DNA from: Candidatus Saccharimonadota bacterium
GTDB taxonomy: Bacteria > Patescibacteriota > Saccharimonadia > Saccharimonadales > Saccharimonadaceae
Assembly: GCA_017514045.1 (NCBI GenBank)
Contig: JAFWLS010000020.1
Location: forward strand, 1-64,000
Reading direction: 5' to 3'
DNA length: 64,000 nucleotides
Shown: piece after piece, positions 1 to 64,000 of the stretch
Position numbering within the stretch: the first letter of the stretch is position 1
How the letters are laid out: each line of letters starts with the position of its first letter
The notes under the pieces: generated by a model
What the model was told of the DNA's origin: nothing
Seen by the model: only the letters and a program-made list of their open reading frames with translations
Databases searched by the model: none
Made by a program: the position numbers and the translations under genes

Positions 1-112
1 CAATCCCCGGATCAAATCTCGTACTCAGATCCCCGAGGCTTATCGCAGAGTCCTACGGCCTTCATCGGTATTGATTGTCAAGGCATCCACTATTAGTGCC
101 CTTATTTACCTT
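1..112 (-). rRNA. rrl: 23S ribosomal RNA, 5' end only
   Basis: Read on the minus strand, this matches the conserved start of bacterial 23S rRNA: GTGGATGCC, then CGATGAAGG, then CTGCGATAAGC, in the usual order and spacing. The mature 5' end is placed near 110-112 by comparison with the E. coli start and could be off by a few bases. The rest of the gene lies outside the window. A consensus promoter sits about 220 bases upstream, and the next gene upstream is a divergent protein gene. No 16S gene therefore precedes it at this locus. Confidence 0.93.
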
Positions 113-332
113 TTTATGCATTGACTTAATCTAGCAATCGAAGTTCGATTGTAGATACCGTCAATTAAAATCTTATATCGTTATTGTCTCAAATTGTTAA
201 TATAAATCTCTTTGGACTGGCGCTTTTGAGAGCGCGAGAGAAAACATTTCTCGAAAGTTTTTCGAGCTTTCTCGCAGTTCGGATTTCTTCACTTTTATTT
301 ACAGAGGTCAGAAGGACTGACGTGTTTAACTG
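113..332 (-). promoter_or_regulatory. 23S rRNA leader
   Basis: About 220 bases lie between the predicted +1 and the mature 23S start. They contain several stem-loops, including CAATCGAA paired with TTCGATTG close to the mature end and AGCTCG paired with CGAG-type arms further upstream. In rRNA transcripts such segments usually form processing stems and antitermination sites. The 3' partner of a processing stem is outside the window, so that role is inferred. Confidence 0.55.
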
Positions 333-338
333 CAGACA

Positions 339-367
339 AGTATATCGCACTTGAGACCAAAAGTCAA
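339..367 (-). promoter_or_regulatory. 23S rRNA promoter
   Basis: The minus strand shows TTGACT, a 17-base spacer and TATACT, close to the sigma-70-type consensus, with +1 near 332. It is back to back with the promoter at 406-434. Confidence 0.85.
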
Positions 368-405
368 CACCTTTTTTGAAGATTTTTTGTGCTTTTCTGG
401 GTATC

Positions 406-434
406 TTGACTTTTAATGCCTCTTATGGTATAAT
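406..434 (+). promoter_or_regulatory. promoter of the 521-925 gene
   Basis: TTGACT, 17-base spacer, TATAAT. The predicted +1 is near 441. A stem-loop with arms ATAGGT and ACCTAT (444-461) follows almost at once, so the mRNA would begin with a hairpin. Confidence 0.85.
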
Positions 435-520
435 TAAAGGTGTATAGGTAGTCTGACCTATATGTTAAGTGGTTTGTCTTCTATAGACTTTCCAAGATCT
501 TTAAGAGGAGGGGTTAAGTA

Positions 521-925
521 ATGGTGGATAAGGAAATGAAAGAACGTGTCAAGAGGTATCGTAGGCTGATGAAGTCTGCGCATACTCTGGAGGCCGAAAG
601 AGAAATGATGGATCTGGACTTTACTTTTACCTGCATGGATTTGGCCGGTGCCGACCAACAGTATCTGCTTCCCTGGCAGAAACTTGCTAACTTTCTTTCG
701 GTAATAGTAATCGCAAGTTTTCTCGCGCTGATAGTAAGTTTAGTGTCCGTCCATTTATTCCATGTAACCGAATTTTCTAAAGTGTACGGTGTTTCCACTG
801 CAGTGTTTGGCGCTATACTGATTTTCCTATACTTCTTCAAGTTAGAAGCGGTTATCGGAAAAGCGGTGGGCAGGTATCGCGCCAAGCGCATAAATGCCTG
901 GTTGAACTCGGAAAGGTGGGAATAA
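521..925 (+). CDS. small two-pass membrane protein, unknown family
   Basis: A 134-residue protein of no family I recognise. The first 55 residues are charged, basic then acidic, and probably cytoplasmic. Two hydrophobic segments follow at about 57-80 and 89-107, and a basic tail ends the protein (GRYRAKR). The ATG at 521 is chosen because a strong AGGAGGGG site lies just upstream. The gene has its own promoter, a 5' hairpin and a terminator at 967-994, making it a complete single-gene unit divergent from the 23S gene. No catalytic motif is visible, and the function is unknown. Confidence 0.8.
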   Translation: MVDKEMKERVKRYRRLMKSAHTLEAEREMMDLDFTFTCMDLAGADQQYLLPWQKLANFLSVIVIASFLALIVSLVSVHLFHVTEFSKVYGVSTAVFGAILIFLYFFKLEAVIGKAVGRYRAKRINAWLNSERWE

Positions 926-966
926 ACCCCGAAGAACAGCTAATGTGCTGTTTCTATCACTCTGCG

Positions 967-994
967 CCCGTCGTGTATACGACGGGTTTTTCTT
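967..994 (+). terminator. terminator of the 521-925 gene
   Basis: CCCGTCG and CGACGGG enclose a six-base loop and are followed by a T-rich run. Confidence 0.85.
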
Positions 995-1011
995 GTTTTT
1001 AAAATGTCAAT

Positions 1012-1035
1012 AGAAAACCCCGCCAGTTGGCGGGG
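1012..1035 (-). terminator. terminator of the 1050-1700 gene
   Basis: Arms CCCCGCC and GGCGGGG; on the minus strand a TTTT run follows. Confidence 0.85.
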
Positions 1036-1049
1036 TGAGATAGGTGACA

Positions 1050-1700
1050 TTAGTAGTTGATAGCCGGGAAAAAGATATAGAGTCCGGGCCCCAGTTCTGT
1101 ATCCGAATCCCAGTAGACTTGACGAAGGTAAATATCTGTTTCGCGGAGACTCCCTTTCTCGTTGAAGGTATAGAGTTCGCCAGTAGGTAATACCTTCAGG
1201 CGATCGAGGAAAACAGAAAGGCCTTCGTCGGTCAGCTGGTTTTCTTGGTCTCTTGCGAGGTCCGACCATGGTTTCATGTAACTTAAGACGCTCCGAAGAT
1301 CTTCTTTCAGCTCTGTGTTTTCACCAGCTGCTGTTTTTAGGGCAGAAACCCATTCTTCTGAGCGTTCTTCGGCGTATTTCTCGTCGACATATCCGTTGTA
1401 CCAGTATTGGAGATCTTCACCTCCTTTGATTACGTAGTAGTTTTTCCCATTCCGGGAAGACATGTCGAAGAGTTTTTTGGTTGGATAACTATAGCTGTCC
1501 AGGTCGTCGCGGCTGATAAGATTCATCGAATTGATTTTGGAATCCTGATCGTCCAGCTCCCTAGCCAGATGATCGTTGGTTGCCTTCAGGTCGGCAATCT
1601 CTCTGATGAGAGTTGCATACCCGATGGAGCCGAGCAGCAGGAGTGCGATGCAAAATACTGACAGGATAATAACCAGTTCTCTACTTAAAGTGCGATTCAT
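1050..1700 (-). CDS. single-pass membrane protein with extracytoplasmic domain, unknown
   Basis: A 216-residue protein starting MNRTLSREL. The ATG at 1700 follows a GGGAGGG site with good spacing, so I prefer it to the in-frame TTG 15 bases upstream. One membrane segment (about 8-30) is followed by a short heptad-like stretch (31-58) and a soluble region rich in Tyr, Trp and acidic residues. The topology suggests an anchor with the bulk outside. It is a single-gene cassette with its own promoter and terminator, and its promoter spacer carries the motif shared with the 22910, 45784 and 46207 genes. No family recognised. Confidence 0.8.
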   Translation of the reverse strand: MNRTLSRELVIILSVFCIALLLLGSIGYATLIREIADLKATNDHLARELDDQDSKINSMNLISRDDLDSYSYPTKKLFDMSSRNGKNYYVIKGGEDLQYWYNGYVDEKYAEERSEEWVSALKTAAGENTELKEDLRSVLSYMKPWSDLARDQENQLTDEGLSVFLDRLKVLPTGELYTFNEKGSLRETDIYLRQVYWDSDTELGPGLYIFFPAINY

Positions 1701-1732
1701 ATTTTTCCCTCCCAAAAAATAATGATACTTCT

Positions 1733-1761
1733 ATTATAGCACAAAATGCTTATTTTTGCAA
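1733..1761 (-). promoter_or_regulatory. promoter with shared spacer motif
   Basis: TTGCAA, 17-base spacer containing ATAAGCATTTTGTG, TATAAT; +1 near 1726. The spacer motif recurs at 23481-23509, 46123-46150 and 46564-46592. Confidence 0.85.
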
Positions 1762-1785
1762 GAGGGGAGGTTGGCCGAACAGGGG

Positions 1786-4272
1786 TCAGGAAAGCTTATT
1801 TATCGCTTTTAAGACAGATGCTTTATCGGAACTGATGAGTTTTAAAGTCGAATCGATGTTGCTTTTGGCAACTTTGAGGGCGCGGGCGAGGATTGGATCC
1901 GTAGATAGAGGGGTGAAAAAGTCAAAATACTTCTTGGCATCTTCTTCGCGGTCAATGGTGACAGCAAAGTAACGCGGATAGTCTTCGATAGACTTCTCGC
2001 CGTTGATTTTGTAGATATAATCCCAGTTTTCAAACATCCAATCTAGTGCGCGGTCACGAGTGTAGCGCCAGCGACGAAGGCGAAGAAGAAAACCTAGATG
2101 ATCCTGAGGTTTGAGGAGCGGCGAATCTTTGAGCATAGAGAAGGCAAAGTCGATATTCTTTTTTAGACGGGGTTTGGTAAGGGCGGAGCGTAGTTCGGCC
2201 TTGAGTTCTGGATCTGAGGTGGTTTTGTATGCTTCGAGGACAAATGGATAAAATTCTTTTTCGTCGCGCCACATTTTAGCGGAGAGAATGAATGGCCGGG
2301 TGTCGGCCGACATGGCGTTTAAATCTGGTGTATAGATAGCGCAGAGCGAATCTATAAAATCTGAGTCTTTAGAGTAGAGGGCGGCGCCAAGGAAGGTCTG
2401 CCGAAGTTCGACATCGTTTAAAGACTCCCCTTCTTTAGGGGTTAACCCAAGGTTTTTAAGAGGTGTTTTGACGGTGTCATACAGGTAAGCCTTATATTTA
2501 GTCTCTTCGATGGTGTCGTAGTCAATGAAGAGAGTAAGTTTGCCAATGATCGTGTCGATGATTGACCAGATCGGAGCCGAAGTCTCGTTTTGGAATTTTT
2601 TGATGAGCGGGATAAGTGAGCTAGAGGCAACAATGGGTGTTTCGGCAAGGAGCATGCGATCGATAAGGATGCGAAGACGTTGCTCGGAAGAAAGCGCGTC
2701 GAAAGTTTTGAGTGCGTCGTCGAACTCTGGCCCAGAGAGGTTTATTAGGTAGTGACCAGACATATCGTCTTTGATTTCGGGGATGGGGTAGACGGAATTA
2801 TCTGAAGTTCCGTCTAAGAGAAAGCGTTGTTGTGCTTCGTCGGTAATTACAGGATAGCCCGGCTGAGTAATCCAGGCTGTCATGAGATCGCGGACGGAAA
2901 AGCCTTTGGTGTATGGTTCTAGGGAAACCCAGAGGTCAGATGCATCAGTATTTTTATAGGCAAATTTTTCAAAATAGGATTTGATTCCCTTGTAAAAGTT
3001 TTCTTCGCCCATTTCACGAATCAACATAAGCATAAGACGAGCTCCTTTGGCATAGACGATGCACGGGTCGAAGAGAGTAGCAATCTCGGCGGGATCGTTA
3101 ACGTCTTCTCTGACGGCTTGAACTCCTTCGATGGCATCGCGATAAAGAGCGGCGAGACAATCTTGAGTAAAGAAATCGAACCAGACACGGAACTCAGGGA
3201 AGATTTTGTCGGTGGCATAATACTCCATAATAGTAGCAAAGGATTCGTTGAGCCAGAGATCATTCCACCATTCCATGGTCACAAGATTTCCGAACCACTG
3301 ATGAGATAGTTCGTGGGTGATTGTAAGTGCGGCGGCCTTTTTGGTGGCGATAGACGAAGTTTTGTCGCAGAGAAGTTGCGACTCACGGTAAGTGACGAGG
3401 CCCCAGTTCTCCATAGCGCCAGCCTCAAAGTCAGGGATGGCGACCTGATCGAGCTTCTCCAGAGGATATGGTGTGCCGAATAGTTCGTCGTAATAATCTA
3501 AAGATTTGATAGCGATGTCGTTGGGAAGCTTTAAGAGATTTTGCTCTTGATTTAACGGGGCAAAAGTGCGGACGGTAACGCCAGATTTGGTTTTCCCTTC
3601 TACGAAATTGAACTTGCCAATGGCAAAAGCGAGGAGATAAGTGGACATTTTGGGCGTTGTTTGGAAATGCCAATTTGTGGCTTGTGCCAATGTTGCCCCT
3701 GTCGGGCGCAAGCCGCTTCGGCCAGTCGTCACGGTCGAGGCGCTTGTCGGAACCCGATCGTAACCTCCGTCACGCCGCCAGGAAGTGGCGCTTGGCTCCG
3801 TTGCTAGGGGTGTATTTGACAGGACGATATCGTCGGCATCAGGGATGGTGATGGATAGGTCGAAGGTGGCCTTGGCGGCTGGCTCATCGATGCATGGGAA
3901 ACATTCGCGAGCGTAATGGGATTCGAATTGAGTGGAGACTATACACTCTTCTTTACCTTCAAATTCGTAGGTCGAAAGGTAGGCACCCTGCATATCTTCC
4001 TTGATTGGTCCGTGGAAGGAGACTTTTATTTTTATTTCACTCTTTGGTGTGGCGGGCGCTGTTAGGATGCCATTCTCATAAGTAAAAGTGACTGGCTGAT
4101 TGTCTATTTCTAGTGAGTTGACGGTTAAACCTACAGCGTGGAGCTTGATATAGTCTGCGGTCTTAGTCTTGCCAGAGATGGTTACTAGACCATGTAGTGT
4201 TTTGGCATGTTTGTCGATATATAAGTCGAGAATATACGATTTGGGTGTAAAGAAATCTAAAAGTCGTTCCAT
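1786..4272 (-). CDS. pepN: M1-family zinc aminopeptidase
   Basis: An 828-residue M1 metallopeptidase that removes N-terminal residues from peptides; probably cytoplasmic, as no signal peptide is seen. The substrate-binding GAMEN motif is at 285-289, the zinc ligands HELSH at 320-324 and NE at 342-343. The C-terminal half is helical, as in the wider PepN/ERAP group; the symbol is by family only. The start codon coincides with the predicted +1, so the mRNA is leaderless. It ends in TGA, rare here. Residues of about 161-199 come from a GC-rich in-frame insert (3676-3792) not expected in the family. For an organism with little biosynthesis, peptide scavenging is a plausible role. Confidence 0.95.
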   Translation of the reverse strand: MERLLDFFTPKSYILDLYIDKHAKTLHGLVTISGKTKTADYIKLHAVGLTVNSLEIDNQPVTFTYENGILTAPATPKSEIKIKVSFHGPIKEDMQGAYLSTYEFEGKEECIVSTQFESHYARECFPCIDEPAAKATFDLSITIPDADDIVLSNTPLATEPSATSWRRDGGYDRVPTSASTVTTGRSGLRPTGATLAQATNWHFQTTPKMSTYLLAFAIGKFNFVEGKTKSGVTVRTFAPLNQEQNLLKLPNDIAIKSLDYYDELFGTPYPLEKLDQVAIPDFEAGAMENWGLVTYRESQLLCDKTSSIATKKAAALTITHELSHQWFGNLVTMEWWNDLWLNESFATIMEYYATDKIFPEFRVWFDFFTQDCLAALYRDAIEGVQAVREDVNDPAEIATLFDPCIVYAKGARLMLMLIREMGEENFYKGIKSYFEKFAYKNTDASDLWVSLEPYTKGFSVRDLMTAWITQPGYPVITDEAQQRFLLDGTSDNSVYPIPEIKDDMSGHYLINLSGPEFDDALKTFDALSSEQRLRILIDRMLLAETPIVASSSLIPLIKKFQNETSAPIWSIIDTIIGKLTLFIDYDTIEETKYKAYLYDTVKTPLKNLGLTPKEGESLNDVELRQTFLGAALYSKDSDFIDSLCAIYTPDLNAMSADTRPFILSAKMWRDEKEFYPFVLEAYKTTSDPELKAELRSALTKPRLKKNIDFAFSMLKDSPLLKPQDHLGFLLRLRRWRYTRDRALDWMFENWDYIYKINGEKSIEDYPRYFAVTIDREEDAKKYFDFFTPLSTDPILARALKVAKSNIDSTLKLISSDKASVLKAINKLS
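3676..3792. other. GC-rich in-frame insert inside the aminopeptidase gene
   Basis: A 117-base stretch that is about two thirds G+C, clearly richer than the flanking gene. It adds about 39 residues (161-199, containing SWRRDGGYDR) between two conserved M1 segments that normally join directly. It keeps the frame and has imperfect inverted repeats inside it (GCAAGCCGCTTCG against CGAGGCGCTTG). This resembles in principle the palindromic elements known inside Rickettsia genes. Identity as a mobile repeat is inference, because no second copy was noticed in the window. Confidence 0.6.
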
Positions 4273-4278
4273 AGGAAT

Positions 4279-4284
4279 AGTATA
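4279..4284 (-). promoter_or_regulatory. extended -10 box, leaderless aminopeptidase mRNA
   Basis: TATGC precedes TATACT on the minus strand, and six bases later comes the ATG, so +1 falls on the A of the start codon. Confidence 0.7.
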
Positions 4285-4352
4285 GCATACGCGATTAGAT
4301 TAAAGTGGCGGACAAACGAATAGCAAGGCGTAAAATGAAATGTAGGTATTTT

Positions 4353-4379
4353 AAAACCCCGCTTTTCTAAAGCGGGGTA
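4353..4379 (-). terminator. terminator of the SPFH gene
   Basis: CCCCGCTTT and AAAGCGGGG arms with a T run on the minus strand. Confidence 0.85.
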
Positions 4380-4391
4380 TAGAATGAGGAA

Positions 4392-5345
4392 TTATTCGGG
4401 GGATTTCTCGGTAGAACCGAGGCTAATCATGAAGCCGGAAGACTCTCCGAGAGTAGTAGTAGGGAGCTTACCGTCCCACTTGTTGATTCGATAATAATCT
4501 ATCAACTCGGATGAAAGCGATTGCGCAACCGCAAGATTGCCTTCAGCCTCTTTTTGGCGAGCATAGAGCTCGGCATCGGCTTTCAGCTTCTGGACTTCAA
4601 GATCGGCAGCAGCAGAGATTTTTGCCTTTTCGGCATCAGCCTGCGCTTGGATGACGGTTCTCTCTTTTTGCTCTTTCGCCTCCATGGTCAGCTGAGCCTG
4701 CTTAATTTCTTCGGATAACTTCTTCTGTGTATTGACCTGTTTTTCTTCTACGGCATTGGTGTAGGCATCGGTGAAATCGATGTCTTCAAGAGAAACCGAA
4801 ACAAGCGTTATTTTATACACGCCAATCTCTTTAACCACCTTGCCGAATATTTGGGTAGATAAGACATCGCGGTTTGCCACGAGGGTCTCTGCAGAATACT
4901 TTGATATCACGCCTTTTGTGTGCTCGGTGATTCGAGGAAGCATTACGGTGTTGTAGTAATTTGTTCCTACGGTGCCGTAAAGGTCGCGTGCGGCCTGTTC
5001 GTTGATGCTATAGTTCACAGACAATTGCAGTTTGACTTCCTGGGTGTCGCTTGAGAAGGCAAGCACTTCAATGCTCGCTTTCTGAGTTCGGTTGTCCATG
5101 GTGACAACGCTTTGCCATGGGGCGATAAAATTGAAACCAGCTGAAATCGTGCGGTCTTCGACCCTGCCGAAGGTGGTAAGAATACCAGTGAAACCGGTCG
5201 GGACGATACCTATACACGATATAACGAAGAGAACAATTGCTACACCGCCGCCAATAAGGCAAGTTCTGAGTCGATAGTCTTCGAGACAAATTGCGATAAT
5301 CACCGTGATGACGACAGCAACAATTGCCAGAATGAACCAGACCAT
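4392..5345 (-). CDS. SPFH/band-7 (prohibitin-like) membrane protein
   Basis: A 317-residue protein starting MVWFILAIVAVV. The ATG at 5345 follows AGGAGG, and the longer upstream reading frame lacks a ribosome site. Two hydrophobic segments near the N-terminus (about 2-20 and 27-47) are followed by a band-7 domain opening GIVPTGFTGILTTFG. A long charged coiled coil (about 210-290, with repeated EAK/QAQAD) comes next. SPFH proteins assemble into large rings that organise membrane microdomains and often scaffold proteases. A monocistronic cassette: consensus promoter, 5' hairpin 5374-5388, own terminator. Confidence 0.88.
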   Translation of the reverse strand: MVWFILAIVAVVITVIIAICLEDYRLRTCLIGGGVAIVLFVISCIGIVPTGFTGILTTFGRVEDRTISAGFNFIAPWQSVVTMDNRTQKASIEVLAFSSDTQEVKLQLSVNYSINEQAARDLYGTVGTNYYNTVMLPRITEHTKGVISKYSAETLVANRDVLSTQIFGKVVKEIGVYKITLVSVSLEDIDFTDAYTNAVEEKQVNTQKKLSEEIKQAQLTMEAKEQKERTVIQAQADAEKAKISAAADLEVQKLKADAELYARQKEAEGNLAVAQSLSSELIDYYRINKWDGKLPTTTLGESSGFMISLGSTEKSPE

Positions 5346-5397
5346 ATCTTTTCCTCCTATTAAAGAACGAATTCTGCGACGAGCGCAGTTATTTTTA

Positions 5398-5426
5398 ATT
5401 ATAACATAAATATTTTGTAAAGTCAA
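5398..5426 (-). promoter_or_regulatory. promoter of the SPFH gene
   Basis: TTGACT, 17 bases, TATAAT; +1 near 5391. The leader holds a hairpin with arms CTGCG and CGCAG at 5374-5388. Confidence 0.85.
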
Positions 5427-5449
5427 TATGATTGCGGTTGATGACAAGA

Positions 5450-5479
5450 AAAAGCCTTGCAAACTGCTGTCTGCAAGGC
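5450..5479 (-). terminator. terminator of yebC
   Basis: GCCTTGCA and TGCAAGGC arms with TTTTTC on the minus strand. Confidence 0.85.
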
Positions 5480-5498
5480 CAGTGTGCTGATACAATGA

Positions 5499-6200
5499 TT
5501 ACTCTGCGTTGGTATGCACGGCGGTGACGTCATCTAGATCGTCAATGGCGTCAAGGAGCTTTTCAAGTTTCTCGGCGTTGTCTCCGTCGACTGGTACGGT
5601 GGTAGTTGGGATATACTTGAGCTCGGCGGAAGTAACGGTGAGGCCGGCGTCGATGAGGCTCTGACGAACCTTCATGAGATCCTTATCGGAAGTGATAATC
5701 TCGATACCATCTTCGACTTCTTCGGCGTCTTCAGCTCCAGCGTCAAGAGCTTGCATGAGCGCATCTTCGGTCTTTTCGGCAATTACTATCTCGCCAGCAC
5801 GGCGGAATTGGAACATAACGGACCCTGAGTCTGCGAAGCGACCGCCATTCTTTTCAACAGTATGCCGGACTTCTGGAAGAGTGCGATTTTTGTTATCTGT
5901 GGCCACTTCGATGATGATGCCTGTACCGCCTGGCCCATAGGCTTCGTAGACTTCCTCAATGAGTGCTGCAGCAGACTTGTCAGCAACACGAGCGATAGCG
6001 CGCTCGATATTGGCTTTTGGCATGTTGGCCAATCTAGCCTTTTCGAGGACCATTGCTAATGATGGGTTCATAGCTGGATCGGTGCCTTGTCGCGCTGCAA
6101 TGGCGATTTGGTTGCCGATTTTTGTGAATAGGGCGCCACGCTTAGCGTCGACAACTGCTTTTTGACGCTTGGTTGTGGCCCATTTAGAGTGTCCAGACAT
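5499..6200 (-). CDS. yebC: YebC/PmpR-family protein
   Basis: A 233-residue member of the YebC family (DUF28), recognised by its N-terminus MSGHSKWATTK and the segment NMPKANIERAI. Length is close to the usual 240. The family was long annotated as transcriptional regulators; some members act on translation of proline stretches, and which applies here cannot be read from sequence. ATG at 6200 has an AAGGAAAG site. It has its own promoter and terminator. Confidence 0.93.
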   Translation of the reverse strand: MSGHSKWATTKRQKAVVDAKRGALFTKIGNQIAIAARQGTDPAMNPSLAMVLEKARLANMPKANIERAIARVADKSAAALIEEVYEAYGPGGTGIIIEVATDNKNRTLPEVRHTVEKNGGRFADSGSVMFQFRRAGEIVIAEKTEDALMQALDAGAEDAEEVEDGIEIITSDKDLMKVRQSLIDAGLTVTSAELKYIPTTTVPVDGDNAEKLEKLLDAIDDLDDVTAVHTNAE

Positions 6201-6234
6201 ATGCTTTCCTTGTATTAATAACTAACTTAAAAAT

Positions 6235-6263
6235 ATTGTAACACAAAAGTGCGCAATTGTCTA
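6235..6263 (-). promoter_or_regulatory. yebC promoter
   Basis: TAGACA, 17 bases, TACAAT, with TGTGT before the -10 box. Confidence 0.75.
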
Positions 6264-6279
6264 AGGTGGTAGCTGTATA

Positions 6280-8334
6280 TTAACGGGTACGTTTGATTCT
6301 AATGAAGATACAGATGCAGATCGCAGTTATGATACTTGTGGTGATATAGGCTGTCTCTTCACTGGCAACTACATGATCTGCTTTGACTGAATCAATACCT
6401 GTGTTAGGAACTTCTGGTGCTTCTGGTTCCTCTTCGGGCGCTCGCATAATAATCATTTCAGTCTCAACGATGACACCTTCTTGATATACAGCAGTTACGG
6501 GATGCTCGCCTTCGTCGAGCGTATCTAGATATTCGGCTTTGAATTGAATTAGGGTTTCTTCTCCGTCGAGTAATTCATATAATTCTGGATCCACTACTTG
6601 GCCATCAACTATAACCTCCAGGAGTGCTTGAGGATCCAGTTCTATCCTGAGAGTTAAAGTGCCATCTTCGTCGATAGTGTGTGTGTTGATATCGTCTACC
6701 CATTCGTAGTCACCGCTACCAAATTCGCTGACTTTTGCTACGCATCGCATAGAATATCCGCGATCTCTGTTGTAGCTGCCTGCTGGATTGACATCGTAAC
6801 CATCATAGCTGACATAACGCATCCTGCTGCCATCACGGTAAGTCGATGACCAGAAGTAACCATCTTGATTGACGTAACTTTGAGAATCGTCATAATAACG
6901 TCCAGATAGTGGTAAGTGCAATGTGTTTACGAAGAGATCCGAATCATTACCTAATGCGGATAATAGAGCGCCGTATTCGCCATCGATCCCGCCTGTTGGC
7001 ATTCTCCAATTGAATGGACAGATATCTTCTTCTGCATCTCTCTCGTTTTCGCCTTCAGGATCACAAACAGTTCCAGCAGAGGCGGTGCAGTAGTTGTAGT
7101 AATTGCCGACGTGCCATTCTTCGCTGCTTTCTGTCACCTCGTGTTTATGCATCGCGTCTAGATAAGGAGCTTCGTAGTCGTTTTCCCATGCGTTGGTTGT
7201 TGGAAGTGTAAAACTGGTACCCTCTGCAATGTTGGTGTCGTCAGATGTTAATATGATTTCCTCGGCTTTTCCTAACATGAGATTATCGAGGAACCAGACA
7301 TTACCGTCAGGGAGTTTAGCGACTCGATATTGTTCACTATCGCGCGAATCAAATAATCGATAGGTTTCGCCAACTGTCATACTGGCTTTCACTAGTGGGT
7401 TGATATCTTGCAAGCAAGTAGCTTCGTCGATGTTTTTTGCGTCCTTGTTGCAGGTCTTAATAGGGCGTTCTGACTTTTTAGCTACGCAGCGAATCGAATA
7501 GCCTCGATCTCTTCTGTAGCTCTCATTTAATCTAACATTCGATCCGTCATAGGTGAGATAGCGCATCCTCTGACCATCGCGTAGAGTGGATGACCAAATG
7601 TAGGTATCTTCGTCGATATATCCAGACGCTCCGTTATAGTAGCGCCCAGATAATATTAAATGAAGACCGGAAATCATTCTGCTCGAACTGTTGTTTAGGC
7701 GGTTAAGGAGAAAGTTGAAATCACTGCTAAATTCACCGACTGTTGGCAATTGCCAACCGGCTGGACAGATGTCGTACTGAGCGTCTTCAACAGCTTGGCC
7801 GTCTTCGTCGCAAACCGTTCCGGCTGAAGCGGCACAAAAGTTATAATGATTCCCTATTTCCCACTCATCGTTTGCGGCGGTTGTATCGTATTTATTTGAG
7901 CTACCGATGTATGGTTCTTCGTAGCTATTCTCCCAAGCGTCAGATGAAGGAAGTATAAAGCTAGTACCTTCTGGGATATTGCTATCTTCTGAAGTGAGCG
8001 TGATTTCTTCTTCGCCACCCAAACGAAGGTTATCAAGGAGCCAAACTCTTTCATCGCGTAGTCTTCCAACCGAATATTCTTCGCCATCTCTCGAGTCGAT
8101 GAGTTTATAAACTCTTCCAAAAGCCATTGTGTGCTCAACGGACCAGTTGATGTCTTGTAGACAGACTGCTTCTTCTATGAAGGTTGCATTTGGGTTACAG
8201 TTGACTGTAGCTGCATGAGCCATGTCGGAATTTGCTAATATAGATGAAGTTATTATCGCTGTGGTTAGACCAAAAAGAGCGATAGCAGCTTTGCTAAAGC
8301 AAAGCCTATGTTGAGTGTTTGTGTGGAGAACCAT
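6280..8334 (-). CDS. cell-surface protein with two FSU-type domains and VPNTG sorting signal
   Basis: A 684-residue surface protein. An N-terminal signal peptide (about 13-40) ends near AHAAT. Two tandem copies of a roughly 215-residue domain follow, each with DNL, CPAGW/CPFNW, SGRYY, WSST and RDRGYS.RCVA. These match the Fibrobacter succinogenes major paralogous domain, whose activity is unknown. An immunoglobulin-like linker leads to a tail with VPNTG, a hydrophobic segment and KRTR, as in sortase substrates. No sortase gene lies in the window, so wall attachment is inferred. ATG follows AGGAAAG; the leader is about 65 bases. Confidence 0.88.
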   Translation of the reverse strand: MVLHTNTQHRLCFSKAAIALFGLTTAIITSSILANSDMAHAATVNCNPNATFIEEAVCLQDINWSVEHTMAFGRVYKLIDSRDGEEYSVGRLRDERVWLLDNLRLGGEEEITLTSEDSNIPEGTSFILPSSDAWENSYEEPYIGSSNKYDTTAANDEWEIGNHYNFCAASAGTVCDEDGQAVEDAQYDICPAGWQLPTVGEFSSDFNFLLNRLNNSSSRMISGLHLILSGRYYNGASGYIDEDTYIWSSTLRDGQRMRYLTYDGSNVRLNESYRRDRGYSIRCVAKKSERPIKTCNKDAKNIDEATCLQDINPLVKASMTVGETYRLFDSRDSEQYRVAKLPDGNVWFLDNLMLGKAEEIILTSDDTNIAEGTSFTLPTTNAWENDYEAPYLDAMHKHEVTESSEEWHVGNYYNYCTASAGTVCDPEGENERDAEEDICPFNWRMPTGGIDGEYGALLSALGNDSDLFVNTLHLPLSGRYYDDSQSYVNQDGYFWSSTYRDGSRMRYVSYDGYDVNPAGSYNRDRGYSMRCVAKVSEFGSGDYEWVDDINTHTIDEDGTLTLRIELDPQALLEVIVDGQVVDPELYELLDGEETLIQFKAEYLDTLDEGEHPVTAVYQEGVIVETEMIIMRAPEEEPEAPEVPNTGIDSVKADHVVASEETAYITTSIITAICICIFIRIKRTR

Positions 8335-8405
8335 ACTCTTTCCTATGATGAAATAAGGTGTTAAAATTTTTAGTTTTTTATTTTATAACTCTTACTCTGC
8401 TTATG

Positions 8406-8434
8406 ATTATATGCGTAAAATTAGTAAATGTCAA
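8406..8434 (-). promoter_or_regulatory. promoter of the FSU-domain surface protein gene
   Basis: TTGACA, 17 bases, TATAAT: the full consensus on the minus strand; +1 near 8399. Confidence 0.88.
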
Positions 8435-8487
8435 TGATATTTTTCGGTATTCGCGCCATGATTATACTATTCGTTGTTGAATAATAG

Positions 8488-8516
8488 TTGTTTTTTTGTG
8501 GAATATGTGCTATTAT
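8488..8516 (+). promoter_or_regulatory. promoter of the 8582-8827 gene
   Basis: TTGTTT, 17 bases ending TGTGC, TATTAT; +1 near 8523. The leader has a hairpin with arms CTAGCC and GGCTAG at 8534-8551. Confidence 0.78.
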
Positions 8517-8581
8517 ATCGAAAATCATAGCAACTAGCCTGAAAAGGCTAGCGTACTTTATTTTGGAAAGAGGTGAATGGA

Positions 8582-8827
8582 ATGCCAGTAGTTCGTATCC
8601 ATGAGGAAACATTCGAAAGTGTACGCGACAATCAAATCCTGGCCGCCCTGGTTGCTACCTGTGTGGAGCACAGGAAAAACCCCGATATGTTATGTGCTCT
8701 GATTATGGTACTGATCAAACGACAGGCGTTCGGAACCTGTTTCGATTCAAGAACCATTACGAATATTGATTCTATGGAGTTCTTCAAGAAACAGTTCGAT
8801 CGTGCAACTATTGCTATCGCCGCCTAA
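8582..8827 (+). CDS. small unknown protein
   Basis: An 81-residue protein starting MPVVRIHEETF. The ATG at 8582 is preferred because AAAGAGG lies about seven bases upstream; a GTG nine bases earlier would overlap that site. It looks soluble, with three cysteines and a central amphipathic stretch. No family recognised. Its promoter, leader hairpin and terminator are intact, so it is probably expressed. It is convergent with rubrerythrin and shares a bidirectional terminator with it. Confidence 0.7.
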   Translation: MPVVRIHEETFESVRDNQILAALVATCVEHRKNPDMLCALIMVLIKRQAFGTCFDSRTITNIDSMEFFKKQFDRATIAIAA

Positions 8828-8836
8828 TCCCATCAT

Positions 8837-8868
8837 AAACCCCGCTTGTGAGCGGGGTCAGTTTTTTT
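8837..8868. terminator. bidirectional terminator
   Basis: CCCCGCT and AGCGGGG arms. A T7 run follows on the plus strand and TTT on the minus strand. It serves the small gene at 8582 and rubrerythrin. Confidence 0.85.
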
Positions 8869-8871
8869 GAA

Positions 8872-9414
8872 TTAATAATTTGTAGCGCGGATTTCGAAGT
8901 AGCTTTGTGGATGAGCGCAGACCGGGCAGACTTCTGGGGCTTTTTCGCCAACGAAGATATGTCCACAGTTGCGGCACTTCCAGACGGTAACCTTGTCGCT
9001 CTTGAAGACGACGTCGTTCTCGATGTTATCGCGGAGCTTAAGATAACGAGCCTCGTGCTCTTTTTCGATGGCGCCAACTTGCTCGAACTTTTCGGCAATT
9101 TCATCGTAGCCTTCTTCCCTGGCTTCTTCGGCAAATTTTTTGTACATGTCGGTCCATTCGTAGTTTTCACCTTGAGCGGCTTTTGTAAGGTTAGTTTTCG
9201 TGTCAGCAACTTTCCCATCGTTTAACAGTTTGTACCACATCTTAGCGTGCTCTTTTTCGTTCCCTGCAGTTTCGGCAAAGATGTCAGAAATCTGTTCATA
9301 GCCGTCTTTTTTGGCTTGTGATGCAAAGTACTGATATTTCATATGAGCCTGAGACTCGCCAGCGAAAGCGGTCTCGAGGTTTTTCCAAGTTTTGCTGTTT
9401 TTCTTCAGTTCCAT
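8872..9414 (-). CDS. rbr: rubrerythrin
   Basis: A 180-residue rubrerythrin, a non-haem iron protein that reduces hydrogen peroxide in anaerobic or microaerophilic cells. The diiron domain shows the ligand helices [17 protein letters not shown] and [10 protein letters not shown]. The C-terminal rubredoxin-like domain has CRNCGH and CPVCAHP. Length is typical of the short form. ATG at 9414 has AAGGAG. It is the clearest oxidative-stress gene in the window. Its -10 box lies against the terminator of the upstream gene, so readthrough and promoter firing may interact. Confidence 0.96.
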
Positions 9415-9430
9415 AAAACTCCTTTTCCTT

Positions 9431-9436
9431 AGTGTA
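9431..9436 (-). promoter_or_regulatory. possible rubrerythrin extended -10
   Basis: TATGC then TACACT on the minus strand, placed directly after the T run of the upstream terminator. No good -35 box is seen. Confidence 0.45.
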
Positions 9437-9446
9437 GCATAAAAAA

Positions 9447-9466
9447 GCCCCGCTTAAAAGCGGGGC
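9447..9466 (-). terminator. terminator of the 9479-9880 gene
   Basis: GCCCCGC and GCGGGGC arms followed by T6 on the minus strand. Confidence 0.85.
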
Positions 9467-9478
9467 GAGGCTGAAGAG

Positions 9479-9880
9479 TTAAGCATAATTGTCGAGGTCT
9501 GATAGGTGGCCGTAGGCGATGGGTATCGTCTTCATATTCATATGATAGCCGCATAAATGGAAAATTACTGAGTAGCTCTTATAGTGGTGCGTTTCGTCGT
9601 CGCGGTCGTAGGCGACACCAATTCTAGTGAAGCCAATTACGGGTGCTTCTTTGATTAATACTTCCAGGATGCGTTTGCCGGACTCTATTCTAGCCACTTC
9701 CTCTTCGGGAATCGCGTCGCGCTTTAGTGGCCAATCTCCAGGGTAAAATGGGCTGCAGATTCCAGGGAGCTTGTTAAGATAGAACATTAAGTCCCTAAGA
9801 GAGGTGATGTCGGCGCCATCCAACTGTTTCTCGATGAATCGTGTAATTTCTATTTCGCGGTCCAAACTCAAGCTCTTCAT
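9479..9880 (-). CDS. unknown soluble protein
   Basis: A 133-residue protein with no signal or membrane segment and no family I recognise. It contains two histidine-rich spots (DDETHHY and CGYHMN) and a Pro/Gly-rich centre (LPGICSPFYPGDWP), but no clear catalytic motif. ATG at 9880 lies about ten bases after GGAGGG. The leader carries a hairpin (ATGGTC/GACCAT, 9903-9918), and a 22-base palindrome straddles +1. Regulation by a dimeric repressor is therefore possible. It is a monocistronic cassette with its own terminator. Confidence 0.75.
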   Translation of the reverse strand: MKSLSLDREIEITRFIEKQLDGADITSLRDLMFYLNKLPGICSPFYPGDWPLKRDAIPEEEVARIESGKRILEVLIKEAPVIGFTRIGVAYDRDDETHHYKSYSVIFHLCGYHMNMKTIPIAYGHLSDLDNYA

Positions 9881-9928
9881 TATTAAGGTTCACCCTCCTT
9901 TGATGGTCCGTAGACCATTTAATAGTAG

Positions 9929-9950
9929 GCAGATAAACTGACTTATCTGC
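9929..9950. promoter_or_regulatory. palindrome over the transcription start, possible operator
   Basis: GCAGATAA and TTATCTGC separated by six bases. The predicted +1 (about 9945) falls inside it, so it cannot form a full RNA hairpin and fits an operator better. Confidence 0.5.
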
Positions 9951-9951
9951 A

Positions 9952-9980
9952 ATAATGCCATAAGTTGCTTTAATTGTCAA
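9952..9980 (-). promoter_or_regulatory. promoter of the 9479-9880 gene
   Basis: TTGACA, 17 bases ending TATGG, CATTAT. Confidence 0.8.
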
Positions 9981-10005
9981 TAACTAGTTTAACGCTGAAT
10001 CTGTA

Positions 10006-10026
10006 AAAACCCCGCGCGTGGCGGGG
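10006..10026 (-). terminator. terminator of the transglutaminase-like gene
   Basis: CCCCGC and GCGGGG with a four-base loop, then T5 on the minus strand. Confidence 0.85.
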
Positions 10027-10028
10027 TA

Positions 10029-10817
10029 TTAGTAATAACGTTCTGGAATGTATGTCGTTTTTTCCTGCCTAGATTCAGTAGTGCTGGGATCGAAAACTTC
10101 TACCATCGCCTCATCAATGAATGCTTTGACCCAGGCGTGAGTTTTGCCGTTAGCTTTGCCGATAACGAGTGTTGCCGGAATGCCTTCCAGTCGACAGAAT
10201 GCGACTGTCAAAGCGGCCATTTCTTCACAACTCCCGATATGGTTGGTTAGAACAAAGTCGAAATCTACGTGAGTGGGAAGTCTTTCAGAATAAGGGGCTA
10301 TGTAGTCGTATGCGTAATGGTTGCGGGTGACGAAAGAAATTTTCTCAAACTTTTCTTTCTCAGAGTTATTAGACAAATCCATTTTTCTTAGTTCTTCGAG
10401 TAGACGGTCTTTGTATGCGGTGTAGTTGACTCTGACGTTTGGTTGTAACCAGACTTTATTCTCGTTCTCCGTGGATAAATAAAGTTTGGTTTTTCCGGCT
10501 TGGTCATAAATAGTGTCATGCACCTGTTCATAAAGTTGGAGCTTGTATGCTCCGTGCCCCATTTGAAGGGGGATGACGGCCGTTTCTTCTGGATATAAGT
10601 CATAGTAATAAGTCTCTTCTTCATGAACAACCATGAGTTTATATCTGAGAAGCGGATCCGGGTTCAGGATAGAAGCTTCGATAGTCGCATTTTCGATGTT
10701 GCTCGAATCTACGTATAGCTTATTGTCTTTCCAGATTGTTTGTGGGGAAGCGGTCGACACAAAACAAAGTAGGGCAATGCAGCAAAGCAGAAACTTGATG
10801 GCAGTATGCTTTTTCAA
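10029..10817 (-). CDS. secreted transglutaminase-like protein
   Basis: A 262-residue exported protein. The start is a TTG at 10817, eight bases after GGAGG; a nearer ATG is in another frame. A signal peptide covers about residues 5-24. The C-terminal third has the transglutaminase-like cysteine-protease triad: Cys in GSCEEMAAL, His in KTHAWV and Asp in VFDPS. Such domains cross-link or cleave peptides; the substrate is unknown. A beta-rich region precedes it. It is a single-gene unit and, for a host-attached bacterium, a possible surface-remodelling enzyme (inference). Confidence 0.85.
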   Translation of the reverse strand: MKKHTAIKFLLCCIALLCFVSTASPQTIWKDNKLYVDSSNIENATIEASILNPDPLLRYKLMVVHEEETYYYDLYPEETAVIPLQMGHGAYKLQLYEQVHDTIYDQAGKTKLYLSTENENKVWLQPNVRVNYTAYKDRLLEELRKMDLSNNSEKEKFEKISFVTRNHYAYDYIAPYSERLPTHVDFDFVLTNHIGSCEEMAALTVAFCRLEGIPATLVIGKANGKTHAWVKAFIDEAMVEVFDPSTTESRQEKTTYIPERYY

Positions 10818-10870
10818 TTTCCATTCCTCCTAGTAAAGTGCTTCAAGATTAGTTGCTCGACTATTTGTTT

Positions 10871-10898
10871 ATTATACCATATTTTCCCTGGAAAACAA
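10871..10898 (-). promoter_or_regulatory. promoter of the transglutaminase-like gene
   Basis: TTGTTT, 16 bases ending TATGG, TATAAT. Confidence 0.75.
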
Positions 10899-10907
10899 GC
10901 TAATGAT

Positions 10908-10931
10908 AAAACCCTGCTCTAGGGAGCAGGG
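10908..10931 (-). terminator. terminator of the 10946-11728 gene
   Basis: CCCTGCTC and GAGCAGGG arms with TTTT on the minus strand. Confidence 0.85.
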
Positions 10932-10945
10932 TTTGAAGATTGGTT

Positions 10946-11728
10946 TTAGAGGTAACGATGCCAAGAGCGGTCCGTTGCGGCTCGTTTGGCGATAAACTCA
11001 TCGGCATCGTATCCGATCCATTTAGCGAACGCCACCTGTTCTTCGTGACAGTCAGCGGCTGTTTGGCGGCGAATATTGTGCTTGACGCAGAAGTATGTGA
11101 TCTCTTGAGGCGAAGGATTATCATCGGTGAAGAGATAATGCGCTACGACCGACGGTGGTGTATGTGGGAAGCTTTCGGTTAGTAGCTCGCGGACGTAGTC
11201 TGAATCTTGGCGGGCTTTTCCCCAGGAGCGTATTGGTTCCAGACAGCAGTTTGCTATGATTTGGTCTACCTGGCTGAGATCAATGGAGTCTGTAATCTTA
11301 GTGTTATTAATGGCGCGCTTGAGAAGTGAGATGAGATAATAGCGAACTTCGTTCGAGAAGGCGTCAATTTTGTAAAACGGAGAGCGTTTACGGGTGCGTT
11401 CTAGGACGTCTGTAAGGTCAACATCGAAGTGCTGGTCGGAATTACTAAGAACTCTGTGCTGCCATTCTTTACGTTTTTCGACACTGTAATCGATCGACTC
11501 CTTTTTATTTGCTTCCGGGCTCAGACGGCATTTGGAGCAGAGATGTTCGATATCTTCCATCGACGACGCAAACGTGTTTGCCATCTGTTTGCGGTCGTTA
11601 ATACCGATTGTGCGAATAAAATCGATGAACGATAGCACGAGGTTGGTCGATAGTTGAATGAGCATTTTTGCCGTCGGGAATGAACCGTAGGAAACGTTGT
11701 CTAGTTTTACGATTGTGCCGGTTAACAA
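10946..11728 (-). CDS. unknown 260-residue protein
   Basis: No family recognised. The TTG at 11728 is chosen as start because AGGAGGGG lies seven bases upstream. The protein is mostly helical and charged. It has HLCSKC at about residues 62-67, a CC pair near the middle and a histidine-containing tail, so metal binding is possible but unproven. No signal peptide is convincing, although the first 40 residues are fairly hydrophobic. A leader hairpin (TGTCGC/GCGACA, 11763-11782), an extended -10 promoter and its own terminator make it another cassette. Confidence 0.75.
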   Translation of the reverse strand: MLTGTIVKLDNVSYGSFPTAKMLIQLSTNLVLSFIDFIRTIGINDRKQMANTFASSMEDIEHLCSKCRLSPEANKKESIDYSVEKRKEWQHRVLSNSDQHFDVDLTDVLERTRKRSPFYKIDAFSNEVRYYLISLLKRAINNTKITDSIDLSQVDQIIANCCLEPIRSWGKARQDSDYVRELLTESFPHTPPSVVAHYLFTDDNPSPQEITYFCVKHNIRRQTAADCHEEQVAFAKWIGYDADEFIAKRAATDRSWHRYL

Positions 11729-11790
11729 ATTTACCCCTCCTAAACCAAAAATGTAATTTGCTTGTCGCTTGGTTTTGCGACAGTTTGGGT

Positions 11791-11796
11791 ATTATA
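11791..11796 (-). promoter_or_regulatory. extended -10 promoter of the 10946-11728 gene
   Basis: TGTGC then TATAAT on the minus strand; the -35 region is poor. Confidence 0.65.
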
Positions 11797-11842
11797 GCAC
11801 ATTTCATATGGAAAAGGAAGCCTCTACGGGCAATGGTAAGAA

Positions 11843-11876
11843 AAAAAGAAGCCCTTTGATGTGGACTTCTTTTTTA
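11843..11876 (-). terminator. rpoBC terminator
   Basis: AAGAAGTCC and GGGCTTCTT arms with a T7 run on the minus strand. Confidence 0.85.
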
Positions 11877-11882
11877 GGAGGT

Positions 11883-14800
11883 TTACATTCCTTCTACGTC
11901 GGCTTCAGTCGGAGATAGTTCTTCGGCTTCGTCGAAGTCGAGCGGCTTAACGCCAGTGCCTACCGGAATCTTACGGCCAATAATGACATTTTCCTTGAGT
12001 CCGTGTAGATGGTCAACGCGACCGTTGATAGCAGCGTTAATAAGTACACGTGTTGTATCCTGGAAGGATGCAGCGGAGAGGAATGAGTCGGACCAGATAG
12101 AAACCTTGGTGATACCGAGAAGTAGATGCTCGCAAGCTGCTGGTTTTTTGCCAAGGGCTTCGAGTTCTTTGTTCTCGTTTTCGAGAGCGGAGCGGCCAAC
12201 AATGTCGCCTACTACGAAGGTAGAATCACCAGAGTCTGTAATCATGACGCGGTTGAACATTTGACGGATGATGACTTCAAAGTGCTTTGAAGAAATCTCG
12301 TGTCCTTGAGCCGCGTAGACCGACATGACGTCGTTCATGATGTAACGTTGAGTGGCTTCAGTTCCCTTGTAGCGCAGGAGATCTTGGAGGTTCAAAGAAC
12401 CGGTGGTAAGGCGATCGCCTGCGGCGACGATATCGTCAGTTTTGACGACTAGTTCAGCACTGTTCGGAATCTCAATGCGGAATGGCGCACCTGCATCACC
12501 GACTAGAATGATAGCCCCGTCAACAAGTTGCGCATTACCGTCAAATGGAGCGGTGAGTGGTTCGACGCCCTTAGGTTTAGAAGCGAGGACATCGCCAGCC
12601 TTGACGTTGGCACCGTCTTTAACTTTGGCCTTCCTTCCATCAAGCTCGAGGCGGACGGTTTCGCCTTTGTCTGGAGTAATAGTCACGATGAAGTGATTGC
12701 CGTCCTCATGTGCTTCAACGACACCGTCAATAGGAGCAACCCATGCCTGACCTTTAGGAGTGCGAGCTTCGAGAAGCTCTTCGACGCGTGGAAGACCGCG
12801 GGCGATAGCGCCAGAACCAGCGACACCGGAACCGTGCTTGGTATCAAGGGTAAGCTGGGTACCAGGTTCGCCGAGCGATTGAGCGGCGATAACGCCGACC
12901 GGCTGGTTAGCTTCGACGAGTTCACGAGTAGCCATGTCGACGCCGTAGGCCTTGCGCGGTACTCCGTTAACGGCGGTAGTAGTAAGAACGGATTGAATCT
13001 TGACGGATTCGATCTTGTCGTCTTCTTCGATTTGACCGGCAATTTCTGGAGTAATAAGTTGATCAGCTTCGAGATATCCCGGGATTGCTTCGGCGGTATA
13101 GCGACCGGAGATGCGGAATTTGAAGCCAATACCAGTTTGTTCTGTTTCGGACTTGTAGACCGTGAAACCAGGGTCGTACGCCTCTTCGTCGGTAGTGAAG
13201 ACATCTTGAGCGACGTCGACAAGACGACGAGTGAGGTAACCAGAGTCTGCAGTACGGAGGGCTGTAGAAACCTGACCTTGGCGGGCGCCTCGAGTAGCGA
13301 TGAAGGACTCTAGCGTATTCAGGCCTTCCTTGTAGGAACTCTTGACTGGGAGCTCGATCTCATTGTTGTTGATATCGACCATGATACCAATTTCTGCGGA
13401 AGCGAGCTTAATGTTAGAGACGGATCCACGAGCACCGGAGTTGACCATGACGGCAATATCGGTATCGAGGTCGGCAAGTTTTTCCTTAAGGAATGTAGAA
13501 ATGCGATCGTCGATATTTCTCCATGTTTTAACTGTAAGATTCTTGCGTTCTTCTTCGGTAAGCATACCTTGGTTGAACTGGTCCTGAATCTGAGCAGTTG
13601 TGGCGTCGCCTTCAGCGATGAAGTCGGCGATTTCTGGATAAGTTGGGTAATCGTCTTTGGCCGTGGAAACAGATGCGATAGTTTCATATTCAAAGGCGAG
13701 ATTCTTCACGGCGTCAGCAGTCTTAACTGTGACCTCTGCACCATAAATATCGAAGATGTCAGCCATGACCTTCTTGAGCTGTTTGGAAGTCTGGACATTG
13801 TTATCGTATGGATAATCCTTCGGAAGGACTTCGTTGAAGATAACGCGGCCAAGGGTGGTGTCTCGAATCTCTTTCTTAGTAAAGACGCGGATTGGCGTTT
13901 GTAAGGCGATAAGGCCTTTGTCGTAAGCCATCTCGGCTTCATAAATAGAGGAGAAGGCGTGGACTTTCTGAGCTTCAGTACCAGGTTTGTTGTATGTAAG
14001 GTAGTAAATACCGAGCACAACGTCCTGATAAATAGCAAGAACTGGGGCGCCATCGGCTGGCTTTAAGAGGTTCTTAGTGGCGGACATAAGTTCGCGAGCC
14101 TCGGTCTGAGCAGCTTCGGAAAGTGGTAGATGGACAGCCATTTGGTCGCCATCGTAGTCGGCGTTGAAGCCAGAAGCTACAAGTGGGTGAAGCTGAATTG
14201 CTTTACCGTCGATAAGTTTAGGTTGGAAAGCCTGGACGGAAAGACGGTGAAGTGATGGAGCGCGGTTCAAGAGAACATAGCGGCCTTGAATAACTTCATC
14301 AAGTGCATCCCATACTACGGCTTCGCCAGCTTCAATCATACGAGCGGCTGAACGAATGTTATTAGCGTGTTCGTGACCAATGAGCCAAGAAATGACGAAC
14401 GGCTTAAACAGCTCGAGAGCCATTTGCTTTGGTAGACCACACTCGTTAAGCTTGAGTTCTGGACCGACGACAATGACGGAGCGACCAGAGTAATCAACGC
14501 GTTTGCCTAGAAGGTTTTGGCGGAAGCGACCTTGTTTACCCTTGAGGAGATCAGAGAGAGATTTGAGCTTGCGACGACCGTTTTGAGTGGCGGCGGTACG
14601 ATTGCCGTGAGCGGCGGAGTTGTCAATAAGAGCATCGACAGCTTCCTGGAGCATGCGCATTTCATTGCGGCAAATAACTTCTGGAGCGTTGAGGTCAAGA
14701 AGTTTCTTTAGGCGGTTGTTACGGTTGATGACGCGGCGATAGAGATCGTTGAGGTCGGACGTAGCAAAGCGGCCGCCTGGTAGGCTAATCATTGGGCGTA

Positions 14801-15713
14801 GATCGGGAGGAATGACTGGAATGACTGTAAGAACAAGATCGTTTGGCTTGATACCGGCCGATTGCATGCCCTCGAGAGTTTTAAGGCGTTTGATGATACG
14901 TTTAGCTTTCTGACCCTTAGCGGTCTCAGACTCTTCTTTCAAAGTATTAATGAGAAGATCGAGGTCGATTTCGTCGAGAAGTTTCTTGATGGCGGTAGCG
15001 CCCATGCCGACTTCGATGAGGTCTTCATAGCCTTCTGGAAGATTACGATAATCGACTTCGGTAATAACAGCGCCTTTATGGAAGCCTTCAAGAATAGTTT
15101 TGCGTTTGACATAGTCAGATTCGAGCTCTTCGAGTTCTTTGGTCTGTGCTTCGGCGAGAGCTTTGACGTCGGCGCCTTCGGCTGAGCTTTCTTTTTCGTA
15201 GCGAATCTTGATGGCTTGGCGTGCAGCCTCGGTCTGAGCTTCAAGGTCGGAGAGAACTTTTTCGATCTCTTCTTCCTTAGCGCTTGTGATGAGGTAAGTA
15301 GCAAAGTAGATGACTTTTTCGATGTTCTTGACAGTGAGGTCGAGAAGAATCGAGAGAGCTGATGGGGTGCCACGCATGAACCAGATATGAGTGACTGGTG
15401 CAGCGAGAGTAATATGACCCATACGTTCACGACGAGTAATACTCTTAGTGACGAGATTGCCCTCTTTATCAACGGCAGCTTCGCGAGAGCGAACGCCTTT
15501 GAGTTTGGCATCGTGCGGGTTGATGTCTTTTACCGGACCGAAAATTCTTTCACAGAACAAACCGTCGCGTTCTGGTTTTTGGGTGCGGTAGTTAATGGTT
15601 TCTGGTTTGGTGACTTCGCCGTAGCTCCAGTTTAGGATGTCAGCGGCGGAGGCGACGCTTAAGCGAATCGAGTCGAAATCGCTAGCGCTAATATAATTAT
15701 CTGCCCAAGCCAT
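11883..15713 (-). CDS. rpoC: RNA polymerase beta' subunit
   Basis: The 1276-residue catalytic beta' subunit. The active-site loop NADYDGDQMAVHLPL binds magnesium, and VGVIAAQSLGEPGTQLT marks the trigger-loop region. The ATG at 15713 (MAWADNYIS) has a GGAG site and starts one base after the rpoB stop; longer readings run into rpoB. The N-terminal zinc ribbon normally after FGPVKD is absent: the segment reads INPHDAKLKG and has none of the four cysteines. The second zinc site (normally C..CxxxxxxCxxC) is lost too, read as TTTAVNGVPRKAYG. Otherwise complete. Confidence 0.98.
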   Translation of the reverse strand: MAWADNYISASDFDSIRLSVASAADILNWSYGEVTKPETINYRTQKPERDGLFCERIFGPVKDINPHDAKLKGVRSREAAVDKEGNLVTKSITRRERMGHITLAAPVTHIWFMRGTPSALSILLDLTVKNIEKVIYFATYLITSAKEEEIEKVLSDLEAQTEAARQAIKIRYEKESSAEGADVKALAEAQTKELEELESDYVKRKTILEGFHKGAVITEVDYRNLPEGYEDLIEVGMGATAIKKLLDEIDLDLLINTLKEESETAKGQKAKRIIKRLKTLEGMQSAGIKPNDLVLTVIPVIPPDLRPMISLPGGRFATSDLNDLYRRVINRNNRLKKLLDLNAPEVICRNEMRMLQEAVDALIDNSAAHGNRTAATQNGRRKLKSLSDLLKGKQGRFRQNLLGKRVDYSGRSVIVVGPELKLNECGLPKQMALELFKPFVISWLIGHEHANNIRSAARMIEAGEAVVWDALDEVIQGRYVLLNRAPSLHRLSVQAFQPKLIDGKAIQLHPLVASGFNADYDGDQMAVHLPLSEAAQTEARELMSATKNLLKPADGAPVLAIYQDVVLGIYYLTYNKPGTEAQKVHAFSSIYEAEMAYDKGLIALQTPIRVFTKKEIRDTTLGRVIFNEVLPKDYPYDNNVQTSKQLKKVMADIFDIYGAEVTVKTADAVKNLAFEYETIASVSTAKDDYPTYPEIADFIAEGDATTAQIQDQFNQGMLTEEERKNLTVKTWRNIDDRISTFLKEKLADLDTDIAVMVNSGARGSVSNIKLASAEIGIMVDINNNEIELPVKSSYKEGLNTLESFIATRGARQGQVSTALRTADSGYLTRRLVDVAQDVFTTDEEAYDPGFTVYKSETEQTGIGFKFRISGRYTAEAIPGYLEADQLITPEIAGQIEEDDKIESVKIQSVLTTTAVNGVPRKAYGVDMATRELVEANQPVGVIAAQSLGEPGTQLTLDTKHGSGVAGSGAIARGLPRVEELLEARTPKGQAWVAPIDGVVEAHEDGNHFIVTITPDKGETVRLELDGRKAKVKDGANVKAGDVLASKPKGVEPLTAPFDGNAQLVDGAIILVGDAGAPFRIEIPNSAELVVKTDDIVAAGDRLTTGSLNLQDLLRYKGTEATQRYIMNDVMSVYAAQGHEISSKHFEVIIRQMFNRVMITDSGDSTFVVGDIVGRSALENENKELEALGKKPAACEHLLLGITKVSIWSDSFLSAASFQDTTRVLINAAINGRVDHLHGLKENVIIGRKIPVGTGVKPLDFDEAEELSPTEADVEGM

Positions 15714-15714
15714 A

Positions 15715-18700
15715 TTAGAACTCCTCTCCGAGGTCAACTGTGCCATCGTCTTCTGGTGGAGTGTCGTCTTCGATGACACTGTCGTCGGACATGGACTCAT
15801 CGCCCTCTGTTATTTGAATACCCTCTTCATCAAGAGCTTCTTCGCCTTCTTCTGAGTCGAGGTCGGTGATAGAAGGTTCGGTTTCCTCTTTGTGTTGAGC
15901 GTAAATTTGTTGATCGTCTTTTTCTTTTTCGATTTCACGAGATGTTTCTTCGATAACGTCAGAGGCATCGCTCATTTCGCCATGATCAAGAAGATCGACC
16001 TTAAGGCCAAGACCTTGGAGTTCCTTGACGAGAACATTGAAGCCTTCTGGAAGTTTTGGTCCTTCGATTGGCTCATGTTTGATGATGGCTTCATAAGCCT
16101 TAGCACGTCCATAAACATCATCTGATTTGATGGTGAGCATTTCCTGAAGGGTAGTAGCAGCGCCATAAGCTTCGAGTGCCCAGACCTCCATCTCTCCGAA
16201 GCGCTGACCACCGTTTTGGGCTTTACCGCCAAGTGGCTGCTGGGTAACCATGGTGTATGGACCAGTAGAGCGGGCGTGAATCTTATCTTCGACCATGTGG
16301 TGAAGTTTGATCATGTGCATGACGCCGACGGATGTGCGTTCGTTGAATGGTTCACCGGTGAGACCGTCGTAAAGTTGGACGCGGCCATCTTCACTGAATC
16401 CGGCTTTCTTGAGTTCTTTGGAAATCGTATCGCCAGGAACACCGTTGAAGGATGGAGTTGCGACTTTGTAACCAAGTGCAGCAGCGGCCATACCCAAATG
16501 AGTCTCGAAGAGCTGGCCGAGGTTCATACGTGAAGGAACGCCCATCGGAGAAAGAAGGATGTCGATTGGAGTACCATCTTCCATAAACGGCATATCTTCG
16601 ACAGGAAGAACACGGGAGACGACACCTTTGTTACCGTGACGACCAGCGAGCTTATCACCTACGTCGATCTTGCGCATTTCGGCAACATAAATCTTGATTT
16701 GCATGAGTACACCAGCTTTGAGGTCATGGCCTTGTTCGCGAGTGTAAATGCGAACGCCAATAACTTTGCCGGTGCCGCCATTCATACGGACGGATGTATC
16801 GCGGACGTCTTTAGCTTTTTCGCCGAAGATAGCGCGAAGTAGGCGTTCCTCAGAGGAAAGCTCTTGCTCTCCTTTAGGGGTAATCTTACCGACGAGAATA
16901 TCACCAGTAGATACTTCAGAGCCTACAGTGACGATACCGTCTTCGCCGAGATGGCGGAGTGAATGTTCGCTGACGTTTGGAATATCGCGAGTAATTTGTT
17001 CGGGACCGAGCTTAGTTTCGCGGACTTCGACATCGTAATCTTTAATATTGATAGATGTAAGCTCATCATCTTCAACTAGGCGGGAAGAAATGACAATAGC
17101 GTCATCCATGTTATAACCACGCCATGGCATGAAGGCTACGAGCAAGTCTTTACCGAGAGCGAGTTCGCCATTGTCGATGGAGGCGCCTTCCATAAGGATG
17201 TCGCCTTTCTTGACTTTTTGACCACGGACAACTTTGACACGCATGTTATAGCAGCGATCGTCGTTGTTCTTTTCGAAGTGGGTAAGTTTGTATTCTTTTT
17301 CGGATTTGTCGGCATATTTGACAATAACGGAGACGCCGTCGGCTTTTTTGACTTCCCCGTCGCCTTCAGCGAAGACTACTTGAGAAAGGTTTTTGGCGAC
17401 GTCTGCTTCGATGCCGGTACCAACAACTGGGGCGTTGGTGCGAAGTAGAGGGACGGCTTGTTTCTGCATGGCGCAAGCCATGAGGGAGCGGTCGACACGG
17501 TTTTTCTCTACGAACGGAATAAGGCTGGCAGAGACACCGAGAATTTCTTTGTGAGCAGCATCAACGTGAGTGACACGGGATGACTCAACTTGAGCTGGTG
17601 TACCATGTACACGAGCGGAGACATAAGTGTCTACGAACTTGCCGTTTTTATCGATTTTGACGGATGCGTCAGCGATAATCATGCTGTCTTCGGCGCTAGC
17701 ATCGACATACACGACTTTGTTAGTGACTTTTCCGTCTTTTACGACGCGGTATGGTGCTTCGATGAAGCCGTATTCGTTGATACGGGCATAAGTTGCGAGG
17801 TTAAGCACGAGACCGACGTTTCCACCTTCTGGGGTTTCAACGGTACAGATGCGGCCGTAGTGAGTTGGGTGGGCGTCACGGACATCAAAACCGGCACGTT
17901 CACGGGTGAGACCGCCAGGACCCATAGAGCTCAGACGGCGCTTGTGTGAGAGCTCGGCGAATGGGTTGGTTTCATCCATGAGCTGAGAAAGTTGAGAGGA
18001 GGCGAAGAATTCCTTAACGGCTGCGACAACTGGGCGAGAGTTGAGGAGCTGAGACGGGGTGACCTCTTCTGGGTTAGCCATAGACATGCGGTCGAGAATA
18101 TTTCTCTGCAGGCGAAGCATGCCGAGACGGAACTGGCGTTGAACGAGCTCTCCAACGAGCTTAATACGGCGATTAGCAAGAGAGTCAATATCGTCAGCTG
18201 GTTCTTGAGTAACGTTTAGACGAATAATCTCAGAGATAATAGCGATAAGATCTTGCATCTGAAGTGTGCGATGCTTGGAATCGTTTGGCGTATCAAAGCC
18301 AAGGCGTTGGTTGATTTTGAAACGACCAACGCGGGAATAATCATAGCGTTTGTAGTCGAAGAATGTGCGTTCGATCATATCCTTAGCGTTCTCGACAGTG
18401 GCGAGGTCGCCTGGACGGAGACGGCGATATACTTCAATCAAAGCTTCTGATTGGCCACGAGTAGTGTCCTTCTCGAGCGTTGCATCGATGTAGGACATGC
18501 CGTCCTCACCGAGATGATCGAATTTAGCTTTGATGTCGCTGTTCTTGGATATACCAAGGGCGCGAAGGAAGGTGGTTACTGGGATTTTACGGCGGCGATC
18601 GATTTTGACATAGACGGCGCCAGTAGTGCTAGTCTCGAATTCGAGCCAAGCGCCACGGCCTGGAATAACCTTAGCGCCATAGTAATTTCTTTCACCAATA

Positions 18701-19137
18701 CGATCGGCTGTGAAGAAGACGCCTGCGGAGCGAATAAGCTGAGAGACGATGACGCGTTCAGTGCCATTGATGATGAAGGTAGCGCGGTCAGTCATCCACG
18801 GATAATCGCCGAAGAAGATATCTTGCTCTTTCTTCTCGCCAGTGACTTTGTTTTCTAGCTCGACGATGATGTGGAGAGGAGCGTCGTAGGTGGTCAAGTT
18901 ATACTTGGCTTCAGCGACGGTCTCAGAAGGCTCTTTAAAGTAATAATCTTTGAACCGGAGGGCGAGTTTTTGACGAGTGTAGTCCTCAATAGGATTGAGC
19001 TCTGTAAAAACTTCGCGAAGGCCGGATTTTACGAAATCTTCCCAAGAGTCCTTCTGATGTGCTATCAAATCAGGAATGGGAAGAGCTTGGTCGCCTTCAG
19101 TAAAGAAGACACGACCAGAATCGGTTTTCGTTTTCAC
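15715..19137 (-). CDS. rpoB: RNA polymerase beta subunit
   Basis: The 1140-residue beta subunit, first gene of rpoBC. The rifampicin pocket is recognisable (SSQLSQLMDETNPFAELSHK, then RRLSSMGPGG). The start is GTG at 19137 after AAAGGAA. The C-terminus carries about 80 extra, very acidic residues (DSEEGEEALDEEG and similar) beyond the usual end, probably disordered. It is transcribed from 19264-19292 through a structured leader of about 120 bases. Confidence 0.98.
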   Translation of the reverse strand: MKTKTDSGRVFFTEGDQALPIPDLIAHQKDSWEDFVKSGLREVFTELNPIEDYTRQKLALRFKDYYFKEPSETVAEAKYNLTTYDAPLHIIVELENKVTGEKKEQDIFFGDYPWMTDRATFIINGTERVIVSQLIRSAGVFFTADRIGERNYYGAKVIPGRGAWLEFETSTTGAVYVKIDRRRKIPVTTFLRALGISKNSDIKAKFDHLGEDGMSYIDATLEKDTTRGQSEALIEVYRRLRPGDLATVENAKDMIERTFFDYKRYDYSRVGRFKINQRLGFDTPNDSKHRTLQMQDLIAIISEIIRLNVTQEPADDIDSLANRRIKLVGELVQRQFRLGMLRLQRNILDRMSMANPEEVTPSQLLNSRPVVAAVKEFFASSQLSQLMDETNPFAELSHKRRLSSMGPGGLTRERAGFDVRDAHPTHYGRICTVETPEGGNVGLVLNLATYARINEYGFIEAPYRVVKDGKVTNKVVYVDASAEDSMIIADASVKIDKNGKFVDTYVSARVHGTPAQVESSRVTHVDAAHKEILGVSASLIPFVEKNRVDRSLMACAMQKQAVPLLRTNAPVVGTGIEADVAKNLSQVVFAEGDGEVKKADGVSVIVKYADKSEKEYKLTHFEKNNDDRCYNMRVKVVRGQKVKKGDILMEGASIDNGELALGKDLLVAFMPWRGYNMDDAIVISSRLVEDDELTSINIKDYDVEVRETKLGPEQITRDIPNVSEHSLRHLGEDGIVTVGSEVSTGDILVGKITPKGEQELSSEERLLRAIFGEKAKDVRDTSVRMNGGTGKVIGVRIYTREQGHDLKAGVLMQIKIYVAEMRKIDVGDKLAGRHGNKGVVSRVLPVEDMPFMEDGTPIDILLSPMGVPSRMNLGQLFETHLGMAAAALGYKVATPSFNGVPGDTISKELKKAGFSEDGRVQLYDGLTGEPFNERTSVGVMHMIKLHHMVEDKIHARSTGPYTMVTQQPLGGKAQNGGQRFGEMEVWALEAYGAATTLQEMLTIKSDDVYGRAKAYEAIIKHEPIEGPKLPEGFNVLVKELQGLGLKVDLLDHGEMSDASDVIEETSREIEKEKDDQQIYAQHKEETEPSITDLDSEEGEEALDEEGIQITEGDESMSDDSVIEDDTPPEDDGTVDLGEEF

Positions 19138-19164
19138 AAAATTCCTTTTCTCTATTTAAGTTTT

Positions 19165-19244
19165 GTAATCTTTAGCGCCGAAGATTACTGCCGATTTTCA
19201 TAGCTTCTGGTCGCCAGCCTTTAGCTATCTCGCAAAAAATCAGC
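19165..19244 (-). promoter_or_regulatory. structured rpoBC leader
   Basis: Two nested structures are visible. GCTGATTTT (19236-19244) pairs with AAAATCGGC (19190-19198), enclosing AUAGCU/AGCUAU and CUGG/CCAG stems. Next to it GTAATCTT pairs with AAGATTAC (19165-19188). This is too regular for a plain leader. A regulatory role in RNA polymerase synthesis is inference. Confidence 0.6.
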
Positions 19245-19263
19245 AAACTGCTTCTTACGGATG

Positions 19264-19292
19264 ATTATAGCAAAGAAGAATGATAAAAACAA
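19264..19292 (-). promoter_or_regulatory. rpoBC promoter
   Basis: TTGTTT, 17 bases, TATAAT; +1 near 19257. Confidence 0.8.
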
Positions 19293-19350
19293 GTGGAAAA
19301 ATGATAGAAAGTTGATGATTGGGTGAGCACGGATCCGGCTTTAGAAACGA

Positions 19351-19376
19351 AAAAGACAGGCGCGGGGCCTGTCTTT
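19351..19376 (-). terminator. khpA terminator
   Basis: AAAGACAGGC and GCCTGTCTTT arms running into TTTTTC. Confidence 0.85.
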
Positions 19377-19389
19377 CGGTATTTCTAGG

Positions 19390-19794
19390 TTAGATATCTA
19401 GGTCGTCGAGATCTTCGAGTTCTTGACGGGTTTTTTCAGCTAAATCGGATTTTTCTTCCTCAGCGTCTTCTATTTCGTCAGTGGCGGCTGGCTCTGGGGT
19501 CTCTTCATTTTTAGCCTTAGGAGCTTCATGGACTTCGCCTTCAGGAGCGTCTGTGTTGACAATTTTGAGATTGTAGCGGGCATCGTTCTTGGTGCCGAGG
19601 GCACGGAGAAGTGTCCTAATGCTTTGGGCGGTAGCGCCACGCTTACCGATAACACGGCCAACGTCTTCTGGGTCTACAGAGAGGGATAGTAGGACGCCTT
19701 TTTCATCGATTTTGCGCTCGACTTCGACTTTTTCGGGACTATTTACGAGGGTTTTGACGATATATTCGACAAATTGTTGGTCAATGGTAGCCAT
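19390..19794 (-). CDS. khpA: KH-domain RNA-binding protein (KhpA type)
   Basis: A 134-residue protein. ATG at 19794 (MATIDQQF) is preferred because GGAG lies six bases before it; an in-frame ATG 12 bases upstream would include that site. Residues of about 1-75 form a KH domain with the GKRG loop and the helix TAQSIRTLLRALG, as in KhpA/YlqC, which binds RNA with KhpB in Gram-positives. The remaining 55 residues are an acidic, probably disordered tail not seen in the short family members. The usual rpsP-khpA neighbourhood is loosely kept: rpsP lies about 2.7 kb away. Confidence 0.88.
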   Translation of the reverse strand: MATIDQQFVEYIVKTLVNSPEKVEVERKIDEKGVLLSLSVDPEDVGRVIGKRGATAQSIRTLLRALGTKNDARYNLKIVNTDAPEGEVHEAPKAKNEETPEPAATDEIEDAEEEKSDLAEKTRQELEDLDDLDI

Positions 19795-19823
19795 TGTTTT
19801 CTCCATTTTAAGGTTATACGATC

Positions 19824-19852
19824 ATTATAACACATATTTATTATATTAATAA
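19824..19852 (-). promoter_or_regulatory. khpA promoter
   Basis: TTATTA, 17 bases ending TGTGT, TATAAT. Confidence 0.7.
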
Positions 19853-19861
19853 TGCTTTTTG

Positions 19862-19887
19862 TAAAACCCCGCTTGTAAAAGCGGGGT
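19862..19887 (-). terminator. terminator of the 19900-20385 gene
   Basis: CCCCGCTT and AAGCGGGG arms with TTTT on the minus strand. Confidence 0.85.
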
Positions 19888-19899
19888 GATTGAATATGG

Positions 19900-20385
19900 T
19901 TATTCGTCTTCTTGGTTTAATGTCAATTCTTCGAGCAGTTGCTTGCAAAGTTCTTTGATTCGTGACTGGCTGGTATAGAAAGCCTCTTCTTCTTCGGTTA
20001 GATCGGCACGGTCACTTTCGAGAAGCTCAGAACGCCTCAATATCTCTTCTTCGTCCTGCTGGGCCTTTTTTTCGCGAGCCGAGATTCTAAGATCTCTGCG
20101 ATTGACCTCTTCTTCACGCTTTCTGAGATCTTCGGCCTTGCGCAGTAAATCGGCAAGCTTTTCGTCGTATTCGGCCTTGACAGTTTCAGCGTCAGCCATA
20201 GCTCTCGTCAGGTTTTCTTCGCGGTAGTCGGAGAGTCCGAACCCTAAAAGGACCAATATGGCTACAATTGCAAGCAAAAGGCCGATAGCGAAGCAGACTT
20301 CGCGGGAGCTGAATTTGCCTTTTGATTTGGAAGAAACATCGGGCTGGATGGGTGGCTTATTGCTCGTTGTGAAGTTTTTTGACAT
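19900..20385 (-). CDS. membrane-anchored coiled-coil protein
   Basis: A 161-residue protein: a short polar N-terminus, one membrane helix (about 31-51), then roughly 90 residues of charged heptad repeats (55-150) rich in Glu, Arg and Lys. No enzyme motif is present, and a structural or scaffold role is the most that can be said. ATG at 20385 follows AAGGGGG. Its promoter resembles the shared-spacer family (AAATAAGC then TGTTA), but less exactly. Confidence 0.78.
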   Translation of the reverse strand: MSKNFTTSNKPPIQPDVSSKSKGKFSSREVCFAIGLLLAIVAILVLLGFGLSDYREENLTRAMADAETVKAEYDEKLADLLRKAEDLRKREEEVNRRDLRISAREKKAQQDEEEILRRSELLESDRADLTEEEEAFYTSQSRIKELCKQLLEELTLNQEDE

Positions 20386-20429
20386 GTAAAATCCCCCTTA
20401 AACTAGATTTTGAATAACCTATGAGGGGG

Positions 20430-20458
20430 ATTATATAACATTTTGCTTATTTTGGCAA
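20430..20458 (-). promoter_or_regulatory. promoter of the coiled-coil gene
   Basis: TTGCCA, 17 bases beginning AAATAAGC, TATAAT; +1 near 20423. Confidence 0.8.
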
Positions 20459-20459
20459 G

Positions 20460-22367
20460 CTACTCGACAGTAGTACCTTCGTAGGCGGTACCGACGAACC
20501 AAACTTCACCGGTTCCTTTATCACGGATAAGGAAGAGGAATGGTTTGTCGAAGGTGAGGTCGATTTCATCAACTGGGACGTCCCATCTGTAATCAAATCT
20601 TTCCATGCCGCCTGCGCCCATGCCGCCAAAGGCAGTGACAGCGGCTGCTTTGATGCCTTCATTGCTAAAGTCTATGTCGGCCTTATGGATTGCGACGCTG
20701 ATATGTGGTTTATGCGGAAGAGTTGGGTCGAAGACAATCATGTTAGAGAGGTCAGCATCTTCGATTGAGAAGACATCGGTGACGCCTAGGCTCCGAAGAT
20801 GATCCATGAAACTATCCATAGTAAAGCTGAATTTGAAGAAAGGAATGTAGCCATTGAGCTTGGTGACGACACCTTCTTTGAAAGTTTCTAATTGTTCGGG
20901 GTTTTTCAAAGAAGAGATAAGGGCGGAAGCTTTTTCCGCAGTGAGGTTATTGATGTAAGCATTAAGAGAACCAGTCTTTGGCATGATGCCGACGTATTGG
21001 AAAGTAGAGCCATCGTATTCTTGGAGATCTTTGGCGAAAACTTTTTCTTCGTCAGTGTCTAAGAAGTAAAAATCTGTAGATGTATCTAAACGATTATAAT
21101 TTGAGCTGAGCTGTTTAATATATTCATCTAAGTCGAAAGATGAGTCGTAGCAGTCTTGTTGACATTCTTTATATCGGTCTTGAACATCTTCGAGCCATTC
21201 GTTGTATTTCGCTTGAACGGTTTCGCGGATATAACTTTCTCCTAGTTCCTTGATGATGTTGTATCGATTGGCACTGGTAGCTATTTTACCGCTGGCTACA
21301 TCCTCTCGACCGTTAAAAGTCATTTTGGATAAATCCATGCACGCGACGCTATCGTAGTAGTTTTCATGGGCGTAATAAACGCCGTATTTCTTATATGGAA
21401 TGGTAGCATTAAAGTCGCACTGCAAGGCATTGTTCCATTTCATATCGATAGCGAGGGCGTTCACGAGCATATAGTCGAGGTCTTCGTTAACCGTCCCTGC
21501 GTCGAAAGTGTTTTTGATGATGCCGAGAGTCTTATCTTCAACCCATTTGTTGGCGTTATCCGGAGAAGCGAATGGATCGTAGATAACCTCGGCGTAATAT
21601 TTGTTCTTTAGGGTATCGGTATAGGTAGGCTTAACGTTCTGAGAGAAGTCGGTGCGGATGAACATGGCGTTCGCGAGCGAGCGATTAGCGCTGTTTAGGT
21701 AGGCTTTGGGTTGATAGTCGCCAATGACGGCGGTGATTTGCTCTCTGGAGCGGCCGTTTGCGCCATCTGCGAGCATAGCGAGGGCATATTTGATGGAGAG
21801 AGGGCTATATATCACGTTTCCCTGCTTGTTTTCTAGATGAAGGAAGGCGAGGTCAAAGTCGCTGAGGCTGTTGTCTTTGAGGGCGAGTTGACTGACTGGG
21901 ATAGGTTCTAGGTCGGGTGCTGGCTCGACGTTATTTTGGATAGAAGTGTCCGACGCGGTCCCATTGCCGCGTAGTAAGAAGTACCAGACGGCGAAGCCGG
22001 CAAGGGCAAGGACGAGCAAAACAATCAGAGCTATGCGGACGATTTTCTGGCGTTTTATTGGATCGATTTGTTTCGCGCTGAGAGGGTCTAGTCGGGCGCG
22101 AGGGGCCTCGACTGGGGTTTCGAGCTCAGCCTGAACAGAGATGGTGGGCTTTCTAGGCTTTGCTTCTGTTTGTGGCGCTTCGGGCGCTGGCTGTTCCGCA
22201 ATTGGCTCCTCGATTGTTGGCTGATTGAGTGGTTCGATGGGAGTTTCTACCTGTCCTTCCGTTGCGATTTCCGAAACCGTTTCTCCGGGAGTTGGCTGAA
22301 TCGACCCTTCGGTCGATTGTTCCGGTGCTCCCGACGCGAGTGAGGTAGTTAAGTTTTCTTCATCCAT
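20460..22367 (-). CDS. membrane-anchored serpin
   Basis: A 635-residue protein. Residues 1-105 are Pro/Glu/Thr-rich and disordered, a membrane helix spans about 112-130, and the rest is a serpin domain presumably outside the cell. Serpin marks include NVIYSPLSIKYALAMLADGA, VNALAIDMKW and the C-terminal DKPFLFLIRD. The hinge of the reactive loop, NEGIKAAAVTAFG, has small residues as in inhibitory serpins. The loop before DKPF is about 13 residues longer than in alpha-1-antitrypsin. An insert of about 100 residues with several cysteines follows the IDMKW strand. The target protease is unknown. ATG at 22367 has a weak AAAGG site. Confidence 0.9.
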   Translation of the reverse strand: MDEENLTTSLASGAPEQSTEGSIQPTPGETVSEIATEGQVETPIEPLNQPTIEEPIAEQPAPEAPQTEAKPRKPTISVQAELETPVEAPRARLDPLSAKQIDPIKRQKIVRIALIVLLVLALAGFAVWYFLLRGNGTASDTSIQNNVEPAPDLEPIPVSQLALKDNSLSDFDLAFLHLENKQGNVIYSPLSIKYALAMLADGANGRSREQITAVIGDYQPKAYLNSANRSLANAMFIRTDFSQNVKPTYTDTLKNKYYAEVIYDPFASPDNANKWVEDKTLGIIKNTFDAGTVNEDLDYMLVNALAIDMKWNNALQCDFNATIPYKKYGVYYAHENYYDSVACMDLSKMTFNGREDVASGKIATSANRYNIIKELGESYIRETVQAKYNEWLEDVQDRYKECQQDCYDSSFDLDEYIKQLSSNYNRLDTSTDFYFLDTDEEKVFAKDLQEYDGSTFQYVGIMPKTGSLNAYINNLTAEKASALISSLKNPEQLETFKEGVVTKLNGYIPFFKFSFTMDSFMDHLRSLGVTDVFSIEDADLSNMIVFDPTLPHKPHISVAIHKADIDFSNEGIKAAAVTAFGGMGAGGMERFDYRWDVPVDEIDLTFDKPFLFLIRDKGTGEVWFVGTAYEGTTVE

Positions 22368-22403
22368 AGAAAATTATGACCTTTTTTATAGTGCTTTAGT
22401 TTA

Positions 22404-22409
22404 ATTGTA
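22404..22409 (-). promoter_or_regulatory. extended -10 of the serpin gene
   Basis: TATGC then TACAAT on the minus strand, directly after the T run of the rpsP terminator; no clear -35. Confidence 0.5.
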
Positions 22410-22417
22410 GCATAAAA

Positions 22418-22442
22418 AATAAGCCCCGGTGGGCTTATTTTT
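22418..22442 (-). terminator. rpsP terminator
   Basis: AATAAGCCC and GGGCTTATT arms with a T run. Confidence 0.85.
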
Positions 22443-22455
22443 TATGTTTCGAGTT

Positions 22456-22836
22456 TTACTCGGCAGCAGGAGCTTCTGCGGGAGCTTCTTCTGCAGGTGC
22501 ACCTTCTTCCGCTGGAGCCTCTTTTGGTTGGTTCTTGCGGAGTTTGTCGGCGTGTTTAGCCTTGGCAGATTTCTTCGGCGCTGCTTTGAACCACTTTGGT
22601 AGCTTAACACCATTTTTCTTCAAGATGAAGGCGACACGGCTGGATGGCTGGGCGCCATTTTTGAGATAGAACTCGACTTTCTCTTTGTCGAGAACAAGTT
22701 TCTTGGTTTCTGGGTTGTAGGAGCCGACCTCGGCCACAACGCGCCCAGAGAGAGGGTGACGCTGTGATTCTTGGACGACTATCCGATACACAGGAGTGTG
22801 TGCTCGGCCATTACGTTGCATGCGAATCGCTAGCAT
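22456..22836 (-). CDS. rpsP: ribosomal protein bS16
   Basis: A 126-residue small-subunit protein. Residues 1-80 match bS16 (MLAIRMQRNGR, YRIVVQESQR, GSYNPETKK, GAQPSSRV). The extension after about residue 85 is lysine-rich, then a run of Ala, Glu and Pro (EEAPAEAPAAE). A nearly identical tail occurs on bL25 at 47746. ATG at 22836 follows AAGGAG. Its own promoter and terminator bracket it. Confidence 0.97.
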   Translation of the reverse strand: MLAIRMQRNGRAHTPVYRIVVQESQRHPLSGRVVAEVGSYNPETKKLVLDKEKVEFYLKNGAQPSSRVAFILKKNGVKLPKWFKAAPKKSAKAKHADKLRKNQPKEAPAEEGAPAEEAPAEAPAAE

Positions 22837-22868
22837 TGGATTTTCTCCTTAATTTTTTAATGGATTAT

Positions 22869-22897
22869 ATTTTACACCATTTCTTTATTTTTGGCAA
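22869..22897 (-). promoter_or_regulatory. rpsP promoter
   Basis: TTGCCA, 17 bases, TAAAAT. Confidence 0.75.
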
Positions 22898-22899
22898 GA

Positions 22900-22921
22900 A
22901 AAACCCCGCTTAGGTGCGGGG
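22900..22921 (-). terminator. terminator overlapping the stop of the 22910 gene
   Basis: CCCCGC and GCGGGG arms then TTTT. The TAA stop codon (22910-22912) lies in the loop. Confidence 0.8.
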
Positions 22922-23437
22922 TGCAGGAAAGTCACGGTTGGGGAGTTCATCGAGCTCGAAGGGCGGGTGCCCTGTTTCCTGATGCCGTAGGATGTATTTG
23001 CGGGCTTTTTCCCGCACTTTCAAGTTCTCATAGATCGACAATAGTGGGATTATCGTGAGCTGCTCCAATCCGCGTTTACAGCTGTACCAGTTGATGTCGT
23101 CGATCAGTTTGCATAGCCTTGCAAAGGCGTGAACTCGTGCGATCTTGACGCTTTTGGGGCCTTCGGGGAAGAACTTTTTGTCTTCTACTACAGCTTTTAC
23201 GCTGTGACGCGTTGTTGGGTTACGATAGTTGGAAACTAATTTATCGTTCGTCGCGATATCTCCGATGATGTAGGTCAGGGCCCAGCATGCTTCCCAGTAA
23301 TCTGTAGGACTTGAAATCCATCCTGGGTCGCGTCCGATGAGCTCTTCGATTTTCTCGTTGCGCTCCTTGAGACGCTGGCTGCGCTCCTCCTTCGTGAGCT
23401 TTTTCTCCTGCGTGGAAAGATTCGACGCTTTCGACAT
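22910..23437 (-). CDS. unknown helical protein
   Basis: A 175-residue soluble protein of no recognised family. The first 35 residues are highly charged (KKLTKEERSQRLKERNEK). The middle contains three tryptophans (WISS, YWEACWALTY) and a run of predicted helices. No signal peptide. ATG at 23437 follows AAGGGGG. The last codons and the stop are folded into the terminator hairpin. Its promoter spacer carries the 13-base shared motif, linking it to the 1050, 45784 and 46207 genes. Confidence 0.75.
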   Translation of the reverse strand: MSKASNLSTQEKKLTKEERSQRLKERNEKIEELIGRDPGWISSPTDYWEACWALTYIIGDIATNDKLVSNYRNPTTRHSVKAVVEDKKFFPEGPKSVKIARVHAFARLCKLIDDINWYSCKRGLEQLTIIPLLSIYENLKVREKARKYILRHQETGHPPFELDELPNRDFPAPRT

Positions 23438-23480
23438 ACTGGATCCCCCTTCCTAGTCTTTCGTCGAAATGTATGCTTTC

Positions 23481-23509
23481 ATTATACCACAAAATGCTTA
23501 TGATGTCAA
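23481..23509 (-). promoter_or_regulatory. promoter with shared spacer motif
   Basis: TTGACA, 17 bases containing ATAAGCATTTTGTG, TATAAT; +1 near 23474. Confidence 0.88.
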
Positions 23510-23529
23510 TAGATAATAGGGATAGAACC

Positions 23530-23553
23530 AAAAAACCACCCCTATTGGCGTGG
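23530..23553 (-). terminator. terminator of the candidate small RNA
   Basis: CCACGCC and GGGGTGG arms (one mismatch) with T6 on the minus strand; it may also end rnc readthrough. Confidence 0.75.
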
Positions 23554-23625
23554 ATTTTTGAACATATAAGCTCTCAACTTTTATGTGTAAGTTGGCTCGC
23601 AGTTAGCCGTTTGTTCAAAAGAACT
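23530..23625 (-). ncRNA. candidate small RNA with three-way junction
   Basis: About 96 bases lie between a full-consensus promoter and a hairpin terminator with no good reading frame between them. TTTTGAACA (23612-23620) pairs perfectly with TGTTCAAAA (23556-23564). Inside that stem are two hairpins, GGCT/AGCC (23594-23608) and AACTT/AAGTT (23576-23593). The terminator CCACGCC-AATA-GGGGTGG plus T6 closes the unit. It fits no RNA family I know; 4.5S, 6S and tmRNA signatures are absent. It could instead be an attenuator for the 22910 gene, but that gene has its own promoter further on. Confidence 0.65.
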
Positions 23626-23631
23626 GTAATA

Positions 23632-23660
23632 AGTATAAGCCAAATGGAGCCTGATGTCAA
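23632..23660 (-). promoter_or_regulatory. promoter of the candidate small RNA
   Basis: TTGACA, 17 bases, TATACT, starting nine bases after the rnc stop codon; +1 near 23625. Confidence 0.8.
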
Positions 23661-23668
23661 GACGGATT

Positions 23669-24388
23669 TTAGGCTTTTTTGGGCTTGGCGTGTTCGGTTT
23701 TAATCTTCTTAATTCCTTCGCGAGCGGCAGCTGTTTGGGCGTCTTGTTTAGAATGGCCAATACCTGTACCGTAGATTTTTTTGCCGATATATACAGCGAC
23801 GGTAAAGGTCTTGTCGTGATCCGGGCCTTCATCTTTAATTGTGCGATATGTTGGAGTCATATTGGTGGCTTTTTGAGAAAGCTCCTGGAAGTAGGATTTG
23901 GCATCGCGCCAGGAATCGCTCTCGATGATTTCGTCAATCTTTACGAGGATGTGTTTTTCGATAAAAGCTTTGGCAGTGTCGTAGCCTTGGTCGAGATATA
24001 TAGCGCCAATAACCGCCTCAAAACAGTCAGCCATGATGACGGCATGAGCGCGCTCTAGTCCCATTTTCTCTCCGTGAGAGAGGCGGACGAGTGGTGCGTA
24101 CCCAAGCTTCATGCCGGCATCACCGATGGACTCTGTGCGCACTAGAGCAGAACGCCAGGCCGTCATAACGCCTTCGGGCTGATTATAGTTGCGATAGAGG
24201 AAATCAGAGGTAACTAGTTCGAGGACAGCATCGCCGAGATACTCTAAACGTTCGTTATGCTCATGCGTGGAGTTTTTATGTTCATTGACGTAACTACGGT
24301 GCGTAAGCGCGACTACTAGTAGATTGATGTCGTGAAATTCAAAGCCAAGTTTTTCCTTGGCAAACTGTTGATATTTTGAAGTGTCCAA
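23669..24388 (-). CDS. rnc: ribonuclease III
   Basis: A 239-residue double-strand-specific RNase that processes rRNA precursors. The catalytic signature ERLEYLGDAVLEL, the later acidic pair in DCFEAVIGAIYLD, and a C-terminal dsRNA-binding domain (about 165-230, ending SKQDAQTAAAREGIKKI) are all present. The start is TTG at 24388, one base from the stop of the nudix gene, so translation is probably coupled. It is last in rpmF-nusB-nudix-rnc. Confidence 0.97.
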   Translation of the reverse strand: MDTSKYQQFAKEKLGFEFHDINLLVVALTHRSYVNEHKNSTHEHNERLEYLGDAVLELVTSDFLYRNYNQPEGVMTAWRSALVRTESIGDAGMKLGYAPLVRLSHGEKMGLERAHAVIMADCFEAVIGAIYLDQGYDTAKAFIEKHILVKIDEIIESDSWRDAKSYFQELSQKATNMTPTYRTIKDEGPDHDKTFTVAVYIGKKIYGTGIGHSKQDAQTAAAREGIKKIKTEHAKPKKA

Positions 24389-24389
24389 T

Positions 24390-25007
24390 TTAGTAATCTC
24401 CTGAACGGATTTTTTTCTTTGCTATTAACATTAATTTTTCGATATCCTCATACTCGATAGCATCGAGAGCATCGGAAAACTTGAACCATTTGATACCGTT
24501 CATCCACTTTTCCTTGGTAGGAGTTTCGCGTGGATCCAATGAGTGCACGAGGTAGATTTGTGTGGTCATGAGAACAAGCTTATCTAGGCGGCGGTATTTG
24601 AAGTGGATTTTTCCAAGCCAGCAGAGAGTGTTGATATGGAAAAGCCCCGCTTCTTCTCCGATTTCGCGGATAGCAGTTTGCTTGGCTGTCTCGCCAGGCT
24701 CAATGTGACCTTTTGGTATGGTCCAACGGTTTTTTGAATCCTGAATTAATAGGATCTCGATGTCTTTGCGATCGTGGGATAAACGAAAAACAATACCTCC
24801 GGCGGTTGGTTCGCGGACGATTTCTTGAATGACCGGCTTTTTTCGAAATACGGTCTCTTTGAATTTATCAATGGCGGAGGGTTTGTATTGTTTGGGTAGT
24901 GCCTCTGGTATTTTGAGGTTACTTCCCTTCCGCGTGACTTGCCTCTTCACCGGCTGATTCTTCGGCCGTTGGCTTGTCGGTCTCTGCGGACTCTTTGTTG
25001 TTTCCAT
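24390..25007 (-). CDS. nudix hydrolase
   Basis: A 205-residue protein. The nudix box [13 protein letters not shown] followed by IREIGEEAG fits Gx5Ex7REUxEExGU exactly. These enzymes hydrolyse nucleoside diphosphate derivatives; the substrate (oxidised nucleotide, dinucleoside polyphosphate or mRNA cap-like end) cannot be told. The first 60 residues are basic and Pro/Lys-rich. ATG at 25007 lies 89 bases inside nusB in another frame. No better start exists after the nusB stop, so overlap with coupling is likely. Confidence 0.92.
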
Positions 25008-25464
25008 GATTATTATCCGATGAATCTTCAGCGCCTAACCCAAGTTGTTTGAAGGCGGTTCCGAGGACTCCGTTGATGAACTTTGATGAGTTTTCTGAGC
25101 CGAAAGCTTTGGCAAGCTCGACGGCTTCATTGATGGCTACTTTCGGGGGAACGTTCTCGTGGCAAAACTTGAGTTCATACAAACCAATACGTAGAACATT
25201 GCGATCAATGGCGGCAATGCTCGCGATAGGCCATTCTGGCGCTAGAGGAGTGAGATCTTTGTCTAATTCTTCGGTCTTTTCGACTACTCCACGAGAAAGC
25301 GCATAGACGAACTCAGTGTCACCGAGAGCCTTTTCGTATGGGATGATGTTTTTTGCGACGATATGGTCGATGTCGGCTGTGGCGTCGCCCGCCTTGCTCC
25401 TGAACTCGTATTCGTACAAGCTCTGAAGCGATATGATTCTGCCTAGGTGCCGATTGGAAGCCAT
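24919..25464 (-). CDS. nusB: transcription antitermination factor NusB
   Basis: A 181-residue NusB, an RNA-binding helical protein that acts with NusE/S10 on rRNA antitermination. Recognisable parts are the N-terminal [13 protein letters not shown] and the C-terminal helix [14 protein letters not shown] followed by KFINGVLG. About 40 acidic residues are added at the C-terminus. ATG at 25464 sits one base after the rpmF stop. Pairing with rnc puts two rRNA-maturation genes in one operon. Confidence 0.92.
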
Positions 25465-25465
25465 A

Positions 25466-25705
25466 TTATTTCTTTGCCTTGGATTTCTTAGCTAGTTTTG
25501 CTTTGGTCGCAGCTTTTTTGGCGGCTTTGACGGAAGTAGTTTTGGTTGGTTTCACGGTCTTAACTTTGACGCGTGGAGTCTGCTTCTTAGTTTCGAAAGC
25601 TTTGACAGGGGAAACTTTATTAACAGCTCTTGCGAGACTGAGGCGGATGTGGCTCCTTCTTAATCCAGTCTTGCGTGGGCTGCTCTGTTTTTTAGGTTCA
25701 GGCAT
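25466..25705 (-). CDS. rpmF: ribosomal protein bL32, zinc-free form
   Basis: A 79-residue protein whose N-terminus ([19 protein letters not shown]) matches bL32. The usual CxxC...CxxC zinc ribbon is absent. Instead there is a long Lys/Ala/Thr tail (about 45-79). First gene of the operon, as in many bacteria where rpmF leads. ATG at 25705 follows AAGGAG. Confidence 0.85.
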
Positions 25706-25736
25706 GATGCTCCTTTAATAATAGATACTTTGGGCT

Positions 25737-25765
25737 ATAATAGCACGTTTTTTGTATTCTTTCAA
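25737..25765 (-). promoter_or_regulatory. rpmF operon promoter
   Basis: TTGAAA, 17 bases ending CGTGC, TATTAT. Confidence 0.8.
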
Positions 25766-25790
25766 GTTTTTGTTATTTATAAAAAAGTAC

Positions 25791-25818
25791 TTGTTTTTCA
25801 GAAAGCTTGTGTTAAAAT
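25791..25818 (+). promoter_or_regulatory. promoter of the repeat surface protein gene
   Basis: TTGTTT, 16 bases ending TGTGT, TAAAAT; +1 near 25825. Confidence 0.7.
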
Positions 25819-25869
25819 AAGTGTAAGTAGAGTGTCATAAAATAAACAAATAAACAAAAGGATATTGTT

Positions 25870-28515
25870 ATGATGAAGAAGTCTCTTAGAGCGTTTGTTG
25901 CGTTTATATTTGCGTTTTTTCTCTCTTTTCACACTACTAATGTGTTTGCTACCAATCCGTATGGGGTTGTATACTCTGGTGGTGAGCCTTTAGGTGAGAA
26001 TGGTAATGTGCAAATTGAGCCTGATTTGATTAATGAATTAACTCCACTTGTAACTGAAGAACTCCTGAGGGAACGCGTATTGTCCGATTCGTCTATGTGG
26101 AAAAAGGGATATTCTAAGGTTGCTGGTCGTTGTACCAAGGTCGATTATTTTGTAGTTGATGATTCTGACACGGTTTCTAATCGCGATGATTTGTCATATG
26201 ATTTAGTGACTGATAAATATGCATTGAATTTACAGATAAAGAATGTCTATCTGGAGCCAGAAAATAGTGAATCATTAGATGAAGGCGAAAAACATGCTGT
26301 TATACTCGTCGGTGATGGATTGACTTTTGGTGGTGGTTATCGTGTGTATGATGATGACGTTTGTGAAGAGCCAATCGAGGAAGGTGTTTCCGATCTAAAT
26401 AATGAGATTATGTTTGTGGAGCTTATCGTTAAACTGTACAATGTTGATAAGAGCGAAATTGTTAAATCCAATTCGTTATATTTTGGGATAATAGATATCG
26501 ATGCACGTCAGTCTTATAAGGTCTTGAATACCAATAATCCGTTGTCTCCTCAGACTATGTTTGCCCAATCAGCTGAAGGTTTACAGCCTGCCAGTGACAA
26601 TCCCTTAAAAAAGAATATGTATGTAGCTGATGGCAATTATATATATTCGGCGAACAGTTTTGATATAACTGGTGGCGGTAATGATATATTCGTCAAAGCA
26701 GACCTGAGCATACAAGATGAAGGTCTAAATATAGTATTTGGTTACCGCGTAGGTTCGGCTGCAAGCGCCATCGCTTACTATTCGCCACAATTGATGGTTA
26801 ATTATACTTCTGACGATAATGGCGCAATAACGGGCTTAAAGAACGAAGAGGTGCTTCCTGGTGGAACTCCGCTAGGCTCCACATCTACTCCAGACGACGG
26901 CTACAGGTTTGATCGCTGGGTAGCAGACAAAGATGTAAAGCTAACCGACGATACGGAAATTGAAGCAGGTAATCCAATTACTTCGGAACAAGTAGCTCAA
27001 ATTGTTGTAACAGAAGACCTTACCCTTACCGCCATTCATGAAATCCTTCAACACACTGTCAACTATGTTTCCGATGATAATGGCGAGATTACTGGTCGTG
27101 AAACTGAAACCTTATCGCACGGCTCTAACCCATCTGGCTCCGAATCTACGCCAGAGGAAGGCTACAGGTTCGACCATTGGATAGCTAATAAAGACGTTAC
27201 ATTAGAAGATGGTACTGTTATTACAGCTAGTAATGCTTTAACTAGTGAACAAATTGAGCAAGTTGTAGTAACTGAGGATATTACTTTTACCGCTATTCAT
27301 GATATCCTTCAATATACTATCAACTACGTTTCCGATAATAATGGCGAGATTACTGGCCGTGAAGCAGAAACCGTATCACACGGTTCCAATCCAGCCGGTT
27401 CCGAATCTACTCCAGAAGCAGGCTACGCCTTCGATCATTGGGTAGCCGATAAGAATGTCACCCTAGAAGATGGCACTGTCATCACTGCTGGCAATCCAGT
27501 CACTCCTGAACAGGTAGAACAAGTGGTTGTTACAGAAAACTTAGTCTTTACTGCCATCCATCGTGATGTAAAACTTAATGTAACTTATACTTCTGATCAG
27601 CATGGAGAGATCACTGGCAAGACTTCAGAAAAGGTGGTGCCGAATGATAATCCAACAGGTTCAGAGTCTACTCCAGAAGCAGGCTACGCCTTCGATCATT
27701 GGGTAGCCGATAAGAATGTCACCCTAGAAGATGGCACTGTCATCACTGCTGGCAATCCAATCACTCCTGAACAAGTAGAAGAAATTGTGGTGACGGAAGA
27801 CATTACGCTTACCGCCATACATGAAGACATTAGAAAGAAAGTGACCTATGAATCCGATGAAGGCGGTGAGATTACTGGTATCGATGAAGAGCCAGTAGTA
27901 CCTAACGGTAATCCAACTGGATCTGAAGAAGAACCTAAAGAATACTTCGTATTTGATCACTGGGAAGCTGACAAGGACGTAGTGCTAGAAGATGGTACAG
28001 AAATCAAAGCTGGTGATCCAATTACTCCAGAACAAGTGACTCAGATTGTAGTTACTGAAGATATCGTAGTTACCGCTATACATGAGGATACAAGAAAGAC
28101 TGTAACTTATGAATCTGATGAAGGCGGCGAGATTACTGGTATCGATGAAGAGCCAGTAGTACCTAACGGTAATCCAACTGGAACAGAAGATGAACCAAAA
28201 GATGAGTATGAGTTTGATCACTGGGAAGCTGATAAAGACGTAGTGCTAGAAGATGGTACAGAAATCAAAGCTGGTGATCCAATTACTCCTGAGCAGATAA
28301 GCCATATCGTAGTTACAGAAGATATAACTTTGACGGCCGTACATAAGCCAATTATTGCCACTGAAGTACCAGATACTGGTGTATTATCTAAAGAAGGTAG
28401 TGCAACTCAAAGTTCTGGAACTCCTGTAATACTTGGGATAATCGCTGCTATAGTCAGCGTCGCGGTAAGCATTATTGTTAGAATGCAAAAACGAAATAGT
28501 ATAAATAGATTCTAA
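25870..28515 (+). CDS. large surface protein with six InlB-type repeats and VPDTG sorting signal
   Basis: An 881-residue exported protein. A signal peptide (about 1-28) ends at VFAT. A beta-rich domain of about 280 residues with no family I recognise follows. Six tandem repeats of 87 residues run from about 310 to 828, each with SD..GEITG, GY.FDHW, AD.DV.LEDGT, GNPITPEQ and VVTED.T.TAIH. They resemble the InlB B-repeats/Listeria-Bacteroides repeats of adhesins. The tail has VPDTG, a hydrophobic stretch and RMQKR, fitting sortase anchoring. A filament or adhesin is the likely role (inference). ATG at 25870 follows AAAGGA; an ATG one codon later is equally possible. Confidence 0.9.
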   Translation: MMKKSLRAFVAFIFAFFLSFHTTNVFATNPYGVVYSGGEPLGENGNVQIEPDLINELTPLVTEELLRERVLSDSSMWKKGYSKVAGRCTKVDYFVVDDSDTVSNRDDLSYDLVTDKYALNLQIKNVYLEPENSESLDEGEKHAVILVGDGLTFGGGYRVYDDDVCEEPIEEGVSDLNNEIMFVELIVKLYNVDKSEIVKSNSLYFGIIDIDARQSYKVLNTNNPLSPQTMFAQSAEGLQPASDNPLKKNMYVADGNYIYSANSFDITGGGNDIFVKADLSIQDEGLNIVFGYRVGSAASAIAYYSPQLMVNYTSDDNGAITGLKNEEVLPGGTPLGSTSTPDDGYRFDRWVADKDVKLTDDTEIEAGNPITSEQVAQIVVTEDLTLTAIHEILQHTVNYVSDDNGEITGRETETLSHGSNPSGSESTPEEGYRFDHWIANKDVTLEDGTVITASNALTSEQIEQVVVTEDITFTAIHDILQYTINYVSDNNGEITGREAETVSHGSNPAGSESTPEAGYAFDHWVADKNVTLEDGTVITAGNPVTPEQVEQVVVTENLVFTAIHRDVKLNVTYTSDQHGEITGKTSEKVVPNDNPTGSESTPEAGYAFDHWVADKNVTLEDGTVITAGNPITPEQVEEIVVTEDITLTAIHEDIRKKVTYESDEGGEITGIDEEPVVPNGNPTGSEEEPKEYFVFDHWEADKDVVLEDGTEIKAGDPITPEQVTQIVVTEDIVVTAIHEDTRKTVTYESDEGGEITGIDEEPVVPNGNPTGTEDEPKDEYEFDHWEADKDVVLEDGTEIKAGDPITPEQISHIVVTEDITLTAVHKPIIATEVPDTGVLSKEGSATQSSGTPVILGIIAAIVSVAVSIIVRMQKRNSINRF
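26797..28350 (+). repeat. six tandem 261-base repeats within the surface protein gene
   Basis: Units start at 26797, 27058, 27319, 27580, 27841 and 28102, with an exact 261-base period (the last is slightly short). Units 3 and 4 are almost identical for about 100 bases, as are units 5 and 6 at their starts. This suggests recent duplication or gene conversion. Confidence 0.93.
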
Positions 28516-28533
28516 TCATATACATGCGCTAAT

Positions 28534-28562
28534 AAAACCCTCCGCTTGAAGCGGAGGGTTTG
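28534..28562. terminator. bidirectional terminator between surface protein and leuS
   Basis: A perfect CCCTCCGCTT/AAGCGGAGGG hairpin with T runs on both sides. Confidence 0.85.
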
Positions 28563-28584
28563 ATTTGCTGTTCTTTAGACGAAG

Positions 28585-30843
28585 TTAAGCGACAATATTA
28601 AGCAAGTGGGCTTTTTGAACGTAGATGGTCTTCTTCGGTTTGCCGGAGACGAATTTTTGGACGTTAGGATCGGATAGAGCGAGCTTTTCGATTTTGTCTT
28701 GTTCCTCGAGATCATCGACTGGGACTTGAAGCTTCGCGCGGAGTTTGCCGTTTACTTGGACTACTATCTCTACCGTGTCGGCGACAAGATATTTTTCATC
28801 GTATTTTGGCCAAGAATCATCGCTGTCTAGCTGCTCGAGGATTTCGGAGCCGAGATGTGGGGCGAACGGCTTGATGAGCTTAGCAAGAACAATGAGGTCT
28901 TCCTTCGAAGCGCCGACTTTATAAAGCTCGTTGACGTATTCCATGAGTGTAGAGATGGCGGTATTGAACGATGCGCGCTCGATGTCTTCAGTGACCTTTT
29001 TGATGGTTTTATTGAGTAAATTTAGATTTTTAGATTTCTTATCAAACTCTTTTTCGAATACGAGCGTCCAGCAACGGTTGAGGAAGCGATAAACGCCGCC
29101 GACACTACGTGGATTCCAGGCAGCATCTTGATCATATGGGCCTATGAACATCTCGTAAGTGCGGAGTGTGTCTGCGCCGTATCCGTCATTAATGACATCA
29201 AGCGGATCGATAACGTTACCCTTGGATTTGCTCATTTTCTTACCGTCGGGAGCGTTGATATAGCCATTATAGAGAAGTTTTACGATGGGTTCACGGAAAG
29301 GAAGCTTACCCTCGTCGGCAAAGAATTTGCACCAGAAACGGACGTAAAGTAGGTGCGCTACGGCGTGATCGCCGCCGCAGTAGACGTCGAGCGGCTCCCA
29401 ATATTTAATGGCTTCGGGGTTCCAAGCGTGCGCGGCGTCGTGTGGCGAAGCATAACGCCAGAGATACCAAGACGAGCAGGCGTAGCCGTCGAGCGTATCG
29501 GTCTCGCGAGTCATTTCTTCTCCATCGATAGTAACCTTGAGCCAGTCAGTAGCTTTGGCAAGTGCAGAATGACCGGAATTATCAGGGCGAAAGTCGGCGA
29601 CTTCTGGAATCATGACCGGGAGCTGATCTTCGGGGATGGGATGAGGATTACCGTCTTTGTCGTAAGCGATAGGGATTGGACATCCCCAGTAGCGTTGGCG
29701 AGAAATAAGCCAGTCGCGCATACGATAAGTGGTCTTGGGGGTACCAAATGGTTTTTTGGGGACTTTGGTTATCTCTACGATGGGTAGGTTGAACTTTTCC
29801 GCAAATTCTTTATCGCGTTCGTCTCCGGCCGGTACAGCCATGATAGCTCCCGTACCGTAGCCGATAAGGACGTAATCAGCAACCCAAATGGGGATTTTTT
29901 CCTTGGTGGCTGGGTTGATAGCATAAGAACCTGTGAAAACGCCAGTCTTTTCTTTGTTTTCTTGGCGCTCGATTTCGGATTTCTTGATGGCGACACGACA
30001 ATATTCTTCGACTTCTTCCCTAGTATTGTCATTTACGAGGTCTTTGACCATGGGGTGTTCAGGAGCGAGAACGAGGAAGGTGGCGCCATAAATTGTGTCG
30101 GGGCGGGTGGTGAAAACGCGGATAGAGCAAGAAGGAGTTACTTCAAAGTCGATTTCAGCACCGGTGCTTTTGCCGATCCAGTTTTTCTGCATAATTTTGA
30201 TTTTGTCTGGCCAGTCAAGTTCGTCGATATCTTCGAGTAATTCGTCGGCGTAGTCGGTGATTTTGAAGAACCATTGTTTGAGCTTCTTTTTCTCTACTTC
30301 AGAGCCGCAGCGCCAGCAGTGGCCGTTTTCGACTTGCTCATTAGCAAGTACAGTCTGGTCGACTGGGCACCACCATTGATATGATTCTTTTTGATAGGCG
30401 AGGCCTTTCTTGTAGAGTTGAAGGAAGCACCATTGGGTCCATTTGTAATATTCAGGAGAAGATGTGTTAATTTCTCGGCTCCAGTCTATGGCATAGCCGA
30501 GTTTCTTGGCCTGATTGCGGAAGTTTGCGACATTGGTGGCGGTAGCGGACTGAGGGGAGACGCCGGTCTTGATAGCATAGTTCTCGGCGGGTAGGCCAAA
30601 AGTGTCATAGCCAAACGGGCGAAGGACGTTATAACCTTTTTGCGAATAATACCTAGCGAGTACGTCTACGATAGTGAAGTTACGAACGTGCCCGACATGA
30701 AGGCCGGCGCCAGATGGGTATGGGAACATTTCTGCGAGGAATTTTTTGGGCTTATCAGAGGAATCATCGGCCTTGAAAGCTTCAGAATCTTCCCAAATTT
30801 TTTGCCATTTGGCTTCGATTGCTAAAGGATTATAACGATTCAT
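28585..30843 (-). CDS. leuS: leucyl-tRNA synthetase
   Basis: A 752-residue class I synthetase that charges tRNA-Leu. The HIGH-type motif is LHVGHVRN near residue 50 and KMSKSKGN is in the C-terminal half. The editing domain is present (TRPDTIYG, GYGTGAIMAVPAGDERD). Zinc-type cysteines CWRCG are kept. It is 50-100 residues shorter than common LeuRS. No Shine-Dalgarno site precedes ATG 30843; a TATAAT box seven bases upstream predicts a leaderless mRNA. That box overlaps the end of tsaC. Confidence 0.97.
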   Translation of the reverse strand: MNRYNPLAIEAKWQKIWEDSEAFKADDSSDKPKKFLAEMFPYPSGAGLHVGHVRNFTIVDVLARYYSQKGYNVLRPFGYDTFGLPAENYAIKTGVSPQSATATNVANFRNQAKKLGYAIDWSREINTSSPEYYKWTQWCFLQLYKKGLAYQKESYQWWCPVDQTVLANEQVENGHCWRCGSEVEKKKLKQWFFKITDYADELLEDIDELDWPDKIKIMQKNWIGKSTGAEIDFEVTPSCSIRVFTTRPDTIYGATFLVLAPEHPMVKDLVNDNTREEVEEYCRVAIKKSEIERQENKEKTGVFTGSYAINPATKEKIPIWVADYVLIGYGTGAIMAVPAGDERDKEFAEKFNLPIVEITKVPKKPFGTPKTTYRMRDWLISRQRYWGCPIPIAYDKDGNPHPIPEDQLPVMIPEVADFRPDNSGHSALAKATDWLKVTIDGEEMTRETDTLDGYACSSWYLWRYASPHDAAHAWNPEAIKYWEPLDVYCGGDHAVAHLLYVRFWCKFFADEGKLPFREPIVKLLYNGYINAPDGKKMSKSKGNVIDPLDVINDGYGADTLRTYEMFIGPYDQDAAWNPRSVGGVYRFLNRCWTLVFEKEFDKKSKNLNLLNKTIKKVTEDIERASFNTAISTLMEYVNELYKVGASKEDLIVLAKLIKPFAPHLGSEILEQLDSDDSWPKYDEKYLVADTVEIVVQVNGKLRAKLQVPVDDLEEQDKIEKLALSDPNVQKFVSGKPKKTIYVQKAHLLNIVA

Positions 30844-30850
30844 GCGCTAT

Positions 30851-30856
30851 ATTATA
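30851..30856 (-). promoter_or_regulatory. extended -10 of leuS
   Basis: TGTGC then TATAAT; +1 is one base before the leuS ATG. The hexamer includes the tsaC stop codon. Confidence 0.65.
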
Positions 30857-31436
30857 GCACATTGAGGTCGCCTTGGCGAATAACGAGAGGCTTTTTGCCG
30901 GTTAGATCTAAGACAGTGGACGGAAGTTTGCCTTCTTTGGTCCTACCTTCGACTAGGAGGTCGACTTTTGGCAAGGTCTTTATGATTTCGTCGGAAGAGA
31001 TGGCTGGCTGGTCGCCACGCGGGTTGGCAGAGGTGAGTAGGAGAGGCCCAGTTTCTGGTAGAATTTGAGCGAAGAGTGGTGAAGCTGGTATACGAATACC
31101 GATGGTACTAAAGTGGTTGAAATAGGGGTGTGAAAAATCTGGATTCTTATTAAGAATGATAGTGAGCTCACCGGGGACGTATTTGCCGATGTATTCGCGG
31201 GCAGTTTTGTTGAGAATGACGTAGTCACCGATAGTATCTTTTGATTCTGGAACAAGGGTGAAGATTTTACCAGAGTTGAGGTCGCGGCGTTTGAGGTAGA
31301 TGAGTTTTTCGAGGGCCTGGGCAGAGTTGAGAGAGATAGCTAGGCCATAGACGGTTTCGGTCGGCAGGGCGACAACCTGGCCTTTTTTAAGGCTTTTGAT
31401 GATGTCTGAGATATGTTCTGGTGAAGTTTGAATCAT
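30852..31436 (-). CDS. tsaC: threonylcarbamoyl-AMP synthase (TsaC/YrdC/Sua5)
   Basis: A 194-residue protein making the threonylcarbamoyl-adenylate used for t6A37 on ANN-decoding tRNAs. The YrdC domain is clear: ALPTETVYGLA, YLKRRD, ELTIILNKN, IGIRIPASP, TSANPRGDQ and STVLDL. It is the short TsaC form without the Sua5 extension. ATG 31436 has no Shine-Dalgarno site; a TACAAT box predicts a leader of about four bases. Divergent from the SpoU gene, with start codons only 27 bases apart. Confidence 0.93.
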   Translation of the reverse strand: MIQTSPEHISDIIKSLKKGQVVALPTETVYGLAISLNSAQALEKLIYLKRRDLNSGKIFTLVPESKDTIGDYVILNKTAREYIGKYVPGELTIILNKNPDFSHPYFNHFSTIGIRIPASPLFAQILPETGPLLLTSANPRGDQPAISSDEIIKTLPKVDLLVEGRTKEGKLPSTVLDLTGKKPLVIRQGDLNVL

Positions 31437-31456
31437 ATTCGAGACTATTGTATCAT
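31428..31456 (+). promoter_or_regulatory. promoter of the SpoU methyltransferase gene
   Basis: TTGAAT, 17 bases, TATCAT; +1 about one base before the ATG at 31464. The opposite-strand -10 of tsaC (31447-31452) overlaps it. Confidence 0.65.
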
Positions 31457-31463
31457 ATTTAAT

Positions 31464-31997
31464 ATGGAATTAATTTTAGTTTTGCATAATATACGTTCGG
31501 CGCATAATGTAGGGTCTATCCTGAGAACGGCGGATGGGTTGGGCGTTTCGAAAGTAATTTTTTCTGGTTATACGCCAAGAGTGGACGATGCGCGTGTGTT
31601 GCCATATCTACGAGAGAAACTGAATAAACAAATCGCAAAGACGGCGCTTGGGGCGGAGAAATATGTTGAAAATTATGCGGTTGATGATATAAAAGCAGAA
31701 CTATTGCGTTTAAAAAGTGACGGTTATGTAGTGGCTGGGCTCGAAAATAATCTTGATGCAAAAAAGCCGATTCTACAGATGAAACTAGCGAATTTGTCGC
31801 AAATTCGCTCCGCGCTTCGTTCGAAGGCAGTTTTGGTACTGGGTGAAGAGGTAAAAGGTATAGAAAAATCACTCTATGAGATGATGGATTTGTTTTTAGA
31901 AATCCCCATGGTTGGTCGGAAGGAATCGTTTAACGTTTCCATCGCCATGGGGATTGCTGGATTCTATATTATGAATTTAGTTAAAGAAAGTTCTTAG
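31464..31997 (+). CDS. SpoU/TrmH-family RNA 2'-O-methyltransferase
   Basis: A 177-residue SPOUT enzyme. The three family motifs are present: NIRSAHNVGSILRTAD, LVLGEEVKGI and EIPMVGRKESFNVSIA, which form the knotted SAM site. The RNA target (tRNA or rRNA) cannot be assigned. The ATG at 31464 is chosen because the protein aligns from MELILVLHN and the predicted +1 is one base upstream; the longer frame runs into tsaC. Its last 21 bases overlap the end of the convergent gene. Confidence 0.93.
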   Translation: MELILVLHNIRSAHNVGSILRTADGLGVSKVIFSGYTPRVDDARVLPYLREKLNKQIAKTALGAEKYVENYAVDDIKAELLRLKSDGYVVAGLENNLDAKKPILQMKLANLSQIRSALRSKAVLVLGEEVKGIEKSLYEMMDLFLEIPMVGRKESFNVSIAMGIAGFYIMNLVKESS

Positions 31998-32942
31998 ATA
32001 CATTATTGCGTTGCTTGTGTCGTCGCTACCGTATCTTTCTTCATCAGTAAGCGTTACATGTAGATAATAGTCGTGGTCTTGGTCGCTGGATTCGTTAAGG
32101 AATACCTTCATGTCGCTAGCGTCATTAGCTGGAGCGCCGGTGGCAACTTGGTAGATAGTAACGAAGTGTGGGAATCCTAAATCGCTAGCATTGTATGTTT
32201 TGTTGCCGTCCGTGACACTGGTAATGTAGATGAGATCATTGTAGAAATATCCGTCCATGTTGGTAACGTACTGGTCGTGCTCGGCGAAGTTGAGGTCAAG
32301 GCCCCAATCTGGATAGCTTAGGCCGCCGTCGACTTTTATCGAGACAGCGCCTTCTGGCAATTCGCTGTCAATTGGAGTATTGCCTTCGTCGGTTTCTGGT
32401 TCTTCGGGTGTGGTTTCTGATGATGGAGTTGCTGGTGGAAGTGGTGATGAGATGGGTTTATTAAAGAATACGAAGTAGGCGATTATACCAAGAACGACGA
32501 TCGCGCCCAGGGCTATTGCAAGGATGATGGCCAATTTGCTGGGCTGTTTCCCTGGAGTGGGTTCGGCCTGAACAGCTATTTGGGCGGTTGAGTCAGTGTT
32601 AGCAGCAGTATTTTGATTTGATTCTGACGCATTGCTGGTAATAGGAGTATCAATGATTGTAGGGTCTACTGTAAAAGGAGCCTCAGGTGTGGTAGAGGAT
32701 GTAAATTCTGTAACTGGTGCGTTTGGCGTAGCTGGTTCTGGTGTTGGCGCTGGTTCTGGTGTTGGAACCGACGTTATTGGCTCAGGAGTAGGAGTAGAAG
32801 CTGGCTCTGGTGTCGGTGCGGGAGTTGGAGTCACAGGCTCTGGTGTTGGAGTTGGAGCCGGAGTTGGAGTTGGGGCCACAGGCTCTGGTGTTGGAGCTGG
32901 AGCCACGGGCTCTGGAGCCGGAGTTTGTTGATTTGGGTCCAT
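31977..32942 (-). CDS. Pro-rich membrane-anchored exodomain protein
   Basis: A 321-residue protein. About 130 residues of Pro/Thr/Glu/Ala repeats (PTPEP type) are followed by a membrane helix (about 140-162), a second disordered linker and a C-terminal domain of about 115 residues. That domain starts VSIKVDGG and includes YPDWGLDLNF and ITSVTDGNKTYN. The same layout is seen in the neighbouring 32955 gene, and the C-terminal domains look related (DEWGIKIL / PDWGLDLN). No enzyme motif. ATG follows GAAAGGA, 12 bases from the upstream stop, so the two are probably one operon. Confidence 0.82.
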   Translation of the reverse strand: MDPNQQTPAPEPVAPAPTPEPVAPTPTPAPTPTPEPVTPTPAPTPEPASTPTPEPITSVPTPEPAPTPEPATPNAPVTEFTSSTTPEAPFTVDPTIIDTPITSNASESNQNTAANTDSTAQIAVQAEPTPGKQPSKLAIILAIALGAIVVLGIIAYFVFFNKPISSPLPPATPSSETTPEEPETDEGNTPIDSELPEGAVSIKVDGGLSYPDWGLDLNFAEHDQYVTNMDGYFYNDLIYITSVTDGNKTYNASDLGFPHFVTIYQVATGAPANDASDMKVFLNESSDQDHDYYLHVTLTDEERYGSDDTSNAIMYLRTFFN

Positions 32943-32954
32943 AATCGATCCTTT

Positions 32955-34103
32955 CTAGAGTGCTAATATAGATTGATTATTATTTAAGAGCTTTTCATTG
33001 AAGACTTGGACAATTTCGTCTTCCATCTCGCCGGAAATAAAGGTTAGATAGTAGTAGTAGCCACTGATGCTGGTAATTGGCGAGAGAGTGAGAGTATCGG
33101 AATACTGCAGCGTATCGTTGGTTGAGCGAATGAGGCTCATTACAGCGTTAGCCCCTTCATCTTCTGCGGTTTCGTCGGGGGCATAATTGCTATCGGCGCC
33201 AAAGATACGAACTTCGTTAGGCTTGTCATTGATCGTCTCATACCAGAATCCACCAATACCCGCTGGTTTGAGAATTTTTATGCCCCATTCATCTATCGGG
33301 AGATATTTTTCGGTAGGTTTAGTGTCGTCTGCTGGCTGGACTTCGGAAGATTCTTTCTTAAATAAATTCGGGAAAGGATTGTCGATTATTTTTTGCTCTA
33401 CTAAAATGCAGATACTACCAACCGCTAGCGCGAGCACAAATAAGATGAAGAGGAGAATACGACCTATATCGTGATGTTTTTTGTGTGGCTCAGTAGATAG
33501 TGGCTCAGATAAATCAGTGGAAGGTTCTTCATTGCTAATACGACTCAGTGCAGCTTCGACTTCTGGAGAGTATTTCTTGGTGCGATTCGAGGATTCATGC
33601 AACTTAGGATTATCTTCGTTCATGGTGAGAATCGCGGCCTTGGCTGGCTCGGTTTCTTTTGGTTGCTCTTCAGGCTCTTCTTCGTACTCTTCTTCTGCTT
33701 CGGCCTGTTCATATTCATCATCGTGTTGTTCCGACGTATCCTCAGGCGTTGGATCGGGGGTATAATCATCGACTTCTTCTTGTTCTTCGACGGGATTAAA
33801 ATTGATTGCTACTGGCTCGCTCTCTTCGTCGGCAGGTGTTTCGTCTTCGTGAGCATCATTTTCTTCATGACGCTCTTCGTTCTCATGATATTCTTCGTCT
33901 CCCTCATTTGGTTCTATTGGCGTTTCTTCTGCGTCTTCTTCTACAAAGTCAGCGTCGATGCGTTCATTACCTTCGTCGTTTGGCGTGTCACGAAGCTCCT
34001 CATCGGAGATCCGATCTTCGTCGCGTTCTTGAGGTTCATTGGCCTCGCGAGGGCCAGTATTATTAGCGATATTTTGAGATAAATTACGTAATTTTTCTTC
34101 CAT
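32955..34103 (-). CDS. acidic membrane-anchored exodomain protein
   Basis: A 382-residue protein. About 210 very acidic, probably disordered residues come first, then a membrane helix (about 220-240) and a C-terminal domain of about 120 residues (PIDEWGIKILKP, GGFWYETI, SISGYYYYLTF). It is paired with the 31977 gene, with which it shares topology. The acidic tail is expected in the cytoplasm and the domain outside. Function unknown. The mRNA would have a leader of only about four bases. It is divergent from dnaE, with start codons 50 bases apart. Confidence 0.8.
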   Translation of the reverse strand: MEEKLRNLSQNIANNTGPREANEPQERDEDRISDEELRDTPNDEGNERIDADFVEEDAEETPIEPNEGDEEYHENEERHEENDAHEDETPADEESEPVAINFNPVEEQEEVDDYTPDPTPEDTSEQHDDEYEQAEAEEEYEEEPEEQPKETEPAKAAILTMNEDNPKLHESSNRTKKYSPEVEAALSRISNEEPSTDLSEPLSTEPHKKHHDIGRILLFILFVLALAVGSICILVEQKIIDNPFPNLFKKESSEVQPADDTKPTEKYLPIDEWGIKILKPAGIGGFWYETINDKPNEVRIFGADSNYAPDETAEDEGANAVMSLIRSTNDTLQYSDTLTLSPITSISGYYYYLTFISGEMEDEIVQVFNEKLLNNNQSILAL

Positions 34104-34113
34104 GGTTATATTA

Positions 34114-34119
34114 ATTTTA
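34114..34119 (-). promoter_or_regulatory. -10 of the 32955-34103 gene
   Basis: TATGT then TAAAAT; +1 near 34107. Confidence 0.6.
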
Positions 34120-34140
34120 ACATAAACGGTTTGAAAATGA

Positions 34141-34146
34141 TATAAT
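34141..34146 (+). promoter_or_regulatory. -10 of dnaE, leaderless
   Basis: TGA then TATAAT; exactly six bases separate it from the dnaE ATG, so +1 is the start codon. Confidence 0.7.
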
Positions 34147-34152
34147 GTTTTT

Positions 34153-37100
34153 ATGGAAAAAACGGAGGACGGAAAAACTGTTTTAAAGACTAGTGACTTT
34201 GTGCATTTACATAATCATACGCACTATAGTTTGCTTGATGGTCTGACGAAGATTCCCGAGCTGGTTGATTTTGTGAAAGAGCATGGCATGGAAGCTGTAG
34301 CCGTAACTGACCATGGAACAATGTCTGGGCTGGTTGAGCTATATAAGACTTGTAAGGACAATGGGATTAAGCCTATCTTAGGGCTCGAAGCGTATGTGGC
34401 TGCACGTAATCTTGAAGATCGTGACCCCGCCTATGACAAGCAGCGCTTCCATATTACGTTGCTTGCGATGAACGACAAGGGTTTTGAAAATCTTTGTAGA
34501 CTGATGAGCAATGCCGAAATTAATGGTAAATACTATAAGCCCCGCACTGACCATAAGGATATGGAGAAATATAGTGAAGGGGTGATTTGTCTTTCTGGTT
34601 GTGCTGGGTCGGAAATTAGTGAGGCGCTTAGGGCTGGAGACGAAAAGCGAGCAATCGAACTCATAGAGTGGCATAAGAAGGTTTATGGCGATAGGTTCTA
34701 TCTTGAAATGCAAGATCATGGACATCCAGATTCCCCTACTCACTGGAAAGAACAAGAAAACATTAACAATTGGCACATGAAACACGCAAAAGAACTGGGT
34801 GTGCCACTAGTCGTAACGTGTGATGCGCATTATCTGAAACATGAAGATCAGGAAGCCCACGAAGTATTATTATGTGTGGGGACTGGTTCGAACTTGTCCG
34901 ATGCAAATAGGATGAGTTTGAAAGAGTTTGAACTTCACGTTATTCCACCAGAAGATATCATTGAGCGTTGGGGAAAAACTTGTCCGGAAGCGGTACTAAA
35001 TACAAAACGGATTGCCGATAGGTGTAATGTTGAGTTACAGCTAGGGCGGATTTTGATCCCGAAATTCCCTGTTCCTGAGGGTGAAGATGAAAAGAGTTAT
35101 CTTGATAAACTGGTTTTTTCTGGATTAGTGTTTAGGTATGGTGGGAAGACAGAAGAGGAGGCACAAAAGCTTAGCGTTGCGGAATGTCGAAAGATTTTGG
35201 AGAAGATTGATGAGCAGCGCGATGAGCTTCATAAATTGCTCCCCAGGATCGATTACGAGCTTTCAGTTGTAGATAAAATGAATTACAATGGCTATTTCTT
35301 GATCGTTTGGGACTTCATTAACTGGGGCAAGAAACGTGGGATTGTATATGGACCGGGGCGCGGTTCGGCGGCTGGAGCATTGCTTGCTTATGCGCTACGT
35401 ATTACTGAGCTCGATCCAATGAAATATGATTTGCTATTTGAAAGATTTTTGAATCCTGACCGTATTTCGATGCCGGATATCGATACTGATATCCAGGATA
35501 CTAGGCGTGACGAAGTAATTGAGTATTGTACGGAGAAATATGGAAAGGGGCGGGTATCCAATATTGCGACGTTTGGTAAAATGATGGCGAAAAACGCCGT
35601 ACGTGATGTGGCACGTGTGCTCGAGGTGCCATATGCTGAAGCGGACAGGCTAGCAAAGCTAGTGCCAGACCCGGTGATGGGTCATCATGTACACTTGCCC
35701 GATGCCATTCGGGATGTGCCGGATCTTAAAACAGAATATGAGACTAATCCGACGTCGAAAGAAGTTTTGGATTTTGCCAGTAGACTGGAAGGAACTATTC
35801 GCGGGCACGGTGTGCACGCTTGTGGCGTAGTTATCGCGCCGGATGATCTAGTAAAGTTTGTACCGCTCGAAGTATCGGCCAAGGGACCGATTGCCGCTCA
35901 ATTCCCAATGGGAACAATTGAAGAGCTGGGTCTTCTTAAGATGGATTTTCTTGGTCTTTCGAACCTTTCGGTGATAAATAATGCATTAAGGATGATTCGA
36001 AAAGTCTATGGTGACGATATTGACATGTATTCGGTGCCGTTAGATGACAAATTGACTTTTGATCTCTTCCAAAGAGCTGATACGACTGGTGTCTTCCAGC
36101 TGGAATCGGCAGGCATGAAGCGCTATCTAAAAGATCTGAAGGCGGATAAATTTGAAGATATTATCGCTATGGTAGCCCTGTATCGCCCGGGCCCAATGCA
36201 GTTTATTGATTCGTTCATTCGTCGTAAGCATGGTAAGGAGGCAATTACGTATTTGCATCCTGGGCTTGAGAACGCACTTAAAAATACCTATGGCATAATG
36301 ATTTACCAGGAACAATTCATGCAGATTTCTAGGGAGTGGTGTGGATTCACTGGGGGACAGGCGGATACTTTGCGTAAGGCAGTAGGTAAGAAAAAAATTG
36401 ATCTCATGAAGAAGGTTAAGCCACAGTTCATCGAAGGCGCCATTAAAGTCGGCGGAGCAACGGAAGAGATTGCCGAAGAGTTCTGGCGTGAGCTTCTAGA
36501 CTTTGCGAATTATTGCTTTAACAAGAGCCACGCAGCGTGTTATGCCTTGGTTAGCTATTGGACGGCGTATCTTAAGGCGCACTATCCAGATGCATATATG
36601 GCGGCTTTGATGACTGCCGATATGCGGTGGACCGATCGATTAGCGATTGAAATTGCCGAATGTAAGAAAATGGGGTTAAAAGTCCTTGGCCCGGACATCA
36701 ACGAAAGTTTTGCCGATTTTGGTATTGTAAAAGGTGAAAAAACTATTCGTTTTGGACTGGCTGGCATTAAGGGTGTTGGAAAATCATTGGTAGAAGAAAA
36801 GGTGATCCCGGAAAGAAAACAAAACGGCCCGTTCAAGAGCGTTTGTGATTTTGCAAAGCGAGTTGACTCGACAAAGTTTAATAAAAAAGCTTGGGAATCA
36901 ACTATTAAGACTGGTGGATTTGACAGATTTGGTACACGAAGCGATTTGTTATTTAATCTTGAAAATATTCAGGCCTATGGCGCAAAAATGCAAAAAGACG
37001 CCAGTTCTGGACAGACGGATTTATTTGGCGCTTTTGGTTCTGCCACGGCAATCCCAGAAGTTGAGATAAAGCCGGCGCCGACTCAGTTCACGGAAAAAGA

Positions 37101-37890
37101 ACAATTATTGTGGGAGCGTGATCTGATGGGGCTTTATATCTCTGCCCATCCACTAGATAAGTACGACAAATATTTTGACGAACAGACGCACCCTTATTCT
37201 TTGGTGAATCAGGAAAATGATGGTAAAAGTGTGACTGTCGGTGGGATTATAACGAACGTACGAACTATTTTGACAAAGAGTAATAGTAAAATGGCCTTTG
37301 TTAAAATCGAGAATAAGACCGGTGAACAGGAAGTTATTGTGTTCCCGAGTGTGTTTGAAGAATATGGTGGTAAATTAGTGCAGGATAATGTTGTAAAAAT
37401 TACTGGTCGTGTTAATGCCAAAGATAAGAATGGCAACACTGTGCCGGATGTCAAAGTGTTGATGGATGCGTGTGAATTGATTTCGGACGACGTGTTGGCG
37501 AGTTATCAAGAAACCGGTACGACACTTCCGCCTCCGGCGGAAACGAAAGGATTTGGTCGGCGTAAATCTCAAACAACAGCGGAATATGTATCAGCAAAAA
37601 AGCCTAAAGAAACGTCTTCTTATGTCGAGCCTAAACGCGCAGTCGTTGCTCCGACGGATGTTCGGAAAGAACGAGTCTATGTTTTGGTCAAAGAACCAAA
37701 TAACGTAGAACTGTTGTCGGAGATTAAAAGGGTTTGTGATAGAAATCTTGGAATGCAGGACATTATATTAGTCTTACAGGATGGCGATGAAAAGAAAGCT
37801 CTCAAAATGCCATTTAAGGTCGATTCGAACGATGCCTTTATCGCTGACATGAAAGCGGTTGCGGGTGAAGATTGTGTAAAAATTAGATAA
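34153..37890 (+). CDS. dnaE: DNA polymerase III alpha subunit
   Basis: The 1245-residue replicative polymerase. The N-terminal PHP domain starts HLHNHTHYSLLDG. The palm has GPGRGSAAG and the catalytic aspartates in PDIDTDIQD. A helix-hairpin-helix and an OB domain (VTVGGIITNVRTI) follow. The PHP metal residues are largely kept, so intrinsic proofreading is possible. Leaderless start at 34153 with no ribosome site. Ends at a bidirectional hairpin. Confidence 0.97.
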   Translation: MEKTEDGKTVLKTSDFVHLHNHTHYSLLDGLTKIPELVDFVKEHGMEAVAVTDHGTMSGLVELYKTCKDNGIKPILGLEAYVAARNLEDRDPAYDKQRFHITLLAMNDKGFENLCRLMSNAEINGKYYKPRTDHKDMEKYSEGVICLSGCAGSEISEALRAGDEKRAIELIEWHKKVYGDRFYLEMQDHGHPDSPTHWKEQENINNWHMKHAKELGVPLVVTCDAHYLKHEDQEAHEVLLCVGTGSNLSDANRMSLKEFELHVIPPEDIIERWGKTCPEAVLNTKRIADRCNVELQLGRILIPKFPVPEGEDEKSYLDKLVFSGLVFRYGGKTEEEAQKLSVAECRKILEKIDEQRDELHKLLPRIDYELSVVDKMNYNGYFLIVWDFINWGKKRGIVYGPGRGSAAGALLAYALRITELDPMKYDLLFERFLNPDRISMPDIDTDIQDTRRDEVIEYCTEKYGKGRVSNIATFGKMMAKNAVRDVARVLEVPYAEADRLAKLVPDPVMGHHVHLPDAIRDVPDLKTEYETNPTSKEVLDFASRLEGTIRGHGVHACGVVIAPDDLVKFVPLEVSAKGPIAAQFPMGTIEELGLLKMDFLGLSNLSVINNALRMIRKVYGDDIDMYSVPLDDKLTFDLFQRADTTGVFQLESAGMKRYLKDLKADKFEDIIAMVALYRPGPMQFIDSFIRRKHGKEAITYLHPGLENALKNTYGIMIYQEQFMQISREWCGFTGGQADTLRKAVGKKKIDLMKKVKPQFIEGAIKVGGATEEIAEEFWRELLDFANYCFNKSHAACYALVSYWTAYLKAHYPDAYMAALMTADMRWTDRLAIEIAECKKMGLKVLGPDINESFADFGIVKGEKTIRFGLAGIKGVGKSLVEEKVIPERKQNGPFKSVCDFAKRVDSTKFNKKAWESTIKTGGFDRFGTRSDLLFNLENIQAYGAKMQKDASSGQTDLFGAFGSATAIPEVEIKPAPTQFTEKEQLLWERDLMGLYISAHPLDKYDKYFDEQTHPYSLVNQENDGKSVTVGGIITNVRTILTKSNSKMAFVKIENKTGEQEVIVFPSVFEEYGGKLVQDNVVKITGRVNAKDKNGNTVPDVKVLMDACELISDDVLASYQETGTTLPPPAETKGFGRRKSQTTAEYVSAKKPKETSSYVEPKRAVVAPTDVRKERVYVLVKEPNNVELLSEIKRVCDRNLGMQDIILVLQDGDEKKALKMPFKVDSNDAFIADMKAVAGEDCVKIR

Positions 37891-37916
37891 AAATCACCCC
37901 GATTTGATTCGGGGTG
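37889..37916. terminator. bidirectional terminator between dnaE and the 37933 gene
   Basis: CACCCCGA and TCGGGGTG arms; T5 on the minus strand. Confidence 0.82.
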
Positions 37917-37932
37917 AGAGTTGGTCGTTAAG

Positions 37933-38928
37933 TTAGAGGTTGCTGGGCTGCCAGGCACGGTCGTCGATGACGACTATAGAGCCTATTGGAATGTTTTCAT
38001 TTAGCCAGCTGGAAAGCTCGGGGCTGACATGAATATACCCGGGGTAAGCTTGGGTTTTGTCCCATTCCTTCCCTAATTGCGGGAAAGAGCAGATGGCGGA
38101 CGAACTCGCATTCTTGAGGTCTAAGACGTTACGGTATGCATAGACATACCCTTCCTCACTGATCTTGGTCCGTAACCCTGTTTTCTTGGTGACTGAGGTT
38201 TTTCCAAGGAACACCTTAGTCTGTTCGCCAAGAAGACAATCTTCGCTCTTAATGAGTTCCCAATTGCCTTCTTGCTTATGGAAGACTCCGATGTGACTGA
38301 TACCACTTCGGCCACCGAGAGCAACATATATGAGGTAGTCTTTGCTCTCATTCGCTATTTTTGCCAGGTCGGCCATATAGTATAGTGTGCGGCCGGATTC
38401 AAGTTCAAAACCAAGTTCTTCTGCGGCTGCCTGGTCAACTACACCGGTGACGGTGAGTCCGTGGTCGTATTGGAAATTTTTGACCGCTTCAGCAGTTTTT
38501 GGTCCAAACTGGCCGTCGATAGAGATATCGTATCCCAGATCGACGAGGCGGCTCTGAACTTGTTTGGTCCAGTAGGAGTCCATTTCCCAGTAGCGCGGGA
38601 AACAGCTTTCGCTTTCGGCGTGAGCCTGAGAGAAGAAAGCGCTGCCTACGACAGACAGTAAAATGAGGCTGATGATGACCGCGATGACCTGTAGTAAACC
38701 TATGGTATGGCGGCGACGAGAATCTCGTCTGATTTCTTCGGGAGACAAGCCGGCACAGCCCCATTCATAGGGAATATGTTCGGCTGATGGTTCTGAGATA
38801 TTGAAGGCAGCGACAGGATTATTGCCGTCGCTGTAAAACCAATATCTGTCCTGACGTCTCTTTTCTGTGATGACCGGGAAAGGGGTCGCGAGTTTCGGAA
38901 CTTCATACCCTTCGTTGATTCTGTTCAT
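37933..38928 (-). CDS. peptidoglycan-binding protein with degenerate L,D-transpeptidase domain
   Basis: A 331-residue protein. A cytoplasmic stretch of about 70 residues, a membrane helix (about 76-98), a PG_binding_1 domain (VQSRLVDLGY, DGQFGPKTAEAVKNFQ) and a C-terminal YkuD-like fold follow in order. L,D-transpeptidases end in HGCIRL...W.....P.GT.V.I. Here that reads PGYIHVSPELSSWL then IPIGSIVVIDD, with Tyr where the catalytic Cys should be. It may bind rather than cross-link peptidoglycan. Fold assignment is by motif resemblance. ATG at 38928 follows AAGGGAGGG; cassette-type promoter with a leader hairpin at 38986-39003. Confidence 0.8.
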   Translation of the reverse strand: MNRINEGYEVPKLATPFPVITEKRRQDRYWFYSDGNNPVAAFNISEPSAEHIPYEWGCAGLSPEEIRRDSRRRHTIGLLQVIAVIISLILLSVVGSAFFSQAHAESESCFPRYWEMDSYWTKQVQSRLVDLGYDISIDGQFGPKTAEAVKNFQYDHGLTVTGVVDQAAAEELGFELESGRTLYYMADLAKIANESKDYLIYVALGGRSGISHIGVFHKQEGNWELIKSEDCLLGEQTKVFLGKTSVTKKTGLRTKISEEGYVYAYRNVLDLKNASSSAICSFPQLGKEWDKTQAYPGYIHVSPELSSWLNENIPIGSIVVIDDRAWQPSNL

Positions 38929-39014
38929 TTTTTATGCCCTCCCTTAAAAAATATAGTCTCAACACTTAACGATTAAAGGTCCGTATTTGGCAAATGCGCC
39001 AAAGATACACCTTA

Positions 39015-39043
39015 ATTATAGCATAAACTCTATAAAAAGTCAA
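39015..39043 (-). promoter_or_regulatory. promoter of the L,D-transpeptidase-like gene
   Basis: TTGACT, 17 bases ending TATGC, TATAAT; +1 near 39008, followed by a TTTGGC/GCCAAA hairpin within longer complementary arms. Confidence 0.85.
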
Positions 39044-39052
39044 TATAGGAAG

Positions 39053-39142
39053 CTAGCGTGGAACGCGGAAAACACCGGCAAAAAAACCACAGATAGTACC
39101 GAAGAAATGACCGAATTTAGTCTTTAGATTTAGCTTCTTCAT
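39053..39142 (-). CDS. possible 29-residue YtxH-like peptide or gene remnant
   Basis: A short frame starting MKKLNLKTKFGHFFG and ending in VFRVPR overlaps the end of the 39117 gene in another frame. The Gly/Phe spacing (FGHFFGT.CGFFAGV) resembles the start of YtxH-type glycine-zipper proteins, which often follow such genes. It stops where that family usually continues. No clear ribosome site; coupling to the upstream gene would be needed. It could be a true small membrane peptide, a decayed gene or chance. Confidence 0.3.
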   Translation of the reverse strand: MKKLNLKTKFGHFFGTICGFFAGVFRVPR

Positions 39143-39446
39143 TCTTTTTGAATTTCTTTTCTACGGCAGAGACAACGGCATCTTTAATAGCTCCAGTGGT
39201 GGCGGTAACGTCTTTTTTGACTGCTTTGGCTGTGGTAGAAGTAGCAGATTTGACGTTAGAAACTGTATCACGAGCGTCGTCGATGATATTGTTGCCTTTG
39301 GCGGCAATGCGATTGAGTTGTTTCATGAGGTGCTTAGCATCACGCGAGAGGTCAAGGAGCTTGGTAAGGAGTAAGATCCCTAAGAATAAAAATACAAAAA
39401 GTGTTAATGATAGGATTGAAACGATAATCCATTCTGCTGTATCCAT
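39117..39446 (-). CDS. small membrane protein with amphipathic tail (DUF948-like)
   Basis: A 109-residue protein: one membrane helix at about 5-29, then a long amphipathic helix with repeated Val/Ala/Lys and Asp spacing (DDARDTVSNVKSATSTTAKAV). This layout resembles DUF948/YtxG-type stress proteins, but the match is only general. ATG at 39446 follows AAAGGAG. Likely last in the 41031-40374-39465-39117 operon. Confidence 0.72.
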   Translation of the reverse strand: MDTAEWIIVSILSLTLFVFLFLGILLLTKLLDLSRDAKHLMKQLNRIAAKGNNIIDDARDTVSNVKSATSTTAKAVKKDVTATTGAIKDAVVSAVEKKFKKNEEAKSKD

Positions 39447-39464
39447 GTATATTGCTCCTTTTAA

Positions 39465-40340
39465 TTAGTTGTTATTGATGAACTCGCGTAATTCTCCCGC
39501 GTATGGTTCATTATCCAAGATATATTTAAGCTGAGCGAAGGCGTAGTTTTGTGGGTCGCCGGTAGTCATCCAAAGACCGTTGGTTTGCTTGGCATAGACG
39601 TGGTTGGTTGGAATTAGTTTGGCTATAGCCTCGGCCAGCCAGAGTTCGTTGTCTTTGCCGGTATTTTCTGGCACGAGGTGGGTAAATATTTCTGGGGTGA
39701 GGAGATAGCGGCCATATGAGGCAAGATCGGATGCGGCGTCTTCTGGGGCTGGTTTCTCGACTAGGCCGTGAAGTATTTCGGTGTTTTCATCATAGTCTAC
39801 AGAAGCGTATTTTTTGATCTCTTCATGTGGAACGAGCTGGCAGCCGATGATAGCTAGAGCGTCAGGATGCTTGTCGAAGGCGTCTATGAGGTCGTTGACA
39901 GCAGATGGGCCGTAGACAACGTCGTCGGAATAGATGGCGATGAAAGCCTCATCTTTATCTATTAATCCACGAGCGCTTGCGATTGGCGAACCATTGCCAT
40001 ATGGTAGGCTTGGGTCTTGTGTAATGATGGTAATTTTCGGGAAAGCGAGAACTTCTTCGACGCTAGCAAAACGGTCTTGTTTGCCTTGAGAATAGAGCTG
40101 AGCTTTGGCTTTCTCGGCTGGATTATTAAAGTAGTCTTCGTAGATAGCTTTCCCTTCTGGAGTGACAACTAAGATGATTTCTTTGATGCCGGCTGACAAA
40201 CACTCTTCAATGACGAGCTGAATGACTGGTCGGTTGCCAATAGGAAGCATGCCTTTTGGAATAGTTTTGGTAATAGGTAGAAAGCGGCTGGCGAAGCCGG
40301 CGTCGGTGATAATAGCCTTGGTGGGGCGTTTGTAGTTCAT
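39465..40340 (-). CDS. galU: UTP-glucose-1-phosphate uridylyltransferase-like protein
   Basis: A 291-residue nucleotidyltransferase like GalU, which makes UDP-glucose for glycan synthesis. The family segments FLPITKTIPKGMLPI, EKP and DNELWLAEAIA are present. The nucleotide loop, normally AAGxGTRFLP, reads TDAGFASRFLP, so the second glycine and the threonine are changed. Residual activity or a different nucleotide is possible. ATG at 40340 follows AAGGAG. Confidence 0.87.
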   Translation of the reverse strand: MNYKRPTKAIITDAGFASRFLPITKTIPKGMLPIGNRPVIQLVIEECLSAGIKEIILVVTPEGKAIYEDYFNNPAEKAKAQLYSQGKQDRFASVEEVLAFPKITIITQDPSLPYGNGSPIASARGLIDKDEAFIAIYSDDVVYGPSAVNDLIDAFDKHPDALAIIGCQLVPHEEIKKYASVDYDENTEILHGLVEKPAPEDAASDLASYGRYLLTPEIFTHLVPENTGKDNELWLAEAIAKLIPTNHVYAKQTNGLWMTTGDPQNYAFAQLKYILDNEPYAGELREFINNN

Positions 40341-40373
40341 ATTTTGGTAACTCCTTGAGCTTCTATTCTAGCA

Positions 40374-41021
40374 TTATTTAGAGCGTTTGACAATTTTCTT
40401 ACCAGCTCTGCCGTTATGCTTACGGGTCTTAGCTGCCTTGGCGGCAGATTCGCGTCGAGCAACGCGATCTTCGATTTTTTGAGCGCGGTTATGTACGCCG
40501 TAGAAGAGGCTACAGGTGCCAATGATTAAGAGATAGACGCCAAAGAAGCGAACAAAGTAATCGTTTTGATTTAATACGGCACTGCTGAAGATTGTAACGC
40601 CAGAGATAGCGCCGAACATACCGCTGAAAACCCAGGTGAAGCGGTCGGTTGGATCAACGGTGGCACGAAACCCAGCGATGATTTCGAAGAAACCACGAAG
40701 AAAAGTATAAATGGAAATAATATAGAGATGCCAGGTAGAATCTTGAGTAATAGTGAAGAGAAGTGCAAGTGCGACTACGGCGTCAATGATAGCGAGGGAC
40801 ACTGAGATCGCCCAGCCGGTTTTCTGGCGTGCGCGATAAAGAGCATTGACAAATTCGACGATTGAGAAGGTGAGTAAGAAAATACCGACTACCGTAATCA
40901 TATAAGGGACATCTCGCTTCATATTGAAGAGCGAGACTGCGCCAAAGGCGAGAGCAATAAGTCCTCTTGCAATAAACAACATCCAGTGGCTGTCGATATA
41001 TTTACGGTTGATATGTGCCAT
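40374..41021 (-). CDS. HdeD/DUF308-family membrane protein
   Basis: A 215-residue integral membrane protein with about six helices arranged in pairs, ending in a basic tail (RKHNGRAGKKIVKRSK). The spacing and the motif ARGLIALAFGAVSLF fit the HdeD/DUF308 family, linked to acid resistance in E. coli but of unknown role elsewhere. ATG at 41021 has GGAG. Confidence 0.83.
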   Translation of the reverse strand: MAHINRKYIDSHWMLFIARGLIALAFGAVSLFNMKRDVPYMITVVGIFLLTFSIVEFVNALYRARQKTGWAISVSLAIIDAVVALALLFTITQDSTWHLYIISIYTFLRGFFEIIAGFRATVDPTDRFTWVFSGMFGAISGVTIFSSAVLNQNDYFVRFFGVYLLIIGTCSLFYGVHNRAQKIEDRVARRESAAKAAKTRKHNGRAGKKIVKRSK

Positions 41022-41030
41022 ATAAACTCC

Positions 41031-41783
41031 TTATTCGTTAAATGTAATAGACTCGAGTATTTTATTGAAATCGTCGCGATAGATTTCGGCGTCGGTCTCT
41101 AGCGTCACAACTTTGTCGCGAAGTTTAAAGATAACTATGGAACCTATGAGGTTATTGGGAAGAGTACCATCGTAGCGGTTGGCGGTGGTAGTAGAGACAT
41201 TGATAACTGAGGATTCGAGTTTTTTCTCTTTGGAATTAACGAGACTTTGATAACGATTAGCAGCGGTTTCAAATGATTCGGAGCGGATGATGACGCGAAG
41301 AGCAAAGATAGTGTTATTAGAAACAGCTGGAACTTCAGATGGATGGAGATAAGCTTCGAAATCACCGCCTTTGGAGGCATCTTTAGCGATGTATACACTC
41401 CAAGTTTTGGGGTATTTGAAACCGACCCGTCCGTAATCTTCAGGACCGGTAAAATTAGAATATGGAATTTTCTCGCGTTCGGCGAATTCTTCTTCTAGCG
41501 CGTCAGTAACTTCTTTCTTCGCATCGACTATGGCGTTTGCGATTTTACTATCGACATCGCTCTGAGCCGATTGGTACTCATTGTAAAAGTAGACAGATAA
41601 AAGCAGTGCTCCGATAAGAAGGAGGGACAGAAGAATGATAGCAATAGTCTTGATTAGAGAGTTTTTGACACTTTTATTGAGCTTATCGACGCCTGATGAG
41701 GCCATTGTTGGATGTGTTGAAACACCCTGGACTGGCATTTGTGGCGTGATAGGCGGCATAGCCGGAGCCGGTTGGTTAAACAT
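41031..41783 (-). CDS. membrane-anchored PsbP-like exodomain protein
   Basis: A 250-residue protein. A Pro/Gln-rich N-terminus (1-40), a membrane helix (about 46-68) and a coiled stretch are followed by a domain of about 150 residues. That domain starts with GRVGFKYPKTWSVYI, typical of PsbP-like or lipoprotein LpqN-type folds. Binding role unknown. Start is leaderless: the -10 box ends six bases before ATG 41783. First gene of a four-gene run. Confidence 0.8.
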   Translation of the reverse strand: MFNQPAPAMPPITPQMPVQGVSTHPTMASSGVDKLNKSVKNSLIKTIAIILLSLLLIGALLLSVYFYNEYQSAQSDVDSKIANAIVDAKKEVTDALEEEFAEREKIPYSNFTGPEDYGRVGFKYPKTWSVYIAKDASKGGDFEAYLHPSEVPAVSNNTIFALRVIIRSESFETAANRYQSLVNSKEKKLESSVINVSTTTANRYDGTLPNNLIGSIVIFKLRDKVVTLETDAEIYRDDFNKILESITFNE

Positions 41784-41789
41784 ATTTTT

Positions 41790-41795
41790 ATATTA
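41790..41795 (-). promoter_or_regulatory. -10 of the 41031 operon, leaderless
   Basis: ATGC then TAATAT on the minus strand; +1 falls on the A of the ATG. Confidence 0.65.
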
Positions 41796-41821
41796 GCATT
41801 AGCAGTAAAAAAAGTAAAGTT

Positions 41822-42010
41822 TTAGGGTTTGCTAAAATCTTTGCTAATGACTTCGATGTGGTTTTTGAGTGCGCCGAGATCGGCCTCGATTTCTTTGGCT
41901 AGATTTGCGGCTTCTTCGTATTTTTGCTTGGCTTCGTCGAGATTGAATTCATCGGTGTAGAACCACTGGGTGAGTTCGTTGAGTTTGGTGATTTTATCGT
42001 TTATTGACAT
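41822..42010 (-). CDS. xseB: exodeoxyribonuclease VII small subunit
   Basis: A 62-residue helical protein that binds XseA. Length and pattern (KITKLNELTQWF, NLDEAKQKYEEAANLAKEIE) are typical. It overlaps the end of xseA by 17 bases, indicating coupled translation. Confidence 0.88.
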   Translation of the reverse strand: MSINDKITKLNELTQWFYTDEFNLDEAKQKYEEAANLAKEIEADLGALKNHIEVISKDFSKP

Positions 42011-43085
42011 TTTCGATCCTTGCGGTAATTAGTTTATCGTGTGTAGTAATATTTATAATGTTTCCAGGAGAGAGGTTGCCAGAAAGAATGGCGTAGCCTT
42101 GTCTTAAGACGGTTTCGGGGTTGAAAGACTCGAGGATTTTTAGCTGATTTTGGAGTTGATTTGTCGCATTTTCGAGCCGCGCTTTGATGACGTCATTAAC
42201 AGAGGTGATGGTGGATAGATTGGTGGTTTTTGTGGTGTCAATAAAATCTATAATATGTTTGGCGGCGTGGGCAAGATTATTATAGATGCGGGCTATTTCG
42301 TCAGCTTTATCGCGTGTAAGCATCTCAGCAACGTTGGTGGGGGTGCTAGCGCGGATATCAGCGGCGAGATCAGCTAATGATTCATCGATCTCGTGGCCGA
42401 TGCCGGTAATGATGGGTATGCGTGAGGCTGCGATTTTGCGAGCCAGAGCCTCATCGTTAAAAACAGCAAGATCGTCCTTGGAACCACCACCACGAATGAT
42501 GGCGATGATTTGGACGGTTCCCTCTTCATTGAAATAATCGATAGCACGACATAAATCATCAACGACTCCGAGTCCCTGCACGCCGCAATTGGCAACTCGG
42601 ACATTGAGTCCGCCCCAGCGATTATCCAATATTTTACAAAAGTCGGCGTACCCTGCGGCTTGTATGGAAGAAATGACGCCAATATTCTGTAGGTCCTCTG
42701 GAATAGAACGCTTTTTGGCAGCATCAAAGAGACCTTCTTTGGCAAGTTTTTCTTTAAGCAGTTCAAAAGCTTTTTTGATACCACCCTCGCCGATTGGCAT
42801 GATCTTTTGGACAGTAATAGAAAACTTACCAAATTTAGCGAGCTTAGGTGTGCCTCGGATAATAACTTTCATACCATCCTCTAATGGTACATGTAGTTGG
42901 AAGATGGGCATAAAACAACCAATAGTGCTCTCTCCATCTTTGAGGTCGAAGAAGACCCAGCGGTCTTTACTGATTTTAAAACTAGAAACTTCTCCTTCAA
43001 TCTCGACGGCTGGAAAGGCGTAGTCTAAGGTCTGATTGACGACTTCTATGAATTCGGAAACAGAGAAACGGGGGATAAGATCCAT
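41994..43085 (-). CDS. xseA: exodeoxyribonuclease VII large subunit
   Basis: A 363-residue single-strand exonuclease subunit. An N-terminal OB domain (EIEGEVSSFKISKDRWVFF) and a catalytic domain with GVISSIQAAGYADF, IIRGGGSKDDLAVFND and GIGHEIDESLAD are visible. Shorter than E. coli (456) mainly by a reduced coiled region. The ATG at 43085 equals the predicted +1, so a longer upstream frame is rejected. Divergent from the methyltransferase, with 34 bases between start codons. Confidence 0.96.
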   Translation of the reverse strand: MDLIPRFSVSEFIEVVNQTLDYAFPAVEIEGEVSSFKISKDRWVFFDLKDGESTIGCFMPIFQLHVPLEDGMKVIIRGTPKLAKFGKFSITVQKIMPIGEGGIKKAFELLKEKLAKEGLFDAAKKRSIPEDLQNIGVISSIQAAGYADFCKILDNRWGGLNVRVANCGVQGLGVVDDLCRAIDYFNEEGTVQIIAIIRGGGSKDDLAVFNDEALARKIAASRIPIITGIGHEIDESLADLAADIRASTPTNVAEMLTRDKADEIARIYNNLAHAAKHIIDFIDTTKTTNLSTITSVNDVIKARLENATNQLQNQLKILESFNPETVLRQGYAILSGNLSPGNIINITTHDKLITARIENVNKR

Positions 43086-43091
43086 GTAATT

Positions 43092-43097
43092 ATAATA
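43092..43097 (-). promoter_or_regulatory. -10 of xseA, leaderless
   Basis: TATGC then TATTAT; six bases before the ATG. Confidence 0.7.
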
Positions 43098-43107
43098 GCA
43101 TATGTGG

Positions 43108-43113
43108 TATAAT
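43108..43113 (+). promoter_or_regulatory. -10 of the TRM11-like gene, leaderless
   Basis: TGTGG then TATAAT; six bases before the ATG at 43120. Confidence 0.7.
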
Positions 43114-43119
43114 TTGGTT

Positions 43120-44223
43120 ATGAAATATTTGGCAGTACTAGGGAGACTTCCGAAGTTGTCGCTTGCGGAATTAACAAGTCTGTATGGAAATGTTGAGATG
43201 CATGGGGCTGATCTAGCGACTTTTGAATGCGCAGTGGCTCCAGATCTTAAACGGTTGGGCGGCACATTGAAGCTTGCTGAAGAGTTGCCAGAAGGATTTA
43301 ATTACTTGATTGATGCGCTGGCCGATTTGCCAGAAGGCAAGATTACGCTCGGAGTTTCAGATTATCGACGTAAGACCTCAGCGCGTAGGGCGCAGGGTGA
43401 AGCGCTGAAACTGAAGAAAATTTTACAAAGGCGCGGACGTTCTGTTCGGGTACTTCAGAACAAAACAGCGGTTTTGTCAACGGCGACGTCGCACCATAAT
43501 CAGATTGCGGAAAAGAAAAATCATGTTGAAATTATAATGACAGACTTTGGGAATTTCAACTTGATTGGCGTGCAGAATATTTCCGAATATGCAAAACGCG
43601 ACCAGGCTCGACCAGCTCGTGATGCTAAGGTTGGCATGCTGCCGCCGAAATTGGCACAGATCTTGATTAACCTTGCCGGGGCTCTTCCGGAGAAATCACT
43701 AGTACTAGATCCGTTTTGTGGTACTGGTGTGGTGTTGCAAGAAGCGCATCTGATGGGTTATCGACCTTATGGGACGGATTTGTCAGAACGTATGGTCGAC
43801 TATACCAAGCGGAACCTTGAATGGATTGGTTGTGAAGATTTCGAAGTGGAAGTTGGTGACGCGACAGTATTTAAATGGAATAAAGAAATCTCTGCAGTGG
43901 TAGCGGAGGCATTTCTCGGTCAGCCAATGAGTCAACCGCCGGCAGACATTAAGCTCAAACAGGAGAAAATGCGTTGCAAAGAGATTATCTTGGGCTTTTT
44001 GAAGAACTTAGCTGGGCAGGTCGGCTCCGATACGCCGGTCGTTTTAGCGATCCCGGCATGGTTAAGAGTTAGTGGGGGCTATTCCAGACTGAATATCCTT
44101 GACGAGGTGGAGGATATGGGGTATAATGTGAAAAAGTTTATTAACTTGGGCCAGAAGGACCTACTTTATTATCGGGAAGGTCAAGTCGTGGCTCGAGAGA
44201 TAATTATATTAAGGAAGAAATAA
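43120..44223 (+). CDS. TRM11-like RNA methyltransferase
   Basis: A 367-residue SAM-dependent enzyme with an N-terminal THUMP-like part and a Rossmann domain (LDPFCGTGVVLQEA, GTDLSERMVDYTKRN). This arrangement matches TRM11/UPF0020 enzymes that make N2-methylguanosine in tRNA. The catalytic DPPYG motif reads EAFLGQP here, so chemistry or partner may differ. Leaderless start at 43120. Followed one base later by rpmA, pairing RNA modification with a ribosomal protein. Confidence 0.85.
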   Translation: MKYLAVLGRLPKLSLAELTSLYGNVEMHGADLATFECAVAPDLKRLGGTLKLAEELPEGFNYLIDALADLPEGKITLGVSDYRRKTSARRAQGEALKLKKILQRRGRSVRVLQNKTAVLSTATSHHNQIAEKKNHVEIIMTDFGNFNLIGVQNISEYAKRDQARPARDAKVGMLPPKLAQILINLAGALPEKSLVLDPFCGTGVVLQEAHLMGYRPYGTDLSERMVDYTKRNLEWIGCEDFEVEVGDATVFKWNKEISAVVAEAFLGQPMSQPPADIKLKQEKMRCKEIILGFLKNLAGQVGSDTPVVLAIPAWLRVSGGYSRLNILDEVEDMGYNVKKFINLGQKDLLYYREGQVVAREIIILRKK

Positions 44224-44224
44224 A

Positions 44225-44497
44225 ATGTCACATGTCAAAGCGGGTGGAACCGCTAAGAACGTCCACAACAATGCCGGCCAACGTCTTGGTGTCAAGCGCT
44301 TTGGTGGCCAAAAAGTTAAGGCTGGTGAAGTTATCGTTCGCCAAACTGGCTCTACTAAGTTAGCTGGTGAAGGTACTTATATGTCTCGTAACTTTACGAT
44401 TCATGCTAAGAAAGATGGTGTTGTTACCTTTGTGAAGACGAAGAAGAGCCATTTCTCCGGCAAATCTGTTCCGCGTGTTCGCGTCGAGGTAAGATAA
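44225..44497 (+). CDS. rpmA: ribosomal protein bL27
   Basis: A 90-residue large-subunit protein near the peptidyl-transferase centre. MSHVKAGGTAKNVHN, GQRLGVKRFGGQ and GSTKLAGEGTYMSRN identify it. No Firmicute-style N-terminal pre-sequence is present. Coupled to the upstream gene (start one base after its stop). Confidence 0.96.
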   Translation: MSHVKAGGTAKNVHNNAGQRLGVKRFGGQKVKAGEVIVRQTGSTKLAGEGTYMSRNFTIHAKKDGVVTFVKTKKSHFSGKSVPRVRVEVR

Positions 44498-44501
44498 GTT
44501 T

Positions 44502-44527
44502 AAAACTTCCCGTGAGGGAAGTTTTTT
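44502..44527 (+). terminator. rpmA terminator
   Basis: AAACTTCCC and GGGAAGTTT arms then TTT. Confidence 0.87.
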
Positions 44528-44544
44528 GATGTGTTAGGAATACG

Positions 44545-44569
44545 AAAAAGCCCCGCTTGGGGCGGGGCT
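44545..44569 (-). terminator. terminator of the 44573-45208 gene
   Basis: GCCCCGC and GCGGGGC arms with a T5 run on the minus strand. Confidence 0.85.
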
Positions 44570-44572
44570 AGA

Positions 44573-45208
44573 TTAGTTTAAATTGAACGATTCAGTGATT
44601 GATCCTTCCGGTACGAAGATAATATAATATTTCTTTGCTTTGTCTTTATCCTCGTACGTTCTTGTGACTTTGCCTTCATATTTTTCGGTCACGACGGGAA
44701 TCTCTCTGTAGCCGACGAGTCGAGGCTTGCTGTCGTCTGTAATATATCTAATAGACGCCTCGTCTGCGGATATGTTCCCCTGTTTGATGTCACCGTTTTT
44801 GGTTTGGTAGTAGTAATAGTAGCAGCCTGTGGTACTAATAACAAAGCTTCCAGATCCAAGGGTGAAATCACCCGCTCCACTTACATTGATGCCACTGTTT
44901 AGTGAATAAAGATCCCGACTGAAGAATGTTTCGGTTTTGATTGATTCTTCTGTCGTGATGTGGGCGAGATATGTGATAAGGACTGCACATGAAAAAACGA
45001 TTGTAACAAGCAAAGTGATAAATACGATAACGCACAGAACGAGTTTTAATCCGCGCCTTCGGCCTCTACGGGAACTCAGCGGGTTAAAATAGCTGAAGGC
45101 CAGGAATGCGCAGAAAAAAATTAGAATGACTGCTATGATGATGAGTAGTCCTGGTTCTCCTCCAAGGGCGAGAATAACATTTCTAGAAAGATTTTCGAAC
45201 CATTTCAT
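44573..45208 (-). CDS. two-pass membrane protein, unknown
   Basis: A 211-residue protein starting MKWFENLSRN. Two hydrophobic segments (about 20-42 and 55-82) flank an Arg-rich loop (SSRRGRRRG). The C-terminal 130 residues are soluble with CYYYYYQT and a Lys-rich end, probably outside. ATG at 45208 is chosen because AGGGAGG is ten bases upstream; a longer frame to 45244 lacks support. First cassette of the small-gene island. No family recognised. Confidence 0.76.
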   Translation of the reverse strand: MKWFENLSRNVILALGGEPGLLIIIAVILIFFCAFLAFSYFNPLSSRRGRRRGLKLVLCVIVFITLLVTIVFSCAVLITYLAHITTEESIKTETFFSRDLYSLNSGINVSGAGDFTLGSGSFVISTTGCYYYYYQTKNGDIKQGNISADEASIRYITDDSKPRLVGYREIPVVTEKYEGKVTRTYEDKDKAKKYYIIFVPEGSITESFNLN

Positions 45209-45274
45209 GTCAGCACAACCTCCCTCTGCAATGATAAAGTGCAATGATAGAATTCAATCGTTCAATATACTATT

Positions 45275-45303
45275 ATAATAGCATATTTCTTATGTTTCGT
45301 CAA
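45275..45303 (-). promoter_or_regulatory. promoter of the 44573-45208 gene
   Basis: TTGACG, 17 bases ending TATGC, TATTAT; leader about 60 bases. Confidence 0.8.
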
Positions 45304-45316
45304 TATATAACAAGAG

Positions 45317-45341
45317 AAACCCCACCTTGGCGGCGGGGTGA
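45317..45341 (-). terminator. terminator of the 45369-45689 gene
   Basis: ACCCCGCC and GGTGGGGT arms with TTTC on the minus strand. Confidence 0.75.
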
Positions 45342-45348
45342 TAAATGG

Positions 45349-45366
45349 TTTTTTTTTGGGGGGGGG
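45349..45366. repeat. T9G9 homopolymer pair
   Basis: Nine T then nine G on the plus strand, just after the stop codon of the minus-strand gene and before its terminator. The longest homopolymer run noticed; prone to slippage and to sequencing error. Confidence 0.8.
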
Positions 45367-45368
45367 TG

Positions 45369-45689
45369 TTATAGGAGCGACCAGATTTGGCTGTTTCTTT
45401 GTTCGAAATTCAACCTGGCTTCGCAAATCTTTTGTTTTGCTTCGTCGGCTATCCTGTCGCATTTTCTCTGAGCTTCTCGTTCGATAATATCCACTTCTTT
45501 GGCTTCAATATCTTCTTGCTTTAGCAGATCCTGAGCATATTGTCCCATGACAATTGCTTTTTGTTCTCTCTCGGTTTCTTTGATATCCTCTATAATTCTT
45601 TCAAATTCCCTGGCGTTCTCTGAAAGCAGGCTATTGATCTGCTTTCTTTGCTGGCTGGACATGAAGAGCTTCCGTAATAAATGCGCCAT
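45369..45689 (-). CDS. small coiled-coil protein, unknown
   Basis: A 106-residue, almost wholly helical charged protein (Glu, Lys, Arg, Gln) without membrane segments. Long heptad-like stretch at about 20-95. ATG at 45689 follows GGAAGGAA. No strong promoter of its own was found; it probably shares the transcript of the 45784 gene, as no terminator is seen between them. Function unknown. Confidence 0.68.
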   Translation of the reverse strand: MAHLLRKLFMSSQQRKQINSLLSENAREFERIIEDIKETEREQKAIVMGQYAQDLLKQEDIEAKEVDIIEREAQRKCDRIADEAKQKICEARLNFEQRNSQIWSLL

Positions 45690-45783
45690 TAATCGTTCCT
45701 TCCTTCCGTGTGTTTTTGTCGTTGCTTAAATATCACGATGAAGACACTGAATTCTATTCGAAAAGTGACAGAGTCGATGCTTT

Positions 45784-46071
45784 TTAGGTATCTTTTTCTC
45801 CTTCGGCTTTCGAACTATCGTTTGTGACCGTTTCAGGTTCTTCTTTAACCAGATCAAAGATAACGCGAATGGCGTTTCCTAGGTCCTCTTCCAGCTTGCT
45901 AAGCCTTTTTCCCTCGTTCTTTTCTTGTTTACTATAAGTGGCTGTGAAATATGCTACCGTGATTAAAAACACAGAAAATGGTACCCAATAGCCAGGATGA
46001 CCAGTGATAGCTAAACCAAATAGAACGCCAGTAAATAATCCCATGAGCGTAAGAGTAACCGAACGATACAA
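45784..46071 (-). CDS. small two-pass membrane protein, unknown
   Basis: A 95-residue protein with two hydrophobic segments (about 5-24 and 28-48) and an acidic charged tail. The start is TTG at 46071, five bases after GGGAGGGG; a GTG upstream would include that site. Leader hairpin CTAGTG/CGCTAG (46098-46114) next to +1. Promoter has the shared spacer motif. No family recognised. Confidence 0.74.
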   Translation of the reverse strand: MYRSVTLTLMGLFTGVLFGLAITGHPGYWVPFSVFLITVAYFTATYSKQEKNEGKRLSKLEEDLGNAIRVIFDLVKEEPETVTNDSSKAEGEKDT

Positions 46072-46122
46072 TTTTACCCCTCCCACTTTAAACTTCGCTA
46101 GCGTGAAACACTAGATTTTTTC

Positions 46123-46150
46123 ATTATACCATAAAATGCTTATTTTTCAA
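46123..46150 (-). promoter_or_regulatory. promoter with shared spacer motif
   Basis: TTGAAA, 16 bases containing ATAAGCATTTTATG, TATAAT. Confidence 0.85.
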
Positions 46151-46156
46151 GAAAGG

Positions 46157-46183
46157 AAAAAATCCCCGTAAGTTTACGGGGAT
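46157..46183 (-). terminator. terminator of the 46207-46530 gene
   Basis: ATCCCCGTAA and TTACGGGGAT arms with T6 on the minus strand. Confidence 0.87.
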
Positions 46184-46206
46184 GAGTGGGTGTTTGAATG
46201 GCTAAT

Positions 46207-46530
46207 TTATACTGATAGATGAAATCCGGGTTGTCCGATGAATTTATGATCGAACTTCTCAAACTCGGATTTTTTCTTCAGGATTATTTCGCCGATAGCA
46301 TATTGCCGAGAGGCGTCTTTATCTCCATAGTCATTCAAAATCTGGTTTGTTGTTCTTACTGCGTACCCCTCGCCATGGATGTCCTCATTCAGGGCCGTTG
46401 CAACTCTACAGACTAGGTCGCGACTTTCCGATAAGGCAATAATATGCGCAGGATCACTATAGTCGGCTTTGTCTTGAGGGCCGGCGTCGATAGAAACAAC
46501 AGTGTAGTAATGTGTCTTAACGTGCTTCAT
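46207..46530 (-). CDS. small soluble unknown protein
   Basis: A 107-residue protein beginning MKHVKTHYYTVVSID, with no membrane segment or signal. Mixed alpha/beta pattern; no catalytic motif seen. ATG at 46530 follows GAAGGGGGTG. Its promoter carries the 13-base shared motif, so it may be co-regulated with the 1050, 22910 and 45784 genes. Confidence 0.74.
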   Translation of the reverse strand: MKHVKTHYYTVVSIDAGPQDKADYSDPAHIIALSESRDLVCRVATALNEDIHGEGYAVRTTNQILNDYGDKDASRQYAIGEIILKKKSEFEKFDHKFIGQPGFHLSV

Positions 46531-46563
46531 ATTATCACCCCCTTCATATGATTTCGTTGTTAT

Positions 46564-46592
46564 ATTATATCACAAAATGCTTATATTTGCAA
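46564..46592 (-). promoter_or_regulatory. promoter with shared spacer motif
   Basis: TTGCAA, 17 bases containing ATAAGCATTTTGTG, TATAAT. Confidence 0.87.
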
Positions 46593-46599
46593 TAGGAAA

Positions 46600-46623
46600 A
46601 TGCTCCGCTTGAGGGCGGAGCAA
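46600..46623 (-). terminator. terminator of the broken cassette
   Basis: GCTCCGC and GCGGAGC arms with a short T run on the minus strand. Confidence 0.78.
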
Positions 46624-46668
46624 TGATGGCGCAGTCTGGCCTTATCCTTGTTGATATTCTTGCCGGAT

Positions 46669-46972
46669 TCAATTAGATCTCTGTTCGTATTTTTTTCGTT
46701 CTTCTTCTTTCTTTTGTCCGCAGATAATCAAAGCCAGGTTGGCCTTGAGATTACATTCTTGCTTGATTTTTTCAGCTGACGAACTGGTTGTGCTTCCAAT
46801 TTCTTTGAGTCTGCTACAATAATCGTTAAGTATCTCGGCTAATTTGTTGGAGTATTATTCGTCAATTTGACTAGTTCGTTTTTTTGAATAGGAAGTTGTT
46901 CTTGTTGAGTCTTCGTCTGAGCTCAATTTTTTTCTTAATCCAGCCAAAAATATTAGAGAGATTTCTAATCAT
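46669..46972 (-). pseudogene. frameshifted small cassette gene
   Basis: ATG at 46972 follows GGGAGGCGG and reads MIRNLSNIFGWIKKK. The run of seven A (46927-46933) then leaves the frame. With one A fewer, the frame continues SSDEDSTRTTSYSKK, meets one TAA (46855-46857) and goes on for about 60 charged residues (NKLAEILNDYCSRLKEIG to KKYEQRSN) to a TGA at 46669. Promoter, leader and terminator are intact, so the gene was functional recently, is phase variable, or contains sequence errors. It accounts for most of the apparently empty 46.6-47.0 kb stretch. Confidence 0.65.
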
Positions 46973-47011
46973 GTTCCGCCTCCCTTAATGTACTTACAGA
47001 GTAATTTGTGT

Positions 47012-47040
47012 ATTATGACATTTATAATCCGTTCATGCAA
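47012..47040 (-). promoter_or_regulatory. promoter of the broken cassette
   Basis: TTGCAT, 17 bases ending ATGT, CATAAT. Confidence 0.72.
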
Positions 47041-47042
47041 TT

Positions 47043-47071
47043 AAAATACCCTGCCTTTTAAAGCAGGGTAT
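47043..47071 (-). terminator. terminator of the 47088-47558 gene
   Basis: ATACCCTGC and GCAGGGTAT arms with TTTT on the minus strand. Confidence 0.85.
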
Positions 47072-47087
47072 GGAGGTGGGGGGTGGG

Positions 47088-47558
47088 TCAAGAAATGTTC
47101 ACCTTAATGATCAGGGTATCATATTGCTCCGAATCGGAATCCGGATAAATCCGGTAAACGAATTCGTACTCACCCAGCGGAACATCTTCAGGTGGCGAAA
47201 GCTCGAATACTATACTTCGCTTTTCGCCTTTTTCAAGTGTGAAAATCTCGTACTCTTGGGCTCCGTAAAGGAAGGCCCAATCATCGTTAATATCGGCAGT
47301 GTCCGGATCTTCTGTTGTGCTGATAATTGAATCTGGCTCAATAGTGTAGGTAGCTCGATCTTGGTCTTGTGGCCCGAAGATTAGTTCGAGTGGAATTATT
47401 GTACTGCCGGGACTCATCATGACGTTAGTCTCCTGACTGATGCCAGGAGTGTACCAGTTGGTAGTAATTGCCGCTGATTCACCGTTGGATACTATGGGCA
47501 CGATCGCCATGGCGATGGTCATAAAGATAATGGCCATCTTTTTCAGCTGATTTTTCAT
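47088..47558 (-). CDS. small secreted beta-sandwich-like protein, unknown
   Basis: A 156-residue protein with a signal peptide (about 1-27; KKMAIIFMTIAMAIVPIV). The mature part has alternating hydrophobic residues and ends ...LGEYEFVYRIYPD, like Ig-fold or NEW3-type secreted domains. Acidic, no cysteine pair. ATG at 47558 follows GGAGGAAAG. Ends with TGA. Leader hairpin AAGGC/GCCTT (47619-47632). Last cassette of the island. Confidence 0.77.
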   Translation of the reverse strand: MKNQLKKMAIIFMTIAMAIVPIVSNGESAAITTNWYTPGISQETNVMMSPGSTIIPLELIFGPQDQDRATYTIEPDSIISTTEDPDTADINDDWAFLYGAQEYEIFTLEKGEKRSIVFELSPPEDVPLGEYEFVYRIYPDSDSEQYDTLIIKVNIS

Positions 47559-47645
47559 ACTTTCCTCCTGTCGTCTCTTGATTTGTGTACTTGACCCATT
47601 TCCGAATTTTATATGTGCAAGGCTCTTGCCTTATATCTGTTATAT

Positions 47646-47674
47646 ATTATAGCATAAATATTATAAAAAGTCGA
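47646..47674 (-). promoter_or_regulatory. promoter of the 47088-47558 gene
   Basis: TCGACT, 17 bases ending TATGC, TATAAT; +1 near 47639. Confidence 0.78.
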
Positions 47675-47694
47675 TTATATATATTTGGTTATAG

Positions 47695-47731
47695 AAAATA
47701 CCCCCTAAGTTTTTAGTATAGGGGGTATTTT
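47695..47731 (-). terminator. rplY terminator
   Basis: AAAATACCCCCTA and its complement enclose a short loop, followed by a T run. Confidence 0.87.
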
Positions 47732-47745
47732 GAAGCAAATATTGG

Positions 47746-48438
47746 TTATTCGGCTGGCGCCTCTTCGGCTGGGGCCTCTTCGGGTTTAGCGCCATTGTCG
47801 GATGGGACATCTGCGGCTTCGACTTGGGCTGCTTCTGCGGCGGCTTTTTCAGCTTCTTCGCGAGCAGCGGCTTCAGCGACAGCATCGTAAACATTGGCGA
47901 TAACCGTCTCGAGATCGAGTTCTTTATCAGCATACTCGACACCTGCTGGTAGGACGATATCTTTGACAAAGATCTTGTCTTCGACGGTTGCAAGTTTGGA
48001 GGCATCGATGACGAGCTCCTTCGGGAGATCAGCTGGCTTGGCCTTAACATCGATTTCTTCCATAACTTGGTCGAGGGTAAGGTGAGCTTTGTTAGCATCG
48101 GAAGCCTCAAAGTTTTCGAGAATAATTGGTGTAGTGGCTTCGACAAGCTTGTTAGCAGATACTGCCTGGAAGGAAACGTTGATTATGCGACGAGAAACTG
48201 GGTCGAGTTGGACGCTTTTAACAATGGCCATGGTCTTCTTGTTATCGACTGTGAGGTCGATAGGGCTGTGGTAACCAGCAAGTTTCAGGACCTTCTCAGT
48301 CTCGTTGTATGGAGATTTGGCGAGAATCTCGGACTTTCCGCCATAAATAACAGAGGGGACAAGGCCTTCTTCGCGTAGGGCGAGGGCTTTCTTGCCTGTC
48401 TCAGTGCGGACGCTCAAACTTAAATTATAATCGGACAT
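47746..48438 (-). CDS. rplY: ribosomal protein bL25 (Ctc form)
   Basis: A 230-residue 5S rRNA-binding protein in the long Ctc form: the N-terminal L25 domain (1-95, with GLVPSVIYGG) and a C-terminal beta domain (to about 185). A tail of about 45 residues rich in Ala, Glu and Pro (ending EEAPAEEAPAE) matches that of bS16. ATG at 48438 follows AAGGAG. Confidence 0.95.
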   Translation of the reverse strand: MSDYNLSLSVRTETGKKALALREEGLVPSVIYGGKSEILAKSPYNETEKVLKLAGYHSPIDLTVDNKKTMAIVKSVQLDPVSRRIINVSFQAVSANKLVEATTPIILENFEASDANKAHLTLDQVMEEIDVKAKPADLPKELVIDASKLATVEDKIFVKDIVLPAGVEYADKELDLETVIANVYDAVAEAAAREEAEKAAAEAAQVEAADVPSDNGAKPEEAPAEEAPAE

Positions 48439-48463
48439 TTTTGCTCCTTAAAATTTGGTAACT

Positions 48464-48492
48464 ATTATAGACTATTATAGAGATAAATGCAA
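48464..48492 (-). promoter_or_regulatory. rplY promoter
   Basis: TTGCAT, 17 bases, TATAAT; a second TATAAT lies ten bases upstream within the spacer. Confidence 0.75.
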
Positions 48493-48496
48493 GAGT

Positions 48497-50305
48497 TTAA
48501 CTTATTTTTCTGAGTGCGGTACAGTTAGCCTGGAGTCTCTCTAGGAAGGCCTTCTGTGATTCTGGATAATTAGCGTTATCGCCTTTCCAGGCCTCCAAGG
48601 CTGGGCCTTGAAGTGCTCTAGCATAAGAGAAGGTGACTGGCCAAGGGTATGGGCCAAGGTTGGTAATTTCTTGAAGATTCTCTGTTGCTTGCTCTGGAGT
48701 CTGGCCGCCCGAAAGGAAGACTACGCCGGCCAGTTCTTCCGGAACAAAGCGTTTAAGAGTTTTGGCGGTCCATTCAGCAACTTCTTTAGGAGTAGACTGC
48801 GTAGCGTATTGCTTGCCGGCGAGGATCATGTTGACTTTGAGGATGGTGGCACCTAGATCTACGTTTTTGCGTTTGAGCTCGGCGAACAATTCTTTCAGAA
48901 TGATGCCAGTGATACTGGCGCAATGTTCGATTGGATAGTCACCGTCGAAAACGACTTCTGGTTCGACGATAGGAACGATGCGAGCTTTTTGGCATTTGAG
49001 TGCATAATCGGCCAGTATCTCAACATTTTTGTAGACGGCGTTTTTGGTAGGAGTAGTTTGGGTAATTTCAAAGGCAGCGCGCCATTTGGCGAAGCGAAGG
49101 CCCATGTCGTAGTATTCTTCGAGGCGTTCGTCGAGACCGCTGAGGCCTAGCGTGTATTTTTCGGTGCTGCCGGGCATATTAGCCAGGCCCTTGTCAACCT
49201 TAATGCCAGGAATGATACCTTTGCTAGTGAGATAAGTAGTAAAATCACGCCCGTCATCAGAAAGTTGACGAGCGGTTTCGTCGAAGAGGATGACGCCATT
49301 GATGTATTTTTCCAAGTCTTTAGTGGTGAAGAAAAGATTACGATAATTGCGACGATGCTCGAAATCGTCCGGGATACCCATGCTTTCGAATTTTTTATGA
49401 ATAGAACCTCCGGACTCATCAGCGGCAAGGATACCTTTATTATTGCCTACGAGTTGTTTGGCCATTTGACGGAGGTTGACAGCGCTAGCTTTTTCCTCGC
49501 TGGCTAGTTCTTCGAGTTCATCAACAGTCAGAGACTGGTCTAGTTTGGTATTCTCTATGTTCATTTTAGCCATTAGAAGTTGATCCTCCTTTGATTTATT
49601 TATGATTTTGCCGCCTAGGATAGTTGCGGAGATAATGGAATAAGTTGTGAGATGAGTGAAGAGTGCGGTTTTTCTAAGTCTACGGAATCTGACAGACGCG
49701 TCTCCGATTTTGGCGCCGGTTTCGGAGATTGCGCAGAATTCAGCTTTGGTCTGCGATATATCGATTGGATGGTCAGAAAAGATTAAATCGGCTCGCCTGA
49801 ACAATGGCTCCATGGCTTTATTGATGCGTTTTGGCGCATAAACGGCGAGCTTGACTTTGTTATTAGATTTTAGAGCTTGAAGAAGGTTAGTGACGAGTTC
49901 TCTTGAAATAATAGCCGAACGATCTACGTAGACCCAATCATATTCTTCGCTAATTTCGGTGGCAGTAAATTCGGTTGCGCGTTTTTCGCTAGGAACGAGG
50001 TAAGAAATCTGGTCGCCAGCGCATAGAATGTAACGATAATTGACGGCGCGAAGCGTGCGGCTGGTTTTATCCGTGTTAGTTTCATGATAGATATCGGCAT
50101 GGATGCCAAATCTTTCTAGGACTTCAAGCGTGACAACGGCGCCAGAAAAGATACTTTCGCGGCTAAAAAACTCATGCGAGCTGTCGTTAAACCCCCAGTT
50201 AAGCCATTTAGTGCCGTTAGTGTCGGCCTCGAGGTCTTCGTGGTGTTCGTTTAGACGAAGATAGGTATCTTTGAGGACATTGCCAACAATGAGAATCTTG
50301 CTCAT
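48497..50305 (-). CDS. PfkB-like pseudokinase fused to class I fructose-bisphosphate aldolase
   Basis: A 602-residue fusion. Residues of about 1-250 follow the ribokinase/PfkB fold (MSKILIVGNVLKDTYL, FSGAVVTLEVLERFG) but lack the anion-hole GAGD: the region reads THLTTYSIISATILGG. Residues of about 275-602 are a class I aldolase of the eukaryotic type: GILAADESGGSI, IKVDKG, FAKWRAAF, VPIVEPEV and the Schiff-base lysine in ILKVNM. The aldolase should be active; the kinase half is probably structural or regulatory. Leaderless start at 50305. Confidence 0.88.
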   Translation of the reverse strand: MSKILIVGNVLKDTYLRLNEHHEDLEADTNGTKWLNWGFNDSSHEFFSRESIFSGAVVTLEVLERFGIHADIYHETNTDKTSRTLRAVNYRYILCAGDQISYLVPSEKRATEFTATEISEEYDWVYVDRSAIISRELVTNLLQALKSNNKVKLAVYAPKRINKAMEPLFRRADLIFSDHPIDISQTKAEFCAISETGAKIGDASVRFRRLRKTALFTHLTTYSIISATILGGKIINKSKEDQLLMAKMNIENTKLDQSLTVDELEELASEEKASAVNLRQMAKQLVGNNKGILAADESGGSIHKKFESMGIPDDFEHRRNYRNLFFTTKDLEKYINGVILFDETARQLSDDGRDFTTYLTSKGIIPGIKVDKGLANMPGSTEKYTLGLSGLDERLEEYYDMGLRFAKWRAAFEITQTTPTKNAVYKNVEILADYALKCQKARIVPIVEPEVVFDGDYPIEHCASITGIILKELFAELKRKNVDLGATILKVNMILAGKQYATQSTPKEVAEWTAKTLKRFVPEELAGVVFLSGGQTPEQATENLQEITNLGPYPWPVTFSYARALQGPALEAWKGDNANYPESQKAFLERLQANCTALRKIS

Positions 50306-50311
50306 GCTTAT

Positions 50312-50317
50312 ATTATA
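50312..50317 (-). promoter_or_regulatory. -10 of the aldolase fusion gene, leaderless
   Basis: ATGT then TATAAT; exactly six bases before the ATG. Confidence 0.7.
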
Positions 50318-50373
50318 ACATGCTTTATCTAGCGCGTACCGAAATTGCGAAATCTATTGGGGCGGTACCCCTG

Positions 50374-53259
50374 CTAGAGATATTTGGCTAAATATTTACC
50401 GGTTGGTGTATTTTTGGTTTTAGCAAGATCTTCTGGTGTGCCTTCGGCAATGACGGTGCCTCCGCCTTGGCCACCTTCGGGACCCATGTCGATGATCCAG
50501 TCGGCAGATTTAATAACATGAAGATTATGTTCGATGATGATCATAGAGTTGCCACCGGCGACAAGTTTATTTAAGATATCGAGTAGCCGTTTAACGTCGT
50601 CGGTATGAAGACCGGTGGTAGGTTCGTCGAGAATGTAGAGTGTTTTGCCAGTGCTGCGCCTGGAAAGTTCGGTCGCGAGTTTAATGCGCTGAGCTTCGCC
50701 ACCAGAGAAGGTGGTGGCTGGTTGGCCAAGACGAATGTACCCGAGGCCAACCTCTTGGAGAGTCTTGAGTTTGTTGAGAATAGCAGGGATATTCTTAAAG
50801 AATTCTACTGCTTCGTCAATGGTCATTTCTAGGACATCGGAGATGTCTTTGCCTTTGTATTTAATCTCTAGAGCCTCGCGATTGTAACGACGACCATGAC
50901 AGGCCGGACAGGTAACGTAAACATCAGGAAGAAAATGCATTTCGATTTTATTGACGCCATCACCCTGACAAGCTTCACAGCGGCCACCCTTAACGTTAAA
51001 CGAGAAACGGCCAGATTTATAGCCACGAACTTCGGCTTCTGGTTGGGAAGCAAAGAGATCGCGAATTGCGGTAAACACACCGGTATAAGTTGCTGGGTTA
51101 CTGCGAGGGGTGCGGCCGATTGGGCTTTGGTCGACAATAACGACTTTGTCGAGATTCTCGATGCCATCGATTTTTTCGTGCAAGCCAGGGACAGTTTGGG
51201 CATGATTGAGGCGAGCTTGAAGCTCTTTGGCAAGTATTTCATTAACGAGTGTGGATTTGCCGGAACCGGAGACGCCAGAAACAACAATCATGACGCCGAG
51301 TGGGAACTTTACGGTAATATTCTTGAGATTATTCTCGCGCGCGCCGACGATGGTCAGGAATTTATCTTTCTTGGGTTTACGGCGAGTCTTGGGAGTATCA
51401 ATTGTCAATTCTCCGCTGAGGTATTTGCCTGTGATGGAGTTTTTGTTTTGCATGATTTCTTTGGGCGTACCAGCTGCGACTAACTCCCCACCCTGAGCAC
51501 CAGCGCGTGGGCCGATGTCAATGATATAGTCGCTTTGGAGCATCGTATCTTCGTCGTGTTCGACAACGAGAACGGTGTTTTTAAGATCGCGAAGATGTTT
51601 TAAGGTGGCGATTAGTTTATCGTTGTCGCACTGATGGAGACCAATCGATGGCTCGTCGAGGACATATAGTACGCCCTGTAAGCCAGAACCAATTTGAGTG
51701 GCAAGACGAATACGCTGAGCTTCACCACCAGACAAGGTGTTGGCGGCGCGACCAAGTTCAAGATAACCGAGACCTACATCTTGCATAAACTTGACGCGTT
51801 CGCGGATCTCTTTGAGAATAGGATCGGCTATGACGTGTTCGGCTTCGGTAAATTTGAGGTCTTGAGCTAATACTTTTAGGGTTGAATCGACATCGAGACT
51901 GCACATGTCTACGATATTGAGATCATTGATCGTGACGGCGAGGACTGCTGGTTTTAGCCTGGCCCCGTGACAGGTTTGGCATTCGCGTACGCGCATGAAG
52001 CGTTCGATATCGTGCTTGATAAATTCAGAGACATCTGGGTTATTATAACGACGTTCGAGGTTAGGGATGACACCTTCGTAGGTTGTCTCGTAAATGGTGC
52101 CGGCTACGAATTTGCCTCTGCCGCTGACCGTGACTTTATATTTATCGGCTCCGGTACCATAGAGGATCTTCTCAATTACTTCGGCTGGAAGGTCGCGGAT
52201 TGGGACATGAATAGAGAATCCGTGTCGTTCGCCGACTGAGGCTAATCTTTTGAGCCAGTAGGAATCATAGGAAATACGGTTGAACGGACGGATGCCTCCT
52301 TCGGCAATAGTGAGATTGGGGTTTAGAACTAGTTTAGGATCGATTTCCATACGAATACCGAGTCCGGTACAAGTTGGACAGGCGCCTTCCGGGGCGTTGA
52401 AGCTAAATAAGCGTGGTTCGAGTTCAGGAATGAGTTCGTCTGGGTGGTTTGGACAAGCATAACGTTGAGAGAAAGTAATGATCTCGCTATCTTTGGCTCC
52501 ACGGTCTTCGATCGAGCTGGAATTGTCATTGATTTTTAAAAGTTTGATAATTCCCTGTCCAAGTTCTAGGGCTTGTTCGATAGAGCCAGCAATGCGAGAT
52601 TGCAGATCTGGAGATAGAATAAAACGATCTACTACAAGCTCGATGTCGTGATATTCTTGCTTTTCCAAAGACGGGAATTCGTCAAGGGCGTAGATGATAC
52701 CGTCGACACGAACTCGTGAAAAACCTTTGGCAGTATACTGATCCGGAATGTGAGCGAACTCACCTTTTTTTCGCTGAACGATTGGAGCTAGTAGCATGAG
52801 CTTAGAACCGAGGGGGAGTTTCATAACCTCATTTACGATATCTTCTACAGAACGCCTAGAGACTTCGCGGTGGCAAATTGGACAGTGCGGAACGCCAATG
52901 CGGGCGAAAAGTAAACGTAGATAATCATACACTTCGGTGACTGTAGCAACGGTGGAGCGTGGGTTACGCGACGTGGATTTTTGGTCAATAGAGATAGCTG
53001 GGGACAGGCCGGTGATAGAATCGACGTCAGGTTTGTCCATGACGCCAAGAAACATTCTGGCATATGAGGAAAGAGACTCAACGTAGCGACGCTGTCCTTC
53101 GGCATAGATCGTATCAAAGGCGAGGCTGCTTTTGCCCGAACCGGAGAGCCCAGTAATTACCACTAACTTGTCGCGTGGAATATCGACGTCTATATTCTTT
53201 AGATTATGTTGTCTGGCTCCGCGTATTTTTATGTAGTTCTCTTCCATAGCTAAATCCAT
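50374..53259 (-). CDS. uvrA: excinuclease ABC subunit A
   Basis: The 961-residue damage-sensing ATPase of nucleotide excision repair. Two ABC modules are visible: Walker [15 protein letters not shown] and [13 protein letters not shown], and signatures [11 protein letters not shown] and [11 protein letters not shown]. Zinc cysteines are kept ([16 protein letters not shown] with CPACHGRR). The ATG at 53259 gives a leader of about six bases; the ATG four codons later ([10 protein letters not shown]) is an alternative. Confidence 0.98.
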
Positions 53260-53271
53260 TTAAACTTATTA

Positions 53272-53277
53272 ATTATA
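53272..53277 (-). promoter_or_regulatory. -10 of uvrA
   Basis: TATAAT on the minus strand; +1 near 53265, a leader of about six bases. Confidence 0.6.
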
Positions 53278-53309
53278 ACGGTTTTTCTTTGAAAAGTCTA
53301 GAGGTCTAG

Positions 53310-53337
53310 TTGATAAATACGTATTATATGGTATAAT
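53310..53337 (+). promoter_or_regulatory. promoter of the kinase-CYTH gene
   Basis: TTGATA, 16 bases ending TATGG, TATAAT; +1 near 53344, then a CCGT/ACGG hairpin at 53346-53357. Confidence 0.78.
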
Positions 53338-53399
53338 AGTAGATACCGTAAATACGGCGTTTTTTAACAGATAGACTTTTGAAAAAGGAGGGGTTTCGG

Positions 53400-54530
53400 T
53401 TGGATATTCGCAAGATCGTAATCACTGGAGGCCCGTGTGGCGGAAAAACTACCGCTCTGAGTTGGGTAGTCGAAAACTTTACCAAGATGGGTTGGAAAGT
53501 CCTGACGGTTGAAGAAGCGGCGACGCAGATTATCATGCGTCCGTTGCGCCCGAATGTTGATTTGACGGTGATGGGTTTTCAAGATCTGATAATGAAAACT
53601 CAGATTTTCCTGGAGGATAGTACGGAACACGCAATTAAGGATAACAAAACGACGCTATACGGAAAAGATGATAAGGTCTTGATTGTTTGCGATCGGGGAA
53701 TTTGTGACGGCGCAGCTTATGTTGCGAGAGATGAATATAATGAACTGCTGGCCAGAAATAATCTTTCAATACAGGAAGCATTCGATCGTTATGATGCAGT
53801 ATTTCATCTTGTTACGGCCGCGGATGGTGCGCCGAAATATTATTCCCTGGTGGGCAACAAGGCCAGGTCCGAGTCTAAGGAAGAAGCTATAGCGACAGAT
53901 AAACGGACACAGGATGCTTGGGTAGGGCACCCGCGCCTCAGGATTATCGATAATAATGGGCTTACGTTTAGACGGAAGCTGAAGAAGCTGATGGCTGAAA
54001 TTGCACAGGAACTGGGTGAACCCAGGCCCTTGGAAGAGAGACGTAGGTATCTTATTAAGGTTCCCGAAGAGGAGGTTGCTCTGAAGGGGTTCCGGAAAGT
54101 AGAAATCATGCAGACCTATCTTCCGTCCGAAGGTGATAAGGAAATTTACGTGCGTCAGCGCGGTATCAATGGCAAGTTCTCGTACACTAAGACAGTTTGC
54201 TATGACGCGAGTAAACCTGGCAGCTCAATTGAACTCGAGAGCAGGATTGAGCACGATGAATATGCCAAGCATTTGATTGCTGCAGATTCGCGCATGGCTC
54301 AGATCCGGAAAAACCGGTATTGTTATGTGGACCCCGATCGGCATTATTTGAAGATTGATTATTTCTTCGGAGTGCCTGGTTATGCATTGCTTGAGATTGA
54401 GCTGCGTAACGTAAATGAGGAAGTAGTATTGCCGGGTTGGGCTAGGGTGGTTTGTGAAGTGACAAACGACCCCAGGTTTAGTAATTATGAGATTTCGCGG
54501 ACCGGTGGTAAAATACCGACAAAAGTCTAA
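53400..54530 (+). CDS. P-loop ATPase/kinase (AAA_28) fused to CYTH domain
   Basis: A 376-residue two-domain protein. The start is TTG at 53400, six bases after AAGGAGGGG. The N-terminal half has a Walker A loop GGPCGGKTTA and a Walker B-like LIVCDRGICDGAAY, as in AAA_28/NadR-type kinases. From about residue 205 a CYTH (triphosphate tunnel) domain follows: RRRYLIKVPEEE, EIYVRQRG, SIELESRIEHDEY, YLKIDYF and LLEIELRN. The usual ExExK is altered. CYTH enzymes handle triphosphates or polyphosphate; the substrate here is unknown. Single-gene cassette. Confidence 0.83.
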   Translation: MDIRKIVITGGPCGGKTTALSWVVENFTKMGWKVLTVEEAATQIIMRPLRPNVDLTVMGFQDLIMKTQIFLEDSTEHAIKDNKTTLYGKDDKVLIVCDRGICDGAAYVARDEYNELLARNNLSIQEAFDRYDAVFHLVTAADGAPKYYSLVGNKARSESKEEAIATDKRTQDAWVGHPRLRIIDNNGLTFRRKLKKLMAEIAQELGEPRPLEERRRYLIKVPEEEVALKGFRKVEIMQTYLPSEGDKEIYVRQRGINGKFSYTKTVCYDASKPGSSIELESRIEHDEYAKHLIAADSRMAQIRKNRYCYVDPDRHYLKIDYFFGVPGYALLEIELRNVNEEVVLPGWARVVCEVTNDPRFSNYEISRTGGKIPTKV

Positions 54531-54532
54531 TC

Positions 54533-54560
54533 AAAATACCCCTCTTATGAGGGGTATTTT
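54533..54560. terminator. bidirectional terminator
   Basis: AAAATACCCCTC and GAGGGGTATTTT arms; serves the kinase-CYTH gene and the convergent 54561 gene. Confidence 0.87.
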
Positions 54561-55067
54561 TTAAGCCGTAAAGGTTTTGGCGCGTTCGTGTAGGTTAAAG
54601 TTATCGGAGATAATTTTGATGGCGGAAACGTGTTCGAAACCTAGCGCAGGAAGGTAGACGAGTTCCATATCAAAAATGACTGGTTCTTCAATGACGGTTT
54701 TTTCGATGAGGTCACTACTGGTCAAACAGGCGACCGGTGACTCTCTAAGTATGCGTTGAGGTTTGCCGGTTTCGACTATGGTTCTTATTATGTTGTCGGG
54801 AATGTTTTGGTCTAGTTGATAGACGCTTTCTTCGAAAGCGCGATTAGGATGATAAAGCGCTACGTTTTTAATAATGGCAACTGTGCCGATTTCTAGGTTA
54901 TTTGAACATGCGAACCCTATGCTTAATAAGGGTTCGGTCTTGTCTAGATTTACAAGTTTTGCAACAGTATTGGGGCCTCCGGCTCCGGTTTGGACGATTT
55001 CGTATTGATCTTGAAATAGGTTTCTAATGAACACATATTCTTCATCTGTTGCTACAATGATTTTCAT
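54561..55067 (-). CDS. nucleoside phosphorylase/nucleosidase-like protein
   Basis: A 168-residue short member of the PNP/MTAN superfamily. TGAGGPNTVAKL matches the usual GVGxxNA loop, LLSIGFAC the GxAG region, VIFDMELVY the ribose-binding MExxA region and IKIISDNFN the catalytic Asp region. It is about 60 residues shorter than MTA/SAH nucleosidase, so substrate and activity are uncertain. ATG at 55067 has GAGG. Last gene of the pheST run. Confidence 0.78.
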   Translation of the reverse strand: MKIIVATDEEYVFIRNLFQDQYEIVQTGAGGPNTVAKLVNLDKTEPLLSIGFACSNNLEIGTVAIIKNVALYHPNRAFEESVYQLDQNIPDNIIRTIVETGKPQRILRESPVACLTSSDLIEKTVIEEPVIFDMELVYLPALGFEHVSAIKIISDNFNLHERAKTFTA

Positions 55068-55078
55068 TTTTTACCTCA

Positions 55079-56503
55079 TTAATAATCGTTGTCTTGGAGG
55101 GATTGATACCACAACATTAGTTCGTCAAGTAAGAAGGTTTTATCGGGATCTTGAGTAGTAGTAGGATCTTGACGATATTTTTCGAGTTCAGCCAAGAAAA
55201 TGGGTGCTTGGCGATTAAGGCGACTAGCTCGATAGGCCTGCCATTTTTGTGCTTCGTCCTCTGCAAGTGCGTTAGGAAAGTTCTTAGCTTTGTAGTGAAG
55301 GAGTAACTCGGGAAGACGTTCGTCTGTAAAATTAGGATGAAAATCTGCTAAGCTATCTGCATCCATACTGCGAACGGCTGTAATCCTAATGCGATCATTG
55401 TCGGGCGTAAAGCCGTCATAGAGCGACGTTTCGGCATCTAAAGGCGGTTTGTCATATTTGTCAGCAAGGTTTTCAGATTTGATGCGCTCTATGATTTCCG
55501 GATGTTTTTGAAGCGACTCTATGTTTTTATTGATTTGTTCTTCTGTTAGCTCGATTTTTTCCCAGGCATTTTGGCTGTTAAGTACACTTATAGGCGCGAC
55601 AGCTGGGCAACGATTGTAGGCTAATTCTTTGAATTTCGGAAATAAGAAGTCCCGCAGTTTGATGTCGCTGTTGGTCAGATAATCCGGAGCTTGTTTTTTG
55701 AGTTCTTCAAGTAGTTCATCAATATTATAACGAAGGTCGAAGACCAAGCAACTCCCATTCTTCCCTGCGCAGATTGGTGTGCAGACGGTGGTGAAATTAT
55801 ATGTTGTACCAAATCTACCAGAAGCATAGACGAATGGTCTGGGTTTATCGGGGTTCACAATAGTTTTTACTTCTTTTTTATCGCGAAGCTTTAATAGATA
55901 AGCAAAGAGTTTTGGTTGACGATCGCGAATGAGTCGCGTTACGTCAATGAGTGCATTAACGTCGGATAGCGCGTCGTGCGCAGATTCATGCGAAATGTTG
56001 TTGGCCTTTGTTATGAGTTCTAGACGATTAGTTGGTTTTCCATTGTCTGCGATTGGCCAATTAATGCCTTCGGGGCGAATGGACCGAGTGAGCCTAACAA
56101 CATCGAGCATATCCCAACGCGAGCGTCCGTCTTTCCATTGCCATTCGTACGGGTCATAGAAATTTCTCCAGAAAAGATGTTGAATAAACTTGTCGTCAAA
56201 CCTAATAGAGTTGAAGCCAAGGATGATAGTGTCTGGCGTGAAGATATCTTCGGCTAGAATTTTTGCAAGTTTGCGTTCGGGGATGCCATCTTCTAGGGTT
56301 TTTTGTGGGGTGATGCCGGTTGTAAGGATAGCTGATGGTGAAGGTAAGGTGTCATCATCTAGCCTTACTAGAATATTGACCGGATCCCCGATGAGGTTTA
56401 GATCAAGATCAGTGCGTTGGCCAGCAAATTGCATGATACGATCGTCGCCACCGGATAGACCAGATGTCTCTAGATCGTAGAAGAAAAATGTTGGGGCGCT
56501 CAC
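55079..56503 (-). CDS. sbcB: exodeoxyribonuclease I
   Basis: A 474-residue 3'-5' single-strand exonuclease. The DEDD residues are seen in FFYDLETSG, NSIRFDDKF and HDALSDVNAL, with the family segment RNFYDPYEW and RPEGINWP. The start is GTG at 56503, after a GGAG site four bases from the upstream stop; the longer frame into the FKBP gene is rejected. Complete and close to E. coli in length. Confidence 0.95.
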   Translation of the reverse strand: MSAPTFFFYDLETSGLSGGDDRIMQFAGQRTDLDLNLIGDPVNILVRLDDDTLPSPSAILTTGITPQKTLEDGIPERKLAKILAEDIFTPDTIILGFNSIRFDDKFIQHLFWRNFYDPYEWQWKDGRSRWDMLDVVRLTRSIRPEGINWPIADNGKPTNRLELITKANNISHESAHDALSDVNALIDVTRLIRDRQPKLFAYLLKLRDKKEVKTIVNPDKPRPFVYASGRFGTTYNFTTVCTPICAGKNGSCLVFDLRYNIDELLEELKKQAPDYLTNSDIKLRDFLFPKFKELAYNRCPAVAPISVLNSQNAWEKIELTEEQINKNIESLQKHPEIIERIKSENLADKYDKPPLDAETSLYDGFTPDNDRIRITAVRSMDADSLADFHPNFTDERLPELLLHYKAKNFPNALAEDEAQKWQAYRASRLNRQAPIFLAELEKYRQDPTTTQDPDKTFLLDELMLWYQSLQDNDY

Positions 56504-56507
56504 GTGA

Positions 56508-57248
56508 TTATTCTCCGGAGGTAGTTTCCTCGTCGGAGTCGTAATTTTCGTCGGTATTTGAATATGTTTGGGAATAGGCATTAATGAGCGCACTATAGAT
56601 TTTGTCTAGTTCGCTGTTGAGCTCTTTTAATCTGTCACTTATTGGAACTGGCATAATAATGAACTTGAGAGGCGAATTAGTTCCGCCACAGATTTCTTGC
56701 GATTCTCCATAGGCAAGTGGGCCAGGAATAGTAATTTCGCGAACTCCGCCTAGCCTCATGCCTTCAGTCCCGAGATACCAGCCTTCGATGAGTGTTTGCT
56801 CCTCGACGATAATTGGTGTTTTTAGTGCGGTCGGTTCTTTAATATTGTCAAACGAGCTATCAAAGATTGACTCGTCAGAGCACCAGCCGATGTAATAGGC
56901 GGCATAGCCAGAGTCACCGATTGTTTCGCCGTCGCCTTCCTTGAGGTCTTTAGATTGCACGCCGTTGCTGTTAGCAGTAGAAGAGTTGTAAGCTTTGACG
57001 TTCTTCTTATAAGCCTTAAATTCATCGAAATATGTATTTGATAGTTCTTCCCCCACTTCGTCGAGCTCAGCGTTTTTTTCGCTGTAGGCGTCTTGAAGTT
57101 GTTGCATATTCATTTTTGAATAATTGATGTTGTTATTGCCCATTACTATCATGACGTAGGCGGCAATTGACGAACCCAGTAAAAGCGCAGCGACTAACGC
57201 AAAAATAACACGCTGCTTAACAGACGGTTTAAGGTCTTTTTCTTGCAT
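56508..57248 (-). CDS. membrane-anchored FKBP-type prolyl isomerase-like protein
   Basis: A 246-residue protein. A membrane helix (about 15-37) and coiled region (45-70) precede an FKBP-like domain (about 95-205): SKDLKEGDG, IFDSSFDN, LIEGWYLGTEGMRLGG and ITIPGPLAYG. Probably outside the membrane and assisting folding of exported proteins. The tail is acidic. ATG at 57248 follows AAGGAGG. In the pheS-pheT run. Confidence 0.88.
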   Translation of the reverse strand: MQEKDLKPSVKQRVIFALVAALLLGSSIAAYVMIVMGNNNINYSKMNMQQLQDAYSEKNAELDEVGEELSNTYFDEFKAYKKNVKAYNSSTANSNGVQSKDLKEGDGETIGDSGYAAYYIGWCSDESIFDSSFDNIKEPTALKTPIIVEEQTLIEGWYLGTEGMRLGGVREITIPGPLAYGESQEICGGTNSPLKFIIMPVPISDRLKELNSELDKIYSALINAYSQTYSNTDENYDSDEETTSGE

Positions 57249-57267
57249 TTATACCTCCTTGGTGTTT

Positions 57268-59706
57268 TTAGACTACTTCCGCACCGAGCGTCTTGAGATT
57301 ATTAGTAATTTTATCTATTATATCAGATATTTCGTGAGAATCGAGAGTTTTTGTTTCGTTCGCGATTTCTAGATGGAACGAAATATTCTTCTCGTCTCCA
57401 TCTGGTTTTCGGAAGATGGAAATTGGCTCTAGTACGTATATGATGTTTTGAATTTGGCCCAGAACGCTCTTAATGCCAGATTCGATGTCGATGTAGTTGG
57501 TCTCTGTTTTGACGCGAAAAGTAAGATCGCGCGAGACAAACGGGAACTTAGAAAGCTTTATGGCCGCTTTTTGACTTTTCTTAGCGAAGAGACAAGGCTC
57601 TAGATTGATACGAACCGAAGAGATGGGGGGCGTGAGTTTGAAGCGCTTCAGAACAGATGATTTGATTTCGCCAAATTCTCCGATGCGCGCTCCTTCGAGA
57701 TAAATTGCTCCAGCATGCAGTGGCTCGAGTATATTTGAATTATCGATTGGTTTGACATCGAGTTTTAAGGCGAGCGTGTTCGCTAATTCGTTCAAGATGT
57801 GCTTAGCGAGGAAATAGTCACCAAATAGCGTGAGCCCGAGTTCCGTTTGTACTACCGGGACGTTTTCATCTGTTAACCCCCAAGATTTTTTGGAGACTTG
57901 GTTTATTTCATAGAGTGTAAAATCTTTGTAGCCGCTTTTTTCGTTGGCACGTAACTTATCAAGCAGCGACGGCACTATCGACTGGCGGAAACATTCTAGC
58001 TCTGGTGAAATTGAGTTTACTATTTTATAGGAGTCCTCAATATCCTCATTGACTTTTTCTTGTAAGCCCTTTGATACGAATGAATAGGTTAATAACTCAT
58101 TTGCCCCTAGTCGTTCGGAAAGAATCGTTCTGAGTTGATTTTTGAATTCGAACATCGGATCAATTTCTGGGCATACGAATGGGCGTTGCGGGAAGGTAAG
58201 TGGAAGATTGTCGAAGCCGAGCATACGCCCCACTTCTTCTGCAATGTCCTCTTTAATGTGGATGTCTGTACGCCAGAGCGGAGCGGCAACTGTTAGTTTT
58301 TCGCCTGTCGATTTTATTTCAAATCCAGTGTTTTCTAGAGTGCGTACAATTAGCTCGGGAGAGTAATCGGAACCAAGGAGGTTATTAATATCGCTGACCG
58401 AAAGTGCAATAACCTCTTTTTTAAGCGGAAGAGGCACCATGTATTTACGTGCAACAAAATTGACTTTGGAAGCTCCGGCGATAATGGCTATTTCTTGCGC
58501 GGCAGCGAGCATGACTCGTTCGCAGTTGACAATGGGCTGTCCTTTAGTGAAGCGAGTAATTGCTTCACTAAAGATACCATGCGCCATCTGAGTCTTGCGC
58601 AGGTTATATAGTGAGAAGGTCGCGGATTCTAGGATAACGCGACGAGTTGATTCATCTATTTTGGTTGATTCTCCGCCCATTGCTCCGGCCAGTGCGACCG
58701 GCGTATCGTTTGAGCAAATTAAAATATCGGACGGGGTGAGGGATATTTCTTTTCCATCAAGAAGAACTATTTTTTCGTCATTGCGAGCGAGCCGCACATT
58801 AATCTTTGGCTCTTTTGTGCCGCCAACGGCGATGAACTTATCATAATCAAACGCGTGGAGTGGTTGGCCAGTTAAGAGCATGTAATGATTGGTGACGTCT
58901 ACAATTTTGGAAATAGGGTGCATACCTGCTTTGGCAAGAAAGGCAGCATTTTTGTCGAAGTAGGGGTTTTTCTCTAGCGGATTATCTAAATCAATTATGG
59001 CGCAGGTATAGCATGGACAGATTTCTGCAGATTCGATAGATATTATTCCATCTTTTACGTTTGCGTCGGCAGATGGCATACCCGGTGTTCGAAACATCTG
59101 GCCTAGGATACCTGCTACTTCGCGGGCGAAACCCCAAATTCCGAAACAATCAGGGCGATGAGTAAGCGACTTATTCTCAACTTCAATAATTTTGTCGTTC
59201 AGATCTAAAATATCCGCCAGTAAATCGCCTGGCTTGGCGGTTTCGGGATCGAGCGAAATGATTCCCTCATGATCTTCTCCTAGAGCAAGTTCGTCAGCTG
59301 CGGCGAGCATGCCGTAGCTTTCAAAGCCGCGAAGAGGACGAGCGGTTATTTCAAATGGGTTATCAGTATTAAAAGTAGATGGGACGATGGCACCAGGGGC
59401 AATCCAAGCAGCCAACATACCTTTTTTTACATTTGGAGCGCCGCAAACGACTTGAATATATCCATCATGTTCTGGATCTACTTCGGCGTTCAGTTCTTTT
59501 CCGGCATCAATTTGACAGAGATGAAGATGCGTTCCCTCGATTGGTTCGGCTGATTTGACCTTAACGACATAAATTTTTTTATATTTCGGAGCAAGGTCTT
59601 CTACGCTTTCAATTTCAACAAGACGAGAACCGATAAGTTTGAATAATTCATCATCACTGATTTGGATTTTTACTAGACGTTTAAGCTCATTTAGTGATAT
59701 TAGCAT
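57268..59706 (-). CDS. pheT: phenylalanyl-tRNA synthetase beta subunit
   Basis: The 812-residue beta chain. N-terminal tRNA-binding OB domain (about 40-150), B3/B4 editing domain (GQPLHAFDYDK, GAMGGESTKI), B5 domain and a C-terminal anticodon-binding domain (KFPFVSRDLTFRV). ATG at 59706 follows AAGGAG, one base from the pheS stop. Confidence 0.97.
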   Translation of the reverse strand: MLISLNELKRLVKIQISDDELFKLIGSRLVEIESVEDLAPKYKKIYVVKVKSAEPIEGTHLHLCQIDAGKELNAEVDPEHDGYIQVVCGAPNVKKGMLAAWIAPGAIVPSTFNTDNPFEITARPLRGFESYGMLAAADELALGEDHEGIISLDPETAKPGDLLADILDLNDKIIEVENKSLTHRPDCFGIWGFAREVAGILGQMFRTPGMPSADANVKDGIISIESAEICPCYTCAIIDLDNPLEKNPYFDKNAAFLAKAGMHPISKIVDVTNHYMLLTGQPLHAFDYDKFIAVGGTKEPKINVRLARNDEKIVLLDGKEISLTPSDILICSNDTPVALAGAMGGESTKIDESTRRVILESATFSLYNLRKTQMAHGIFSEAITRFTKGQPIVNCERVMLAAAQEIAIIAGASKVNFVARKYMVPLPLKKEVIALSVSDINNLLGSDYSPELIVRTLENTGFEIKSTGEKLTVAAPLWRTDIHIKEDIAEEVGRMLGFDNLPLTFPQRPFVCPEIDPMFEFKNQLRTILSERLGANELLTYSFVSKGLQEKVNEDIEDSYKIVNSISPELECFRQSIVPSLLDKLRANEKSGYKDFTLYEINQVSKKSWGLTDENVPVVQTELGLTLFGDYFLAKHILNELANTLALKLDVKPIDNSNILEPLHAGAIYLEGARIGEFGEIKSSVLKRFKLTPPISSVRINLEPCLFAKKSQKAAIKLSKFPFVSRDLTFRVKTETNYIDIESGIKSVLGQIQNIIYVLEPISIFRKPDGDEKNISFHLEIANETKTLDSHEISDIIDKITNNLKTLGAEVV

Positions 59707-59707
59707 G

Positions 59708-60655
59708 CTAAAACTCCTTCAAGAATTCAAGTTTACCCGATTCGAAGTAGCGAACGTCGTTGATGCCATATTTGAGCATGACTAGACGGTCGATCCCTCC
59801 ACCCCATGCAAAACCTTTATAAATATTCGGGTCGATACCGGCAGTTTTTAGTACGTTGGGATGAATCATGCCGCACCCACCCATTTCTAGCCAGCCGTCG
59901 CCCTTGCCACCGAGTGCTTTTGGTTTTTCAATTTGAAATTCGAGGCTGGGTTCTGTAAACGGGAAGAAACCTGGCTGGGTTTTGATATTAAGCTTTTGCC
60001 CATAGTATGTTTCGAAGAAGTTTTTCCAGGTTGCTAACATTTGACCGAGCGTGGCATCCTTTGAGACGAACACGCCCTCACATTGGTAGAAGGTATGTTC
60101 ATGAGTGGCGTCAACGTCTTCGTTTCTGAAGACTCGGCCTGGTACTACAACTGCAATCTGGCCGTATTTGTCTAGGTGGTCACGAAACCTGGTGAGCGCG
60201 CGATATTGCATAGTCGATGTATGTGCTGGCGGTATGAAGCCTTCACTGGTCCTGAATGTATCGTATCCGTCGCGAGCTGGATGCTCTTTCGGGAAGTTTA
60301 AAGAATCGAACATATGAAATTCATCATCTAGCTGGCGAGCTTCGATAACGCTAAACCCCATTTGTCGATAGATATCGGCAACGTGCGCTAGTTCTGTGGC
60401 GAGCGGGTGTTTGGTTCCCGAGGCAGTTTTGAACGGTTTTGCGTTCTCGCCAAAAGGAGCAGTAAGGTCAATTGGTTTAATGTCGGCAGATTCAGCAAGT
60501 TCTTCTTGCTCTCGGATTGCAGCGAGAATAGCGGCTTTTCTGGAGTTGATTTTCTCGCCAAATGATTTACGCTCAGCTTCAGGCAGAGTTTTTATTTTGG
60601 CGTATTCTCGCCCGAGGTTTTTAAGCTCGAGCTTAAGTTCTTCTAGACTTGACAT
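59708..60655 (-). CDS. pheS: phenylalanyl-tRNA synthetase alpha subunit
   Basis: The 315-residue catalytic chain. Class II motifs are clear: motif 2 GRVFRNEDVDATHEHTF and motif 3 GFAWGGGIDRLVML. The N-terminal coiled coil (1-60) is shorter than usual. The mRNA is leaderless or has a one-base leader. First of a likely five-gene operon: pheS, pheT, FKBP-type, sbcB, nucleosidase-like. Confidence 0.97.
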   Translation of the reverse strand: MSSLEELKLELKNLGREYAKIKTLPEAERKSFGEKINSRKAAILAAIREQEELAESADIKPIDLTAPFGENAKPFKTASGTKHPLATELAHVADIYRQMGFSVIEARQLDDEFHMFDSLNFPKEHPARDGYDTFRTSEGFIPPAHTSTMQYRALTRFRDHLDKYGQIAVVVPGRVFRNEDVDATHEHTFYQCEGVFVSKDATLGQMLATWKNFFETYYGQKLNIKTQPGFFPFTEPSLEFQIEKPKALGGKGDGWLEMGGCGMIHPNVLKTAGIDPNIYKGFAWGGGIDRLVMLKYGINDVRYFESGKLEFLKEF

Positions 60656-60662
60656 ATTATAT

Positions 60663-60668
60663 ATTATA
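60663..60668 (-). promoter_or_regulatory. -10 of pheS
   Basis: TGA then TATAAT; +1 about one base before the ATG. Confidence 0.65.
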
Positions 60669-60682
60669 TCACTAAAAACAGA

Positions 60683-60916
60683 TTAGAGAAGAATGATAAA
60701 TATAAGCGATGCGGCAGCTAGAATGATTAGAATAAACCAAATCCAACCGAATCTGCCGGTTTTTTCGTATTGTTCAAAGTATTCTGAATCAGCTATAAAA
60801 TCTGGGTCTTCGCCATCGGCTTTTTGTGTACGTTCGACTTTTTCCTTAAGATCGGCATTGATTCTGCGTGATAAAGCACGATTGTCGTCTTCATCTTTAG
60901 TGACTATTACGCCCAT
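60683..60916 (-). CDS. small tail-anchored membrane protein
   Basis: A 77-residue protein with a charged, acidic N-terminal region (1-52) and a single C-terminal membrane helix (about 56-77), so a tail anchor. No family recognised. ATG at 60916 follows AAAAGGA. Its promoter mirrors that of the aquaporin gene. Confidence 0.72.
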   Translation of the reverse strand: MGVIVTKDEDDNRALSRRINADLKEKVERTQKADGEDPDFIADSEYFEQYEKTGRFGWIWFILIILAAASLIFIILL

Positions 60917-60959
60917 TTTAAATCCTTTTCTTCTTCAATTTTCAAATTTTGATTAGTCT

Positions 60960-60992
60960 ATTATATCATATTCGAAAAAAGTATGATATAAT
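60960..60992. promoter_or_regulatory. mirrored divergent promoters
   Basis: An 11-base perfect inverted repeat, ATTATATCATA and TATGATATAAT, separated by 11 bases. Each arm contains an extended -10 box: one for the 60683 gene (minus), one for the aquaporin (plus). No -35 boxes are evident. Confidence 0.7.
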
Positions 60993-61019
60993 GCGTACAA
61001 ATATCAACTAAGGAGGTTT

Positions 61020-61958
61020 ATGGCCAAATCCAAAAAGTCTGGTAAGAAAACAACCAAGGCGACCCAATCCGTGAAAGAAGACAAACTTCTTGTAAAAGAC
61101 AAAAAGGTGGAGAAAAAATCGACAGTTAAGAAGGCTGATAAAACCGTGAAGGCTAAGGTCGAAAAAGTCGAAGTTAAATCTAATGACAAAAAGAATGGTT
61201 TCTGGAAAAAGTTCTTCGCAAAGAAGTACACCGAGAACGAGAACATTCTAACAATTTTTAAAGACAAGAAGGCGTACGGTGCGCTTCTTGGCGAGCTCTT
61301 TGGGACAATGTTTATTACGATGTTGATTTTGACTCTTGGTCTATATCAACTACTATATCTATTCTTAATTTTTATTGTGATTTTTGTAGCCGTTCACAGG
61401 CTGTCCGGTGCACACCTTAATCCGATTGCTACCGTAGGCATGATGGTGACTCGCAGAATATCTGTGATTCGTGGCGTGCTTTATCTGCTTGCACAAGTTG
61501 TCGGGGCGTGGCTAGGCCTCACCATTATCGATATCTTCTTGAAGGCTAGTGGTGCCGAGGTTGAGCTTCCTGGCATGACGGCAACGCCAGATGGAATGTT
61601 CTGGGCGGTGTCAATGATTGAGTTCTTTGGCGCTTCTATAATCGGCTTCTTCTTTAGCCGCGCACAGCAATATCGCCACAGTTCACTAACCTTTGGCGCG
61701 ATGGTATCTGGCGGTACGATACTTGCTCTTATTCTTGTCTATATTATTTCCGCTAATTACTTCTCTCTAGAGGGCACATTCATGCTTAACCCGGCAGTCT
61801 CGTTGATGTATCAGATTTTGCCACAAAGCGCAAATGGGGTAGGCGAATTACTTGGCGGAATTGCTATCGCATTGGTTACCTACGTAGTTTTCCCGATCGT
61901 CGGCGGCGTACTTGGTTTTTATCTATCCGATATCACTGAAGCATTGGTTGAAGACTAG
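61020..61958 (+). CDS. aquaporin/glycerol facilitator (MIP family)
   Basis: A 312-residue channel. The first 75 residues are very lysine-rich and cytoplasmic, unusual for the family. Six membrane segments follow with the two pore motifs SGAHLNPIATVG (NPI instead of NPA) and TFMLNPAVS (NPA). Water or small polyol transport is expected; which cannot be told. ATG at 61020 follows AAGGAGG. Confidence 0.92.
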   Translation: MAKSKKSGKKTTKATQSVKEDKLLVKDKKVEKKSTVKKADKTVKAKVEKVEVKSNDKKNGFWKKFFAKKYTENENILTIFKDKKAYGALLGELFGTMFITMLILTLGLYQLLYLFLIFIVIFVAVHRLSGAHLNPIATVGMMVTRRISVIRGVLYLLAQVVGAWLGLTIIDIFLKASGAEVELPGMTATPDGMFWAVSMIEFFGASIIGFFFSRAQQYRHSSLTFGAMVSGGTILALILVYIISANYFSLEGTFMLNPAVSLMYQILPQSANGVGELLGGIAIALVTYVVFPIVGGVLGFYLSDITEALVED

Positions 61959-61973
61959 TCCAAGGCTAAGAGA

Positions 61974-61999
61974 AAAGACGCACTCACGTGCGTCTTTTT
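61974..61999 (+). terminator. aquaporin terminator
   Basis: AAAGACGCAC and GTGCGTCTTT arms running into a T5 tract. Confidence 0.88.
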
Positions 62000-62018
62000 C
62001 GTGTTTAAATAAGAGCGA

Positions 62019-63449
62019 TTATTGTTTTGGGAAAAGTGGTGAAGGGATAGTAATCTTTTCGCCGAAAACCGCTTGTATTTTTGCTGCGGTTTCCGGGAGG
62101 AATGGGATGAGGAGCTGATTTGCAAGAAGGAGTTTTTTATCGAGATCTATGAGAATATCCTTTGCTTTTTCTGGGTCGGTTTTTGCAATAGCCCAAGGTT
62201 GTTTATCGTTTATTTCTTTATTCAGATCCTGGATTAAACTCCAGGTATAATCGAAGGCTTTAGAAAAATTGAGGTTGTTCATGTATTGGCAGTAGTTTTG
62301 GTCAACGAGTGCTTTTTGTTTAATCTCTGCATGGTCTGACGAAGTGATGGAGATTGCGTTCTTGCTGCTCAATACAGCGAGACGTTGGACTAGATTACCA
62401 AGATCGTTTGCTAATTCACCAGAATACGCTGAATCAAATTTGTCCCACGTAAAATCGGAGTCTTCAAAAGTATCTACATGGCGAAGAAAATAATAACGGA
62501 AAGGATCAAGGCCATATTTATCGATGATTTCGTTTGGATCTACGACGTTGCCGATGCTTTTGCTCATTTTTTGGCCATCGACAAAGATATGACCATGAGA
62601 AAGAATTACTTTAGGAAGGGGCAGGCCCAGCGCAAGAAGTATGGATGGCCAGATGATGGCGTGAAAACGGAGAATATCTTTACCGACAAATTGTACGTCC
62701 GCTGGCCAGTATTCCGAAATGTCTTGTTCTGGATAGCCAAGAACGGTGATGTAGTTGGCAAGAGCATCCATCCAAACGTACATGACTTGCTCTTCATCTT
62801 CTGGTACAGGTATGCCCCACGAGATATTTTTTTTAGGACGCGAGATTGATACGTCTGGCGAATTTTCTAATAGTTTGAGAATCTCGCGTTTACGAAATTC
62901 TGGTAGTATTTGCATGTCGCCAGATTCTATGGCAGACTGTATGCGTTCTTTGAAGTCCGAGATACGCAGATAATAATTCTTTTCCGATAAACGTTCGTAT
63001 GGAGTTTGGTGGTCTGGGCAGATACCATGATTCTCTTCGTATTCTTTTTCCGTTATAAATCCTTCACAACCAGCACAATACCAGCCATCATAAGTAGATG
63101 GATAGATGTGTTCTTTGACTCTTCTCCATATTTCTTGAACTCGTTGTTGGTGTTTTGGATCGGAGGTTCGAATAAAGTCTGTAGGTTCGACGCCTAGCTT
63201 TGTGATAAAGTCACGAAATAATTGAGCATTGTCGTCGACGTATTGTTCTACTGGAATTCCTAGACTAAGAGCCTTGTTGTAAATTTTGTTACCGTGTTCA
63301 TCTGTGCCGGCCTGAAAACGAACTTTGGTCCCGTGCATGTCATAAAAACGGCAATAAACGTCCGCTAAAAGATAATCAAGAGCATGACCGACATGAGGGG
63401 TGCCATTTACATAAGGAATTGCTGTGGTAATATATGGAATCTTAGACAT
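62019..63449 (-). CDS. metG: methionyl-tRNA synthetase
   Basis: A 476-residue class I synthetase. The HIGH-type motif is TPHVGHALDY, the signature KMSKSIGN, and a zinc knuckle WYCAGCEGF with CPDHQ. The C-terminal dimerisation domain of longer forms is absent. ATG at 63449 lies four bases after the upstream stop with no clear ribosome site, so it is probably coupled. Confidence 0.97.
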   Translation of the reverse strand: MSKIPYITTAIPYVNGTPHVGHALDYLLADVYCRFYDMHGTKVRFQAGTDEHGNKIYNKALSLGIPVEQYVDDNAQLFRDFITKLGVEPTDFIRTSDPKHQQRVQEIWRRVKEHIYPSTYDGWYCAGCEGFITEKEYEENHGICPDHQTPYERLSEKNYYLRISDFKERIQSAIESGDMQILPEFRKREILKLLENSPDVSISRPKKNISWGIPVPEDEEQVMYVWMDALANYITVLGYPEQDISEYWPADVQFVGKDILRFHAIIWPSILLALGLPLPKVILSHGHIFVDGQKMSKSIGNVVDPNEIIDKYGLDPFRYYFLRHVDTFEDSDFTWDKFDSAYSGELANDLGNLVQRLAVLSSKNAISITSSDHAEIKQKALVDQNYCQYMNNLNFSKAFDYTWSLIQDLNKEINDKQPWAIAKTDPEKAKDILIDLDKKLLLANQLLIPFLPETAAKIQAVFGEKITIPSPLFPKQ

Positions 63450-63453
63450 TGCG

Positions 63454-64000
63454 TTAGATTGCGAAGGCTAGGACTAGGACCAGAACAATAATAATGAGAG
63501 CCCCGCCGCCTACAATAGCCAGTACGGGGCGTTTTTTGATCTTTTCAAGCAGTCCACTAAGGTTGATATCTTTGCTGTGTTTTGCGGCGTCTGGTTGTTG
63601 TGCGGGGTCGTTGAAGGCGACAGACGGAGTAGTCTTGGTAGCCTCTTCGCCGACAATTGGTGTGTTGGTGGTTGGATCCATCGCCGGGCTTTGATTTGTT
63701 ACTAGCCCTGCTTCTGGAGTAGTAAAATTAGCTGAGGGTGCTGCGCCGGTAAACGGAGTGGGTTCCGTGTTAGGTGTAGCTGTTGCGTCTGGGACAGTGT
63801 TTAAATCATTAAGAGGAACCGCCGATGGAGCATTTGGGGCGGTTGCAGTAGCTTCTTCGGGGACATCCGCGATTGCTTGTTGAAGGAGTGAAGCATCAAG
63901 AGTTGGAACTTCGGGCACGGCAGGAGTCGCTTCCGGTGTAGTTGGCGATGGGGCTGTCGAATCAAGCGTTGGCATAGCGTTAGATACTGGAGCAGCGTCA
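63454..64000 (-). CDS. Pro/Thr/Ala-rich protein with C-terminal membrane anchor, partial
   Basis: At least 181 residues. The frame stays open to the window edge, and the ATG at 63975 has no ribosome site, so the true start is probably outside. Most of the protein is disordered Pro/Thr/Ala/Glu sequence; a basic segment (KDINLSGLLEKIKKRP) and one hydrophobic helix (about the last 22 residues) end it. The bulk may be cytoplasmic. It resembles the disordered tails of the 20460 and 31977 proteins. Function unknown. Confidence 0.75.
   Translation of the reverse strand, partial: DAAPVSNAMPTLDSTAPSPTTPEATPAVPEVPTLDASLLQQAIADVPEEATATAPNAPSAVPLNDLNTVPDATATPNTEPTPFTGAAPSANFTTPEAGLVTNQSPAMDPTTNTPIVGEEATKTTPSVAFNDPAQQPDAAKHSKDINLSGLLEKIKKRPVLAIVGGGALIIIVLVLVLAFAI

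Follow-up and report, generated by a model that had tools for sequence, protein, structure and literature searches.

The gene for an M1 aminopeptidase at positions 1786-4272 of the DNA analyzed here (minus strand; 828 amino acids with three Pfam M1/ERAP1 domains) raises the question of what a short G+C-rich block inside its coding sequence is and how it came to be there. The window, meaning the whole analyzed stretch of 64 kb, is part of a genome of 845 kb in 24 contigs, with named relatives among the Candidatus Saccharibacteria of the water-buffalo rumen and the sheep jejunum. A first-pass annotation, made from the sequence alone, had described positions 3676-3792 as a 117-base, G+C-rich in-frame insert. 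The G+C content of this block is indeed 65.8% compared to 45.3% across the window, the 117-mers reaching at least 65.8% (0.04% of those in the window) all lie inside 3675-3815, the sole such place in the 64 kb, and the reading frame of the aminopeptidase is uninterrupted through the entire block. Only the exact ends were slightly off, as the register of the repeat family described below places the element, of ~121 bp, at about 3680-3800 (minus strand; residues ~158-198). Its core, GGTTACGATCGGG ... CCGTGACGACTGG, comprises the 44 bases at 3722-3765 (minus strand) and is homologous to that family. By the family register, outer arms of decayed pairing lie at 3774-3800 on the 5′ (coding) side and at 3680-3707 on the 3′ (coding) side, both on the minus strand. 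In an AlphaFold2 model of the M1 protein (mean pLDDT 80.5) the residues of the element are mostly of low confidence, with the ten-residue blocks from 161 to 200 averaging 61, 47, 35, and 63, and the insert forms a low-confidence loop flanked by strands 161-166 and 195-203. The protein probably tolerates this extra peptide as a flexible loop.

The family to which the block belongs is visible only in relatives and not from searching the window's own genome. There, a search with the whole block yielded no second full copy, a 21-base match at 18643-18663 being a short fragment, and a search with the other copy of this genome did not recover the M1 block. When 99 relatives were searched at the DNA level, the central part of the block matched copies at unrelated loci (E-values of 2.9e-7 to 5.5e-7 per genome), with query bases 39-94 showing 79-81% identity to family copies, and the matching copies have the common core GGAGGTTACGACCGAG ... 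CCCGTRACGACGG. A strict core pattern, GGAGGTTACGRCCGAGN{8,26}CCGTNACGACGG, was present in 42 of the 118 genomes of the genus with up to 12 copies per genome, and the same pattern reversed, which served as control, gave 0 matches. With a slightly shorter pattern, 23 of the 294 genomes from the order gave matches, and these fall into 2 of 143 genera. Since diverged copies, such as the one in the window, escape the strict pattern, these counts are lower bounds. The scan of the order turned up a single strict copy beyond the genus, at L105 in genome G252, which belongs to another genus of the family. The element is almost wholly confined to one genus of gut Candidatus Saccharibacteria in these scans. 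The window genome contains one strict copy, on contig 15 upstream of lepA, and this copy and those in the congeneric genomes bear out the proposal that the block is a small repeat element. The block is best explained as a diverged copy of a hairpin element, ~116-122 bp long, that is dispersed and non-autonomous. A virus as carrier was rejected, as viral contigs contained 0 exact matches to the pattern.

Alignment with relatives had been suggested as a way to see whether the insert is absent from some, and an M1 alignment of 30 loci, the window's own included, shows both states. The insert is shared by the nearest relative, G002 (83% identity), and G099 has a family copy at the same M1 loop; G291 (78%), whose M1 loop is compact, and G031 (71%) are without it, and in several others this place is taken by different residues. 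The M1 core of the sister differs in only 2 of 43 bases from a copy at another locus of G291, the M1 site of which is empty. At the same loop, G022 (L006) has a different palindromic insert with arms TTTGTTTTGAGG ... CCTCAAAACAAA. The internal imperfect inverted repeats ascribed to the block were recovered as one 10-nt pair, and the block folds with z = -1.74, 13 of 200 shuffles folding at least as well. Without gaps, pairing of the outer arms of the window copy was not above chance (11 of 27 positions at the best register, with a swapped-arm median of 12), and the arms of the sister's M1 copy pair at 13 of 27 positions at their best register. Because its arms pair no better than chance, the family membership of the window copy rests on the core and not on the stem, and this copy is best seen as a decaying element at a loop used by several hairpin families. 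A separate, perfect inverted repeat of 16 bp with a 4-base loop at 22411-22446 of the window may be a terminator.

For a description of the family as a whole, 141 copies were collected and 140 used, one at a locus edge being dropped. In 95 of the 140 copies the whole element lies within an open frame of 150 codons or more, with 44 of these copies in one orientation and 51 in the opposite one, and in 45 it does not. The hosts, many of them housekeeping genes, we take from their translations and, apart from M1, not from a family search, to be der, lepA, ileS (two sites), valS, mnmA, uvrD, gyrA, pheT, truB, and others. On average, 2.5 of the six frames are open across the whole element in coding copies, 1.3 in non-coding copies, and 2.0 in dinucleotide shuffles; for the core alone the values are 3.2 in coding copies versus 3.8 in shuffles. 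An element specially free of stops was rejected, since open frames are not clearly enriched over shuffles. From the earlier statement that the element tolerates or prefers coding DNA, tolerance is therefore to be kept in view of the in-frame majority, and preference is not supported in view of the copies outside frames and the lack of clear open-frame enrichment.

Several in-frame hairpin families whose core loops differ from that of the window family occupy the same protein loops as it does, in lepA (L306, L308, L309, L310, L314, L319, L325, and L326), der (L353, L348), and uvrD (L368, L370, L376, L384). Open frames of ileS measure ~950 to 1190 codons in most genomes of the genus (L273-L302, L189, L162, L075), and inserts occur even within the conserved EFD-IDG-EHF stretch; the insert in this stretch belongs to another family and does not reveal which of its arms is host sequence. 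At L179 (1182-1301), a copy seemingly has another hairpin inserted beside its core.

Each copy consists of a G+C-rich core within an outer stem, which has a sharp boundary ~35 bases out. With the first G of GGTTACG as reference for counting, a base at position p to the left of the core has its partner at position 6-p on the far side, to the right. A position-wise profile, taken from the 71 copies (of 140) that have the most frequent register, revealed pairing of 0.58-0.97 at -9 to -35, followed by 0.44 at -36 and 0.32 at -37; with swapped right arms as control, pairing over -9 to -35 was 0.25-0.84, the high values being conserved inner positions. At their best registers, all 140 copies had a median of 20 pairs over 27 positions versus 12 in the swapped control. 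The G+C content is 0.70 in the core, 0.41 in the outer arms, and 0.44 in the flanks. Among 101 copies from 19 genomes, core identity was 0.835 within and 0.776 between genomes, with 0 of 1000 label shuffles giving as large a difference, and outer-arm identity was 0.354 within and 0.341 between genomes. Within a copy, pairing of the outer 17 positions averages 0.711 (140 copies). The outer stem is, in other words, mostly private to its copy in sequence, host-like in base composition, and self-complementary. Identical or near-identical arms at unrelated loci were found for L068 (twice), L082/L161, L154/L155, and L071/L192. Since arms are common to unrelated loci in this one subfamily, which includes the clade of the window genome, the whole hairpin has probably moved there. 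The two copies at L068 (1469-1587 and 2141-2259), with identical arms and ~670 bases apart in one open frame, look like a recent duplication of the whole hairpin. Direct repeats of 4-8 bases at the element ends were not clearly above control; at k=4 their frequency was 0.20 versus 0.14 in the control for the outer ends, and 0.14 versus 0.18 for the inner ones.

The origin of these private stems can be followed where occupied and empty versions of one site exist. For uvrD, 14 occupied and 17 empty loci were compared, with L378 left out as unparsable and L038 and L141 replaced by L369 and L379 from the same genomes. The motif EMRxRL[W/Y/A]x[L/I] precedes the site in all 17 empty and all 14 occupied loci, and the loop from EM to the next conserved motif has 23-37 residues when empty and 52-79 when occupied. 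In nine of the occupied loci, which by translation span at least three different core families, the coding-left arm starts at or beside the W-x-L-L codons, which are conserved, and recurs in inverted form as the coding-right arm, over 25 nt without mismatch in L384, 17 without mismatch in L377, and 21 with one mismatch in L186. The arms on host codons track synonymous host differences. In the other 5 of 14 the arm lies off the conserved host codons. In lepA, where 33 loci were listed and arm placement was judged by eye, the left arm of L303, L304, L306, L307, L308, and others lies on GPxP codons that are also found in empty relatives, e.g., L329, and in L131 and L104 it is the right arm that coincides with, or extends into, the TRAL codons of the host. 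It follows from the arms on host codons in uvrD and lepA that host DNA often makes up one of the arms and that either side may serve as the source. The outer stem is mostly not a fixed terminal repeat: in uvrD, where this is shown, and in lepA, as judged from reading the loci, host sequence that was already there often forms one arm and an inverted copy of it the other. In the der linker, the core of L066 is opposite in orientation to the cores of L037, L063, L099, L112, L126, and L175.

Orthologous copies were also compared with each other, which yielded 88 pairs, 74 of them close enough to count. In these 74 pairs, 484 positions had changed on both sides versus 307 expected under independence, and 321 of them are Watson-Crick in both copies. 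In the 26 pairs with at most nine changes per side, 75 positions were double-changed versus 28.5 expected, with 51 being Watson-Crick on both sides; these double changes are not independent events, since the pairs have members and ancestry in common. The arms thus change in concert between orthologues, and the concerted double changes in both arms that serve as a mark of template switching are found here.

Taken together, we consider it probable that the window block is a diverged member of a hairpin family dispersed over many loci, with stems partly copied from the host and formed or repaired through template switching. The inverted copy of an arm would arise via template switching of the DNA polymerase at the hairpin (quasi-palindrome correction), the same process would keep the stem near perfect, and it would also account for opposite core orientations at one site. 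Template switching at inverted repeats is described as producing inverted copies, perfected stems, and inverted spacers (PMC8794818; PMC8604942). The inverted host copies, the concerted arms, and the opposite core orientations in der all fit template switching. The sharp limit near -35 and the within-genome similarity of cores do not follow from it, and an inserting or homogenizing activity must exist as well; the core would be moved or homogenized between loci by some such activity. Several observations speak against this main reading, namely the sharp stem limit, which open-ended growth of a palindrome does not predict, the uvrD arms off host codons, the chance-level arm pairing of the window copy, and the arms that travel with the element in one subfamily. 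A bolder formulation, which we put forward only tentatively, is that of a new class of mobile hairpins without fixed ends, in which the core, at every site, generates an outer stem of fixed length as an inverted copy of the flanking host sequence, and in which several core families do so and remodel loops of essential proteins genus-wide. If this is true, the inverted repeat of such a hairpin is partly host coding DNA.

The stem limit, being sharp and common to the copies, would be expected if an enzyme inserted the core and wrote a fixed-length inverted copy of the flank in one event, e.g., by snap-back synthesis, with template switching acting at most in later repair. Host sequence as one uvrD arm and the absence of direct target duplications clearly above control agree with such an event. 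However, the concerted changes of orthologues after insertion need a continuing process, and there is no candidate enzyme, so that this alternative appears rather unlikely. Still less probable is a functional RNA or mRNA structure, the stem of which would be kept by selection through compensatory mutation and not by copying. Double compensatory changes and the strong folding of the uvrD inserts are what it would lead one to expect, but copies occur in either orientation and in coding as well as non-coding DNA, leaving no single transcribed strand conserved, and the uvrD arms on host codons follow synonymous host differences. In addition, Rfam gave only a chance hit for 3500-4000 of the window and, for eight copy-bearing loci, nothing above chance except an L10 leader at another place in L035. 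Short hairpins with conserved loop motifs would also suit REP-like repeats mobilized by a RAYT transposase (Y1, PF01797); yet a Y1 transposase scan of 108 genomes, which found no mobilizing enzyme for the element, detected Y1_Tnp in only five (four above cut-off), the one strong hit being in G041, a genome without strict copy, and the copy-rich G124, G134, G044, and G121 not being among the five, so that this mover was rejected as very unlikely. An ordinary divergent aminopeptidase loop without mobile history is equally improbable and was ruled out: the M1 loop is variable across the genus, but the homologous core stands at unrelated loci and the insert is absent from close relatives.

In-frame selfish palindromes occur in Wolbachia as well as in Rickettsia. 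Those described from Rickettsia, the Rickettsia palindromic elements (RPEs), are hairpins of ~105-146 bp in several families, found in-frame in unrelated conserved proteins and also in intergenic positions (PMC2229807, PMC10969869), and one source describes them as losing repeat identity over time (PMC6649704). The likeness to RPEs drawn in the first-pass annotation, compared here by RPE descriptions only, stands in form: the family is a dispersed hairpin with a paired stem in the 100-150 bp range (140 copies of 116-122 bp), fused in-frame to unrelated protein genes in most cases (open frames of at least 150 aa). It differs in belonging to another phylum, with copies found in Candidatus Saccharibacteria in two of the genera searched, and in that one stem arm is often host sequence accompanied by an inverted copy, with stems that co-evolve. 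The elements are therefore best read as RPE-like, set beside RPEs by description and not classed as such. Hairpins made by template switching share inverted copies, multi-base compensatory changes, and inversion of the loop or spacer (PMC8794818, PMC8604942), but these are mutation events at single loci, whereas here a core is repeated over many. Coding palindromes of Nematomorpha mitochondria are likewise near-perfect inverted repeats in coding genes for which template switching was proposed; there, however, both arms encode conserved protein, and the available text mentions no dispersed common core (PMC6649704). REP/REPIN sequences are also short dispersed hairpins, but they are extragenic by name, and the copy-rich genomes here are without RAYT. 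As to the terminal inverted repeats that copies of a MITE have in common, the arms here are private in most copies and common to unrelated loci in a few, and unlike in MITEs direct target-site duplication is not clearly above control. The literature on palindromic or inverted repeats in Saccharibacteria/Patescibacteria, with most subscription papers outside its scope, yielded no description of such elements. In-frame palindromic elements as such are an already known kind, represented by RPEs.

These reduced genomes tolerate repeat DNA within uvrD, lepA, der, ileS, and other core proteins. For the question of how in-frame palindromes move and persist, one genus here offers before-and-after sites. 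Since its many genomes allow occupied and empty states of a given site in an essential gene to be compared, insertion and stem-making can be traced base by base.

What the first reader, a model, noticed from the sequence alone, without database searches (positions are those of the whole stretch)
23530..23660. Candidate new small RNA with three-way junction next to rnc
A consensus promoter, about 96 transcribed bases and a hairpin terminator form a complete unit without a reading frame. A perfect 9-bp closing stem holds two hairpins. It matches no RNA family I know and lies directly after the RNase III gene.
Basis: partly seen in the sequence, partly recalled or inferred. Interest (0 to 1): 0.75.

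Follow-up and report, generated by a model that had tools for sequence, protein, structure and literature searches.

The report
New khpA-linked small RNA of Saccharibacteria
A stretch after the RNase III gene of a tiny parasitic bacterium (Saccharibacteria) encodes a real, undescribed small RNA that nearly every member of its genus keeps as one copy, and that in distant relatives sits right behind the gene of an RNA-binding protein, KhpA, which suggests but does not prove a partnership.

Summary
Window 23660..23527 (minus strand) holds an 11/12 sigma-70-type promoter, about 98 nt of RNA and an intrinsic terminator. The RNA is single copy, matches no Rfam family, and is recognised by a covariance model in 106 of 113 genomes of its genus. 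A 20-base core pattern finds at least 115 GTDB stretches; all listed but one are titled Saccharibacteria. A second model finds it in 27 of 143 sampled genera of the order. The closing stem and the inner hairpin covary.

Two things change the picture. First, rnc is an incidental neighbour. In the wider family and order the RNA lies directly behind khpA (KH-domain RNA-binding protein; 35 of 36 scorable loci), and its -10 box is khpA's last codon plus stop (ATATAAT). That overlap is kept in 71 of 85 adjacent cases and at most 3 of 62 others. Second, the three-way junction is one of two mutually exclusive predicted folds.

A loop motif, UGCGAG/UUGAGAG, is repeated and recurs inside terminator loops (31 of 89, 0.8 expected). 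Best reading: an independently transcribed housekeeping sRNA presenting repeated protein-binding loops, most likely for KhpA/KhpB. The partner is inferred; no transcript evidence was available.

The parts
23632..23660 (-). Promoter: -35 TTGACA (23660..23655), 17-bp spacer, -10 TATACT (23637..23632)
   Evidence: promoter >=9/12 in 98% of 114 distinct relatives, 12% in shuffles
23527..23625 (-). Small RNA body, about 98 nt, single copy
   Evidence: start inferred from -10 position, end from terminator
23613..23624 (-). 5' hairpin GUUC-UUUU-GAAC, alternative partner of the closing-stem 5' arm
   Evidence: GUUC(N3-8)GAAC recurs in many relatives, but its covariation is weak (z -2.5 overall, -1.3 within genus group)
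23612..23620 (-). Closing stem 5' arm UUUUGAACA
   Evidence: compensatory forms GAACA/UGUUC, GGCAU/AUGCC, AGCAU/AUGCU in relatives
23594..23608 (-). Hairpin 1 GGCU-AACUGCG-AGCC with invariant ACUGCGAG
23596..23601 (-). Repeated loop motif copy 1, UGCGAG
   Evidence: invariant in A3; one to three UG[CA]GAG copies per RNA
23570..23578 (-). Repeated loop motif copy 2, GUUGAGAGC
   Evidence: GUUGAG-type motif also occurs in terminator hairpins of relatives, 31 of 89 versus 0.8 expected
23556..23564 (-). Closing stem 3' arm UGUUCAAAA; its A-tract also pairs with the U-tract of the terminator
23527..23563 (-). Extended terminator: UUCAAAAA / UUUUUUGG around CCAC..GUGG
   Evidence: two-sided changes at 5 of 11 pairs
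19390..19806 (-). khpA (KH_KhpA-B, PF13083), order-wide neighbour of the RNA; in this genome it ends GAT ATC TAA C, without the overlapping -10 box
23669..24388 (-). rnc (RNase III), upstream neighbour in this genome

Best explanation
An independently transcribed housekeeping small RNA of the Saccharibacteria (order of the window's genome), which most likely arose immediately behind khpA and often stayed near the rnc-rpsP-khpA-rpoBC cluster. It works by presenting repeated conserved loops (UGCGAG, UUGAGAG) to a sequence-specific RNA-binding protein, most likely the KH-domain protein KhpA with KhpB, so that it sequesters or modulates that protein. Nascent RNA folds into a closed three-way junction; completing the terminator hairpin captures the A-tract of the closing stem and switches the RNA to separate hairpins. 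Shown here by sequence: the transcription-unit signals, conservation, covariation, the repeated motif and the khpA linkage. Computed only: the two folds and their competition. Inferred: protein partner, sequestration, and any role of the switch.
For: Found in 106/113 genomes of the genus, one match in all but two of them; at least 115 GTDB stretches with the core pattern, all listed but one titled Saccharibacteria and that one titled only 'bacterium', none in viral contigs. Order-wide hits sit behind khpA: 35 of 36 scorable family/order loci within 130 nt, same strand, including low-scoring hits in other families. The -10 box overlaps khpA's last codon and stop: ATATAAT in 71/85 adjacent cases, at most 3/62 otherwise, which points to an own promoter. 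Where DNA is inserted between khpA and the RNA, a TATAAT-type box lies next to the RNA. The loop motif recurs in fast-changing terminator hairpins, 31/89 versus 0.8. KhpA and KhpB are reported to bind sRNAs in other bacteria (PMC12456014 and references in it).
Against: No direct evidence of expression or protein binding. The khpA linkage may be only an inherited position: in many genomes of the window's genus the RNA has moved away from khpA, as here. The conserved loops could equally be seed regions for mRNA pairing. Presence of KhpB in this genome was not tested. Sequences are phylogenetically related, so permutation counts are not strict probabilities.
Confidence: 0.4

Rival explanations
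1. A base-pairing trans-acting sRNA: the conserved loops ACUGCGAG and GUUGAGAGC are seeds that pair with one or several mRNAs, possibly with KhpA/KhpB as matchmaker.
For: Size, own promoter and intrinsic terminator are typical of such sRNAs; loops are invariant; two seed-like loops.
Against: No complement of either loop in the 64-kb window beyond chance-level matches; the motif is repeated within one RNA and recurs in terminator hairpins, which fits a protein site better. A whole-genome target search could not be run.
Confidence: 0.3
2. A 6S-like RNA that binds RNA polymerase; the Rfam 6S model finds nothing in this genome and the RNA sits near rpoBC in many genomes.
For: No 6S match in the genome; housekeeping distribution; rpoB nearby in the window and several relatives.
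Against: About 98 nt, no long near-continuous helix with a central bubble; the conserved parts are short loops; order-wide linkage is to khpA, not to rpo genes.
Confidence: 0.08
3. A cis element: 3' UTR structure or attenuator of khpA, read through from khpA and controlling khpA or the next gene.
For: Directly behind khpA in the family and order.
Against: Retained with its own strong promoter after relocation away from khpA and before unrelated or opposite-strand genes; the ATATAAT -10 box overlapping the khpA stop is kept mainly where the RNA is adjacent.
Confidence: 0.1
4. A short coding gene: conserved GAGAG..AUG UUC AAA AAN would be a ribosome site and start.
For: GAGAG is followed about 8 nt later by AUG in many members.
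Against: AUG is CUG in several (L006, L007, L010), the second codon and frame vary, AUG UGA occurs in others, stops are unconserved and the tail is explained by the terminator helix.
Confidence: 0.02

Closest known systems
CsrB/RsmZ-type sequestering sRNAs
   Same: Several hairpins that repeat one short motif in loops; own promoter and intrinsic terminator; protein titration is the proposed action
   Different: Motif is UG[CA]GAG, not GGA; CsrA was not searched for in this genome; shorter, one to three motif copies
KhpA/KhpB-bound sRNAs of Gram-positives and Fusobacterium
   Same: KH-domain proteins of this family are reported to bind sRNAs (PMC12456014 citing work in S. pneumoniae, C. difficile, F. 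nucleatum)
   Different: No sRNA gene whose promoter overlaps the khpA stop codon was found in the papers searched; binding here is untested
6S RNA (RF00013)
   Same: Conserved, single-copy stand-alone RNA
   Different: About half the length, no open-promoter-like bubble; no Rfam match
SRP RNA (RF00169, RF01854)
   Same: Size near 100 nt; lies in the rpsP-khpA cluster that in Gram-positives also carries ffh (own knowledge)
   Different: No recognisable domain IV; no match to the Ffh M domain in this genome

Membership tests
Any Rfam 15 family | Covariance-model match at or near gathering score | tested here: not met
Bacterial intrinsic-terminated sRNA (kind) | Own promoter and intrinsic terminator | tested here: met
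   (sequence evidence only)
Bacterial intrinsic-terminated sRNA (kind) | Conserved structure with covariation | tested here: met
Bacterial intrinsic-terminated sRNA (kind) | Transcript of the expected size | not testable with these tools
   no transcriptome held
CsrB/RsmZ-type sequestering RNA | Repeated loop motif under selection | tested here: met
CsrB/RsmZ-type sequestering RNA | GGA loops | tested here: not met
   the conserved loop motif is UG[CA]GAG, so it is not filed as a member; only 'works like' is proposed
CsrB/RsmZ-type sequestering RNA | A CsrA protein in the genome | not tested
   no search was made for CsrA
KhpA/KhpB-binding sRNA | Physical binding to KhpA/KhpB | not testable with these tools
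   only genomic linkage
6S RNA | Long helix with central bubble, RF00013 match | tested here: not met
SRP RNA | RF00169 or RF01854 match, Ffh partner | tested here: not met

The most novel reading that the evidence does not exclude
A lineage-defining RNA-protein module of the Saccharibacteria: a sequestering RNA whose promoter is written into the stop codon of the gene of its own protein partner (KhpA), with a conserved two-state fold in which terminator completion rearranges the RNA and exposes the binding loops.
Probability: 0.25. Interest if true: 0.8.

Novelty: new variant of a known kind. Interest (0 to 1): 0.66.

Why it matters
The searches of an open-access paper library found no description of a conserved small RNA in Saccharibacteria, a widespread group of tiny host-dependent bacteria with very small genomes. 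An RNA kept as a single copy across a genus in genomes of about 0.8 Mb is likely to matter to the cell. Its link to khpA offers a direct test of what KH-domain proteins recognise, and the stop codon that doubles as a promoter is a clean case of overlapping selection.

Tried and rejected
Small protein: rejected, start and frame not conserved. 6S RNA: no Rfam match, wrong architecture. SRP RNA: no match in this genome or in 99 genomes of the order, and no Ffh M domain in this genome; the two hits of an SRP domain IV pattern did not show the SRP fold or an SRP match. Phage origin: no viral contig carries the core pattern. Repeat element: single copy. Antisense target within the window: none above chance. 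Kink-turn in the UGCGAG/GAGAG internal loop: considered by hand; some order members lack the needed GA on the 3' side, not pursued.

Full report
What is there. On the minus strand between rnc (24388..23669) and an uncharacterised 175-aa gene (23437..22910) lies a complete transcription unit: TTGACA-17-TATACT, about 98 nt, and a terminator hairpin with U6. It occurs once in the 845-kb genome, matches no Rfam family at gathering score, and nothing in Rfam overlaps it at E<=1 in the window copy and three relatives.

Conservation. A blastn search of 100 relatives found it in 38, nearly all of the same genus. Aligning 30 copies showed invariant ACUGCGAG and GUUGAGAGCUU amid variable hairpins. The pattern ACTGCGAG-N6-36-GTTGAGAGCTTA hit at least 115 stretches in GTDB genomes; of the 80 listed, every record title names Saccharibacteria except one titled only 'bacterium'. 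It hit none in viral contigs. A covariance model finds the RNA in 106 of 113 genomes of the genus (>=90% complete), with one match in all but two of these. A second model, built from members of other genera, finds it in 62 of 295 genomes and 27 of 143 genera sampled across the order at E<=0.001, and in none outside the order in a phylum sample. That model misses known members, so these are lower bounds.

Structure. Permuting arms between sequences shows that cognate arms pair better than non-cognate ones. For 43 non-redundant sequences: distal closing stem 4/2000, proximal hairpin 0/2000, inner hairpin z = -10.4, control pairing 581/2000. Within the genus group alone the closing stem gives 0/5000 and the proximal hairpin 100/5000; the control there is 140/5000, so the background is not flat. 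The family group gives z = -7.6 for the inner hairpin, while its closing and proximal pairs show no covariation because those arms hardly vary. The 5' hairpin is only weakly supported. The terminator stem, including the bases after the U-tract, shows two-sided changes. Folding predicts the closing stem at about 0.9 probability in RNA lacking the terminator hairpin and about 0 in the full RNA, because the A-tract of its 3' arm is taken by the terminator U-tract. The RNA is therefore predicted to have two exclusive folds.

Genomic context. In members from other genera and other families of the order the RNA follows khpA (ending ..ELAELDDLDI-stop), and four of the five low-scoring hits of other families show the khpA end upstream by inspection, the fifth a near-identical ending (..EDLDDLEI-stop). 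Of 36 scorable family and order loci, 35 have the khpA stop within 130 nt upstream on the same strand; the remaining one also follows khpA at a larger distance. The -10 box there is khpA's last codon and stop, GAT-ATA-TAA-T. This ATATAAT string is present in 71 of 85 khpA genes with the RNA adjacent but at most 3 of 62 without. In the window, khpA (19806..19390) ends GAT-ATC-TAA-C and the RNA lies between rnc and rpsP with its own promoter. Where DNA is inserted between khpA and the RNA in other genomes, a TATAAT-type box lies beside the RNA. Across 114 distinct relatives 98% have a promoter of at least 9/12 versus 12% of shuffles. Together these argue for an independent RNA and against a mere 3' UTR.

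Motif. UG[CA]GAG occurs one to three times per RNA, and GUUGAG-type sequence occurs in 31 of 89 distinct terminator hairpins against 0.8 expected. Terminator loops otherwise change freely, so this suggests selection for an accessible binding site.

Mechanism. The favoured model is a protein-binding sRNA, with KhpA/KhpB the likeliest partner from linkage and from their reported sRNA binding in other bacteria (PMC12456014). The partner and the sequestering action are inference. A base-pairing mode is the main rival. 6S-like, cis-regulatory and coding readings are disfavoured for the reasons in the rival list.

Limits. No expression data were available; the genome could not be scanned for targets; literature coverage is open-access only; permutation tests do not correct for shared ancestry.

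Noticed in passing
window 19138-19270 (-), and many related loci: A conserved leader precedes rpoB, with the 18-mer GCAGTAATCTTCGGCGCT found in 45 of 211 fetched loci and no Rfam match in the window: a candidate rpoB leader RNA.
   Followed up: partly
whole genome G000 and 99 genomes of the order: No Ffh M domain (PF02978; control 14/14) in this genome, and no small SRP RNA match in 99 of 99 order genomes: the signal recognition particle seems to be absent or unrecognisable.
   Followed up: partly
window 20460-22367 (-): A serpin-domain gene (PF00079, E 2.6e-46) sits between rpsP and khpA.
   Followed up: no
window 22910-23437 (-): A 175-aa protein directly downstream of the RNA has no Pfam match but a 42%-identical relative in L012 in the same position.
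   Followed up: no
genomes G054 and G379: Two covariance-model matches each, the only exceptions to single copy among the 106 positive genus genomes; in G054 both lie at contig ends, and G379 is about 5% contaminated, so both may be assembly effects.
   Followed up: no
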